Source of the DNA: Coriobacteriales bacterium
Lineage (GTDB): Bacteria; Actinomycetota; Coriobacteriia; Coriobacteriales; UMGS124
Assembly: GCA_017515595.1 (NCBI GenBank)
Contig: JAFWFL010000046.1
Location: 1-44,171 of the forward strand
Length of the DNA stretch: 44,171 bases
Direction of reading: 5' to 3'
Position 1 is the stretch's first letter, and the number at the start of each line of letters is the position of its first letter. The position numbers and the translations under genes were made by a program. Under the pieces are notes generated by a model. It was given only the letters and a program-made list of their open reading frames with translations, did no database searches and was not told where the DNA came from. Shown here piece after piece: positions 1-44,171 of this stretch.

Positions 1-110
1 GCGTTTATAGCGGCGGAGGTACACCCGGTCCCATGCCGAACCCGGAAGTTAAGACCGCATGCGCCAGAGGTACTGCGGGGGCAGCCCCGTGGGAGATGAG
101 GGCAACGCCT
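1..110 (+). rRNA. rrf: 5S ribosomal RNA, 5' end cut by window start
   Basis: The conserved 5S core is visible: CCCATGCCGAACCCGGAAGTT at about 30-50 and the GGGAGATGAG helix region at 91-100. Bases 1-5 (GCGTT) can pair with 104-108 (AACGC) as the inner part of the terminal helix, so a few 5' bases lie upstream of the window. The exact 3' end (108-114) is uncertain. This is the end of an rRNA operon; 23S would lie outside the window. Confidence 0.88.
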
Positions 111-143
111 GCCCACGTATGGCATTCACTTCAAGAAACACAC

Positions 144-173
144 AAAGCCTTCTCGCAAGAGAGGGCTTTTTTG
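144..173 (+). terminator. Intrinsic terminator of the rRNA operon
   Basis: Hairpin AAAGCC-TTCTC / GAGAG-GGCTTT around a GCAA tetraloop, followed at once by a T run (167-172). It lies about 35 bases after the 5S gene on the same strand. Confidence 0.85.
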
Positions 174-222
174 TTGACTATGAAAACTTTTTACTTGAAA
201 TCTCAATTTAAGCCTATAGAAT

Positions 223-228
223 TATAAT
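223..228 (+). promoter_or_regulatory. Possible -10 box for the nifU-like gene
   Basis: A perfect TATAAT lies 42 bases before the start codon, downstream of the rRNA terminator, where a new promoter is expected. The best -35 match (TTGAAA at 195-200) is 22 bases away, too far for a standard sigma-70 promoter, so only the -10 is proposed. Confidence 0.35.
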
Positions 229-269
229 AGTTTGCAATAAGAGACCCAAAGAATAAAGAGAGGTTTTAA

Positions 270-506
270 ATGGCAGTCGATAAAGCTTTACTCCAAGAAG
301 TAATTTCAGTTATGAGAGAGGCACTTCAGGCTGACGGTGGAGATCTTTCTCTCATTGATGTAGCAGAAGACGGAACTGTTACCGTAGAAATGGTAGGTTC
401 ATGCGCAGAGTGTCCCTTCTCTGCATATGAATTATCTACCGGTATAGAAAGAATCATTAAAGAGCGTGTTCCGGGAGTAACAAAAGTTGTTGCTCTTGAT
501 GATTAA
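270..506 (+). CDS. NifU C-terminal-domain Fe-S scaffold protein
   Basis: The 78-residue protein is essentially one NifU C-terminal (Nfu) domain. It has the typical opening in which an LRP or DGG motif leads into a beta sheet (ADGGDLSLIDV), and the CxxC pair C41-x2-C44 (CAEC) that in this family holds a transient Fe-S cluster passed to apo-proteins. It is full length for the short stand-alone Nfu form found in many Gram-positives. ATG at 270 is preceded by a purine-rich GAGAGG. No other Fe-S assembly gene is in the window, although the next gene is also cysteine-rich. The family call is safe; the role as scaffold or carrier comes from family knowledge. Confidence 0.9.
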   Translation: MAVDKALLQEVISVMREALQADGGDLSLIDVAEDGTVTVEMVGSCAECPFSAYELSTGIERIIKERVPGVTKVVALDD

Positions 507-538
507 ATATATACAAATATTCTGAAAGGTTAATTATA

Positions 539-916
539 TTGAGTGTCTTTACTGATTTGCCGAGAAATGAAAAGGGCATTGTTGAATGCTGGACTTTAAG
601 AGGTTGTTATAACCTTGAAGGTCTTACAGATAATATGAGTGAAGAATGTCCTCATGCTCGTGATGATTGCTACTCACCATGCCCTCCTGATTGCAAATAT
701 GCTGCCGGATGCAGCAATCCCTGGCATGTGGTCGCACATGATATAAATCTTATTCTTGATGAAACGATAGACAGACTTGGTGCAATCAAGAAGACATGTT
801 ATATGTGCGAACACTTTCTAAAGCATGGCCCAAGGATAGGGGAGATTGAGCATCCTCTGATTCCTGAACAAGCAACAAAAGAATCATCTAAAGAAGTAAC
901 ATTACATTTATTTTAG
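539..916 (+). CDS. Cysteine-rich protein of unknown function
   Basis: A 125-residue protein starting at TTG 539, with GAAAGGT about nine bases upstream. It has ten cysteines: C17, C23, C37, C44, C48, C52, C58, C87 and C90 are grouped into CPHARDDCYSPCPPDC and a later CYMC. This spacing suggests bound Zn or an Fe-S cluster, but I do not recognise the family. No signal peptide or membrane segment is seen, so it should be cytoplasmic. It lies between the NifU-like gene (32 bases upstream) and lgt (14 bases downstream), which suggests one transcript. A cluster-binding role would fit the NifU neighbour, but that is inference from position. Confidence 0.7.
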   Translation: MSVFTDLPRNEKGIVECWTLRGCYNLEGLTDNMSEECPHARDDCYSPCPPDCKYAAGCSNPWHVVAHDINLILDETIDRLGAIKKTCYMCEHFLKHGPRIGEIEHPLIPEQATKESSKEVTLHLF

Positions 917-930
917 AGAATTGTCATATT

Positions 931-1743
931 ATGTTAAATGAGTTTTATCACTCTTTAAGCCCTATTGCATTCAGCATCGGAAGTATCGATATTCGATGGT
1001 ATGGTCTGGCATACATATTTGGTTTTATATGTGCCGGATTTATAATGTATTTTGTTGCAAAACACTGGAAGCTCAATATGACTGCCGATGATATTTTTGT
1101 AACTATGGTCGCGGTTGCATTTGGGCTCATAATTGGTGCAAGGCTTTTTTATGTTATCTTTTATAACTTACCCTACTATATTGAACATCCGCAAAGCATT
1201 ATTATGTTCAATGAAGGCGGGATGTCGTTTCATGGCGGTTTGGTAGGGGCAGTATTAGGTGGATACTTAGCTACAAAATATTTAAAGCTTTCATTTATGA
1301 CTATGGCAGATCTTGCCGCTATAGGCGCACCAATAGGACTCTTTTTTGGCAGATGCGCCAACTTTATTAACGGGGAATTATGGGGTAAACCAACGGATTT
1401 GCCCTGGGGTGTTATTTTTGAAACCGGCGGAGACATTGCAAGGCATCCTTCTCAGTTGTATGAAGCAATACTGGAAGGGATTGTTATTTTTATTGTTCTT
1501 ATCTGCCTTGCAAAAAAGTATCCGCCCCGCAACAGAGGGACATATATTGGAACATTCCTTATACTCTATGCTGTATTTAGGTTCTGCATTGAATTTGTAA
1601 GAGTTCCTGATGCTCAACTTGGTTATTTAGCATCTTTTATTACTATGGGACAACTTCTGAGTCTCCCAGTTTTTATAGCAGGCATCATCATCCTTATATG
1701 GTCAAAAAAGAAAGCATTGCCTCAAGTAGGGAGACTTTATTAA
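931..1743 (+). CDS. lgt: Prolipoprotein diacylglyceryl transferase
   Basis: Transfers a diacylglyceryl group from phosphatidylglycerol to the lipobox cysteine of prolipoproteins, the first step of lipoprotein maturation in the membrane. The 270-residue protein is highly hydrophobic with about seven membrane segments. Family signatures present: HGG at 101-103, GRCANFINGELWG at 140-152 (R141, N144, E149) and RHPSQLYEA at 171-179. The length is normal for the family. ATG 931 has only a weak ribosome site and lies 14 bases after the preceding gene, so translation may be coupled. Confidence 0.97.
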   Translation: MLNEFYHSLSPIAFSIGSIDIRWYGLAYIFGFICAGFIMYFVAKHWKLNMTADDIFVTMVAVAFGLIIGARLFYVIFYNLPYYIEHPQSIIMFNEGGMSFHGGLVGAVLGGYLATKYLKLSFMTMADLAAIGAPIGLFFGRCANFINGELWGKPTDLPWGVIFETGGDIARHPSQLYEAILEGIVIFIVLICLAKKYPPRNRGTYIGTFLILYAVFRFCIEFVRVPDAQLGYLASFITMGQLLSLPVFIAGIIILIWSKKKALPQVGRLY

Positions 1744-1803
1744 GAGTCCAGAGAAAACGGGCTGGTTCTTTTATCATTCTGTGAAGTTGTTAGTTACTCT
1801 TTA

Positions 1804-1833
1804 TTTACAAGCATGTTTTCGCTAAAGTATAAG
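1804..1833 (+). promoter_or_regulatory. Probable sigma-70 promoter of yebC
   Basis: TTTACA (1804-1809), an 18-base spacer, then TATAAG (1828-1833). It lies in the 156-base gap between lgt and yebC and about 60 bases before the yebC start. No other gene candidate exists in this gap. Confidence 0.5.
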
Positions 1834-1899
1834 GGTTAAGTTTTAACATCATGTCTTATGATGTTTGGTTTTGGTTTGGTTTACTAGTTAGGAGACTTC

Positions 1900-2661
1900 A
1901 TGTCCGGTCACTCTAAATGGGCTACTACGAAGCATCGCAAGTTCGCACAGGATGCAAAAAGGTCTGCCCTTTTTTCAAAGCTGTCAAGAATTATTACCGT
2001 AGCTGCACGCCAGGGCAACGATCCTAACCCTGAAAACAACTTTGCTCTTGCAGCAGCAGTTGAGAAGGCGCGTCTTAACTCAATGCCTAAAGACAAAATT
2101 GACGCAGCCATTAAAAAGGCTTTTGGATCAGGCGCTGATGCAGCCAACTATGAAGAGCTGACATACGAGGGTTATGGTCCTGCGGGTGTTGCCGTTTATG
2201 TTGAGGCTTTAACTGATAACAAGAACCGCACCGCTGCAGATGTTCGTTCCGCTTTTACACATTCAGGCGGTAACCTCGGAACAACAGGTTCTGTATCTTT
2301 CCAGTTTGAACGCAAGGGCGAAATTGTTATTGAAAAAGAAAAGATGCAGGACGAGGACGAGCTCATGATGGCTGTTGCCGAAGCCGGCGCAGATGATTAT
2401 GAGGACGGCGACGACACTTGGATTGTATGGACTGCAGCAAACGAGCTTGCAGCTGTACGCAGCGGCCTTGAGAGCCAGGGCATTGAGGTCAAGGGTTCGG
2501 AGCTTACCATGGTGCCTACAACTCCTACAACCGTAAGCGTATCTGATGCCAAGAAGGTTCAGAGGCTTATTGACCGTCTTGAAGAACTTGATGATATTCA
2601 GAACGTATACCACACCATGGATATCACAGAAGAAATCGCTGCCGCTCTTGAAGAAGAGTAA
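1900..2661 (+). CDS. yebC: YebC/PmpR-family transcription or translation regulator
   Basis: Begins with the family hallmark MSGHSKWATTKHRK and is 253 residues, the usual length for YebC/TACO1 proteins. The three-domain fold is suggested by the basic N-terminal helix region, the central GTTGSVSFQFERKG segment and the acidic C-terminus. Family members act as DNA-binding regulators or, as shown more recently for some, as factors that relieve ribosome stalling; which applies here cannot be told. AGGAG precedes ATG 1900, and it has its own promoter and terminator, so it is probably monocistronic. Confidence 0.95.
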   Translation: MSGHSKWATTKHRKFAQDAKRSALFSKLSRIITVAARQGNDPNPENNFALAAAVEKARLNSMPKDKIDAAIKKAFGSGADAANYEELTYEGYGPAGVAVYVEALTDNKNRTAADVRSAFTHSGGNLGTTGSVSFQFERKGEIVIEKEKMQDEDELMMAVAEAGADDYEDGDDTWIVWTAANELAAVRSGLESQGIEVKGSELTMVPTTPTTVSVSDAKKVQRLIDRLEELDDIQNVYHTMDITEEIAAALEEE

Positions 2662-2702
2662 ATTAACGATTTCTTTAATGTGTTTGAACAATGAATGATA
2701 AG

Positions 2703-2731
2703 ACGGGTTCCGCACTTCGTGTGGAACCCGT
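2703..2731 (+). terminator. Hairpin terminator after yebC
   Basis: A 13-bp stem (ACGGGTTCCGCAC with GTGTGGAACCCGT, one G-U pair) has only a 3-base loop and lies 40 bases after yebC. The T tract that follows is short (TTTGCAT), so it is a weaker intrinsic terminator than the one after 5S. Confidence 0.6.
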
Positions 2732-2798
2732 TTGCATAAAGTGATTCTTGGATATAACATAGACAACCGTAAGCAGATCTTTTAAGGAGGAAATACTT

Positions 2799-3773
2799 AT
2801 GAAACCGTGGAAAAGAAACGTATTAATAGCCTTTTTAATAAGCACCGCAACAGTAATTATCCTGAGTGTTGTATGGCTTTTCCATCCTGAAGGCGATTCA
2901 CTTCTAACGTTTATGCGTGGGTCAATTCCTCTGAAGTTATTATTCGCCCTGGCTGCTCTGATAGCTTTCTTGGGAGTTGCCTATGGAGTCTATATTATTG
3001 TTGACAGCCTCATTCATTCCCGTGAGAGTCTTTATACGGGTGAAGAGGGCAATATTACTATTTCTACAAGCGCTCTTGTTTCTACCGCTCGCCGCGCGCT
3101 TGACAAGATCGAAAATATTACTGTTCAGGATGTCAAAGCAAACGTGCTTCAAAGGAAGGGCGAAGCCGCAATTACCATGAAGGTTAAAGTTATACCTCGT
3201 GGAATAGAGTCTCTCATGGCTACTGCATCACAAATTCAAAAAACCTGTAAGCAATCTATTGAGGCATTTACCGAGCATGAAGTTCTTTATGTTTCTGTTG
3301 ATTATATTGAGCCAAAAAAGCGCTCAGATATTGATGCTACAGACAAAATTATCAAATCTCGTGTGGATGGAAATAACGATTCTCGTGAATCAGAGAGCTT
3401 CAAGACCAAGTCTCAGGCTAGCGGCGCTGTTGCATCATCTGAAAGCAGTACTTTTGCTGATGATACAGTTTCCCGTGAATCTGGCAGCAATAAATCGACA
3501 TATCATGAAGAGGAATCTAAACCATCTTTATGGCAACGTATAAAGTCTAAGTTCTCTTTTAATGATGATGAAAAAGACGAAGACATATTTAATACCGAAG
3601 CCGAGGTTACAACTCTCACGAATGAAGATTCAGCTTTGGATGACAGTGTAAAGCAAGATTCTCAAGCAACAGAAGAACCGGACATTGATACCGATAATGA
3701 ACCTGAATGGCTTAAAAAGGATGAGCCGGGTATTGCTTCTGAATCTGATAATAAAGATGAATCTCAAAAATAA
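2799..3773 (+). CDS. AmaP-like membrane protein of the alkaline-shock (Asp23) system
   Basis: A 324-residue protein with two N-terminal membrane segments (about 7-28 and 44-68), then a small alpha/beta domain (about 85-170) like the DUF322/Asp23 fold, then a long acidic, Ser-rich, probably disordered tail (about 180-324). This is the layout of AmaP, which anchors Asp23 at the inner face of the membrane in Staphylococcus. The Asp23-family gene follows directly. The tail is longer than in typical AmaP. ATG 2799 has a strong AAGGAGG. The Asp23-type anchor role is inferred from architecture plus neighbour. Confidence 0.75.
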   Translation: MKPWKRNVLIAFLISTATVIILSVVWLFHPEGDSLLTFMRGSIPLKLLFALAALIAFLGVAYGVYIIVDSLIHSRESLYTGEEGNITISTSALVSTARRALDKIENITVQDVKANVLQRKGEAAITMKVKVIPRGIESLMATASQIQKTCKQSIEAFTEHEVLYVSVDYIEPKKRSDIDATDKIIKSRVDGNNDSRESESFKTKSQASGAVASSESSTFADDTVSRESGSNKSTYHEEESKPSLWQRIKSKFSFNDDEKDEDIFNTEAEVTTLTNEDSALDDSVKQDSQATEEPDIDTDNEPEWLKKDEPGIASESDNKDESQK

Positions 3774-3824
3774 TGAACACCGGATATTCTTTGTCAATTG
3801 AACTGTGAAGAATTGAGGAACAGT

Positions 3825-4379
3825 ATGACAGAACCTGAAGAACTGGAAGAGATCGAAGAACTTGAAGAACAAGAAGAATTAATAGATGAGCCAATTGTTG
3901 AGGAGCCCATCGAGGTTGTAAATCCTGAGCAGCAAAACCAAGAAATTCAGCCGAGTCAAGAATATGTAGATGAAAGTACACTTTCAATAGAGAATAACGT
4001 TGTTGAGAAGATCGTTGCTATTACCTGCAGATCGGTTGACGGTATTCTGCAAATGAAGGGAAATCTCATTTCTTCAATACAAGAAAACTTTGGCGGTACT
4101 GACCTTACCAAAGGCGTACAGGTTGAAATGGTTGGCGAAGATGCCTGTAGCGTAAGTGTTTCTATTATTATGGAATTTGGCAAATCCGCACCAAGGATTT
4201 TCCAAGAGCTGCATGACAAAATTTGCGAGACCATTACAAACATGACCGGTCTTAGGGTTAATGCCGTTAATGTACGAATTGTCAACGTTATGACAAGAGA
4301 AGAGATGGAAAGCGGCCGTCGTAAGGATCGCGAGGACAAAGTTCAGGATAAAAAGCAAGATAAAAAACAAGATAAATAA
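3825..4379 (+). CDS. Asp23/Gls24-family envelope stress response protein
   Basis: The Asp23 domain (DUF322, COG1302) covers about residues 50-160, with the typical pattern ENNVVEKIVAITCRSVDGIL near its start and NVRIVNV at its end. It is flanked by a very acidic N-terminus (EELEEQEEL) and a KQDKKQDK tail. ATG 3825 is chosen over an upstream TTG (3798) because GAGGA lies five bases before it and the TTG has no ribosome site. Its stop overlaps the next start (TAATG). With the AmaP-like gene 51 bases upstream it should form a membrane-associated Asp23-AmaP complex linked to envelope stress. Confidence 0.85.
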   Translation: MTEPEELEEIEELEEQEELIDEPIVEEPIEVVNPEQQNQEIQPSQEYVDESTLSIENNVVEKIVAITCRSVDGILQMKGNLISSIQENFGGTDLTKGVQVEMVGEDACSVSVSIIMEFGKSAPRIFQELHDKICETITNMTGLRVNAVNVRIVNVMTREEMESGRRKDREDKVQDKKQDKKQDK

Positions 4380-5359
4380 TGTGTGAGTCGTCTGATCATC
4401 TCATAACTTCAGAGCTTCTGAGCGGTTTTAAGGCATGTAACCTCTGTCCGCATAAATGTGGCGTTGACCGCACGGGGAATAAGACAGGCGTTTGCAATGC
4501 TTCTTCTCAGGTAAAAATTGCACGCGCGGCTTTGCATTATTGGGAAGAGCCGCCTATATCAGGTGAAAACGGGAGCGGTGCGGTGTTTTTTTCTCACTGC
4601 ACCCTCAAGTGTATTTTTTGCCAAAACAAAGCAATATCACAGGGTGGGTTCGGTTCATATATTTCGCTTGAGCGGTTATCTGAGATTTATTTAGAGCTCC
4701 AGGATAAAGGGGCCCACAATATTAATCTCGTTTCTCCGTCCCAGTATGTTTATGCAATAGTACCAACAGTAAAATACGCTCGGGAAAAATCACTACACAT
4801 CCCAATTGTTTATAACTCTTCCGGTTATGAAAGAGAAGAAACTCTCGATTTGCTTAGAGACACTGTTAACGTATGGCTTCCTGATTATAAATATACTGAT
4901 GACAAGTTAGCAAGAAATCTTTCACGTGCACCGGGATACTCATCTGTCGCCTTAAAAGCGATTGAAACAATGCTTAAACAGGTTGAACAACATGGTGGAC
5001 GCATTGTTGATAACGGTATAATGAAACAAGGTATCATTGTAAGACATCTTGTATTGCCCGGTCATGAAGATGACTCTATGAACGTATTGTCTACGCTTTG
5101 GAATGCGTTTGGCAACCGTATTGACGTTTCGATCATGAGCCAATATACTCCTCCTTCGAATTGTGAAGAACTTAATTCAGAACCGAGCCTCTTAAAGCCT
5201 TTGGAGCATGATATGTATGAAGCGGTTCTTGACTGGGCTGATATGCTTGGTTTCGAAAACCTCTGGTGGCAAGAAGGAGATGCGGTAGGCGAGAGCTTTA
5301 TTCCGGAGTTCGATTTATCGGGTGTTTTTGCTCCCGAGCATAAGAAGGTTGAAGCATAA
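4379..5359 (+). CDS. Radical SAM protein of the PflX (COG1313) type
   Basis: A 326-residue protein with the radical SAM motif C74-x3-C78-x2-C81 (CTLKCIFC), which binds a 4Fe-4S cluster and S-adenosylmethionine. An N-terminal cysteine set (C20, C23, C27, C39 in ACNLCPHKCGVDR...GVCNA) is typical of the COG1313 'PflX' group related to pyruvate formate-lyase activases. The target enzyme is unknown and no glycyl radical enzyme is in the window. ATG 4379 overlaps the Asp23 stop as TAATG, and its own stop overlaps the next gene the same way, so the three genes are probably translationally coupled. Confidence 0.85.
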   Translation: MCESSDHLITSELLSGFKACNLCPHKCGVDRTGNKTGVCNASSQVKIARAALHYWEEPPISGENGSGAVFFSHCTLKCIFCQNKAISQGGFGSYISLERLSEIYLELQDKGAHNINLVSPSQYVYAIVPTVKYAREKSLHIPIVYNSSGYEREETLDLLRDTVNVWLPDYKYTDDKLARNLSRAPGYSSVALKAIETMLKQVEQHGGRIVDNGIMKQGIIVRHLVLPGHEDDSMNVLSTLWNAFGNRIDVSIMSQYTPPSNCEELNSEPSLLKPLEHDMYEAVLDWADMLGFENLWWQEGDAVGESFIPEFDLSGVFAPEHKKVEA

Positions 5360-7260
5360 TGAATTCAAGTTTGCTCACAGATCAAAAAGACCAATGTATG
5401 CAACGATTATCAACGATTACAAATATTTGCGCAGTAATAATTGGTATGCTTTTGATTTTTCTTATGCTTTATAAGCCATCTCAGGGTCTTGCACTGCAAA
5501 CTGAGACAGATACCGGCATTGCCGTTGACACTTATGTGTCTTCCGGAACGGGAATCAGGGGTCTGGCTGTTGCAGCTACACAAAATGGCGAAATATCTTT
5601 TGAACGTTATATTGGTTCATACAATACTCAGGGCGATCAGCCAACATCTGATACTTTGTTCGAATGGGGCCGCTGTTCAGATCTCTTTATTTGGATAGGA
5701 TTATTACAGCTTGCCGAGTCTCAGCAGATCGACTTAAACGATACTGTTTCTCAGTATCTATCATCAACATTTGAATTACCTTCAGGCGCTCAAAACATTA
5801 CCATACTTGATCTTATGAATCACACAACCGGTCTAGATGTTGCCGTGATGGGTTCTAAAAGTTCTGTTCCTGCAAACGCAAGATCAATAGAAGCGGCGCG
5901 TGCACTTTTTAGTATTGAAGTATTTGCGAATGCCGGCGAGACAGTAGCATATACACCATATGAGGCAGTATTGGGTGCAGCCGTTATCGAGAATGTTTCG
6001 AAACTCGACATTTGTGATTATATTGAAAATAAAATTTTACAACCTTTGGGCATTGAGACTGTATATTTATCTGTAGGTGGGAATACCCAGAATTTTATTG
6101 ATTTATATCAGGATCCGATACTGAAAAATAACTTGGCGATTGGATATGAATCAAATATTGGAAGTACAAAAAAGCTGCTGACTAATCTCTCAGGAAGTGT
6201 TTTTACCTGCGTAGGATCAGCTTATGATTTGCTTACGCTGGCCAATGCGCTCGTTTTGCCATATTACAATCATTCTCAGAGTCTTTTATTTCAAGAAGAA
6301 CAGTCTGTAGAACATATTTTTGATGTAACGCGTACATACCCCGGCATAGGTACTGAACGCATTGCACATGGGTTCTTTGCATTTCCCCTGACACCGGGTG
6401 TGTATGGACTATCAGCCTCGATTTCCACGGGTTTCTCGGCTTCTTTATACATGGAGCCTTCTATGGGGTTTGCCGTTGTTGTTTTGACAAACGAATCTGA
6501 CAGAGCTGATATTACTGAAGGCATAACCCGTCTCTGTTTTGGGCGTTCAGAAATTTCTGTAGAGGGTTCAGCAGGTGTCTCGAATGCAATATGGACAGGA
6601 ACATACCAGGATGCAAGCTACCCGAGTCATGGACCTACAAAGATTTTGACATCGCTTGAACGTACAAAGGTAGGAATGAATACCAACGGTGTTTTAACTT
6701 TTAACGGGTTAACCATGACATCGCTCGGTGGCTATGTGTATTCTATTGACACATCACTTGATCAGGATGTATACAGGTTTCATGTGAGTCTTCAGCGCGG
6801 CGCTGAATACTCACGCGTGAATGGTGATGCTTCGGTTGTGCCTCAGTCTCAGTTAGTTGTTGAGACAGGTATTGTAGTCGGACTCATTTTAAGCATCATT
6901 CTTTGTTTATTTGAAGTCATATTGGCTGTTATTGCAAAAATAAGGCAAAAGTTGTTGCACAAAGCAATCCATGATCAAAAGATTTCTCTATCGCTTGCAA
7001 TTGTTGTATTAATTTCCTGTGCTTTAGCCGGAAGTATGCTCTATTTGCTTTTGAACGGCGTTGACACCAACGCTCTTGAAATGAGCCGTTTGATAGAGCG
7101 TATGATCGCCATTTTGATGGTCGCAATGGCGCTCTATGCAATATTTTCGAGTGTTTTAAGTACAAAAAAGACAAAAGTTCAGCGCTTGCGCTGCGCAGTG
7201 ATAGCCTCAAGCGCATTGATTGTGTTTGCGAACCTGATATATTGGGAGATTCTCATTTGA
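5359..7260 (+). CDS. Membrane-anchored class C beta-lactamase-fold protein, predicted catalytically dead
   Basis: A 633-residue protein: N-terminal membrane segment (about 22-40), a beta-lactamase/serine-hydrolase domain (about 55-390) and four C-terminal membrane segments (about 505-530, 545-570, 583-603, 611-631). The fold is recognisable from DTLFEWG, LLDLMNHTTGLD-like text at 150-160 and PSMGFAVVVLTN at 367-378. The catalytic motifs are not kept: SxxK reads R105-C-S-D108, YxN reads Y198-T-P, and the H/K-T-G region reads GLSA at 350-353. It overlaps the radical SAM gene as TAATG. It may be a binding or sensing protein of the cell envelope; activity as a beta-lactamase or DD-peptidase is unlikely. 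Confidence 0.8.
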   Translation: MNSSLLTDQKDQCMQRLSTITNICAVIIGMLLIFLMLYKPSQGLALQTETDTGIAVDTYVSSGTGIRGLAVAATQNGEISFERYIGSYNTQGDQPTSDTLFEWGRCSDLFIWIGLLQLAESQQIDLNDTVSQYLSSTFELPSGAQNITILDLMNHTTGLDVAVMGSKSSVPANARSIEAARALFSIEVFANAGETVAYTPYEAVLGAAVIENVSKLDICDYIENKILQPLGIETVYLSVGGNTQNFIDLYQDPILKNNLAIGYESNIGSTKKLLTNLSGSVFTCVGSAYDLLTLANALVLPYYNHSQSLLFQEEQSVEHIFDVTRTYPGIGTERIAHGFFAFPLTPGVYGLSASISTGFSASLYMEPSMGFAVVVLTNESDRADITEGITRLCFGRSEISVEGSAGVSNAIWTGTYQDASYPSHGPTKILTSLERTKVGMNTNGVLTFNGLTMTSLGGYVYSIDTSLDQDVYRFHVSLQRGAEYSRVNGDASVVPQSQLVVETGIVVGLILSIILCLFEVILAVIAKIRQKLLHKAIHDQKISLSLAIVVLISCALAGSMLYLLLNGVDTNALEMSRLIERMIAILMVAMALYAIFSSVLSTKKTKVQRLRCAVIASSALIVFANLIYWEILI

Positions 7261-7285
7261 TCATGATATCCTGACGATTCACCGT

Positions 7286-7291
7286 TATAAT
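7286..7291 (+). promoter_or_regulatory. Possible -10 box before the small coiled-coil gene
   Basis: A perfect TATAAT 54 bases before ATG 7345, in an 84-base gap. The region 16-17 bases upstream (TGATAT) is a poor -35. Confidence 0.3.
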
Positions 7292-7344
7292 AACTAATTT
7301 ATTGCATATTGAGGCTTACTATAGTCTTATAAAGGAGTAGCAAC

Positions 7345-7668
7345 ATGGCGCTTAGCGATGAAGAACGCGCTGAATTGGAACAATTGAGGGCACAAAAGTC
7401 AGCGTTGGAAGAAGCACAGCGGGAACAGCAGGAGCGTGCCGAGCTTGAACAGCTGAGAAAGCAGCAAAAGCACGCTTTAGAGGATGCCGAGTTTTATGCG
7501 GAGAGGCAGCGCAAAAAAGAAGAGCGTCGTAAAGCTTGGGAAAACCCTGATTACGGTGTAGAAGATCTTGAACCCATGCCACTCAAACAAAAAATTGTTA
7601 TAGGCGTTATTGCTGTTATTGCAGTTTTGGTAATTGGTTATGTGATTTATCATAATATTGTTGGTTAG
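7345..7668 (+). CDS. Small tail-anchored coiled-coil protein, function unknown
   Basis: A 107-residue protein. Residues 5-70 are highly charged heptad-like sequence rich in E, Q, L, R and K (EELxxL spacing), predicting one long coiled coil. Residues 82-102 (IVIGVIAVIAVLVIGYVIY) form a single C-terminal membrane segment with a very short tail outside. There is no signal peptide, so the coiled coil should face the cytoplasm. AAGGAG lies eight bases before ATG 7345. Its function is unknown; it is 34 bases upstream of argS and may share its transcript. Confidence 0.75.
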   Translation: MALSDEERAELEQLRAQKSALEEAQREQQERAELEQLRKQQKHALEDAEFYAERQRKKEERRKAWENPDYGVEDLEPMPLKQKIVIGVIAVIAVLVIGYVIYHNIVG

Positions 7669-7702
7669 CAAACGGTTTTTTACTTGACGGAGGAACTGTT
7701 TT

Positions 7703-9592
7703 ATGAATTCGAGTGTTGCACAGGCTCATTGCAACTATGACGACGCAGGTATGCGCAAACATCTTGCATGCCTTGTTTCTGATGCGCTAAAAAGCGCTCA
7801 GGATGCCGGCGATCTTCAACACTTTGAGTATGGAGATTTGGGAATTGAACGCACGAGCGATGCGCGTAACGGGGACTGGACTTCAACGTTTGCTATGAGA
7901 TGCGCAAAAGCTGCCAAAAGACCACCGCGGGATGTTGCTTCTGCAATACTCAAACACTTCCCCCAAGATGAATATATTGATAAAGTTGAGGTAGCCGGAC
8001 CGGGCTTCTTAAACTTTACTCTGACAAATAATGCAAAAGTTGCTGTTTTTAGCCAGGTGGTTTCTGAGCGCGAACAATTTGGCCGCAGTAACAACGGCGA
8101 AGGCAAGCGCATCAATGTAGAATTTGTCAGCGCCAACCCTGTTGGCCCCATGCATATTGGTCATGGCAGATGGGCTGCACTTGGAGACTCATTATGCCGT
8201 GTACTTGAGTTCAGCGGCTGGGATGTTACAAGAGAGTTTTATATTAACGATGCCGGCAGCCAGATGGATGTATTTGCTCGCTCAATAGACAAGCGCTACA
8301 GACAGATTAAACAGCTTATAACTGAAGGCAAAACTCCGGAAGAATCAGCTAACATTCTTGATAACGACCGTATAGCAGCACTCGATGATCCGGAAGGGTT
8401 ATGCCCCGAGAAGTATCCGTATACCTGTGATTTTGCCGGTGAGCTAGGCAAAGATTCGTATGGCGGAGCTTATATTATTGATATTGCCCGTGAATTCATT
8501 GAATCAGGCGAAATGCAAACGTTTGAAGATAACGATGCAATAAGAGTCCATGAATTCAGGGAGCGCGGTTATGCCAAGATGCTCCAAAATATCAAGGATG
8601 TCCTGCATGCTTGCGGCTGCGATTTTGATGTCTGGTTTAGTGAACGTGATTTGCACGCAGCAGGCCCTGACGGGTCAACAGCCATTACCAAAGCATTTAA
8701 AAAGCTTGATGATGCCGGGTATCTTTATAAAGAAGACGGAGCATTATGGTTTAGATCAACCGATTTTGGTGATGATAAAAACCGTGTGCTCGTAAAATCC
8801 GATGGTTCATATACGTATTTCTCGGCAGATATTGCATACCATGCCCATAAATTTGGAAGAGGATTTGACCGTTGTATTGATTTATGGGGCGCAGATCATC
8901 ACGGATATGTGGCACGTATGCAGGCTGCCGTAAGCGCTTTTGGGCATAAAGGGCAGCTTGACGTTCTTTTGGGCCAGCTTGTTAACTTGCTGCGCGGTGG
9001 TGTTCCGGTACGTATGAGCAAGCGCAAGGGTACCATGGTAACCTTTGAAGAGCTGCTTGAAGACGTAGGGAGAGATGCAACAAGGTTTATTCTCTTATCG
9101 AGGTCAAGCGACCAGGAGATAGATTTTGATATAGAGAAAGCAAAAGAAGAAAGCTCAGATAACCCTGTTTATTATGTGCAGTATGCCCACGCACGCATCT
9201 GTTCTATTCTCAGAAAAGTGGCCGAGACAGACTCGATAACATACGAGAGCATTGATGAGCTGGCTTCTAAGGTAATTGGTGACAAGGTTAATCTTAATCT
9301 TCTCGGAGAACCTTCAGAACTTGCTCTTGCGCGTATGATTGGTGGTTTTGGCGAGCTGGTGAGTGGTGCAGCACGCGATATGGCGCCTCACAGGCTCACG
9401 TATTATGCAACAGATTTGGCCTCTGCCTTCCATGCATTTTATACAAGCTGCCATGTTTTAACAAAAGACCCGGAGCTCACAAAAGCACGTCTTCTGATTT
9501 GTGATGCAACTCGGAGAGTATTGGCTTTAACTTTGAATTTGATTGGAGTAAGTGCTCCGTCACAAATGGAACATCGTGAGGAGGACAAATAA
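7703..9592 (+). CDS. argS: Arginyl-tRNA synthetase
   Basis: Charges tRNA-Arg. The 629-residue class I synthetase has the N-terminal Add-1 domain, a HIGH motif in NPVGPMHIGHGRWAALGD (about residues 145-162), a KMSKS-type motif as MSKRKG (about 435) and a C-terminal DALR anticodon-binding domain ending in VLALTLNLIGV. This is the usual length for a bacterial ArgS. ATG 7703 is preceded by ACGGAGGAAC. It ends one base before hom, so the two are likely coupled. The insertion target of the satellite in this window is a tRNA-Arg gene, but there is no direct link to argS. Confidence 0.97.
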   Translation: MNSSVAQAHCNYDDAGMRKHLACLVSDALKSAQDAGDLQHFEYGDLGIERTSDARNGDWTSTFAMRCAKAAKRPPRDVASAILKHFPQDEYIDKVEVAGPGFLNFTLTNNAKVAVFSQVVSEREQFGRSNNGEGKRINVEFVSANPVGPMHIGHGRWAALGDSLCRVLEFSGWDVTREFYINDAGSQMDVFARSIDKRYRQIKQLITEGKTPEESANILDNDRIAALDDPEGLCPEKYPYTCDFAGELGKDSYGGAYIIDIAREFIESGEMQTFEDNDAIRVHEFRERGYAKMLQNIKDVLHACGCDFDVWFSERDLHAAGPDGSTAITKAFKKLDDAGYLYKEDGALWFRSTDFGDDKNRVLVKSDGSYTYFSADIAYHAHKFGRGFDRCIDLWGADHHGYVARMQAAVSAFGHKGQLDVLLGQLVNLLRGGVPVRMSKRKGTMVTFEELLEDVGRDATRFILLSRSSDQEIDFDIEKAKEESSDNPVYYVQYAHARICSILRKVAETDSITYESIDELASKVIGDKVNLNLLGEPSELALARMIGGFGELVSGAARDMAPHRLTYYATDLASAFHAFYTSCHVLTKDPELTKARLLICDATRRVLALTLNLIGVSAPSQMEHREEDK

Positions 9593-9593
9593 T

Positions 9594-10913
9594 ATGAAGC
9601 CGGTTAATGTTGGTATTATTGGTCTCGGAACGGTAGGCGGAGGAACGGTACGCCTCATTCAAAATCATCATGATGATTACCTTTCATCTTACGGAATAGA
9701 TCTGGTCATTAAAAAAGCCTGTGCGAGGAGTGAAAAACACGCCGTTGAGCTTGGTCTTGACGGCGATACGTTTACCACTGACTGGCATGATGTGGTACTG
9801 GATCCGAGTATAGATATTGTGGTTGAGCTCATTGGCGGTGATCATCCGGCTACCGAGATTGCCGAGCTTGCTTTTGCTCATAAAAAGCATGTCGTAACCG
9901 CAAACAAAGCTTTGCTTGCACATGATATGGGCCGCTTGGCCGGGCTTGCCCGCAAAAACGGTATGCAGCTAAAATGCGAAGCTGCGGCTGCCGGCGGAAT
10001 CCCCATTGTTAAAGCGCTCGAGAATTCATTTGCCGGGAACAGCATTCAAACAATAGCCGGTATCGTGAACGGTACTACAAACTATATGCTTACCCGTATG
10101 GAGCTCGAAAATCTTACCTTTGATGAAGTTTTGACCGATGCTCAAAGGCTCGGTTATGCAGAGGCTGACCCAACGGCTGATGTTGATGGTTGGGACGCTG
10201 CAAACAAGATGGCAATTTTGGCGAGTATCGGTTTTAATACAAGAGTAACGCTTCAAGATGTTTCTTGTGTAGAAGGCATCAGATCGCTTGAGCCTATTGA
10301 TATTAAATATGCCCATGACTTGGGTTATAGAGTTAAGCTTTTGGGCGTAGCAAGAAAGCTTGCAGACGGGCTCGATGTAAGAGTACATCCGGCTATGGTT
10401 GAGATTCATCACCAGCTTGCAAGCGTTGACGGTGTATTTAACGCCGTGTATGTTGTGGGAGATGCGGTTGGTGAAACCATGTTTACCGGCGCCGGCGCAG
10501 GAGCATTCCCTACGGCGAGCGCTGTAGTAGGCGATATTCTTGATCTCGCTGCACCTATAGCTGCAGAGCTTGAGCTTTTACCTGAACCCGAGCCGTTTGA
10601 GCGCGTGATGGATATTTGCTCAATTGATAACCTTATCGACAGATATTATATTCGCATTAGTCTTGAAGATAAACCCGGCATGTTGAGTAAAGTTACGAGT
10701 ATATTTGCCGAGCATGAGGTAAGTCTTGCAACTGTGAGCCAGCCTGCTTCTGAGCGTGGTGCTCAGGCACAGGTTATTGTGGTTACGCACAGCGCTCAGG
10801 AAGCGCATGTTCGCAAGGCTTGCGAAGCCATAACAAATCTTGACGGTGTCCATAAAGAACCTGTTGTGATACGTGTAGAGAATACTAAAGTATGGAAATC
10901 AGCTTCGCTGTAA
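9594..10913 (+). CDS. hom: Homoserine dehydrogenase
   Basis: Reduces aspartate semialdehyde to homoserine, the branch point to threonine and methionine. It has the NAD(P)-binding G10xG12xxG15 motif (VGIIGLGTVGGG), the catalytic-domain signature GYAEADPTADVDGWDAANK and a C-terminal ACT domain (about 347-430, beginning YYIRISLEDKPGML), the usual site of threonine feedback control. ATG 9594 is preferred to an upstream GTG (9552) because GAGGAGG lies about ten bases before it and because it makes the N-terminus match the family. It is 439 residues, normal length. Confidence 0.97.
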   Translation: MKPVNVGIIGLGTVGGGTVRLIQNHHDDYLSSYGIDLVIKKACARSEKHAVELGLDGDTFTTDWHDVVLDPSIDIVVELIGGDHPATEIAELAFAHKKHVVTANKALLAHDMGRLAGLARKNGMQLKCEAAAAGGIPIVKALENSFAGNSIQTIAGIVNGTTNYMLTRMELENLTFDEVLTDAQRLGYAEADPTADVDGWDAANKMAILASIGFNTRVTLQDVSCVEGIRSLEPIDIKYAHDLGYRVKLLGVARKLADGLDVRVHPAMVEIHHQLASVDGVFNAVYVVGDAVGETMFTGAGAGAFPTASAVVGDILDLAAPIAAELELLPEPEPFERVMDICSIDNLIDRYYIRISLEDKPGMLSKVTSIFAEHEVSLATVSQPASERGAQAQVIVVTHSAQEAHVRKACEAITNLDGVHKEPVVIRVENTKVWKSASL

Positions 10914-10944
10914 GAAGCAATTGAGAGCAGAAAAGGGGTTTTAT

Positions 10945-12024
10945 ATGTCGATTCATGACGAACTGAACGGCATTCGCGAGAGGGCATTGCAACAAATCGC
11001 ACTTGTTCACAATTTACGTGAGCTCGATGACGTTCGCGTTGCTTTTGCGGGTAAAAAAGGTGAGCTTACAGCAGTCTTACGTGGCATGGGCGCTCTTTCT
11101 CAAGAAGAAAGACCGCTTGTGGGTAAACTTGCCAATGAGGTTAGGGCCCAGCTTGAAAAAGCCCTGGATGACCGCAAAGTAGTTCTTGAGCAGGAAGCTC
11201 TCACAAATCAAATAGCATCCGAGACGGTAGATATTACTTTACCGGGAAGACAGCTTTATCCACTGGGTCATCAGCATCTGGTTAATTCAATTATTGAAGA
11301 AATTGAAGACTTCTTCTGCGGTATCGGATACCGGGTAGTAACCGGTCCTCACGTTGAAACCGAGTATTATAACTTCACCGCTCTTAATACACCGCCAGAT
11401 CACCCCAGCAGATCTGCAAGAGATACTTTCTATGTAGTCGATGACTCTTGCGGCGCAGACGGCAGCATTACTACCGGTGTTGCGGGCGAAAGCAATGTTC
11501 TGTTGAGAACACAGACATCCGGTGTACAAGTACATACCATGGAGTCACAAAAGCCGCCTATTTACATGATTTGTCCCGGAGCCGTCTTTAGACCGGATGC
11601 AGCTGACCCTTGCCATTTACCACAGTTCCATCAGGTAGAAGGTCTTGTGGTAGATAAGGGTATTACGTTTGGAGATCTCAAAGGTACGCTTGACGCATTT
11701 TGCAAGGCAATGTTCGGACAAGATCGTGCAACAAGGTATCGTCCGCATTTCTTCCCGTTTACTGAGCCAAGCTGCGAAGTTGACATTTCTTGCGGTGTTT
11801 GCCACGGCAAGGGCTGCAGATTCTGCAAGAATTCCGGCTGGCTTGAGATTCTCGGCTGCGGCATGGTAGATCCCAATGTGTTGAGTATGAGTGGTATTGA
11901 TCCTGAAGAGTATTCCGGTTTCGCGTTTGGAATCGGAGTTGAGCGCGTCGCATGCTTACGGTATGACTTACCAGATTTGCGCATGCTGGTAGAAGGAGAT
12001 ATGCGTTTTCTCCGTCAGTTCTAA
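10945..12024 (+). CDS. pheS: Phenylalanyl-tRNA synthetase alpha subunit
   Basis: Catalytic alpha subunit of the alpha2-beta2 enzyme. It has an N-terminal coiled-coil tRNA-binding arm (1-90), then class II motifs: motif 2 region MICPGAVFRPDAADPCHLPQFHQVEG and motif 3 GFAFGIGVERVACLRY near the C-terminus. It is 359 residues. An insertion after motif 2 contains four close cysteines (CGVCHGKGCRFC, about 275-286), a possible zinc knuckle; some PheS proteins carry similar cysteines. ATG 10945 has AAAGGGG at a good distance; the longer TTG form has none. pheT follows after 39 bases. Confidence 0.96.
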   Translation: MSIHDELNGIRERALQQIALVHNLRELDDVRVAFAGKKGELTAVLRGMGALSQEERPLVGKLANEVRAQLEKALDDRKVVLEQEALTNQIASETVDITLPGRQLYPLGHQHLVNSIIEEIEDFFCGIGYRVVTGPHVETEYYNFTALNTPPDHPSRSARDTFYVVDDSCGADGSITTGVAGESNVLLRTQTSGVQVHTMESQKPPIYMICPGAVFRPDAADPCHLPQFHQVEGLVVDKGITFGDLKGTLDAFCKAMFGQDRATRYRPHFFPFTEPSCEVDISCGVCHGKGCRFCKNSGWLEILGCGMVDPNVLSMSGIDPEEYSGFAFGIGVERVACLRYDLPDLRMLVEGDMRFLRQF

Positions 12025-12063
12025 TTCGAGTCTTTGTTTGCATGCAAGAAAGGAGCGCAAGGT

Positions 12064-14529
12064 ATGCGCGTTTCATATGAATGGCTGTCATCGATGGTCA
12101 AACTTCCCAAAGATCCTTCCGTATTGGTTCAGGAATACACCCGTACCGGCACAGAGGTAGAAGCCGTTGAAACACTGGGAACAAATTTCGACCATATTGT
12201 TACTGCTAAGATTCTTAAAAAAGAGCCCCATCCGGATTCAGATCATCTCTGGGTTACTCTCGTAGACGTTGGTTCGGCAAACGTGAATGAACACGGCGAG
12301 CCTGAACCTTTGCAAATAGTATGCGGCGCTCAGAATTTTGAAGAGGGCAACTGCATTGTCACTGCCTTGGAGGGCGCTACGCTTCCGGGCGATATTGTTA
12401 TCAAGAAAAGCAAGCTTCGTGGTGTAGCTTCTTGCGGAATGAACTGCTCGGCTCGCGAGCTTGGGCTTTCTGCGGACCATTCGGGTATTATGATTTTACC
12501 GGACGATACTCCCTGCGGTATACCGTTTGGTCAGTTCATGGGTATGAGCGATACGGTTCTTGACTGTGAAATAACACCTAACAGACCAGATTGCCTTTCT
12601 ATGATTGGTATGGCTCGTGAAACCGGTGCTATTTTGCATGAAGATATAAATATTGATCTACCGGTTCCAACTGAGGTTGAGAAAAAGGCGGAGGATCTTG
12701 TTGATGTTACTATTGACGATCCTGAGTTATGCCAGCGTTATGTTGCTCGCGTCGTAAGCGGCGTAAAAATTGGCCCTTCGCCCGATTGGCTTGTTAAGAG
12801 GGTTACTGCGGCAGGATCTCGCTCAATTAATAATGTTGTAGATGTTACCAATTATGTTATGTATTTAACCGGACAGCCTCTCCATGCTTTTGACCTCGGC
12901 AAGCTTGAACATGATGAACAGGGTAAAGCTCACATTGTTGTACGAGCGGCTTATGATGATGAAATCATAACAACGCTTGATGGCACTGAGCGCAAATTAA
13001 CGCATGATATGGCTGTTATTACTGATAACGGTAAAACTCCCGTTGCTTTGGCCGGTGTTATGGGCGGCCAGAATTCTGAAATTGATGATTCTACTGTTGA
13101 CGTCTTGCTCGAATCAGCGAGTTTTTCACATGCACATACTTCTCGTACCAGCAGAAACCTCCAGCTTTTCTCGGAAGCAGCAATGCGTTTTGAGAGAACG
13201 GTTGATCCAGAAGGTTGCGCAATAGCCGCAGATTTAGCAGCGGCGCTGTTTGCTGATGTCTGCGGCGGCGTTGTTTTAGCGGGCCGCATAGACGAGTATC
13301 CCGTACCGTGGGAGCCAAAGACGCTTGTATTGAGGACCGAACGCCTGCGCGATATGATGGGCGCTCCTATAGATGACGAATTCTGCGTAGAGAGTCTTGA
13401 GCGCTTGGGCTGCAAGGTTAAAGAAACTACTGTTGCGCATATCTTCAGCGTTGTATCTCCGAGTTACCGTCCAGATCTTGAACGTGAAATTGACCTCTAT
13501 GAAGAGATAGTTCGCCTTTGGGGAGAAGGAGATATTGCTCCCACTATTCCCGCTGCCCGCAACCACTCCGGCGGACTAACTGTTGAACAGGCACGTAAGC
13601 GCATTGTTACACAGACGCTGAGAAGCCTTGGTTTAAATGAGAGCCTTTCTTATGCGTTTGTTCCAAGCGATGATTTAGAGCGGCTTCACATGACTGAGCA
13701 GGGCAGAGGCAGTGTAGTTGAGCTTATGCATCCCATGTCAAGTGACTGGACCGTGATGCGCCGTACTTTAATTCCGGGCCTTTTGCGCAGCATAGGAGTC
13801 AATCAACGCCACGGTGTACAAAATGTTGCCCTTTATGAGGTGGGCAGGGTTTATTTTGGCAGGCCCGGCCATGCACAACCGCGTGAACACGAATATGTAA
13901 GCGGTGTTCTTTGCGGTTCGTGGCATGAAGCCACTTGGAACAGTCCTTCTCAGCCGTTTGACTTCTTTGATATAAAGGGTATTGTTGAGGCACTTTTGAA
14001 CAAACTCAACATTCAGAAGATTCGCTTCAGGGTTCCGAATATCGAAGAATACGGATTCACTCATCCGGGTCAGGTAGCCGAAGTCTTAAGCGGAGGAACG
14101 GTTTTGGGCTGGCTCGGCCAAATTCATCCTCAGGTAACACAAGAATTTGAGATTGATTCTAAGGTATTTGCCTTTGAACTTGACCTTGAGCATATTCTCC
14201 AGCTTGCAAATAATGTAGCTCCTTATGAAGAAATCCCAACACTCCCTGCAGTCTCGCTCGACCTTGCGCTTCTTGTTGACGAGGGTGTCTCGGCAGAGAA
14301 GCTTGAACAGGTTATGAAGAGCGCTGCGGGCAAGAATCTTGAAACTATTAGACTCTTTGACATTTACCGTGATGCTCAGAAGCTCGGTGAAGGCAAAAAG
14401 TCTATGGCATTTGCACTGACGTACCGCGCACAAGACCATACTTTGACATCAGAAGAAGCAAGCGCTCTCCATGCAAAGGTATGCGACAAGGTGTTCCGTG
14501 CAACCGGTGCTCAGGTGAGGGGCGAGTAA
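12064..14529 (+). CDS. pheT: Phenylalanyl-tRNA synthetase beta subunit
   Basis: 821 residues with the full bacterial layout: N-terminal MRVSYEWL, tRNA-binding OB domain (about 40-155, GAQNFEEG...KLRGVASCGMNCS), B3/B4 editing domain (about 205-380, including SRSINNVVDVTNYVM), B5 domain (about 405-480), and the C-terminal FDX-ACB anticodon-binding domain (about 725-820, ending EASALHAKV). It forms the heterotetramer with PheS and edits Tyr-tRNA-Phe. ATG 12064 has AAGGAG nine bases upstream and gives the canonical N-terminus; the upstream ATG at 12034 adds ten residues without support. Confidence 0.97.
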   Translation: MRVSYEWLSSMVKLPKDPSVLVQEYTRTGTEVEAVETLGTNFDHIVTAKILKKEPHPDSDHLWVTLVDVGSANVNEHGEPEPLQIVCGAQNFEEGNCIVTALEGATLPGDIVIKKSKLRGVASCGMNCSARELGLSADHSGIMILPDDTPCGIPFGQFMGMSDTVLDCEITPNRPDCLSMIGMARETGAILHEDINIDLPVPTEVEKKAEDLVDVTIDDPELCQRYVARVVSGVKIGPSPDWLVKRVTAAGSRSINNVVDVTNYVMYLTGQPLHAFDLGKLEHDEQGKAHIVVRAAYDDEIITTLDGTERKLTHDMAVITDNGKTPVALAGVMGGQNSEIDDSTVDVLLESASFSHAHTSRTSRNLQLFSEAAMRFERTVDPEGCAIAADLAAALFADVCGGVVLAGRIDEYPVPWEPKTLVLRTERLRDMMGAPIDDEFCVESLERLGCKVKETTVAHIFSVVSPSYRPDLEREIDLYEEIVRLWGEGDIAPTIPAARNHSGGLTVEQARKRIVTQTLRSLGLNESLSYAFVPSDDLERLHMTEQGRGSVVELMHPMSSDWTVMRRTLIPGLLRSIGVNQRHGVQNVALYEVGRVYFGRPGHAQPREHEYVSGVLCGSWHEATWNSPSQPFDFFDIKGIVEALLNKLNIQKIRFRVPNIEEYGFTHPGQVAEVLSGGTVLGWLGQIHPQVTQEFEIDSKVFAFELDLEHILQLANNVAPYEEIPTLPAVSLDLALLVDEGVSAEKLEQVMKSAAGKNLETIRLFDIYRDAQKLGEGKKSMAFALTYRAQDHTLTSEEASALHAKVCDKVFRATGAQVRGE

Positions 14530-14530
14530 C

Positions 14531-15445
14531 ATGGATTCGCCTACCAAGAAAACGCTGACACAGAGTTTCTCGGGCGTTCGAGTTATGGACGCAAAAACAA
14601 AAGAGTTCAACACAGTAGATTATCAACCGCCTACTGTAAATTCTTATGAGGAATCAACGGCATCCTGGAGAGTCCAGCCTGCCCAAAATGCAAATCTTGG
14701 TAAGGCACAGGGTTTTACCTCGGTATCACAAGGGGTGACAGACGCTCAGGAACGACATGAAAAAGAAAAAGCGCCTGTCAAACCCCTTATAGTCATTGCT
14801 TTGGTTTTAACTGCATTTCTCTTATTTGTTGCATCGTTTTTTGCGTTTAAAGCATGCATGGCTGATTTAAATACAGAGAAATACAAGTATGATTCGCTTT
14901 ATGCGGCTACCAACAACTACAGTCTGATTGTTGTATCAGATAATAACGAGACGCCTTCTGATATTTGGCTATCCTATGTTGATACCATTAATGAACGAAT
15001 AGAGTTTGCCCATATAAATCCTAACGTATCGTATTACGAAGACGGAGCTGAGTTCAGAACATTGTCTGACGTTTATCTGCAGCGCGGGTTAAAAGGACTC
15101 ATGTCTGCGCTGAACTCGATTTCTGGAATTACTTTAAAAGCCGGAGTTACCGTTACTTCAGAACAGATGCAACAGATACAACTCGTCATGAATTCAGATG
15201 TTTCTCATGATATTTATGGCCTGGTGAGATCAATAACATCTGTTCCGCAAGAAGTGGACGCCGTAGCTCTTCAGGGTTTGCTGAGAGCAATGGAAGATAT
15301 TTCTCGCGATAATTATGCCGAGTTCGAAGCGCCTTATTATACAGATCAAAACGAAGAAGAAACAATTTCGTTGGACAGACAAAAGTGGATTTCTTTAGTT
15401 GTTGGTATGCGTGATATAACCGGTAAAGCGTCTTCAGCTGAATAA
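14531..15445 (+). CDS. Single-pass membrane protein with possible degenerate LCP domain
   Basis: A 304-residue protein: disordered N-terminus (1-80), one membrane segment (about 85-107), and an extracellular domain. The segment about 125-235 (NNYSLIVVSDNNETPSDIWLSYVDTINERI...) follows the general pattern of LytR-CpsA-Psr proteins, which attach wall polymers to peptidoglycan, but the conserved Arg/Asp catalytic residues are not seen. The call is therefore weak. It begins one base after pheT stops, with GAGG inside the end of pheT, and is followed by a protein of the same architecture, so the two may be diverged paralogues. Confidence 0.65.
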   Translation: MDSPTKKTLTQSFSGVRVMDAKTKEFNTVDYQPPTVNSYEESTASWRVQPAQNANLGKAQGFTSVSQGVTDAQERHEKEKAPVKPLIVIALVLTAFLLFVASFFAFKACMADLNTEKYKYDSLYAATNNYSLIVVSDNNETPSDIWLSYVDTINERIEFAHINPNVSYYEDGAEFRTLSDVYLQRGLKGLMSALNSISGITLKAGVTVTSEQMQQIQLVMNSDVSHDIYGLVRSITSVPQEVDAVALQGLLRAMEDISRDNYAEFEAPYYTDQNEEETISLDRQKWISLVVGMRDITGKASSAE

Positions 15446-15493
15446 TGGCAACAAAACATGGTTTGCCCTGAAGGGACTGATAAAAAGGCTGGT

Positions 15494-16867
15494 ATGGCTA
15501 ACATGAACGCACAATACTCATTTGACGGTATTTCTCCGTCAAAAAGCGAACAAGACCTGAGCAATGTTGCAAAGGAATATGCAACGAGCGTGTTGCCTGC
15601 AGGTGACACAGGAGAGTTTTTGCGTTTAGTATCAACTCCCCAGCAAAATCAAACACAACCCCAGCAGAATACTTCTTCATCTGTCAGTCAGACAACAACC
15701 GGTTCTAACAAGCCTATTGTTATAAAAGGCGGACCAAGAAGAGTTGTGCGTGCTGATGGACAAGCGCCAAAAATGTCAACCGCCCATAGTCAGCAAAAAT
15801 TCGCTCTATCAAGCGGGCATCAGATGTTTGCCGCCCGCAAAAAGCGTCACCCGTTTTTATGGGGACTCCTGATTCTTGCTGGTATTGCCGCAATGCTTTC
15901 ATGCTTCTATTTTGGCTGGAAAGCAGTGAACTCCCAACAAGATAAAGAGCTTGCAATAAGCTATTACGGAACCACTACCTATGACGGAGCGCTCTCGGTA
16001 ACGCCGTCAGATGACGGCGGATACTATACCGTTTTCCTGGTTACAGATAACACAACAAATGCTCAGCATATTGGAGCCTTAAAACAAGTAATTATGTACA
16101 GGTGCGATAAAGCCATGACGAGAGCTTTACAAATTACTGTTCCAACAGACCTGTATGTACAACCAAAAAGATCAAACGGTAATGCTGTAAGGACCTTGGC
16201 GCAAACCCTCGCTTCACAACAAAGCATCACTCAAACACTACAAGGAATTTGCGATGCCTTTGGAATCAGACTTTATAATGTTATCTGTTGTACCGAGAAA
16301 AACTTTAGTCTTATTGAGTCTGTTTATAAAGGTACATCTTCTGCTTCTTCTTTAAGATATGATGATTTACTTGGTGGTATACGATCAAATCTCTCTCACG
16401 AAAACCTTGTATCCTGGTGCACAGCACTATCAAAGATGAACAAAGCAACTATGGGAAACATGGTTGTACCTACTATTTCATTTGATGCGAACGGCAGCAT
16501 TATGCAGCAGGGTTCTCCGTCGAGTTACTCAAATATGCTCAATGCCATGCTTGAGGGGTATCATCTTGATGCGGCCGGCAACTATCTTGGTACACAATAC
16601 GACGAGAACGGAAACCCGCTCCTTGACGAGAATGGTTTGCCGCTGGGCGCTTTAACCGATGAATATGGCAACCTCATATTTGAGGATGGTGCGGTAGTAA
16701 TCTGGGGTCAGCAGTATGACCAAAACGGATACCCCATAGGCACGCTGTATGATGACTGGGGTAATGCAATACTTGACTGGAACGGTAACCCCTGGGGTAC
16801 CCAGTATGATGAATGGGGTAATCCTCAGTATGACTGGCGCGGGAATCTGGTGATTATCAATGAATAA
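15494..16867 (+). CDS. Membrane protein with degenerate LCP-like domain and C-terminal Tyr-Asp/Gly-Asn repeats
   Basis: 457 residues from ATG 15494 (AAAGG about six bases upstream; an upstream ATG at 15458 has no ribosome site). Layout: disordered Gln/Ser-rich N-terminus (1-115), one membrane segment (121-142), an extracellular domain (about 175-330) in which FLVTDN..., IMYRCDKAMTRALQITVPTDLYV and ICDAFGIRLYNV follow the order of LytR-CpsA-Psr motifs with the usual 'PRD' read as PTD, and a C-terminal block (358-455) of degenerate YDexGNp repeats. It overlaps the glycosyltransferase by eight bases. Role in wall-polymer handling is an inference from the fold pattern and the glycosyltransferase neighbour. 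Confidence 0.65.
   Translation: MANMNAQYSFDGISPSKSEQDLSNVAKEYATSVLPAGDTGEFLRLVSTPQQNQTQPQQNTSSSVSQTTTGSNKPIVIKGGPRRVVRADGQAPKMSTAHSQQKFALSSGHQMFAARKKRHPFLWGLLILAGIAAMLSCFYFGWKAVNSQQDKELAISYYGTTTYDGALSVTPSDDGGYYTVFLVTDNTTNAQHIGALKQVIMYRCDKAMTRALQITVPTDLYVQPKRSNGNAVRTLAQTLASQQSITQTLQGICDAFGIRLYNVICCTEKNFSLIESVYKGTSSASSLRYDDLLGGIRSNLSHENLVSWCTALSKMNKATMGNMVVPTISFDANGSIMQQGSPSSYSNMLNAMLEGYHLDAAGNYLGTQYDENGNPLLDENGLPLGALTDEYGNLIFEDGAVVIWGQQYDQNGYPIGTLYDDWGNAILDWNGNPWGTQYDEWGNPQYDWRGNLVIINE
16565..16858 (+). repeat. Degenerate aromatic/Gly-Asn repeats at the protein C-terminus
   Basis: About 98 residues built from copies of a short unit such as QYDENGNPLLDENGLPLG, LYDDWGNAILDWNGNPWG and QYDEWGNPQYDWRGN. 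Each has Y-D-x-x-G-N followed by D-x-N-G-N-P. The DNA is not an exact repeat. Such units often form beta-hairpin stacks that bind carbohydrates or wall polymers. Confidence 0.8.
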
Positions 16868-17969
16868 TACAAATTCAAACGTACATTCTTCTGAGGAAAG
16901 AAAAAAGTCTATCCCAAAAGTCAGTATTATTATACCTGTTTATAAGGTAGAAAAATACCTTACGCGCTGTTTGGAAAGCGTTCTCAATCAAACAATGGGC
17001 GATTTTGAACTGCTATTGGTTGACGACGGCTCTCCGGATGAATCAGGAGCAATTTGCGATCATTATGCAACCCGTGATCAAAGAATACGTGTGTTTCATC
17101 AAGAGAATGCCGGAGCGCCTGCTGCTCGAAATAAAGCTTTGGATTATGCACGCGGTAAATGGGTTATGTTCCTCGATGCAGATGACTGGGCCGAACCTAC
17201 GATGCTCGCCGATCTTGTAGAGATCGGAGATACCAACAATCTCGAGCTCGTAATTGCAGGTTTTTATATCGATACTTATTGGAGCGATAATTTAAGCGAT
17301 TGTCTCACTCAAAAACTCTGCATTCCAAGCCGAATTTATGAATCACAGCAGAGCTTCCGAGAAAATGCTTATGAATTATTTGACCACAACCAGTTGTACT
17401 CTCCTTGGAATAAACTGTATTTGAGATCTTATATCGAAGATAATAATCTGAGATTCCCTCTTACATTCTGGGATGATTTTCCGTTTGTGCTCTCTGTTAT
17501 TCGCGATATAGAACGTGTAGGCGTTACAGAAGAAGCGTATTATCATTTTATCAGAGCTCGTGAAGACTCAGAAACTACGAGGTATCGCGAAGGAGTATAT
17601 GAGAAACGCGAAGAAGAACATACCTGGATGCTTGATATCTATGATCATTGGAATGTTCATGACAGCACAAGCATGGAAGTGGTATACCGCCGCTATTCAG
17701 AACGTTTAATTGGCTGTATAGAGAACGTGGTATGCAAACAGTCTCCGCTGTCGCGCTCAGAAAAGCTGCAAAAGATCAAACAGATGATTTCTACTCCTCA
17801 AGTAGAAGTTGCCGTTAAAAATACCGTACCGCATTCAACCATGATGCGAATAATGCTTTGGCCAATAAAGCACAAGCTTACCTACATGACCTACTGTGAA
17901 GGCAAATTTGTCTCATTTGTCAAACGTCACTCTACTCACATCTTTGCCAAACTCAAAGCTTCCAGATAA
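16860..17969 (+). CDS. Family 2 glycosyltransferase
   Basis: 369 residues with a GT-A fold at the N-terminus: VSIIIPVYKVEKYLTRCLES (21-40), the nucleotide-binding D55-D56-G57, and the metal-binding DADD at 106-109. The C-terminal half (about 200-369) is variable, without membrane segments. It transfers a sugar from a nucleotide sugar to an unknown acceptor, probably in surface polysaccharide synthesis. The start ATGAATAA overlaps the preceding gene by eight bases, so it is coupled to the LCP-like gene. It is followed at once by long hairpin element 1. Confidence 0.92.
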   Translation: MNNTNSNVHSSEERKKSIPKVSIIIPVYKVEKYLTRCLESVLNQTMGDFELLLVDDGSPDESGAICDHYATRDQRIRVFHQENAGAPAARNKALDYARGKWVMFLDADDWAEPTMLADLVEIGDTNNLELVIAGFYIDTYWSDNLSDCLTQKLCIPSRIYESQQSFRENAYELFDHNQLYSPWNKLYLRSYIEDNNLRFPLTFWDDFPFVLSVIRDIERVGVTEEAYYHFIRAREDSETTRYREGVYEKREEEHTWMLDIYDHWNVHDSTSMEVVYRRYSERLIGCIENVVCKQSPLSRSEKLQKIKQMISTPQVEVAVKNTVPHSTMMRIMLWPIKHKLTYMTYCEGKFVSFVKRHSTHIFAKLKASR

Positions 17970-17973
17970 CCAG

Positions 17974-18104
17974 CTTCTTCGACATTAATCTAAAAATGTA
18001 TCAGGGGAGGCAACACATTGAGTTCATCGCTCTCACCTTATAAAATCGCTCTGAACTAAATGTGTTGCCTCCCCTAATACATTTTTAGATTAATGTCGAA
18101 GAAG
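17974..18104. repeat. Long hairpin element 1 (46-bp arms, conserved 39-nt core)
   Basis: Arm 17974-18019 is the reverse complement of 18059-18104 at 45 of 46 positions; the only mismatch is C18002 against A18076. The 39-nt centre (18020-18058) has its own inner pairing AGTTCA/TGAACT and a direct repeat TCGCTCT (18027-18033 and 18046-18052). The same centre, inverted, lies in element 2 (28069-28207), but the arms there are different. It begins five bases after the glycosyltransferase stop. It could act as a bidirectional terminator, but it has no T tract and is far longer than needed. Confidence 0.95.
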
Positions 18105-18139
18105 AGCGAATTATATGGCTAATTTAAGGATTTACATTT

Positions 18140-18167
18140 TTGTTTAAACCGTTAGCCGGTCTATACA
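18140..18167 (+). promoter_or_regulatory. Weak promoter candidate for the carboxylase operon
   Basis: TTGTTT (18140-18145), a 16-base spacer and TATACA (18162-18167) in the 162-base stretch between hairpin element 1 and the carboxylase gene. The -35 is poor. The rest of this stretch holds nothing else I can name. Confidence 0.3.
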
Positions 18168-18266
18168 CAAGAGTGAAACAAACATACGTATACTGAACAA
18201 ACACGAACTTCGCCTGCTTGGCCATGAGCCTGCCAACATGTGCGATAAGACCTTAGGAGGTGCTCT

Positions 18267-20156
18267 TTGAAACCTTTACAGATTATGGATACAACCATTC
18301 GAGACGGTCAACAGTCTCTTTGGGCAACCCGTATGGCTATTGGCGACATGCTTCCCATCTTGCCAAAGATGGACCAAGTGGGCTACTGGGCAATAGAATC
18401 TTGGGGAGGCGCAACCTTTGACTCGTGTCTGAGGTTCTTGGACGAAAACCCCTGGGAGAGGCTCCGCGCTATCAAGAAGTCATGTCCGCAAACTAAGCTA
18501 TCCATGCTGGTACGCGGTCAAAACCTTGTTGGTTATCACCATTATTCGACAGATGTTGTTACCCGCTTTATTGAAGCAGCACATCATAACGGCATTGATG
18601 TATTCCGTGTATTCGATGCACTGAATGATATCAGAAATGTTAAAGACTGTGCTAAAGCTATTAAAGCATGTGGCGCTCACTTTGAGCCGGCAATTTCTTA
18701 CACCGTAAGTCCGGTTCATACACTTGATGCATATGTTGACTATGCAGTAGCGCTTAAAGAACTCGGAGCCGACTCGATTTGCGTTAAAGACATGGCCGGC
18801 TTGCTAACTCCTTACCGTACCGACAGGCTTACCCGTGCACTGCGTGAGGCTACAGATCTTCCTATACACTTGCACTGCCACTATGTTGGCGGTATGGCTC
18901 CCGCTAACTACATTAAGGGTACCGAGGCCGGTGCCGAGATTGTAGATACTGCAAGCGCTCCTTTGGCATTTGGTAACTCTCAACCTGCCGTTGAGATGAT
19001 TGTCGCTGCCTTTAAAGAATCGGGCTATGATACCGGTATTGATCTTGATTTGCTTTTTGAAATTGCCGAGTATTGGGAAGAAGTTCGTAAGCGTGCCCAT
19101 TATAAGCGTGGCGTTTCATCGCTCATTCATATGCAGGTTTATAAGCATCAGATTCCGGGCGGTATGATGAGCAACCTGGTTAGCCAGCTTGATGTTCAAC
19201 ATGCTGCAGACCGCCTTGGCGATGTAGTTAAAGAAATTCCTCGCGTACGCGCCGAGACCGGCTTCCCGCCGTTGGTAACTCCTATGAGTCAGATTGTTGG
19301 CACTCAGGCAGTATTCAATGTTCTTACCGGAAAACGCTGGAGTGTTGTTTCAGCCGAGATGAAGGATTATCTGGCCGGTAAATATGGCAAGGCGCCCGGA
19401 CCTCTGGATGAAGATATTCTTAAAAAGGTTATGGGCAACTCAGAGGTTTTGCCAGATGATATTGCGCCTTCTACACTTGCAACTCAAACTTTTGATGACT
19501 GCAAAGAAGAAATTGGAGCGCTTGCAAACAGTGATGAAGACGTTTTGATGTATGCACTCTTCCCCAATGAGGCGCGTGCGTTTTTGTCTAAACACCGTAC
19601 GGCAGACAAGGTTGAATTTATGCTCGCCGGAGAAAGCTCGGCAACAAAAGAGGAGGATTACGTGGACATTAACCAGATTCGCGAACTTATTCGCGCAGTT
19701 GAAGAGTCAAGTATTGGTGAGGTTACCATTAAGGAAGCCGGTTCAGAGATTACCGTGCGAAAGCCTGAAGTTGCTGCAGCGGCTACTTTTGCTGCGATGC
19801 CCGTTGCGGCTGCGGCTGCAGCTCCGGCTCCTGAAAAAGCAAAAGCTCCTGCTGCTCCGGCAGCCACAGATCATCCTGACAACTGGAAAGCCATTACGAG
19901 TCCTATGGTAGGAACCTTCTATGCCGCTCCTGCTCCTGACGCAGCTCCGTTTGTAAAGCTCGGTGACGAGATTATGGCCGGACAAACCATGTGTATTGTT
20001 GAGGCCATGAAGCTTATGAATGAGATTCCTGCCGAGACCATGTGTATTGTCAAAGAGATTTGTGTCGAAAACGCCCAGCCGGTTGAGTTTGGACAAGCGC
20101 TCTTCTATGTTGAACCCATTGACTCGAACTCCGGAAAAGAAAAGTTAGGGGAGTAG
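18267..20156 (+). CDS. Pyruvate carboxylase/oxaloacetate decarboxylase-type carboxyltransferase fused to biotin carrier
   Basis: 629 residues. Residues 1-450 are an OadA/PycB carboxyltransferase: MDTTIRDGQQSLWATR (7-22), CVKDMAGLLTPYR with the metal-site region Lys174 (172-184), and HLHCH (201-205). Residues 466-629 are a full AccB-type carrier: an AccB N-terminus (DINQIRELIRAVEES), an Ala/Pro-rich linker, and the lipoyl-like domain with the biotin site EAMKLMNEI (Lys582). With AccC next door the pair can build a biotin-dependent carboxylase, most simply pyruvate plus bicarbonate to oxaloacetate. No oadB sodium pump is present. Starts at TTG 18267, five bases after TAGGAGGTG. An internal start may also release the carrier. 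Confidence 0.9.
   Translation: MKPLQIMDTTIRDGQQSLWATRMAIGDMLPILPKMDQVGYWAIESWGGATFDSCLRFLDENPWERLRAIKKSCPQTKLSMLVRGQNLVGYHHYSTDVVTRFIEAAHHNGIDVFRVFDALNDIRNVKDCAKAIKACGAHFEPAISYTVSPVHTLDAYVDYAVALKELGADSICVKDMAGLLTPYRTDRLTRALREATDLPIHLHCHYVGGMAPANYIKGTEAGAEIVDTASAPLAFGNSQPAVEMIVAAFKESGYDTGIDLDLLFEIAEYWEEVRKRAHYKRGVSSLIHMQVYKHQIPGGMMSNLVSQLDVQHAADRLGDVVKEIPRVRAETGFPPLVTPMSQIVGTQAVFNVLTGKRWSVVSAEMKDYLAGKYGKAPGPLDEDILKKVMGNSEVLPDDIAPSTLATQTFDDCKEEIGALANSDEDVLMYALFPNEARAFLSKHRTADKVEFMLAGESSATKEEDYVDINQIRELIRAVEESSIGEVTIKEAGSEITVRKPEVAAAATFAAMPVAAAAAAPAPEKAKAPAAPAATDHPDNWKAITSPMVGTFYAAPAPDAAPFVKLGDEIMAGQTMCIVEAMKLMNEIPAETMCIVKEICVENAQPVEFGQALFYVEPIDSNSGKEKLGE
19662..20156 (+). CDS. accB: Possible nested in-frame biotin carboxyl carrier protein (internal start)
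   Basis: In the same frame as the fusion, GTG 19662 is preceded by AGAGGAGG (19649-19656) at a spacing of five bases, as good a ribosome site as any in the window. The product would be 164 residues beginning MDINQIRELIRAVEES, which is just where stand-alone AccB proteins begin. It would keep the linker and the biotinyl domain (Lys117 of this form). Thus one gene may make both a fused and a free carrier. The internal start is seen in the sequence; its use is inference. Confidence 0.5.
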   Translation: MDINQIRELIRAVEESSIGEVTIKEAGSEITVRKPEVAAAATFAAMPVAAAAAAPAPEKAKAPAAPAATDHPDNWKAITSPMVGTFYAAPAPDAAPFVKLGDEIMAGQTMCIVEAMKLMNEIPAETMCIVKEICVENAQPVEFGQALFYVEPIDSNSGKEKLGE

Positions 20157-20157
20157 T

Positions 20158-21513
20158 ATGTTCTCTCGCGTTCTCGTTGCAAACCGCGGAGAAATTGCAT
20201 TGAGGGTAGTAAGAGCTCTCCACGAGCTTGGTGTAGAAGCGGTTGTTGCTCATTCGCTGGCTGACCGCGATACGCGTGCTGTTCAGGAAGCAGATATTGC
20301 CGTTTGCATTGGACCCGCGCAAAGCGCCCAAAGTTATTTAAGCATACCTGCCGTTATTGGTGCCGCAAATGCCTGGAAATGCGAGGCGGTTCACCCGGGA
20401 TACGGTTTTTTGTCAGAGAATTCAGAGTTTGCAAGAGCATGCGCCGCAAACGGATTGGTATTTATTGGCCCGGACGCAGATGTGATTGACAGAATGGGCG
20501 AGAAGTCCAATGCCAAGCAAACCATGAAAGCAGCCGGTGTTCCAACGGTACCCGGTAGCGACGGCGAAGCAGATACGCTCGAAGAAGCTTTTGCCGTGGC
20601 TGAAGAAATTGGGTATCCGCTGCTTATTAAGGCTTCGGCCGGCGGCGGAGGAAAAGGCATGCGAGAGGCATGGTCTAAAGACGAGCTTGAGCGTGCCTAT
20701 ACAACCGCTCGTTCAGAGTCGCGTGTAGCTTTTGGAAACGATGCCGTTTACATGGAGCGTCTCGTACAAAAACCCCGCCATGTAGAAGTACAGGTTTTGG
20801 CGGATAAGTTTGGAAATGCAATTCATCTGTGCGAGCGTGACTGTTCGGTACAGCGCAGGCATCAAAAGCTTATAGAAGAAGCTCCCTCTCCCGCACTTAC
20901 TCCCGAGCTGAGGCAAAGAATGGGCGAAGCCGCCGTTCGCGCCGTGAAAGAAGTGGGATACACAAATGCCGGTACCATCGAGTTTTTGCTTGATGCCGAC
21001 GGCAGCTTTTATTTCATGGAAATGAATACTCGTATTCAGGTTGAGCACCCGGTTACCGAGCAAATCACGCTTACCGATCTTGTTAAAGAGCAGATTCGCA
21101 TTGCAGCCGGAGAGCCTATGACCATTGCCTGTCGTGCTCCGTTTTCTCCGTGCGGACATGCGTTTGAGTTCCGTATTAATGCCGAGGATACCAATCATAA
21201 CTTCAGGCCTTGTCCCGGGACCTTAAAGCGTTTTGTTGTTCCCGGTGGTCCCGGTGTGCGTGTTGATACCCACGCATATGAAGGATATGCGATTCCGCCA
21301 ACCTATGACTCTTTGGTTGCAAAGCTTATTGTATGGGGATCAAGCCGCGAAGAAGCCCTTGCCCGAGCAGAGCGTGCACTCAAAGAATTCCAGATCGAAG
21401 GCATAGAAACCACGATACCTTTCCATTTGGCCGCCTTGCAAAATGAAGCATTCAGAAAAGGCGAAGTATATACTGATTTCATCCCAACCTATTTACCGGG
21501 TTTCCTTGCGTAA
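20158..21513 (+). CDS. accC: Biotin carboxylase
   Basis: 451 residues, normal for AccC. ATP-grasp protein: N-terminal VLVANRGEIALRVVRALHELG, the glycine-rich ATP loop KASAGGGGKGMR (about 155-166), the EMNTRIQVEHPVTE active-site stretch (about 285-298) and the RINAED element. It carboxylates the biotin on the carrier encoded just upstream. ATG 20158 is one base after the upstream stop and is preceded by AGGGGAG. No separate accA or accD is in the window, so its partner may be the fused carboxyltransferase, the acetyl-CoA carboxylase encoded elsewhere, or both. Confidence 0.96.
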   Translation: MFSRVLVANRGEIALRVVRALHELGVEAVVAHSLADRDTRAVQEADIAVCIGPAQSAQSYLSIPAVIGAANAWKCEAVHPGYGFLSENSEFARACAANGLVFIGPDADVIDRMGEKSNAKQTMKAAGVPTVPGSDGEADTLEEAFAVAEEIGYPLLIKASAGGGGKGMREAWSKDELERAYTTARSESRVAFGNDAVYMERLVQKPRHVEVQVLADKFGNAIHLCERDCSVQRRHQKLIEEAPSPALTPELRQRMGEAAVRAVKEVGYTNAGTIEFLLDADGSFYFMEMNTRIQVEHPVTEQITLTDLVKEQIRIAAGEPMTIACRAPFSPCGHAFEFRINAEDTNHNFRPCPGTLKRFVVPGGPGVRVDTHAYEGYAIPPTYDSLVAKLIVWGSSREEALARAERALKEFQIEGIETTIPFHLAALQNEAFRKGEVYTDFIPTYLPGFLA

Positions 21514-21532
21514 TAATCTGGGGTAAACTATA

Positions 21533-21577
21533 CCGTGCACAATCTTCTTGTTTAAGGGGACTGTGCACGGATATTTT
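21533..21577 (+). terminator. Hairpin terminator after accC
   Basis: Stem CCGTGCACA (21533-21541) with TGTGCACGG (21562-21570), a 20-base loop and then ATATTTT. It begins 20 bases after accC. Confidence 0.6.
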
Positions 21578-21613
21578 GTAATGTGTAAATGATGATTATG
21601 AGGGGAGTGGATT

Positions 21614-21972
21614 ATGAGCCAGGATATCCAGTTTAATGGGCTCGTAGTCGCTGCTGACGTTGTAGAAACCATTGTGCGACTTTCGGCCGAGAAGGTAGAT
21701 GGTGTCGCATGCGTTGGTAGCTCAACAGATCTTCCGACTGTATTTTCTATGTTTGGATCTAAAAAAGTATCCTCAGTTCCGGCTGTTGGAGTAAAAGTAG
21801 AAGACGATGCGATGAGAATCGCCGTTCATGTTTCGGTTTTCTTTGGCTTTCCTTTTAAAAGCTTGCAGAAGAGATCAGGAGCTCGGTATCTGCCGGTGTG
21901 GAATCTCAGGTAGGTATCAGTGTGAGCGGTGTTGACGTGTTCATAGATGCCCTTGTTTTTGCAAAGGAGTAA
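21614..21972 (+). pseudogene. Asp23-family protein gene with a frameshift
   Basis: Frame 1 (from ATG 21614, with GGGGAG upstream) gives a good Asp23 domain up to about VSVFFGFPFK, then random sequence and a stop at 21913. From about 21860 the -1 frame restores the family sequence (LAEEIRSSVSAGVESQVGISVSGVDVFIDALVF...) to a stop at 21970-21972, 6 bases before nusB. One missing A in the AAAA run at 21857-21860 (AAA-AAG coding Lys-Lys) explains the break. It is either a real inactivating deletion, a sequencing error or, less likely, a slippage site. It precedes nusB, where a short Asp23 protein is common in Gram-positives. Confidence 0.85.
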
Positions 21973-21978
21973 ATACAA

Positions 21979-22530
21979 GTGTCAAGCATTTTAGTTGGCC
22001 GTACACGTTCACGCGCACAGGCTCTGCAAATCATATTCCAGGCGAATGTTCAGGAAATAGACGTCTATGATCTTCTCGACAGAGCAGATTATGTTTTGGA
22101 AGACGGTCCTTTGAGCCCGTATGCAGAGACACTCTCAAGAGGCGTTGCAAGAAACCGTTTAAGCATTGACAAGCTCATTGGCGGTTTGTCGGAGAACTGG
22201 GGTATTAATCGTATGCCTCAGGTTGACAAAGCTATTATGTCCATAGCGATTTATGAGATGTTTTGTGAGCCTAATGTTGATATTTCGGTCTCTATTAATG
22301 AAGCTGTTGAGATAAGCAAAGTTTTTGGTACCGAGGATTCACCCTCGTTTATTAACGGTATTCTCGGACGTGTTTCAAGGCTTATGGATGAATATCCTTT
22401 ATATAGTCTCGAAGAGCTGGCCCGGATTATTCAGGAAACACCATCAGATTCTTCAATAAACGAGCAAATCAGTGAAGAATCTGTCTCTCAGGAACAAGAA
22501 GAATCCGTACAAGTTACTGAACAAGCGTAG
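21979..22530 (+). CDS. nusB: Transcription antitermination protein NusB
   Basis: All-helical RNA-binding protein that joins the NusA/S10 antitermination complex on rRNA operons. Core residues about 8-140 show the family pattern (RSRAQALQIIFQ..., PQVDKAIMSIAIYEM, ISINEAVEISKVFGTEDSPSFINGILGRV). The C-terminus (150-183) is an acidic Glu/Gln/Ser-rich extension beyond the normal length. GTG 21979 has AAGGAG nine bases upstream, located inside the end of the frameshifted Asp23 gene. A possible xseB follows after six bases. Confidence 0.95.
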   Translation: MSSILVGRTRSRAQALQIIFQANVQEIDVYDLLDRADYVLEDGPLSPYAETLSRGVARNRLSIDKLIGGLSENWGINRMPQVDKAIMSIAIYEMFCEPNVDISVSINEAVEISKVFGTEDSPSFINGILGRVSRLMDEYPLYSLEELARIIQETPSDSSINEQISEESVSQEQEESVQVTEQA

Positions 22531-22536
22531 TTTTGC

Positions 22537-22791
22537 ATGGATACAAAAGCTTCTTTACATGAACTTGTTGACAAACTTGACAATATACTTAATCAGGTAA
22601 GGAGCCCGCAGACTCCGCTTGAGAAGAGTCTCGATTTACTTGATGAAGCCGTTACGGTTGGTCTCGAAGCAGTAAAAAAGGTAGATATTGAGCCATTATC
22701 GCCCAGCGAGAGTTTGAAGTCTGAGCCCTGTCATGATAATATGGCATCCCAAGAAGACCGGGATTTGCAAGAGACAGTTGAGATTGTGTAA
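22537..22791 (+). CDS. Probable exodeoxyribonuclease VII small subunit-like protein
   Basis: 84 residues. The first 50 form two helices with the XseB pattern (SLHELVDKLDNILNQVRSP...PLEKSLDLLDEAVTVGLEAVKKVD), the rest is an acidic tail. XseB family members are 60-85 residues and bind the catalytic XseA. xseA is not in this window, though in many genomes xseA-xseB lie near nusB, dxs, tlyA and recN, which supports the call. It lies six bases after nusB and nine bases before dxs. Confidence 0.6.
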   Translation: MDTKASLHELVDKLDNILNQVRSPQTPLEKSLDLLDEAVTVGLEAVKKVDIEPLSPSESLKSEPCHDNMASQEDRDLQETVEIV

Positions 22792-22800
22792 GGAAGCTTT

Positions 22801-24708
22801 ATGAGTGCATTAGATGACGTTCTCAATAAGGAATCACTTTCGCAATTAAATACTCAGGAACTTAATGAGCTTGCAGAGGATTTGCGAGCAGAGATGATAG
22901 CTGCCACCTCATTAAACGGTGGCCATCTCGCTTCTTCTTTAGGTGCTGTTGAGCTTATAATAGCCGCTCACAGAGTTCTTGATTTGCCTCATGATAAGCT
23001 TTTGTTTGACGTTGGTCACCAAGCTTATGCACACAAAATGCTAACAGGCCGTTTGGGAGGGTTTTCTCAATTACGTCAAAGCGGCGGAGTCTCCGGTTTT
23101 ACACGTCGCAACGAATCTGTCTTTGATGTTCATGATTCAGGTCATGCTTCTGACGCAGTAGCCACTGCCGCGGGTATTGCAACGGCCCGTGATTACTTAG
23201 GCGGAGACGAGAAGATTGTCACTATAGTTGGCGATGCTTCAATAGCCGGAGGTCTTTCTTTTGAAGCGCTTAACTACGCTGGCCAGGCTCAGCTCAAAAA
23301 GTTTGTAGTTATACTGAATGACAATGAAATGAGCATAGCGCCATCTGTTGGCGCATTGTCTTCTTATCTTGCATATTTGCGCACGAATCCTCACTATACC
23401 AATACGAGAGACCAGTTGGAGGCGCATCTTGCGAGCACAGGGCATATCGGAGACATCTTAGTTCGCTTGGGCGAGCGGGCAAAACAAGCAACAAAGACGT
23501 TTTTTGTCCCCGGGATGTTATTTGAAGAGTTTGGGTTTACCTATCTTGGTCCTATTAACGGTCATGATATACACAGTGTAGAAGATACCCTCATTCGAGG
23601 ACTTTCGCTTGATTGTCCTGTTTTAATACATGCGATTACCCAAAAGGGTAAAGGTTTTGAACCTGCCGAGAAAAACCCTGAGATATTTCATGGTGTAGGT
23701 CCCTTTGATGCAAAAACAGGAGAGCTGTTAAAGAAGAGTTCTTCAAATCCTACGTGTACGCAAGTTTTTGCAGAAACCCTTTTGGAAGAAGCAAAAAAAG
23801 ATGAGTCGATTGTTGCAATTACCGCAGCAATGCCCGACGGTACAGGTCTCGCGTTATTACGTGACAAAATGCCAAAAAGGTTCTTTGATGTTGGTATTGC
23901 CGAGGAATGTGCGGTAACCCTTGCATCAGGCATGGCTATTCAAGGTCTGACACCGGTTGTTGCGATCTACTCAACATTTTTACAGCGTGCTTATGATGAG
24001 ATAAGTACTAATATTTGCTTACCTCAGCATCATGTTATTTTTGCCGTTGATCGTGCAGGTCTTGTGGGAGAAGACGGCTCTACACATCATGGCATGTTTG
24101 ATATCGCATATCTACGGACATTACCCCATATGCGCATTATTGCTCCTTCGAATTCTGACGAACTTAAAAACGCACTAAAATTTGCCTTAAAACTTGATGG
24201 CCCGGTAGCAATAAGATACCCGCGCGGGTCTTTGCCCATGGCTCAGGAATCTCAACAAGAACCTTTTAATTTTTTGGCACGTGAAGCATGGACTTCTCTC
24301 GAAGATACGTCTTTGATTCCTCAAATTACCGTTCTTGCTCTCGGCAAAATGGTGAATGTTGCAATAGAAGCGTGTAAGACAATCGCACAAACATACTCAG
24401 TTTCTGTTATTGACATGAGATGGGCTAAGCCTATAGATACAGAAGCCGTAAAGCGCGCATGTCAAAGCAAGCTTGTAGTTACTTTGGAAGACGGGACAAA
24501 AGAGGGCGGCTTTGGAAGCGGAGTGCTCGAGGAAATTTCGGATTCCGGACGTAACGCAAATACTTTGATTCTTGGATTACCTGCTGACTATATATCTCAT
24601 GGGTCTCTTAATGATCTTTACAGGCAATGCGGCATTGATTCTCAGGGCGTAGCAGATTCAATTCTTGAACGTGCATCTTCACTCATTGATAACGGTTCTG
24701 ACAAATGA
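22801..24708 (+). CDS. dxs: 1-deoxy-D-xylulose-5-phosphate synthase
   Basis: First step of the MEP isoprenoid pathway: pyruvate plus glyceraldehyde 3-phosphate to DXP, using thiamine diphosphate. 635 residues: ThDP-binding GDASIAGGLSFEALNYAG (about 147-164), VGHQAYAHKMLTGR (about 70-83), the central transketolase domain with GLVGEDGSTHHGMFDIAYL, and the C-terminal transketolase domain. The GDGxx of most DXS proteins is read GDAS here, a mild variant. ATG 22801 follows AAGGAAG. The last four bases overlap tlyA (ATGA). Confidence 0.97.
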   Translation: MSALDDVLNKESLSQLNTQELNELAEDLRAEMIAATSLNGGHLASSLGAVELIIAAHRVLDLPHDKLLFDVGHQAYAHKMLTGRLGGFSQLRQSGGVSGFTRRNESVFDVHDSGHASDAVATAAGIATARDYLGGDEKIVTIVGDASIAGGLSFEALNYAGQAQLKKFVVILNDNEMSIAPSVGALSSYLAYLRTNPHYTNTRDQLEAHLASTGHIGDILVRLGERAKQATKTFFVPGMLFEEFGFTYLGPINGHDIHSVEDTLIRGLSLDCPVLIHAITQKGKGFEPAEKNPEIFHGVGPFDAKTGELLKKSSSNPTCTQVFAETLLEEAKKDESIVAITAAMPDGTGLALLRDKMPKRFFDVGIAEECAVTLASGMAIQGLTPVVAIYSTFLQRAYDEISTNICLPQHHVIFAVDRAGLVGEDGSTHHGMFDIAYLRTLPHMRIIAPSNSDELKNALKFALKLDGPVAIRYPRGSLPMAQESQQEPFNFLAREAWTSLEDTSLIPQITVLALGKMVNVAIEACKTIAQTYSVSVIDMRWAKPIDTEAVKRACQSKLVVTLEDGTKEGGFGSGVLEEISDSGRNANTLILGLPADYISHGSLNDLYRQCGIDSQGVADSILERASSLIDNGSDK

Positions 24709-25526
24709 GCAATAAAACCATTAAAATTCGGCTTGATGAGGAACTTGTTGAGCAAGGTTACTTTTTAACGACTGAAGATGCTCTGCGAGCGATTATGGAG
24801 GGACGAGTTTCATCACACGGTGAACGACTTACGCAAGCAGGCAAGCAAGTACCGCATGGAATTGATATACATGTAAAGGGAACAAAGACATCTGAAATAG
24901 GATATGTAGGGCGCGGAGGCCTTAAACTCGCGGGAGCTCTTAAGAATTTTTGTATTGATGTCAACGGTAAACGCTGCCTTGATGCGGGATGCTCTACCGG
25001 AGGATTCACAGATTGCCTTTTAAAGCACGGCGCAAGTCATGTAGTTGCGATAGATGTAGGGTACGGTCAGTTTGACTGGAGTCTGCGCAATGATAATCGC
25101 ATAAGTCTTTTTGAAAGAACAAATATCTGTAATGTAACACCACAGGATATTGGCGGAGCATGTGATTTGATTGTTGCCGACGTTTCTTTTACGTCGATTG
25201 AACATATCGCAGAAGCCCTTGTTTTGCTCATGAATAATAAAGCTGAGCTATGCAGTTTGGTAAAGCCTCAATTTGAAGCGAATTCTCATGAAGTAGAAGA
25301 AGGCGGAATTGTACGTGATATCAATGTCCATAAGAGAGTTTTAATGGATGTTGTTAAAACCTGTGATGCAAACGGTCTCTGTGTACAGGATGTCTGTGTT
25401 TCTCCTATAACAGGTGCAAAAGGGAACAGAGAGTACTTTGTATATGCAATAAAATCCTTGCAGTCGCATACATCTCCTGATATAAATACTAAAATTGAAC
25501 GCATCTGCGGTATCGGTACGGTTTAA
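24705..25526 (+). CDS. tlyA: TlyA-family rRNA 2'-O-methyltransferase (hemolysin A homologue)
   Basis: 273 residues: N-terminal S4 RNA-binding domain (about 1-60), then a FtsJ-type SAM methyltransferase with VGRGGLKLAGAL, the SAM loop LDAGCSTGGFTDCLL (about 85-99), DVGYGQ and LVKPQFE. In mycobacteria TlyA methylates 16S C1409 and 23S C1920 and gives capreomycin sensitivity. The short N-terminal variant in Firmicutes modifies only 16S; this protein carries the S4 domain but which substrates it uses cannot be judged by eye. It overlaps dxs by four bases. Confidence 0.95.
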   Translation: MSNKTIKIRLDEELVEQGYFLTTEDALRAIMEGRVSSHGERLTQAGKQVPHGIDIHVKGTKTSEIGYVGRGGLKLAGALKNFCIDVNGKRCLDAGCSTGGFTDCLLKHGASHVVAIDVGYGQFDWSLRNDNRISLFERTNICNVTPQDIGGACDLIVADVSFTSIEHIAEALVLLMNNKAELCSLVKPQFEANSHEVEEGGIVRDINVHKRVLMDVVKTCDANGLCVQDVCVSPITGAKGNREYFVYAIKSLQSHTSPDINTKIERICGIGTV

Positions 25527-25536
25527 GAGGTCAGTT

Positions 25537-26382
25537 ATGTCACGAATTATGATCATGCCAAATTATCTTTATAACGAAGCGGTAAATGATGCTGCCGAAC
25601 TTGAAGATTGGCTTGAGGAACAAGGATACGAGACCGGCCGGGTGCCTAACCCGGAATTTGAGACTCAGGTAGATATGTCTGACGCTTCACTTTTGATTTG
25701 CATGGGTGGAGACGGTACAATTTTACGTGCAGCTCAACTCGTGGCAGGTACAGGTATTCCGCTTTTGGGTTTGTCTTACGGACACCTAGGTTTTCTTACC
25801 TGTGAGACTTCTAAGAGTATTTACGGTACGGTAAGTGCTGCGCTTGCAGGAGAGCTTCACCAAAGCAGGCGCTCTCTTTTGCACGCAGGAATAACAGGAA
25901 TCGATGAAACCGGCACATTACAATACCGGACCATTACCGCTTTTAACGAGGTAGTTTTAGCTCGCGGAGCTTCAGGCAAAATGGTTGAGTTTGAAGTGAG
26001 TGCAAACGGTGTACATATTGACCGTCTAAGAGGCGACGGTTTTGTGGTTGCGACCGCAACCGGCTCAACAGGGTACGCCCTTTCTGCCGGAGGACCCATC
26101 ATGACGCCAAGCTATAGAGGACTTATTTGTGTACCGGTAGCTCCGCATACCATTACGGCACGCGCTTTTATTACGTCTCCGTCAGATGTGGTAGAACTCA
26201 AAGTCATTAGTGACCGCTCCTCCGACCCTTGTGTATTTGCCGACGGAGAAACATTTGCTGCAGATCTTTTGCCGCAGAAGATAAAAATCGAAGTTTCAGA
26301 TAAAGATATTATACTGTTATCAGCAAGCTCTGATAGCTTTTATGCATCAGTATCAAGGGTATTTTACGGTAATGTGAGATAA
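25537..26382 (+). CDS. nadK: NAD kinase
   Basis: Phosphorylates NAD to NADP. 281 residues with the NAD kinase motifs MGGDGTILRAA (about 63-73), NEVVLARG and DGFVVATATGSTGYALSAGGP. ATG 25537 is preceded by AAGAGGT and gives the expected N-terminus (MSRIMIMPN); the longer reading from 25495 runs into tlyA and has no support. It sits ten bases after tlyA and 36 bases before recN: the tlyA-nadK-recN order is typical of actinobacteria and many Firmicutes. Confidence 0.97.
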   Translation: MSRIMIMPNYLYNEAVNDAAELEDWLEEQGYETGRVPNPEFETQVDMSDASLLICMGGDGTILRAAQLVAGTGIPLLGLSYGHLGFLTCETSKSIYGTVSAALAGELHQSRRSLLHAGITGIDETGTLQYRTITAFNEVVLARGASGKMVEFEVSANGVHIDRLRGDGFVVATATGSTGYALSAGGPIMTPSYRGLICVPVAPHTITARAFITSPSDVVELKVISDRSSDPCVFADGETFAADLLPQKIKIEVSDKDIILLSASSDSFYASVSRVFYGNVR

Positions 26383-26418
26383 GCGGGTTTCTCGGCGTAG
26401 AAGCGGAAGGTAAAGACC

Positions 26419-28065
26419 GTGATTGACGAGCTGTTTGTTCACAATTTGGCGCTTATAGAAGAAGCAATGCTTGAACCTGCGCCGGGACTTACGGTATTTA
26501 CCGGAGAAACAGGCGCCGGAAAATCAGCCTTGCTCAATGCTATAAAGCTCCTCATGGGCGAACGCGCGTCGATAGACCTGATACGTGACGGAGCGAACGA
26601 ACTCTCGGTAGAGGGGCATTTCTATTTTGATGATGACGGAGATGAGTATCCGGACGGTCATATTGCTAAGCGGAGCCTTTCTCGAGAAGGACGTTCACGC
26701 GCAAGCTATGACGGGCATCTTGCCTCGGTCAATGAATTATCACAGCTTATTGGAGAACATATTGATCTCTGCGGTCAGCATGAACATCAAAAGCTTTTAA
26801 AAAGTGTGTATCACGCTGAGCTTTTAGATGCCTGGGGGAGAGAAGATATTGCCCAAAAACGCTTAGCTTACCAAACTCTTTGGAATGAATTTAAGAAAGC
26901 GGAAGAAGAACTTGCATATGTAAGAGAAGCAAGATCACAGGACGCTGCAAAGATAGAAAATGCTCGGTTTATAATTTCGCGTATAGAAGAAGTCAATCCA
27001 AAACACGGAGAATATGAAGAGCTGGAGCAAAGCCTGCCGCGCCTAGAGCATGCCGAGGCTCTCTTACAGGCAGTTACATCAGCTCATAATGAAATTTCAG
27101 GCGATAATGGTATTTTGGATTCTCTAAATGAAGTTTTAAATTCATTGGAGTTTGTCTCACGTTATGACGCAGAGCTTGAAACATGTTTGGATAGTCTGAG
27201 AGAAGCACTCTTTCCTCTTGAGGATGTCTCCACTTTTTTAAGAAGGTACGAGAATACCCTCGATTTTGATCAAAACGCTTTTGAAGAAGCAGATGTCCGT
27301 ATGGGTAAGCTGGTTGGCCTCACGAGGATGTTCGGACCTCGTATGGAAGATGTCTTTGAAACTTATGAATCAGCTAAAGCATTAATTGAGACGTTTGACT
27401 CTTCAGATGAACGAGAGAAAGCCTGCGAAGAAAAGCTTAATAAAATACAAAAACAATTGCGAGAAGCTGCCAGAGAATGGTCTCAGGTACGCTCTGCCAT
27501 TGCCCCGCAATTTGCCCGCCAGGTAACTGAGTTTATGAGCGAACTTGAAATGAAAGGTTCAGAACTCATTGTTGACCTTGTTGATCTCGAAGAGTCCCGC
27601 TGGAGTCTCCAGGGACCTCAACATGTTGAGTTTCTCTACAGGCCCGGCCCCGGCATACATGCAAGACCGCTCGCAAAGATTGCTTCCGGCGGAGAATCAA
27701 GCCGCATCATGCTTGCCATAAAAGCAGCGCTCAGAGATGTCGATATGGTTGATACCCTGATATTTGACGAAATTGACGCCGGTGTAGGTGGCGCCACAGC
27801 ACGCTCTGTTGCCGCAATCCTCAAACGTCTTTCTCAAAAGAGACAAGTACTTGTAGTTACGCACCTTGCTCAAATAGCAGTCTGCGCACAACGTCACTAT
27901 GTAGTTCAAAAAAATGTAACCGATACATCAACCCCACAGACAGAAATAAAAGAAGTAACTTCTGAAGAACGTGTCTGTGAAATAGCCCGTATGCTTTCAG
28001 GAAATACCGATAAACCAGCACTAGATCATGCAAGAACCCTTCTCGAAGAAGCCTCCTCGATGTAA
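26419..28065 (+). CDS. recN: DNA repair protein RecN
   Basis: SMC-like ATPase for double-strand-break repair. 548 residues: Walker A GETGAGKSALLNA (about 29-41) near the N-terminus, two coiled-coil arms (about 150-400), and the C-terminal ATPase half with the ABC signature IASGGESSRIMLAIK, Walker B LIFDEIDAGVGGATARSV and the switch His in VVTHLAQIA. GTG 26419 has GGAAGG eight bases upstream. Its stop lies three bases before long hairpin element 2. Confidence 0.97.
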   Translation: MIDELFVHNLALIEEAMLEPAPGLTVFTGETGAGKSALLNAIKLLMGERASIDLIRDGANELSVEGHFYFDDDGDEYPDGHIAKRSLSREGRSRASYDGHLASVNELSQLIGEHIDLCGQHEHQKLLKSVYHAELLDAWGREDIAQKRLAYQTLWNEFKKAEEELAYVREARSQDAAKIENARFIISRIEEVNPKHGEYEELEQSLPRLEHAEALLQAVTSAHNEISGDNGILDSLNEVLNSLEFVSRYDAELETCLDSLREALFPLEDVSTFLRRYENTLDFDQNAFEEADVRMGKLVGLTRMFGPRMEDVFETYESAKALIETFDSSDEREKACEEKLNKIQKQLREAAREWSQVRSAIAPQFARQVTEFMSELEMKGSELIVDLVDLEESRWSLQGPQHVEFLYRPGPGIHARPLAKIASGGESSRIMLAIKAALRDVDMVDTLIFDEIDAGVGGATARSVAAILKRLSQKRQVLVVTHLAQIAVCAQRHYVVQKNVTDTSTPQTEIKEVTSEERVCEIARMLSGNTDKPALDHARTLLEEASSM

Positions 28066-28068
28066 CAA

Positions 28069-28207
28069 CAAATAATGTCCATTATGCTCTGAACGAGACT
28101 TCCGCGGGGTGATACATTTAGTTCAGAGCGTTTTTATAAGGCTAGAGCGATGAACTCAATGTATCACCCCGCGGAAGTCTCGTTCAGAGCATAATGGACA
28201 TTATTTG
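28069..28207. repeat. Long hairpin element 2 (perfect 50-bp arms, conserved 39-nt core)
   Basis: Arm 28069-28118 is the exact reverse complement of 28158-28207 (50 of 50). The 39-nt centre (28119-28157) is the reverse complement of the element 1 centre with 3 differences. The arms do not match those of element 1 except for the innermost ACATT/AATGT and a nearby GGGG. The 3' arm also carries GTTCAGAGC (28182-28190), a nine-base copy of part of the core (28121-28129). It starts three bases after recN and ends 87 bases before tRNA-Pro. Confidence 0.95.
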
Positions 28208-28234
28208 AAATCAAGGCTTTATCCAGAAATCTTC

Positions 28235-28263
28235 TTGCTTCAGTCTAAGGTGAGTTGTATATT
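28235..28263 (+). promoter_or_regulatory. Promoter of the tRNA cluster
   Basis: TTGCTT (28235-28240), 17-base spacer, TATATT (28258-28263). It sits between hairpin element 2 and tRNA-Pro, about 30 bases before the tRNA. Confidence 0.6.
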
Positions 28264-28294
28264 ACTAAAGCTCTGGTTGGAGCAAGCTGGCTTT

Positions 28295-28371
<77 letters not shown>

Positions 28372-28372
28372 T

Positions 28373-28448
28373 GCGGCGTTAGTTCAATTGGTAGAGCATT
28401 AGCCTTCCAAGCTAAGTGTTGCGGGTTCGAGTCCCGTACGCCGCTCCA
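28373..28448 (+). tRNA. tRNA-Gly (TCC)
   Basis: Acceptor GCGGCGT/ACGCCGC, anticodon loop CTTCCAA (TCC), T arm GGGTTCGAGTCCC, encoded CCA. It lies one base after tRNA-Pro. Confidence 0.97.
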
Positions 28449-28458
28449 TATGTTTTAT

Positions 28459-28477
28459 AACCCGCTTTATGCGGGTT
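28459..28477 (+). terminator. Small hairpin between tRNA-Gly and tRNA-Arg
   Basis: AACCCGC (28459-28465) pairs with GCGGGTT (28471-28477), loop TTTAT, followed by TGTTGTATTT. It could be a weak terminator or a tRNA processing signal. Confidence 0.5.
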
Positions 28478-28491
28478 TGTTGTATTTACGC

Positions 28492-28568
28492 GCCTCCATA
28501 GCTCAGGTGGATAGAGCAGAGGACTTCTAATCCTAAGGTCGCAGGTTCGAGTCCTGCTGGGGGCGCCA
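28492..28568 (+). tRNA. tRNA-Arg (TCT), integration site of the satellite
   Basis: Acceptor GCCTCCA/TGGGGGC, D arm GCTC..GAGC, anticodon loop CTTCTAA (TCT), T arm GCAGGTTCGAGTCCTGC, encoded CCA. Its 3' half (28523-28568) is the left att repeat, so integration leaves the tRNA intact. Confidence 0.96.
28523..28568 (+). repeat. attL: 46-bp direct repeat in the 3' half of tRNA-Arg
   Basis: Identical over 46 bases to 33802-33847 and running from the anticodon loop to the CCA end. The flanking bases differ on both sides, so the repeat is sharply bounded. A tRNA 3' end as attB is typical for tyrosine integrases. Confidence 0.95.
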
Positions 28569-28614
28569 TTATTTAACAGGTATAATGAACATCAATATGT
28601 AAATGATAATTATA

Positions 28615-28644
28615 GGGCACAAGACGGGGCACAAAAAGGGCACA
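28615..28644 (+). repeat. Three GGGCACA repeats near attL (probable integrase arm sites)
   Basis: GGGCACA at 28615-28621, 28627-28633 and 28638-28644, in the same orientation, with starts spaced 12 and 11 bases. The right end (33656-33685) has the same three sites with the same spacing. Such short repeats at both ends are expected for arm-type binding sites of a heterobivalent tyrosine integrase. Confidence 0.75.
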
Positions 28645-28709
28645 TGTTTTGAATGCCTCTTTATTAAAATGCCTGTTGGTGTGTTGCTGATTAAATTTTA
28701 AATGACAAA

Positions 28710-28736
28710 CAAAAAAGGCGGCTCTTTGGCCGCCTT
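28710..28736 (-). terminator. Terminator of the satellite operon
   Basis: On the minus strand AAGGCGGC pairs with GCCGCCTT (28715-28722 with 28729-28736), followed by TTTTTTGTTTG. It lies 23 bases beyond the last satellite gene. Confidence 0.9.
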
Positions 28737-28758
28737 ATTCATTACTCAAAAGCAACAA

Positions 28759-28995
28759 TCAACTATCCTCAGGGACATGATATATGCCCGTCTCTAGGAT
28801 TCCACGCGCAAGCTCAGAGGCGTATTCCATAACCGCCGGGCTTGCGTCTCCTAGTTCGTTCCAAACATCAGCACATACTTTTTTCATGTTCCCGGGAATA
28901 GCGGGATCCATGCCCTTCGCTACGGTTGCTAGCTCAACGATCCGACCATAATGCAGAAGGTAGAGCGCCTCGACTTCGGTAAATGTTTTGCTCAT
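28759..28995 (-). CDS. Small satellite protein of unknown function
   Basis: 78 residues, predicted mostly helical, mildly acidic, no membrane segment (MSKTFTEVEALYLLHYGR...). ATG 28995 has a perfect GGAGGTGA. It starts 11 bases after the terminase small subunit gene and is the last gene before the terminator. I do not recognise it; its place next to terS suggests a packaging-linked or helper-interaction role, which is only inference. Confidence 0.75.
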   Translation of the reverse strand: MSKTFTEVEALYLLHYGRIVELATVAKGMDPAIPGNMKKVCADVWNELGDASPAVMEYASELARGILETGIYHVPEDS

Positions 28996-29006
28996 CGTCT
29001 CACCTC

Positions 29007-29480
29007 CTATACTTCGATATGAAGAATGCCCTGGTCATCGGTGTTTGACTCTCTCAAAGTATCATCTGTAATAACGCTCTTAATCGTGCCCAAAATTTCC
29101 TCGGCACGTGCGAGACTCGCCGCGTTTGGATCCTCTGCGACAATACCAAGTAAGGCATTCAGGCGATCCAAGGAACCAAAAAAGACACCCGCTGCACCTC
29201 TTGAGGTCAAATTACCATTGTTAACCGCGGCATATGCTGCATCATTGACACGTTGAAGGCGTTCTATGGCTACTGTACGGTTCCATGTGGCGGTCTCTGT
29301 GGCCTTGGCTTGCGCTGTTTGAATGATTGGGGAAATGCTAGGGTTTTTTAACAACCGTTGCGCCTCAACGGCTATTGTCTCCGGGTTTTTACAAGCGTAT
29401 CCAGCTTTTTTATATGCTTGTGAAGGCGGCATACCCTCAATAATATTCTGTGCAAACCGTAATTGTTTTATAGTAGCCAT
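29007..29480 (-). CDS. terS: Phage terminase small subunit
   Basis: 157 residues from ATG 29480 (AAGGGGG five bases upstream; a GTG two codons earlier lies within that site). Residues 3-50 match the Terminase_2 helix-turn-helix pattern: KQLRFAQNIIEGMPPSQAYKKAGY, then an AQRLLKNPSISPII helix. The central part (60-125) should form the oligomerisation core and the tail is acidic. TerS recognises pac or cos DNA; with no TerL here, it must work with a helper phage's large subunit, as in PICIs. It could also be a remnant of a decayed prophage, but the intact operon speaks against that. Confidence 0.85.
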   Translation of the reverse strand: MATIKQLRFAQNIIEGMPPSQAYKKAGYACKNPETIAVEAQRLLKNPSISPIIQTAQAKATETATWNRTVAIERLQRVNDAAYAAVNNGNLTSRGAAGVFFGSLDRLNALLGIVAEDPNAASLARAEEILGTIKSVITDDTLRESNTDDQGILHIEV

Positions 29481-29538
29481 ATACACCCCCTTAAATCATT
29501 TTTAAACCATCGCATTGTTTTCATAGGTAAATACACCT

Positions 29539-29583
29539 GTGCAAGCCTTAAAACGCTTTATACGGCATTCTGTGGGCTTGCAC
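29539..29583 (-). promoter_or_regulatory. Hairpin in the 128-base gap before terS
   Basis: GTGCAAGCC (29539-29547) pairs with GGCTTGCAC (29575-29583), 27-base loop. No T tract follows on either strand. It is the only sizeable gap inside the operon. It may be an attenuator, a regulatory leader or a packaging-related site. Confidence 0.45.
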
Positions 29584-29608
29584 TGTCTACCAAAATAAAA
29601 CAAGCCTG

Positions 29609-30280
29609 TTAGTCTACGGCTTCACAAAATGCTGCAAGTTGCTCCGTGGACATTCCAAACGCTTCGCGCTTCTCGGTAATCTGTGGTCGGCGTGGTAGGT
29701 CGTCAACATCATATTTATTGCCATACCTTTTGGCTTGACGCTCAGCCCATAAACGAGCTGCAGGTTGTGCGGAATCGTCGAAGAGTTCACATGCTTGCGC
29801 GTAGAGAAAGCGAATTTTTTCGTCTGTGGCTGCAATAGATACATTGGTGCTCTGCTTTGGCTCTTGATGATAAAAAATATGATTAATTTTTGCAAAATCT
29901 CGAAGTACACCGCGAGCGGCATCAGTTTGTAAGCTATTCGCGAGCCTTGTAAGCTCATCGCTTGTGATGCTCTTGGGATCTCGCATTCGCAACATTTGCA
30001 GCATGCTGGTTTCGTCGGCGGTTGGTGCTGGTTCTGGTCGTCTCGAATTAACCTCGCGCATTCTATCGACAATCTGCTTCAAAGCTTCTTTGTCGCGTGC
30101 TGCAAGGCTTTTTACCTGTTTCTGGTATTCCCTTTTTATTGCGTCCAAATCCTCATCATAGCCACGAGAACCTTTGAAGCGTTCGAGTTTTTGCTTCTTT
30201 ATCGAGTAATCCGAATCAAGTGCAGCGTGCTTTGTTTGATGATCAGAAATTAATCGATAAAAGTCGTCTGTGTTCGTCAT
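29609..30280 (-). CDS. Satellite coiled-coil protein, unknown
   Basis: 223 residues, soluble. Residues 10-75 are a basic/acidic helical stretch likely to form a coiled coil (KKQKLERFKGSR..., AIKREYQKQVKSLAARDKEALKQI). The C-terminal part (about 150-223) is helical with DEKIRFLYAQACELFDD and an Arg/Lys-rich segment (ARLWAERQAKRYGNKY). ATG 30280 has AGAGGAGA at good distance. The gene's place just before terS and its coiled coil recall phage scaffold or capsid-morphogenesis proteins used by PICIs to redirect capsid size, but I see no motif that proves this. Confidence 0.75.
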   Translation of the reverse strand: MTNTDDFYRLISDHQTKHAALDSDYSIKKQKLERFKGSRGYDEDLDAIKREYQKQVKSLAARDKEALKQIVDRMREVNSRRPEPAPTADETSMLQMLRMRDPKSITSDELTRLANSLQTDAARGVLRDFAKINHIFYHQEPKQSTNVSIAATDEKIRFLYAQACELFDDSAQPAARLWAERQAKRYGNKYDVDDLPRRPQITEKREAFGMSTEQLAAFCEAVD

Positions 30281-30316
30281 TTTATTATTCTCCTCTCATT
30301 TTCTTGTTTGAGATAG

Positions 30317-30347
30317 AGATCCGGGAGGCTCAAAACTTCCCGGATCT
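30317..30347 (-). other. Intergenic hairpin in the satellite operon
   Basis: AGATCCGGGAG (30317-30327) pairs with TTCCCGGATCT (30337-30347) as an 11-bp stem with one G-U pair and a 9-base loop. On the minus strand it is followed by CTATCTC, not a T tract, so it is more likely a transcript-stability or processing hairpin than a terminator. Confidence 0.5.
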
Positions 30348-30355
30348 TGTGCTGT

Positions 30356-30529
30356 TTAGGGTGCCCAAATACCGAAGTCAAGTTCCGAGTATTCTTCGGC
30401 TTCTTGCGCTGCGATTTCGTCGAGTATTTCATCAAGTGATGCATCATCGTCATATTCAATAGAAGAAAACTCCTCGATGCTATCGCTGTATTCTTGGTTG
30501 TTGTTATTGTTCATTGAGCGCATCATCAT
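30356..30529 (-). CDS. Small acidic satellite protein
   Basis: 57 residues if translated from ATG 30529 (AGGAG 11 bases upstream; ATGs at 30526, 30523 and 30514 are alternatives). It overlaps the end of the replication gene in another frame. The product is very acidic (EEFSSIEYDDDASLDEI...EEYSELDFG) with a poly-Asn start. Acidic small proteins of phages often act as DNA mimics or anti-host inhibitors, but nothing here proves it. Start choice is uncertain. Confidence 0.5.
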   Translation of the reverse strand: MMMRSMNNNNNQEYSDSIEEFSSIEYDDDASLDEILDEIAAQEAEEYSELDFGIWAP

Positions 30530-31193
30530 TTTGTTTGCATCTCCTAAAGTAACCTTGCCAATTTTTAATTGGTGCACCATCTTTATCGCTCCAATTAGCC
30601 CAATAGCAATCATTCCAAACTTGTGCAGCTTGTTCTTTATCCATACCAATTTTTGAAGCAAACTCTAATGCTTCTACGAGTGTAGGCTCTTGGAAAGTAT
30701 CTAAATCACCTGATATAGTAGTAACTACGTTACTATTGACTGATAAACATGAATCTGATTTTGATTGATTTAAAGACTGTTCATCGGTCTTTTTACGACT
30801 TTTTCCAGACTTTTTACAGTCTGGGTTCAGACTGTCAAGCTGTTCTTTAGTCATAACATAAACACATGAAGTATGTTTCTTAAGGTATGCAGCTATCTCT
30901 GAAAGGTGATTACCAGCATTATAATTCTTATAGTCTCGCTTATTGTGATGCCAATAGTGTGCAATCAAATAACCATGCTCAAGCTCAAGAAGTAACCCGG
31001 CATCAACCAACCTTTTTAGCTGCTCTGTGGGGTCGAGTTCCAAACCTGCAATAACGCGGCGTGCATTTGCTACAAACCCATCAACATCGCATTCAAAGCA
31101 TAGTTGGTAGTAAATGGCCTGTGTATCCCACGGTAACGCTGTAAAACTGTCGCTACCACATACGGAACTTGCAAAAGACGCTTTTGCTCTCAT
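30504..31193 (-). CDS. Phage-type replication initiator/replisome organiser
   Basis: 229 residues from ATG 31193, which overlaps the previous stop as ATGA and follows GGAG eight bases upstream. Residues 1-85 follow the phage replisome-organiser winged-helix pattern: SFTALPWDTQAIYYQLCFECDVDGFVANARRVIAG..., L..L.DAGLLLELEHGYLIAHYWHHN. Residues about 130-165 are a Ser/Lys-rich linker. The C-terminus (about 180-229) resembles a DnaD-like end (FASKIG..., WSDKDGAPIKNWQGYFRR). In PICIs such proteins start replication of the excised island. The helicase loader role is from family knowledge. Confidence 0.75.
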   Translation of the reverse strand: MRAKASFASSVCGSDSFTALPWDTQAIYYQLCFECDVDGFVANARRVIAGLELDPTEQLKRLVDAGLLLELEHGYLIAHYWHHNKRDYKNYNAGNHLSEIAAYLKKHTSCVYVMTKEQLDSLNPDCKKSGKSRKKTDEQSLNQSKSDSCLSVNSNVVTTISGDLDTFQEPTLVEALEFASKIGMDKEQAAQVWNDCYWANWSDKDGAPIKNWQGYFRRCKQNDDALNEQ

Positions 31194-31537
31194 GGCTTTA
31201 GCTCCGCCCTGGGGAGGTCGTCGAGTATGCTTTTCTTTGTCACAAGTAACTGGGCATATTCCGGGTGCTCCGATATTAAAAACCGAGCAAAAGCGGCGCA
31301 ACTTTCGTTTGACACTCTAAATACTGAGCCATCATTTGTGCAAAAGTCTTTCGACCTAACGACCTCAACATAGCGTTGAACACTCAGCTGTTGATTTTTG
31401 CTATAATCCGTTTGAGCAAAATCTTTAATGAACCGCCATGCCCTAGGATTGTTTTTCACCCATGCGCGCGCCTGCTTTAGCATCTGGTAGGCGCGCTCTT
31501 GTTTTTCAAGTCTATTTGGAGTTAAAGCAATAGCCAT
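31190..31537 (-). CDS. Satellite protein of unknown function, first gene of rep operon
   Basis: 115 residues, basic and helical (MAIALTPNRLEKQERAYQMLKQARAWVKNNPRAW...). ATG 31537 has GGAGGTG eight bases upstream. Its stop overlaps the replication gene start (ATGA), so the two are coupled and it may act in replication. A short basic N-terminal helix and repeated aromatic residues might suit DNA binding, but I do not recognise the family. Confidence 0.7.
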   Translation of the reverse strand: MAIALTPNRLEKQERAYQMLKQARAWVKNNPRAWRFIKDFAQTDYSKNQQLSVQRYVEVVRSKDFCTNDGSVFRVSNESCAAFARFLISEHPEYAQLLVTKKSILDDLPRAELKP

Positions 31538-31586
31538 AACAATAACACCTCCAAAGAGAAGCGCTCCTATGCATAATGTTTGTTAT

Positions 31587-31624
31587 ATACAATGTAATGA
31601 TTTTGAATAATTGTATACAATGTA
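31587..31624 (-). promoter_or_regulatory. Paired operator-like repeats upstream of the rep operon
   Basis: ATACAATGTA occurs at 31587-31596 and 31615-31624, 28 bases apart (close to three helical turns), and the second copy overlaps the perfect palindrome TTGTATACAA (31611-31620). They lie 50-90 bases before the start of the first rep-operon gene. This is the expected place for the main switch of the element. Confidence 0.5.
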
Positions 31625-31721
31625 TATGATACACTGATATGTAATCTGCTCTCATATGCAGACTGTTCAATGAGTGTGTGCTGCAAACTTTGGCGAGGGA
31701 ACAGCAAACACTCATTTTTTT
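31603..31721 (+). ncRNA. Candidate plus-strand small RNA of the satellite
   Basis: On the plus strand TTGAAT (31603-31608), 16 bases, TATGAT (31625-31630) could start a transcript near 31637. A 15-bp hairpin (31669-31683 with 31702-31716, one mismatch) followed by seven Ts (31715-31721) would end it, giving about 85 nt. The T run touches the alpA-like stop. All satellite genes are on the other strand, so this terminator either ends an unannotated small RNA or blocks transcription toward alpA. No reading frame is evident. Confidence 0.35.
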
Positions 31722-31722
31722 A

Positions 31723-31911
31723 TTAAGCATTCTCATAGGCATCTTTCTCCTTTATTCCGAGCTGTTCGCGCAGTTTGGGCATGTTTACACGCCAAACATT
31801 GCCAATCTGCACCGCCGGGATCTTGCCTTGCTCTGCGAGCCTGTAAGCATAACGGTTTGATATGTTGCAAACCTTCGCAGCTTCGGCCATTGTTCCTAAA
31901 ACACTTTGCAT
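31723..31911 (-). CDS. AlpA/excisionase-family helix-turn-helix protein
   Basis: 62 residues forming one winged helix of the MerR/AlpA excisionase type: MAEAAKVCNISNRYAYRLAEQGKIPAVQIGNVWRVN, with the usual GKIPA turn and WR. AAGGAGGC precedes ATG 31911. In PICIs AlpA is the activator of the replication-packaging operon; in other elements this fold is Xis. Its position between the integrase module and the rep operon suits either role. Confidence 0.8.
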   Translation of the reverse strand: MQSVLGTMAEAAKVCNISNRYAYRLAEQGKIPAVQIGNVWRVNMPKLREQLGIKEKDAYENA

Positions 31912-32051
31912 TTATTGCCTCCTTGTTCTTATGGCGTTTGCCCTGTGCTATACGCCGTTACAGTCAGTATTCTATGTATGAAATGTTTTTTTGTGAAGTG
32001 GTTTATAGAAGTTCGTATTTACGACAAAATAAAATAAATTTAAAATAGCAG

Positions 32052-32387
32052 TTAAACAGCTATATTTATAATATCGACAGCTATAAATTGTATTTTTGAG
32101 CGCAAAAAAACATCCCTCTTGTAATTGTTCTCAACACGAACAAAGACGTCGCCCTGGATCTTCGTTATCTCAACAACCCGCCAAAGAATAGTAGGCCATT
32201 GATCACGGCTTTTGGTTTCATTTTCGATTAGAACATAAGATCCGGGGACAACCTCGGTCATCCTTGAGCAAATGAGAACGTCGTTCTCTGTAATGCCCGG
32301 GCTTTGACAGTCGCCTACAACGGTTAAAGCAATGGCATCAGGGTATTTTTTGACTATAGCGGCGGGAACGTCTACAAAATTATTCAT
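32052..32387 (-). CDS. Stand-alone LexA/S24-like peptidase domain, catalytic residues changed
   Basis: 111 residues from ATG 32387; ATGAATAA overlaps the integrase stop by eight bases, so it is coupled to int. The sequence keeps the S24 shape (ALTVVGDCQSPGITENDVLICSR, then VPGSYVLI, ILWRVVEI, NNYKRDVF), where active S24 proteins have GDSM and a Lys in the 'vKR' strand. Here Ser is Cys and Lys is not present, so self-cleavage is doubtful. No DNA-binding domain is fused. It might be a decoy or partner of another repressor. Family assignment is by pattern only. Confidence 0.55.
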   Translation of the reverse strand: MNNFVDVPAAIVKKYPDAIALTVVGDCQSPGITENDVLICSRMTEVVPGSYVLIENETKSRDQWPTILWRVVEITKIQGDVFVRVENNYKRDVFLRSKIQFIAVDIINIAV

Positions 32388-33618
32388 TGCCTGCACGCTT
32401 GAACGGGATAACCTGGGTTTGTTTTTCGTAAACTTCACCAATCTTTGCCGCAGCTGCTTTCTTTGCGTTTGGATCTGGTGATGCGTAAACGTGTAGAGTT
32501 ACGTATTCATTACTATGACCTAACATACTAGCAACGGTTTTAACGTCAATACCGGCTGCTACGGCAACTGTCGCGTATGTATGCCTCAAATCATGGAAAC
32601 GTACTGAGTTATTATGCGTACCATTTACGCCTATAGATTCTGAAATAACTTTCCATGCTTTACTTAAATTATTTGGATTCATATAATGCCAAAGGTCATA
32701 ACTCAATACATAAAATTTTGAATCAAATGGAATTTCAGATTTTGCCGCCTGGGCTTGCATAGCTTGTTTACGACGTTTTAACACCTCAACAAGTTGTGGC
32801 GGAATATCGATTGTACGCCGCCTACTTTCATTCTTTGGACTTTTTATATACATACCGCCTTCTGCTAAACCTATTGATTCACTAACGCGGATCTGAGCGT
32901 TATCTAAATCAACATTCGCCCATGTTAAACCGCAGCATTCAGCGCTATGAAGTCCAGCAAAAAGCGCAAGTGCAATGCCTGTTACTGTGGCGCTTGCTTC
33001 ATGATTAGCGATATACTCGGCAACCTTACGTCTGCTCTCGGCATCAAGAGCGTTTGGTTGTGTGCTTTGACGTTTTGGCGGTTTAACCATATCTGCTACG
33101 TTCTCTTTGAGAACTTTTATATTTTTAGCATGTTTAAGTACCTGTTTTAAAAGTCTGTGACATTTACCAACGGTTGAGCTTGATAGACCACGCTGTATCA
33201 GTGCTGTTTCAAAATCTTGCACCTGTAAAGCAGTGAGTTCTTTTAAGGCGACGTTTGAGAAGAATTCACGTATATATAACGCAGTTGTCCGATAACCTCG
33301 AATTGTGCTGCGCTCAACGGCTTGAATGGCTTCATAATTAGTAATATATTGATCTACAAAATCAGCTACTGAAAGATTAATGGCCGAGTTCTGCTCTTGT
33401 TTCTGTAGTGCTTGCTGCTCTTTCTCGGCATGTTCCCTCTTTACTTCGTCGCTCCACTCATTCATAGCCTTTTTAGCTTCGGTTTGATTCCGGGCATGAA
33501 TGTATTTGCTTACTTGTTTCCACGGCTTTGAATCGTCGTCACGGTATCTCAAAACAGCTTGCCAAGGTTTCCCGTTCTTATCTTCTCTAAGGCGTAAAGT
33601 TGGTGCTAGATACTGCAT
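32380..33618 (-). CDS. int: Tyrosine recombinase integrase
   Basis: 412 residues from ATG 33618, which has GGAGGT seven bases upstream. Order: N-terminal arm-binding domain (1-65, AP2-like start LREDKNGKPWQAVLRY), SAM-like core-binding domain (about 82-175), catalytic domain (about 185-400). Catalytic residues seen: Lys262, H342-D-L-R345-H (HDLRH), His368 in LGH, Tyr378. The first catalytic Arg (family GLR) is His224 in AGLHSAE. It integrates the island into tRNA-Arg. The S24-like gene overlaps its stop. Confidence 0.95.
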   Translation of the reverse strand: MQYLAPTLRLREDKNGKPWQAVLRYRDDDSKPWKQVSKYIHARNQTEAKKAMNEWSDEVKREHAEKEQQALQKQEQNSAINLSVADFVDQYITNYEAIQAVERSTIRGYRTTALYIREFFSNVALKELTALQVQDFETALIQRGLSSSTVGKCHRLLKQVLKHAKNIKVLKENVADMVKPPKRQSTQPNALDAESRRKVAEYIANHEASATVTGIALALFAGLHSAECCGLTWANVDLDNAQIRVSESIGLAEGGMYIKSPKNESRRRTIDIPPQLVEVLKRRKQAMQAQAAKSEIPFDSKFYVLSYDLWHYMNPNNLSKAWKVISESIGVNGTHNNSVRFHDLRHTYATVAVAAGIDVKTVASMLGHSNEYVTLHVYASPDPNAKKAAAAKIGEVYEKQTQVIPFKRAGNE

Positions 33619-33655
33619 ATTGAGAACCTCCGAAATGTAAACAAGCCAAATCATG

Positions 33656-33685
33656 GGGCACATAATAGGGCACACATAGGGCACA
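33656..33685 (+). repeat. Three GGGCACA repeats near attR
   Basis: GGGCACA at 33656-33662, 33668-33674 and 33679-33685, same orientation as the left set and with the same 12/11 spacing. They lie in the int leader between its promoter and start codon, so integrase bound here could limit its own expression. Confidence 0.75.
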
Positions 33686-33701
33686 TGTTCCTTAGTTCAT
33701 A

Positions 33702-33730
33702 ATAATACAGCATATACATGCTCTGCACAA
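33702..33730 (-). promoter_or_regulatory. Probable int promoter with palindromic operator in its spacer
   Basis: Minus strand: TTGTGC (33725-33730), 17-base spacer, TATTAT (33702-33707). The palindrome AGCAT-ATAC-ATGCT (33709-33722) fills the spacer, a common place for repressor binding. Confidence 0.6.
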
Positions 33731-33801
33731 TATACATTAATAACAGGTATAATAATTCATGTTAAGACAACATATACAAATCTGTTTATAAAATACTAAA
33801 C

Positions 33802-33847
33802 ACTTCTAATCCTAAGGTCGCAGGTTCGAGTCCTGCTGGGGGCGCCA
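33802..33847 (+). repeat. attR: 46-bp copy of the tRNA-Arg 3' half
   Basis: Identical to 28523-28568, including CCA. It lacks the 5' half of a tRNA, so it is not a gene. Confidence 0.95.
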
Positions 33848-33919
33848 CTTTATTTCCCTCATAAAAATGAATATGAACAAAGTTGTGATTATTTGTATGT
33901 TTGTTGTAAACCACTCATA

Positions 33920-33947
33920 TTCACAATAATTTTGTTAGACTTAATAA
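33920..33947 (+). promoter_or_regulatory. Promoter candidate for tRNA-Leu and tig
   Basis: TTCACA (33920-33925), 16 bases, TAATAA (33942-33947), ending 13 bases before tRNA-Leu. Confidence 0.4.
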
Positions 33948-33960
33948 GTTGCAGAAACGT

Positions 33961-34046
<86 letters not shown>

Positions 34047-34070
34047 ATAGGGTAAGGATGAGATCATCCT

Positions 34071-35549
34071 ATGAGTCAATTAGTTGGAGGAACGTTGAAA
34101 ACATCGGCAGAGCGTCTCGAGGACAATATTGTAGAGATTACCGTTACCGTCGATGCCGATGACGTCAAAAAGTCGGTAGCGAGTACGTACAAAGACATTG
34201 CAAACAAGTACAAGTTCCCCGGATTCCGTCCGGGCCATGCCCCACGTAAGGTTATTGATAACAACGTGGGTAAGCAGGCTGTACTTTCTGAGGCAACCGA
34301 GTCTTTGGTGAACGAGGTTCTTCCTCTCGTTCTTGAGAAAGAAGATCTTGTTCCGGTAACTGATCCTATGTATCCCAGGCCTGCAATGGTAGAGGATGCA
34401 AAGGATTTTGAATTCAAAGTACGTTTTGGCGTGCGTCCCGAGCTCACGCTTACTTCGTGCGATCCTGTTGCCATTAAGCTTCCTTCAGAAGAAGCTACTG
34501 AGGCTGAGATTGATTCTCAAATTGAGACTTTCCGCGGTTACTTTGGCAAGTATCAGGATATTGAGGGTCGTTCAATTGAGGCCGGCGACTCCGTTTATAT
34601 CAAGTGCAAGGGTGGCGAAAACGCCGAGTCAATTGACTTTGAGAACCGTCTTTACAAGCTCGGTTCCGGCCATATGCCCGCAACCTTTGACGAGGGCCTT
34701 ATTGGTCTGAATCCCGGCGACTCCAAGACCATCACTTTTGCGCTTCCCGTTGAGGAGCCAAAGGAGGGCGAAGAGGCCGAGGAGCCCAAGAACGCCGTTG
34801 TTGACGTTACCGTTAACCGTTTGGTAGAGCGCGTTCTTCCTGAGCTTACAGATGAATTTGCTAAGAACAACTTTGGTTTTGATGACATCGCCGCTATGCG
34901 CGAAGCAATTTCTAAGGAGATTGGCGAGCAAAAGAAGCAGGCTATTCCTCAGATCAAAGAGAACCGCGTAACCGGCAAACTTGCCGAGCGTCTTGAGGGC
35001 GAGCCTTCTCGTCCGTATCTTGCTACCATTTACCAGGAGCTTGGCCAGAACTTCATGAACCAGCTTCAGGCACGTGGTATGACGTTTGATACCTGGCTGG
35101 CAATGAACAACATTACTGCAGAGCAATTTGGTAATGATCTCGAGCGCCAGGCCACAGATATCGCAAAAGAGTCTCTTGCTCTCGACGCTCTTGTTCGTGA
35201 GAAGGGCTTTGAGTGCACTGACGAGGATCTTGACGAGGAATTCAAGAAGTCAGGCATTGAGGACTGGGAAGCTGCTAAGAAGCAGTTCCTTGAAGACGGC
35301 CGTATGCCCGCAGTCCGCGTATCAGTACGCCGCAACAAGGCTATTGACTGGCTGCTCGAAACCGCTGAGGTAACTGTTTCCGACGAGCCTGATGTTCCTG
35401 CAGAAGAGCCTAAGAAAGAGGCCAAGGAGGAGAAGCCCGCCAAGAAGCGTTCTTCCAAGAAGGCCGAGGCTAAGGAAGAAGCTCCCGAGGCCGAGGAGAA
35501 GCCTAAGAAAAAGACTTCAAGAAAGACAACTACTGAGGCCGCCGACTAA
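34071..35549 (+). CDS. tig: Trigger factor
   Basis: Ribosome-bound chaperone and peptidyl-prolyl isomerase. 492 residues: ribosome-binding domain (about 1-125; the GFRPGHAPRKV signature loop is at about 51-61), PPIase domain (about 160-255), C-terminal chaperone arms (about 265-430), then a Lys/Glu-rich tail (about 440-492, EEPKKEAKEEKPAKKRSSKK...) that most trigger factors lack. ATG 34071 follows AAGGA at 12 bases, and AGGATG can pair with CATCCT just before the ATG, so initiation may be weak or regulated. It probably shares a transcript with tRNA-Leu. Confidence 0.95.
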   Translation: MSQLVGGTLKTSAERLEDNIVEITVTVDADDVKKSVASTYKDIANKYKFPGFRPGHAPRKVIDNNVGKQAVLSEATESLVNEVLPLVLEKEDLVPVTDPMYPRPAMVEDAKDFEFKVRFGVRPELTLTSCDPVAIKLPSEEATEAEIDSQIETFRGYFGKYQDIEGRSIEAGDSVYIKCKGGENAESIDFENRLYKLGSGHMPATFDEGLIGLNPGDSKTITFALPVEEPKEGEEAEEPKNAVVDVTVNRLVERVLPELTDEFAKNNFGFDDIAAMREAISKEIGEQKKQAIPQIKENRVTGKLAERLEGEPSRPYLATIYQELGQNFMNQLQARGMTFDTWLAMNNITAEQFGNDLERQATDIAKESLALDALVREKGFECTDEDLDEEFKKSGIEDWEAAKKQFLEDGRMPAVRVSVRRNKAIDWLLETAEVTVSDEPDVPAEEPKKEAKEEKPAKKRSSKKAEAKEEAPEAEEKPKKKTSRKTTTEAAD

Positions 35550-35567
35550 AACGGTTTAAGAACTTTT

Positions 35568-35600
35568 AAGAAAAGGCCTTATGGGCCTTTTCTTTTTATT
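35568..35600 (+). terminator. Intrinsic terminator after tig
   Basis: AAGAAAAGGCC pairs with GGCCTTTTCTT (11 bp, loop TTATG), followed by TTTATT. It lies between tig and clpP, so clpP may be expressed by read-through or from a promoter I could not define. Confidence 0.85.
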
Positions 35601-35615
35601 AAGCAAGGAGTGTGT

Positions 35616-36245
35616 ATGATATCTCAATTAAACCCGCAAAGTTCATTGGTTCCAATTGTTATTGAGCAGTCTCCCCGCGGTGAGCGGAGCTATGACATCT
35701 ATTCTCGCTTGCTTAATGACAGGATTGTATTCCTTGGCGAAGAAGTAACCGATATTAGCGCTAATTTGGTTATTGCCCAGCTTTTGCATCTTGAAAGCCA
35801 GGATTCCGAGAAGGACATCTCGCTCTATATTAATTCACCGGGCGGGTCTGTTACTGCCGGACTGGCCATTCTCGATACAATGAATTATATTAAGTGTGAT
35901 GTCTCAACCATTTGCATTGGTGAATGCGCTTCAATGGGCGCCGTACTTTTATCTGCCGGTGCAAAGGGTAAGAGGTTTGCTCTTCCCAACTCAATGGTAC
36001 TCATTCATCAGCCTTCAGGCGGCGCACACGGTCAGCAAACAGAGATCGAAATTGTTGCAGACTTTATGCGCAAGACGAGGGATCGTCTCAACCGAATTCT
36101 TTCAGAGAATACCGGACAACCTATTGAGGTTATTGAGCGCGACACCGAACGTGACAATTATATGACAGCTGAACAGGCTCTCGAATATGGTTTGGTAGAC
36201 CATGTTATTGTTGACCGTTCATCTGTAGCAAAAGATAAAGAGTAA
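35616..36245 (+). CDS. clpP: ATP-dependent Clp protease proteolytic subunit
   Basis: 209 residues. Catalytic triad: Ser106 in [11 protein letters not shown], His131 in VLIHQP and the Asp of ERDTERD (about 176-180). It forms the 14-mer peptidase chamber fed by ClpX, encoded next. ATG 35616 is chosen over GTG 35610 because AAGGAG (35605-35610) overlaps that GTG and stands five bases from the ATG. Confidence 0.97.
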
Positions 36246-36260
36246 TCTAAGGGAATCTGA

Positions 36261-37547
36261 ATGGATAACGACAATTCGAATTTAAACGCCTATTGTTCAT
36301 TTTGCGGCAGATCTCAGGATCAAGTAGCACAAATGATACAAGGCCCCGGTGATGTTTATATTTGTGATGAGTGCATAGAAGCCTGCAAAGAAATTCTCGA
36401 TGAGCATAATGCCCCTGAGAGTGATTCAGGCGCTATTGACTTCAGCTTAGATTCACTTCCTAAACCACATGAGATCTATAACGAGTTGTCGCAGTATGTC
36501 ATGGGCCAGGATAACGCCAAACGTGCAATGGCTGTGGCTGTTTACAACCATTACAGAAGGATTTCTGTCTCACAGACGCGTGATGATGTTGAGCTTTCTA
36601 AGAGCAATATTTTGATTTTAGGTCCCACAGGTACCGGCAAAACTTTGCTTGCACAAACGCTTGCTCGTTTTTTAAAGGTTCCATTTGCCATTGCTGATGC
36701 AACAAGCCTTACTGAGGCCGGCTATGTTGGCGAAGATGTAGAAAATATTCTTCTTAAGCTCATTAATGCTGCAGAAGGTGATATAGAAAAGGCCCAGACA
36801 GGCATTATCTATGTTGATGAAATAGATAAGATCGCTAAGAAGGCCGAGAACCTCTCGATTACGAGGGATGTATCTGGCGAAGGAGTTCAGCAAGCTCTTC
36901 TCAAGATTCTTGAAGGAACCGTAGCCAGCGTTCCTCCGCAGGGAGGCAGAAAGCATCCCCAGCAGCAGCTTATTTCAATAGATACCACCAATATTTTGTT
37001 TATTCTCGGCGGTGCTTTTGTTGGCTTGGATCATATTATTGCAGAACGCGTGGGCAAACGTGGGGTTGGTTTTAACTCTGATTTGTCTGATAACATGCAA
37101 AAGAACTCTGATGAGCTTATTTCGCAAGTATTGCCTGAGGATCTTCATAAGTATGGTATGATTCCCGAGTTTGTAGGCCGTATACCTGTTATAACTTCGA
37201 CACAAGGTCTTGACGAGAAGGATCTCGAGGTTATTCTTACGACGCCAAAGAATGCTCTCGTAAAGCAGTATGAGCGCATTTTTGCCATGGAAGGCGTAAA
37301 GCTGACTTTTATGCCCGATGCGCTCACGGCTATTGCACATAGAGCAGTTGAGCAAAATACCGGTGCCCGTGGTTTGCGCGCAATTTGCGAGGATGTACTT
37401 ATGCAAACCATGTATGATATTCCGAGTGAGCAAGGCGTTGTAGAAGTTGTGGTCACAAAAGAATCGGTAGAAGGCACAGAGCAGCCAAAAAGAATTACTG
37501 CAGACGTTGAGTCTGATAAAAAAACATTTAAAAAGATTTCTTTGTAA
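36261..37547 (+). CDS. clpX: ClpX ATPase subunit of ClpXP
   Basis: AAA+ unfoldase, 428 residues. Zinc-binding domain with Cys12, Cys15, Cys35 and Cys38 (YCSFC..., ICDEC), Walker A GPTGTGKT at 121-128, Walker [11 protein letters not shown] and sensor-2 region [16 protein letters not shown] precedes ATG 36261. It lies 15 bases after clpP, so the two are cotranscribed. Confidence 0.97.
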
Positions 37548-37608
37548 GTCGTTTCTGATAAAATAGCTTTTCTCTGAGTAGTAAGAGACAGATGGTCAGG
37601 AGGAACCT

Positions 37609-40287
37609 GTGATAGAGATGGATAAAAATTATAACCCGCAGGAAGTGGAACCGCATCTTATTGATACCTGGATGCAGGCGGGCGTATATAAGCGTTCACA
37701 GGGAATCGGAGATTGTACGGTAGTCATTCCGCCGCCTAACGTAACCGGCATGCTCCACATGGGCCATGCTCTTGACGACACCATTCAGGATACTTTTGTA
37801 CGCTTTATGCGTATGCGCGGAATCTCGACTCGCTGGATTCTTGGTACTGACCATGCAGGCATCGCCACCCAGACAAAGGTTGACAAGAAACTTAAGTCAG
37901 AAGGTCTTTCTCGTCTCGAAATGGGCCGTGAAAAGTTTGTTGACGCTTGCTGGGACTGGACTCATGAATACGGCGGTATCATTGTTGACCAGATTAAGCG
38001 TATGGGCTGCTCAATTGACTTTGATGATCCAAAGTTTACCATGGACCCGGATTATGCCCTTGCAGTACGCAAAGTCTTTTGCGATTGGTATCATGACGGG
38101 CTTATTTACCGCGGTAAGCGCATTGTTAACTGGTGCCCCAGCTGCACAACGGCTATTTCTGACGACGAAGCAGAATATAAAAACGAGAAGGGCCATCTTT
38201 GGCATCTGAGATACCCGCTCACCGAGCCGGTTGATGGGGTTGAATACATTGTAGTTGCGACAACACGTCCAGAGACCATGCTCGGCGACACCGGTGTAGC
38301 GGTAAGTCCTTCTGACCCCGACAAAGCGAAATTCATTGGCAAAACAGTAATGCTGCCCATTGTTAACCGCGAAATTCCCATTTTTGCCGATTACCATGTA
38401 GATGCAAACTTTGGCAGCGGTTTTGTAAAGGTTACTCCGGCTCATGACCCCAATGACTACGCAATGGGTGTTGCGCATAATCTGCCTCAGGTAAATATTT
38501 TTGATGAGCATGCCATTGTGGTAGACGGTTACGGTGAATTTAGCGGTATGAACCGTGACCAGGCACGCGAAGCAGTCCTTGCCTGGTTTGAAGAGCATGA
38601 TTTGCTTGACCACGTAGAAGACCATGAGCACTCGGTTATGCACTGCTACCGTTGCGATTCAAAGCTTGAGCCCTGGCTGAGCGAGCAATGGTTTGTTGCC
38701 GTTGATAAACTCAAGGCTCCCGCCATTAAAGTTGTTGAGGATAAAGAGGTAGTGTTCCATCCTGACCGCTGGACTCAGACCTACCTTACCTGGATGGAAA
38801 ATCTTAAGGACTGGTGTATTTCACGCCAGCTTTGGTGGGGACACAGAATCCCCGTGTTCTATTGTGATGAATGCGGTTGGGAAGATGCTTCTCTCGAGAA
38901 TATCGAGACATGCCCTCATTGCGGCGCACATGTACACCAGGATGACAACGTTTTGGATACCTGGTTCTCTTCGCAGTTGTGGACATTTGCAACGCAAGGC
39001 TGGCCGGAGCATCCGGAGCTCTTGGAAGGACATCATCCTACCAAGGTTTTGGTAACCGCACGCGATATTATTGCGCTTTGGGTTGCTCGTATGGTGATGA
39101 GCTCGCTTTATTTCACCAAGCAAATACCCTTCCATGATGTGTATATATACGCAACCATTCTTGCCAAAGACGGAAGCCGCATGTCAAAGTCTAAGGGCAA
39201 TGGCGTAGACCCCATGAAGCTTATAGAAATGTATGGCGCAGATGCCATGCGTTTTGGTCTTTTGGGTCTTGTGACCGGTAACCAGGACGTACGCTTTGAC
39301 GCAAATATTGACAAGAAGACAAAAGAGCTTATTGATTCTCCGCGAACAGAAGCAGCGCGCGGGTTTGTTACCAAGATTTGGAACGCAAGCCGGTTTGTAC
39401 TTTCTAATATGGATGATTACATTCCCGGCGAGCCCGAAGCACATACGCCAGAAGACGCATGGATGCTTTCACGTCTGGCTTCGATTGTACAATCTGCTAC
39501 CGAGAATCTCGATGCGTATGAGTTTGGAGAGTATGCCCGTACACTCCAGGCATTCTTCTGGAACGATTTCTGCGACTGGTATATTGAACTTTGCAAAGCC
39601 CGTCTTTTGGGTGAAGACAAAGAGCAAAAGCTCCAGGTTCAGAGAAACCTTATGTTTGTTTTAGCCACTTCGCTTCGCCTTATGCATCCGGCTCTTCCGT
39701 TTATCTCAGAGCATGTTTGGACGACTCTCAAAGACATTCAGGGTTTGGAAGAACCTCTTTTGGCTTCTGCTCAGTGGCCTTGTGCAGAGGATTATCAAAA
39801 GTGGCTTAATCCTCAAGCCGAGAACACCTTTGAACAGGTAAGAACTATTGTTGGCATTGCTCGTTCAGTACGTGCTCACTACAAGATATCTCCCAAGCAG
39901 GAACTTGAAATTGTAGTGCGCGGTTCAGAAGAAGACGTTGCATCAGTTCAAGCGCAAAGTGCAACAATTTGTTCTTTGGCAAAACTCTTTAAGCTTACGG
40001 CGAGCACATCTGCACAAAAGCCTCCGGCATCTCTCGGCAGAGTTGCCGGTGGTCTCGAGATCTATGTTGTTCTTGCCGGGCTTGTAGATTTGGCCCAGGA
40101 AATACAAAAGATGAATAAGCAAATTGAGGATCAGTTACAAGAGCTTGCTCATGTTGAAAAGACCCTCAATAATGCCGGATTTGTTGCAAAAGCTGCTGCT
40201 GAGGTCATTGAAGCAAAACGTGCACATGCACAAGAGCTCAGAGATTCAGTCTTACTTTTGAAAGAACAAATTCATGATCTCTTATAG
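37609..40287 (+). CDS. valS: Valyl-tRNA synthetase
   Basis: 892 residues, class I. HIGH motif in PPNVTGMLHMGHALDDT (about 42-58), editing CP1 domain (about 190-330), KMSKS as RMSKSKGNGVDP (about 525-536), anticodon domain and a C-terminal coiled-coil arm (about 830-892) as in bacterial ValRS. GTG 37609 is preferred because AGGAGGA is five bases away; ATG 37618 is 14 bases away. Its end overlaps folC by 14 bases. Confidence 0.97.
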   Translation: MIEMDKNYNPQEVEPHLIDTWMQAGVYKRSQGIGDCTVVIPPPNVTGMLHMGHALDDTIQDTFVRFMRMRGISTRWILGTDHAGIATQTKVDKKLKSEGLSRLEMGREKFVDACWDWTHEYGGIIVDQIKRMGCSIDFDDPKFTMDPDYALAVRKVFCDWYHDGLIYRGKRIVNWCPSCTTAISDDEAEYKNEKGHLWHLRYPLTEPVDGVEYIVVATTRPETMLGDTGVAVSPSDPDKAKFIGKTVMLPIVNREIPIFADYHVDANFGSGFVKVTPAHDPNDYAMGVAHNLPQVNIFDEHAIVVDGYGEFSGMNRDQAREAVLAWFEEHDLLDHVEDHEHSVMHCYRCDSKLEPWLSEQWFVAVDKLKAPAIKVVEDKEVVFHPDRWTQTYLTWMENLKDWCISRQLWWGHRIPVFYCDECGWEDASLENIETCPHCGAHVHQDDNVLDTWFSSQLWTFATQGWPEHPELLEGHHPTKVLVTARDIIALWVARMVMSSLYFTKQIPFHDVYIYATILAKDGSRMSKSKGNGVDPMKLIEMYGADAMRFGLLGLVTGNQDVRFDANIDKKTKELIDSPRTEAARGFVTKIWNASRFVLSNMDDYIPGEPEAHTPEDAWMLSRLASIVQSATENLDAYEFGEYARTLQAFFWNDFCDWYIELCKARLLGEDKEQKLQVQRNLMFVLATSLRLMHPALPFISEHVWTTLKDIQGLEEPLLASAQWPCAEDYQKWLNPQAENTFEQVRTIVGIARSVRAHYKISPKQELEIVVRGSEEDVASVQAQSATICSLAKLFKLTASTSAQKPPASLGRVAGGLEIYVVLAGLVDLAQEIQKMNKQIEDQLQELAHVEKTLNNAGFVAKAAAEVIEAKRAHAQELRDSVLLLKEQIHDLL

Positions 40288-41734
40288 TTATGAATATGAT
40301 GTCCAGCCTTGGCAAAAGCCCGGCTGGACATCATCCATAAAAGAGTATTCATTTTCACAAGCTATTGAACACATAGAGGCTTCTTTGCGGTATGGTATTG
40401 ACCCGTCTTTAGATGCGGTTAATGTCATGCTTGAAGTTCTCAATCATCCCGAGCTTTCCTACAGGACTATTCAGATTGCCGGCACAAATGGCAAGACATC
40501 TACATCTCATTATACTGCCGCACTTTTACAAGCATGCGGTTTTAGAACCGGCTTATATACAAGTCCTCATTTGGTAAGCTATACCGAGAGAGTAGAAATT
40601 GACGGTGTCGTGGTTTCAGAAGAGGCTTTTGCTCACGCCGTAAGTCTTGCTCTTGCTACATGGGATGAGATTTGCTCTTGTTCAAAAGAATTCGCAGCAG
40701 AAGGCTGTACGGAATTTGAACTTCTTACGGTAGCTGCTTTTTGTCTTTATGCAGAAGCTGGTGTTGATGTAGTAGTTCTGGAAGCAGGTCTCGGCGGACG
40801 GTGGGATGCAACAAGTGCAGCTCGTCCCGGAGTGGTATGCATCACAGGCATTGGTCTTGATCATATGAAAATCCTTGGAGACACACTTGCTCTTATTGCA
40901 AAAGAAAAAGCCGCTATTATCAAAGATGGAAGAGATTGTATTCTGGGACCAAATGCACTGCTTGATAAAGAAGTAGCTCAGGTTATGTATGATACCTGTG
41001 AGAATGAACTCATTACACCTGTTCTTGTTTGCGAGCAAAATCAAGAACCTGCTGTTTTTGAACGTGAAACATATCCGCAGATTTTCTTTTCATATAAACC
41101 GTTTGAAGACAATCATAACAAGCTCTTACTTACGATTGACGGTACTTTTTGGTGTCAAAACTCTACTAAGTATTTTCCTGTTGAATTAGACTATAAAAAT
41201 CTGACATGTTTTGCTCCAACTTACCAGCCTCAAAACATTGCGTGTGCAATCGCTGTTGCAACTGCTTTTTTAGGCAGAAGAATACCCACAGATATCGTAG
41301 GAGACACCATACTTCATTACCAGGTTCCGGGAAGATTCCAGGTTATTCGCACAGACCCTCTTTTGATTGTTGATGCCTGCCATAACCCGCAATCAGCTCA
41401 GGCATGTGCGCAGATGGTTCAATCATATTGGCCTAAAAAAGAAGACCGGCCTGCCTTACTACTTGGTGTACTGGCAGATAAAGATCACGCAGGCATAATA
41501 CAGGAGCTTGTACCTCTTTTTGACACTGTTTATGTAACGCAAAGCTCATCCTCACGTTCATTCAATGTAACGCAATTGGTTAATGAAATTGAAAGAATTA
41601 CTAACCGCATGCCTGATGCGGTATTTAGTGACGCTTCAAAGGCAGTTTTTGCATTGCGAGATACATCGGTATTATGTTGTGGAACAATTACGCTCATTGG
41701 AGAAGTTATAGGCATTGAGCATTCTTTGGCATAA
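40274..41734 (+). CDS. folC: Folylpolyglutamate synthase/dihydrofolate synthase
   Basis: 486 residues, Mur ligase superfamily. P-loop GTNGKTST at 70-77, then GLYTSPHLVSYTERVEIDG, and the EAGLGGRWDATS motif (about 169-180). It adds glutamate to folates and, in many bacteria, makes dihydrofolate from dihydropteroate. It starts inside the end of valS (14-base overlap), with a weak ribosome site, so translation is probably coupled. valS-folC is a common order in Gram-positives. Confidence 0.95.
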   Translation: MISYSYEYDVQPWQKPGWTSSIKEYSFSQAIEHIEASLRYGIDPSLDAVNVMLEVLNHPELSYRTIQIAGTNGKTSTSHYTAALLQACGFRTGLYTSPHLVSYTERVEIDGVVVSEEAFAHAVSLALATWDEICSCSKEFAAEGCTEFELLTVAAFCLYAEAGVDVVVLEAGLGGRWDATSAARPGVVCITGIGLDHMKILGDTLALIAKEKAAIIKDGRDCILGPNALLDKEVAQVMYDTCENELITPVLVCEQNQEPAVFERETYPQIFFSYKPFEDNHNKLLLTIDGTFWCQNSTKYFPVELDYKNLTCFAPTYQPQNIACAIAVATAFLGRRIPTDIVGDTILHYQVPGRFQVIRTDPLLIVDACHNPQSAQACAQMVQSYWPKKEDRPALLLGVLADKDHAGIIQELVPLFDTVYVTQSSSSRSFNVTQLVNEIERITNRMPDAVFSDASKAVFALRDTSVLCCGTITLIGEVIGIEHSLA

Positions 41735-41796
41735 TAACTGTAATGTTATTTTACATATTATTATTATCTTTTGGCACCTGCAAGATTAATTATTTG

Positions 41797-41840
41797 TAAC
41801 CAAAATTCCCTCCCAATTATAAGGGAAGGAATTTTGGTTA
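41797..41840 (+). terminator. Long hairpin after folC
   Basis: TAACCAAAATTCCCTCCC (41797-41814) pairs with GGGAAGGAATTTTGGTTA (41823-41840) with one mismatch, loop AATTATAA. There is no T run after it, so it may act as a factor-dependent terminator or a small palindromic repeat. Its core differs from hairpin elements 1 and 2. The 335-base stretch 41735-42069 holds only this, the short dyad at 42014 and the surface-protein ribosome site. Confidence 0.55.
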
Positions 41841-42013
41841 AATATCTAGTCCATTCGCGGTCTAAGCTTTGTAATATACTTGAGATAATTCTATGCTGAT
41901 TTTGAGTATTATTGTTGTTAAAGATTACCGAGAGCGTAAAATTCGCTGATGATTTAATAGTAATATCCAATGCATCATTGAAGAATAATTGCTGTTAAAT
42001 CATAGAGGACCAT

Positions 42014-42037
42014 ATTCTGTAACGGGAATTACAGAAT
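42014..42037 (+). promoter_or_regulatory. Perfect 9-bp dyad upstream of the surface-protein gene
   Basis: ATTCTGTAA pairs with TTACAGAAT across a 6-base centre (CGGGAA). It lies 33 bases before ATG 42070, in the likely -10/+1 zone (TTGCTG at 41989, CATATT at 42011), so it could be an operator or a leader hairpin. The promoter itself is weakly supported. Confidence 0.4.
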
Positions 42038-42069
42038 GGGTAAGTCTATTGGTGGAAGGTGTTAAGTTT

Positions 42070-44171
42070 ATGAGCACGGGATATAAGGACTCGAGGGGTA
42101 AGAAACTTAGTAAACAGCTTAAACATCGAATAATGAGCATTTTCTTTAGTATTACGCTCGCGACTCAAATGTTTCCTACCTATGGCATTCAGTATGCCCT
42201 GGCTTCTCAACATGAGCCAAATGCAGATCAGCAGGAATTAGTTGCTTCGCAAGAGCAAGATTTTAAATTACCTGTTATTCCCGAAACTCCCACAACCGAT
42301 ATTTTAATAAACGGAGACGAAACGCGTCTCTATATTAACGAGCCTTTTGAACAAGTAAAGGTTCGCTTTGCTGTACCCGGTATTGAGAATATGACTGTTA
42401 TAGTTAACGGTATGCTTCTTCAAATGGAAATTAAAAATACCGGTAATGATAGCAGTCAGCAATATCGTATGAAGGGCAACGAGGATTCATACACCATTCC
42501 AAATGCCAGCGGTGAATATGAAGTTACTTTTGCTTCTCCAGAAGGTATTAATGGTAGTTTTACGGTACGTGTTGTTGATACCATAACGCTTTTACAAATT
42601 TTAGCTGCACAACAAAATGCTTCTGTTCCGACAGTTACACATACGCAGCAAGCTGTTTCGCAAGAAACTGCACAATCAAAGACTGAAGAAAATGTAACTA
42701 ACACCACTGATTCAGAAAGTGCTGCAAAGACATCTGACACCACAGATACCGAAAACTCCAAAGTAACCATTGACACCAAAGACGCTTCAGACACCAGCGA
42801 TTCAAAAGAAGCCACTGATTCCCAAGACGATCAAGACACTGATGTTTCTCAAAGTACGACCGATACACAAGTGACTACAGACACAGAAAATGTAACAGAA
42901 ACCAAAGAGAACACTGACATCCAAGAGGACACTGAAGAACAGGCTGAAATAGATATTGAAGAGACCAAAAATGCACAAGATGATGCTATAACACAAAATG
43001 AGACGGATTCTGAAAAAACAACCGATGCGTTAGAATCTCAAAATACGGCAGAAGAAAATAATTCTCAAGAAATCAGCGAGTTGCAAGATGCGATAGACAA
43101 TCAGGAAAGCAAAAAATCAGAAGATTTTGCTGATAGTCCAGATTATAACGGAGCAAAGGATTCTCAGGATACAAGTAATGCTCAGGAAAGCAATGAATCA
43201 AAAGATACCCTAGAATCAGAAAATCAAAATGATTCTCAAGAAGCATTAGAGTCTCATGAAAATAACTCAACAGATAATGAGGCTTCCGATAATAATGAAT
43301 CAGAATCCCCAGAACCAAAAATAATCGATGAATCTCTACAAGAAGAGAGCGGCTCTGTTGTCTTGGAAGAAGATACCTTAGCAACTTCTCAAGATACAGA
43401 GAATCCATCACTTCAAGAACAAGAATCAAGTGAATCAGAAGAAACAAGCGAAGAAGTAACAAAGACTGAGCAGAACAATGTAACAACAGAAGAAGGGCCA
43501 GAAGTATCAAATTCCGATGAAAACATCACAGAATCTGAAGTTATTAAAAACGAGAACGACTCTACTGACAATAACTCAGAAGCTGACCAAGATGATGAAG
43601 AAACAGCAACAGAAGAATCAAGTGAGGAGGATAATGAATCCTCTGAAGATAAGAGTGAAATACTGGAAAATGACAAAGAGTTAGAAGAAAACGAAAAACC
43701 CTCAGATAATAACGAGACTATAGAGAATAAAGAAACAGAAGAGGATTTTGGGACTGTAGAAACAGTAGATACAGAAGAGAATAAAGAAACTGTAGAGTCA
43801 AAAGAAGCAGAAGAGAATAACGAAACTGTAGAGACTGAAAAAGCAGAAGATGATGACGAGACTGTTAAGACTGAAGAAACAGAAGATAACAACGAGACTG
43901 CTGAGACTGAAGAAACAGAAGAGAATAGCGCTTCTGACGAAACAGAATCGAATGAAGTAAAGACAGAAGTTACAGAGGAATCGAACGAGAATGCCGGCAT
44001 CTCTGAGGATTCTGAAGAGAATAAAGATACATATGAAGATGATGCTTCAAAAGAACAAGAAGAAAATGAGCAAACAGAGGTTAAAAATAACGAAGATCAG
44101 CAAGAAGAGTCTCAGGTAACTGATGATACAAATGGACAAAAGGAAGAAAAGTCTTCTGATAACAATGATCC
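42070..44171 (+). CDS. Secreted, very acidic, repeat-rich surface protein (3' end outside window)
   Basis: Open from ATG 42070 (GGAAGGT nine bases upstream) to the window end with no stop, 700 codons. A basic start and hydrophobic stretch (RIMSIFFSITLATQMFPTYG) with likely cleavage at ALA-SQ near residues 44-46 form a signal peptide. Residues about 75-185 look like a small beta domain (DILINGDETRLYINEPFEQV..., GEYEVTFASPEG). From about 200 on it is low-complexity, rich in E, D, S, T, N and Q, almost without aromatic residues, ending in tandem 12-residue repeats. The C-terminal anchor, if any, is beyond the window. A surface stalk or adhesin is plausible but not shown. Confidence 0.85.
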   Translation, partial: MSTGYKDSRGKKLSKQLKHRIMSIFFSITLATQMFPTYGIQYALASQHEPNADQQELVASQEQDFKLPVIPETPTTDILINGDETRLYINEPFEQVKVRFAVPGIENMTVIVNGMLLQMEIKNTGNDSSQQYRMKGNEDSYTIPNASGEYEVTFASPEGINGSFTVRVVDTITLLQILAAQQNASVPTVTHTQQAVSQETAQSKTEENVTNTTDSESAAKTSDTTDTENSKVTIDTKDASDTSDSKEATDSQDDQDTDVSQSTTDTQVTTDTENVTETKENTDIQEDTEEQAEIDIEETKNAQDDAITQNETDSEKTTDALESQNTAEENNSQEISELQDAIDNQESKKSEDFADSPDYNGAKDSQDTSNAQESNESKDTLESENQNDSQEALESHENNSTDNEASDNNESESPEPKIIDESLQEESGSVVLEEDTLATSQDTENPSLQEQESSESEETSEEVTKTEQNNVTTEEGPEVSNSDENITESEVIKNENDSTDNNSEADQDDEETATEESSEEDNESSEDKSEILENDKELEENEKPSDNNETIENKETEEDFGTVETVDTEENKETVESKEAEENNETVETEKAEDDDETVKTEETEDNNETAETEETEENSASDETESNEVKTEVTEESNENAGISEDSEENKDTYEDDASKEQEENEQTEVKNNEDQQEESQVTDDTNGQKEEKSSDNND
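43717..43932 (+). repeat. Six 36-bp tandem repeats (12-residue units) in the surface protein
   Basis: In-frame units TIENKETEEDFG, TVETVDTEENKE, TVESKEAEENNE, TVETEKAEDDDE, TVKTEETEDNNE and TAETEETEENSA begin at 43717, 43753, 43789, 43825, 43861 and 43897. The last four are the most alike at DNA level. Copy number may vary between strains. Confidence 0.85.

Follow-up and report, generated by a model that had tools for sequence, protein, structure and literature searches.

A probable compact phage satellite with its own TerS gene in a tRNA-Arg gene of a Coriobacteriales bacterium, and related islands across the order

Phage-inducible chromosomal islands (PICIs) such as the SaPIs and EcCICFT073 provide their own integration functions, regulator, replication gene and, in some members, TerS, and leave the rest to a helper (PMC6092414). 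The PICMI of Vibrionaceae, with a prototype of 6.1 kb, encode a DUF3987/DUF5906 primase and are always found at fis (PMC10803314), and candidate mycobacterial PICIs, some of them in tRNA genes, have been recognised by a major capsid gene (PMC10654092). For Coriobacteriales, full-text searches of the literature returned no description of satellites, in agreement with a preliminary description of the present locus which held that such elements are little described in this bacterial class. Here we analyse a window of 44,171 nucleotides, positions 1 to 44,171 of contig JAFWFL010000046.1 of a Coriobacteriales bacterium, that contains an island of 5,279 bp delimited by a 46-nt direct repeat with 100% identity between its copies. 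The features of the island and its insertion site are as follows.

28492–28568, plus strand: tRNA-Arg(TCT), a host gene called by ARAGORN; the integration site, which stays intact
28523–28568: att core copy 1, the 3' part of tRNA-Arg(TCT); 46-nt perfect direct repeat
28615–28644: three GGGCACA repeats found by repeat search, putative integrase arm sites
28715–28736, minus strand: terminator-like hairpin and T-run closing the minus-strand operon
28759–28995, minus strand: orf78, from the ORF list; family matches (Pfam, PHROG) no better than chance
29007–29486, minus strand: TerS, small terminase of the Terminase_2 family (PF03592, E 1.5e-9, 39.1 bits against a cut-off of 26.1; phrog_51, E 3.5e-15)
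29609–30280, minus strand: orf223, a helical protein (long N-terminal helices in the model) and candidate packaging or capsid modulator, from profile searches
30316–30348: hairpin with a 13-bp stem in the orf223 leader
30356–30529, minus strand: orf57, a small acidic ORF from the ORF list with no assigned function
30504–31193, minus strand: Rep, DnaD-like replisome organiser or helicase loader (phrog_8489, E 7e-11; phage replisome organisers by tblastn)
31190–31537, minus strand: orf115, island-family marker beside AlpA, from profile searches
31538–31722: intergenic stretch of 185 bp separating alpA from orf115 and containing two TATACAATGTA repeats
31723–31911, minus strand: AlpA/excisionase-like HTH_17 protein (PF12728, E 7e-10; phrog_66, excisionase/regulator)
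32052–32387, minus strand: S24-like domain protein without HTH (PF00717, E 2e-4, under the Pfam cut-off)
32380–33684, minus strand: tyrosine integrase, int (PF00589, E 5.6e-19; phrog_1, E 9e-61)
33656–33685: three GGGCACA repeats found by repeat search, putative integrase arm sites of the other end
33802–33847: att core copy 2; 46-nt perfect direct repeat

An exact repeat of this length is not a serious option as a chance event. Six of the seven GGGCACA copies in the 44-kb window form two clusters of three that lie directly inside the att cores, and the spacing of the heptamers, 12 and 11 nt, is equal in both. From this position and spacing we infer that the clusters are the integrase arm sites P and P', with the core between them once the element is circular, and thus the integration site looks complete. 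All nine genes are on the minus strand. The start codon of the S24-like gene overlaps the int stop, and ATG 31193, the best choice of start for Rep, overlaps the stop of orf115. The int gene itself probably starts at ATG 33618. The S24-like protein has GDCQ at the position of the GDSM usual in S24 peptidases, and the two TATACAATGTA repeats between alpA and orf115 mark a possible operator or origin. Scans of the full ORF list against Pfam and PHROG families detected no TerL, portal, capsid or tail gene inside the island, where no ORF other than the integrase is long enough for a TerL, portal or tape measure protein. No relaxase or conjugation gene was found by ORF list and Pfam scan, and the island has neither an XRE-type repressor nor a primase, the replication gene found being the DnaD-like Rep. 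The preliminary description had placed an element at 28523–33847 in tRNA-Arg, with intact att sites and its own terminator, and the exact repeat, the tRNA call and the hairpin with its T-run (28736–28715, minus strand) bear this out. The integrase, AlpA-type regulator, replisome organiser and TerS that it named each have a Pfam and/or PHROG profile match, its statement that TerL, capsid and tail genes are missing agrees with the ORF list and family scans, and the ORFs that it left unlabelled (28759–28995, 29609–30280, 30356–30529 and 31190–31537) all exist.

Like PICIs (PMC6092414), the island has a specific attachment site and a tyrosine integrase, and it encodes a small AlpA-like protein, where Gram-negative PICIs have AlpA as regulator, and a putative replication gene. 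It also combines its own TerS, as some PICIs do, with the lack of TerL, capsid and tail genes. It differs from them in its size of 5.3 kb, its DnaD-like loader and the shared direction of int, AlpA and the rest, and it has no Stl/Rpr-type repressor, whereas Gram-positive PICIs have divergent int and lytic modules. It also adds orf115 and orf223, neither of which belongs to a named family. The gene logic is that of PICIs but formal membership rests on induction and packaging, and so we use the name PICI-like satellite. PICMI are close in size, have few genes, combine int, alpA and a replication gene, and have iolg at the place of the S24-like gene, the int stop being overlapped in both cases; however, the present island lies in tRNA-Arg, away from fis, and carries a DnaD-like Rep and TerS instead of the primase. 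Streptococcus satellite phages of the Javan series share int, regulator and replication-type genes, but their records are of 8–18 kb with other regulators. The mycobacterial candidates are likewise actinobacterial and satellite-like but have the major capsid gene that is absent here, and cfPICIs and other capsid-encoding satellites have their own capsid gene set, for which the island has no corresponding ORF.

Phage relatives are known for every recognised gene of the island, as would be expected if a temperate phage in tRNA-Arg had lost its structural genes and left behind int, AlpA, rep and terS. The relatives of the island speak to this reading. First protein searches of 397 Coriobacteriales genomes gave distant matches to Rep and orf223, two of these matches falling in one island, and a profile of orf115 matched in 63 of these genomes, from 41 of 123 genera. 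The genome that contains the window had two such matches. Outside the order, only two genomes in a sample of 276 from the phylum had matches to this profile, both weak. Among named genomes, the orf115 alignment detected five loci (Olsenella sp. UW_MP_ATO3_1, Atopobium sp. oral taxon 199 F0494, Olsenella sp. Marseille-P4559, RUG025 and RUG12252), which are places that the profile had also matched, and a scan of named genomes with TerS gave no match. The named genomes that share the order of the host are Olsenella, Atopobium and a MAG of a rumen Coriobacteriaceae; Olsenella belongs to Coriobacteriales, in line with the host order. Following the orf115 profile, the surrounding regions were taken for 40 further places, and an island was counted as bounded when an exact repeat of the tRNA end, 17–87 nt long, enclosed orf115. 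The preliminary description had proposed a search for the same gene set at other tRNA sites in related genomes, and 22 further bounded islands were obtained, which with that of the window make 23 from across Coriobacteriales, including islands in Olsenella and Atopobium and a second one in the genome of the window (4,243–11,653 bp, median 5,953 bp, with 22 of 23 below 7.8 kb). Each of the 23 has int, AlpA and orf115, and they occupy tRNA-Arg, Lys, Val, Leu, Pro, Phe and Thr genes with 11 anticodons. Profile annotation revealed no virion genes in the bounded relatives. In several relatives int is divergent, unlike the co-directional int of the window's island, and an XRE-like protein was judged by eye to be present in L020 and L025.

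These data also bear on two earlier expectations, namely that the int-alpA-rep-terS set follows PICI logic, which the att-bounded relatives of like build in many tRNA genes support, and that the element is far below the usual PICI size, with which its 5,279 bp and a family median of 6.0 kb agree. Close relatives that carry these genes within a full prophage had been named as the finding that would point to a deletion remnant; the bounded relatives are instead compact islands of 4.2–11.7 kb. Decay of a prophage is very improbable in our assessment. Like-built islands bounded by exact att repeats, in which no virion genes were seen, occupy 11 kinds of tRNA site in many genera, near-identical copies across species and genera show mobility in the compact form, and orf223 was not found in the 50,697 phage records searched. 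In two other genomes of the host family, no full prophage that shares int, orf115 and terS with the island was found at tRNA-Arg. In one of these genomes the contig stops shortly past tRNA-Arg, and its tRNA cluster is in inverted orientation with respect to tig; in the other it stops past tRNA-Leu, and no empty site was visible.

Two islands in tRNA-Phe from two species of one genus (L076 and L077) share 95.6% identity over 5.1 kb, and past the att region nothing in L076 corresponds to the left flank of L077. Similarly, the island of Atopobium sp. oral taxon 199 (L074) and one from another genus (L079) are 92% identical over a stretch of 3.6 kb and 84% over one of 1.2 kb, and their flanks gave no match above the reporting limit. 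At tRNA-Leu, flanks that are 78–86% alike carry different islands (L025, L088 and L105). Such high identity between islands with unrelated flanks argues for movement between hosts, and these comparisons indicate that islands of this build, as represented by the relatives of the window's island, insert and move as whole units.

A TerS or TerS-like gene is present in 12 of the 23 islands and belongs to one of two unrelated families or to a third, less certain type. The PF03592/phrog_51-like type occurs in the window's island, L023, L076 and L077, and the phrog_2538/7344-like type in L022, L027, L070, L074 and L079; profile comparison detected no similarity between the two. The third, DUF5681/phrog_2412-like type (L025, L035 and L093) is only suggested to be a TerS. 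All five bounded islands with a DnaD-like Rep (L022, L023, L025, L027 and that of the window) have a TerS or TerS-like gene, while TerS is found in none of the four with long primase-type proteins (L075, L083, L088 and L105), to which PICMI are nearer than to the window's island. That the small islands have TerS and the larger ones a primase was noticed post hoc and is descriptive only. The TerS of L079 had 26 matches in phage records, all titled Streptococcus satellite phage, in which a small unannotated protein is related, at 36% identity, to the TerS found in Atopobium/Olsenella islands, a family other than that of the window's TerS. Its other matches were one 30.7-kb virus and three human-fecal phage records from Mexico (6.3–11.5 kb). 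Among the latter, MT837714 (6.3 kb) has the gene order AlpA, replication-type protein, TerS and helical protein, and MT836267 has a 124-bp terminal repeat and encodes an integrase, AlpA, primase, TerS and a TerL-like protein. Viromes of Mexican children have been prepared from DNase-treated virus-like particles (PMC8361208), a possible source of the fecal records.

The eight islands of 6.5–11.7 kb that carry AlpA and orf115 without a recognised TerS, six of them primase-type by profile, show that an own TerS is not universal. They could thus favour an autonomous integrative element moved by competence, conjugation or general transduction, in which TerS and orf223 do other work such as anti-phage interference. 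Such work has a precedent, as SaPI proteins that interfere with the TerS of the helper are established. We nevertheless regard this alternative as quite unlikely, since the island has no relaxase or conjugation gene, and the use of unrelated TerS families in the late region of sister islands argues for selection on the packaging function itself. On this evidence from gene content and comparison, the island is probably a complete, compact PICI-like phage satellite that uses TerS.

The preliminary description had proposed the genes around terS as candidates for helper interference or capsid control. This proposal can be narrowed to orf223, which accompanies the packaging gene. Homologues of orf223 were detected by profile in 8 of the 23 islands (the window's, L025, L035, L069, L072, L076, L077 and L093), always together with a TerS or TerS-like gene except in L069 and L072, where this region encodes an HTH plus zinc-ribbon protein. 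In contrast, orf115 accompanies AlpA also in islands without TerS, so that its candidacy as a packaging gene was dropped; by its distribution it belongs with AlpA and not with the packaging gene. Profile comparison joined the window's orf223 group with its L069/L072 subgroup (97% probability) and with a distant relative (87–92%) in tRNA-Gly islands of 12.6–12.7 kb that have their own TerL and a VapE-like primase. Two family members used as queries found no match in the 50,697 phage records. Because orf223 co-occurs with TerS and was not found in these records, its distribution suggests a late, satellite-specific role and makes it the best candidate gene for packaging or capsid control. Single-sequence AlphaFold models were poor (pLDDT 61.9 and 57.9), with only the N-terminal helical region of orf223 confident, and fold searches with the orf223 model gave no match at E <0.1. 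Homology to orf223 of other helical proteins beside TerS (L070/L074/L079, L023, L027 and the three human-fecal records) was unsupported by profile comparison, the earlier matches of the L070/L074/L079 type being rows contained in the query alignment itself; these proteins are positional analogues at best.

In such a satellite, a helper phage would trigger the AlpA-type protein, which may serve as an activator and/or as directionality factor for the integrase. The integrase, acting on the GGGCACA arms, would recombine the att cores and release a 5.28-kb circle with tRNA-Arg left intact, and Rep would load the cellular or helper helicase at an island origin to yield concatemers. TerS would then bind a pac or cos site of the island and recruit the helper TerL, so that island DNA enters helper-made capsids that inject it into new hosts. 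This late step is probably aided by the orf223 product, through a change to the terminase or the capsid of the helper. The steps of induction, replication and packaging, the role of orf223 and the identity of the helper are predicted from the gene set.

The preliminary description had also suggested a search for host prophages with a compatible TerL, and none was found: the host assembly (97.7% complete, 134 contigs) had no match to the three TerL Pfam families PF03354, PF03237 and PF04466. Scans of IMG/VR with TerS, Rep, integrase, orf223 and the orf115 alignment likewise gave no match, in a search that needs exact peptide words and is therefore insensitive. A virulent phage or a prophage absent from this genome may serve as helper, or the helper may have been lost. 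In the last case the island might be stranded, with its genes intact but no longer mobile in this lineage, a reading that overlaps with that of a satellite. The missing resident TerL would fit, as would the second island of the same genome, in tRNA-Lys on contig 88, whose VapE/primase-like gene is frameshifted. We consider a stranded island unlikely, as the recognised ORFs are all intact and so are the att core and the arm-like cluster of either end. Our confidence in present-day activity is lower than that in the reading as a TerS-using satellite.

Here we have described a family of islands in Coriobacteriales, an order common in mouth and gut, that has apparently not been described so far. 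The balance of evidence tilts slightly towards an order-wide, distinct family of minimal satellites (4–8 kb), with an AlpA-orf115 core, interchangeable replication modules, TerS genes of unrelated families and the satellite-specific orf223 as the sole other conserved late gene, which would represent a new kind of modulator of the helper terminase or capsid. The family would add a compact, TerS-bearing type of satellite close to the lower size limit, and the profile of orf115 next to AlpA can be used to find further islands. The exchange of TerS types between like islands makes adaptation of satellites to their helpers by TerS swapping testable, and orf223 is singled out as a candidate controller of packaging or capsid.

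Two small features lie within the satellite candidate in tRNA-Arg:
Window 32052-32387, ORF with an S24-like domain and without an HTH.
Window 30316-30348, strong hairpin with a 13-bp stem in the leader of orf223, the helical protein encoded beside TerS.

The S24-like ORF carries GDCQ at the position of the usual peptidase GDSM, and there is an 8-nt overlap between its start codon and the int stop, an arrangement resembling the integrase-overlapping gene of PICMI, the minimalist phage-inducible islands of Vibrionaceae. The hairpin could be a regulatory element or a packaging signal. Immediately outside the island, the recN/tRNA-Pro interval holds a 57-bp inverted repeat (28069-28125 and 28151-28207; 98% complementary, 25-nt loop), whose core has no further copy among the fetched loci.

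A second, related island was found in the same genome:
Contig 88, L009 ~16671 to L010 ~3880, 7,160 bp, in tRNA-Lys, with 47-bp att.

Its integrase shares 64% identity and it also encodes AlpA and a homologue of the marker protein orf115. Its VapE/primase-like gene is disrupted by a frameshift, and TerS is absent from its gene content.

Three phage records were also noted:
MT837714.1 and MT836267.1, unannotated human-fecal phage records.
MT837364.1, 1921-6736, TerS and helical protein, then tail-type and tape-measure-like genes.

The first two look like satellites, containing AlpA, a replication gene, TerS and a helical protein; MT836267.1 additionally encodes a TerL-like protein, and its 124-bp terminal repeat suggests a circular form. 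In MT837364.1 the tail-type genes directly follow TerS and the helical protein, and neither TerL nor capsid is present in this gene set, which may represent a satellite that adjoins the tail genes of a helper, or else a joint made in assembly.

Further loci concern known or possible terminase genes:
MK448334.1, 5823-6185, TerS-related protein of a Streptococcus satellite phage.
L069, 11183-11830 (also L072, L080 and L092), late-region HTH and zinc-ribbon protein of Coriobacteriales islands.
L108, 1762-14438, and L109, 5227-17956, tRNA-Gly islands of 12.6-12.7 kb.

Relatives of the Coriobacteriales-island TerS occur in 26 Streptococcus satellite records, labelled hypothetical in most, and may be their unrecognised TerS. 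No recognised TerS was present in the four islands with the HTH and zinc-ribbon protein, possibly a further TerS type. The tRNA-Gly islands, from another Coriobacteriales genus, encode integrase, a VapE-like primase, an HNH-like protein, TerL (Terminase_6N) and a distant orf223 relative, with none of their genes recognised as capsid; they are a satellite type that encodes its own TerL.
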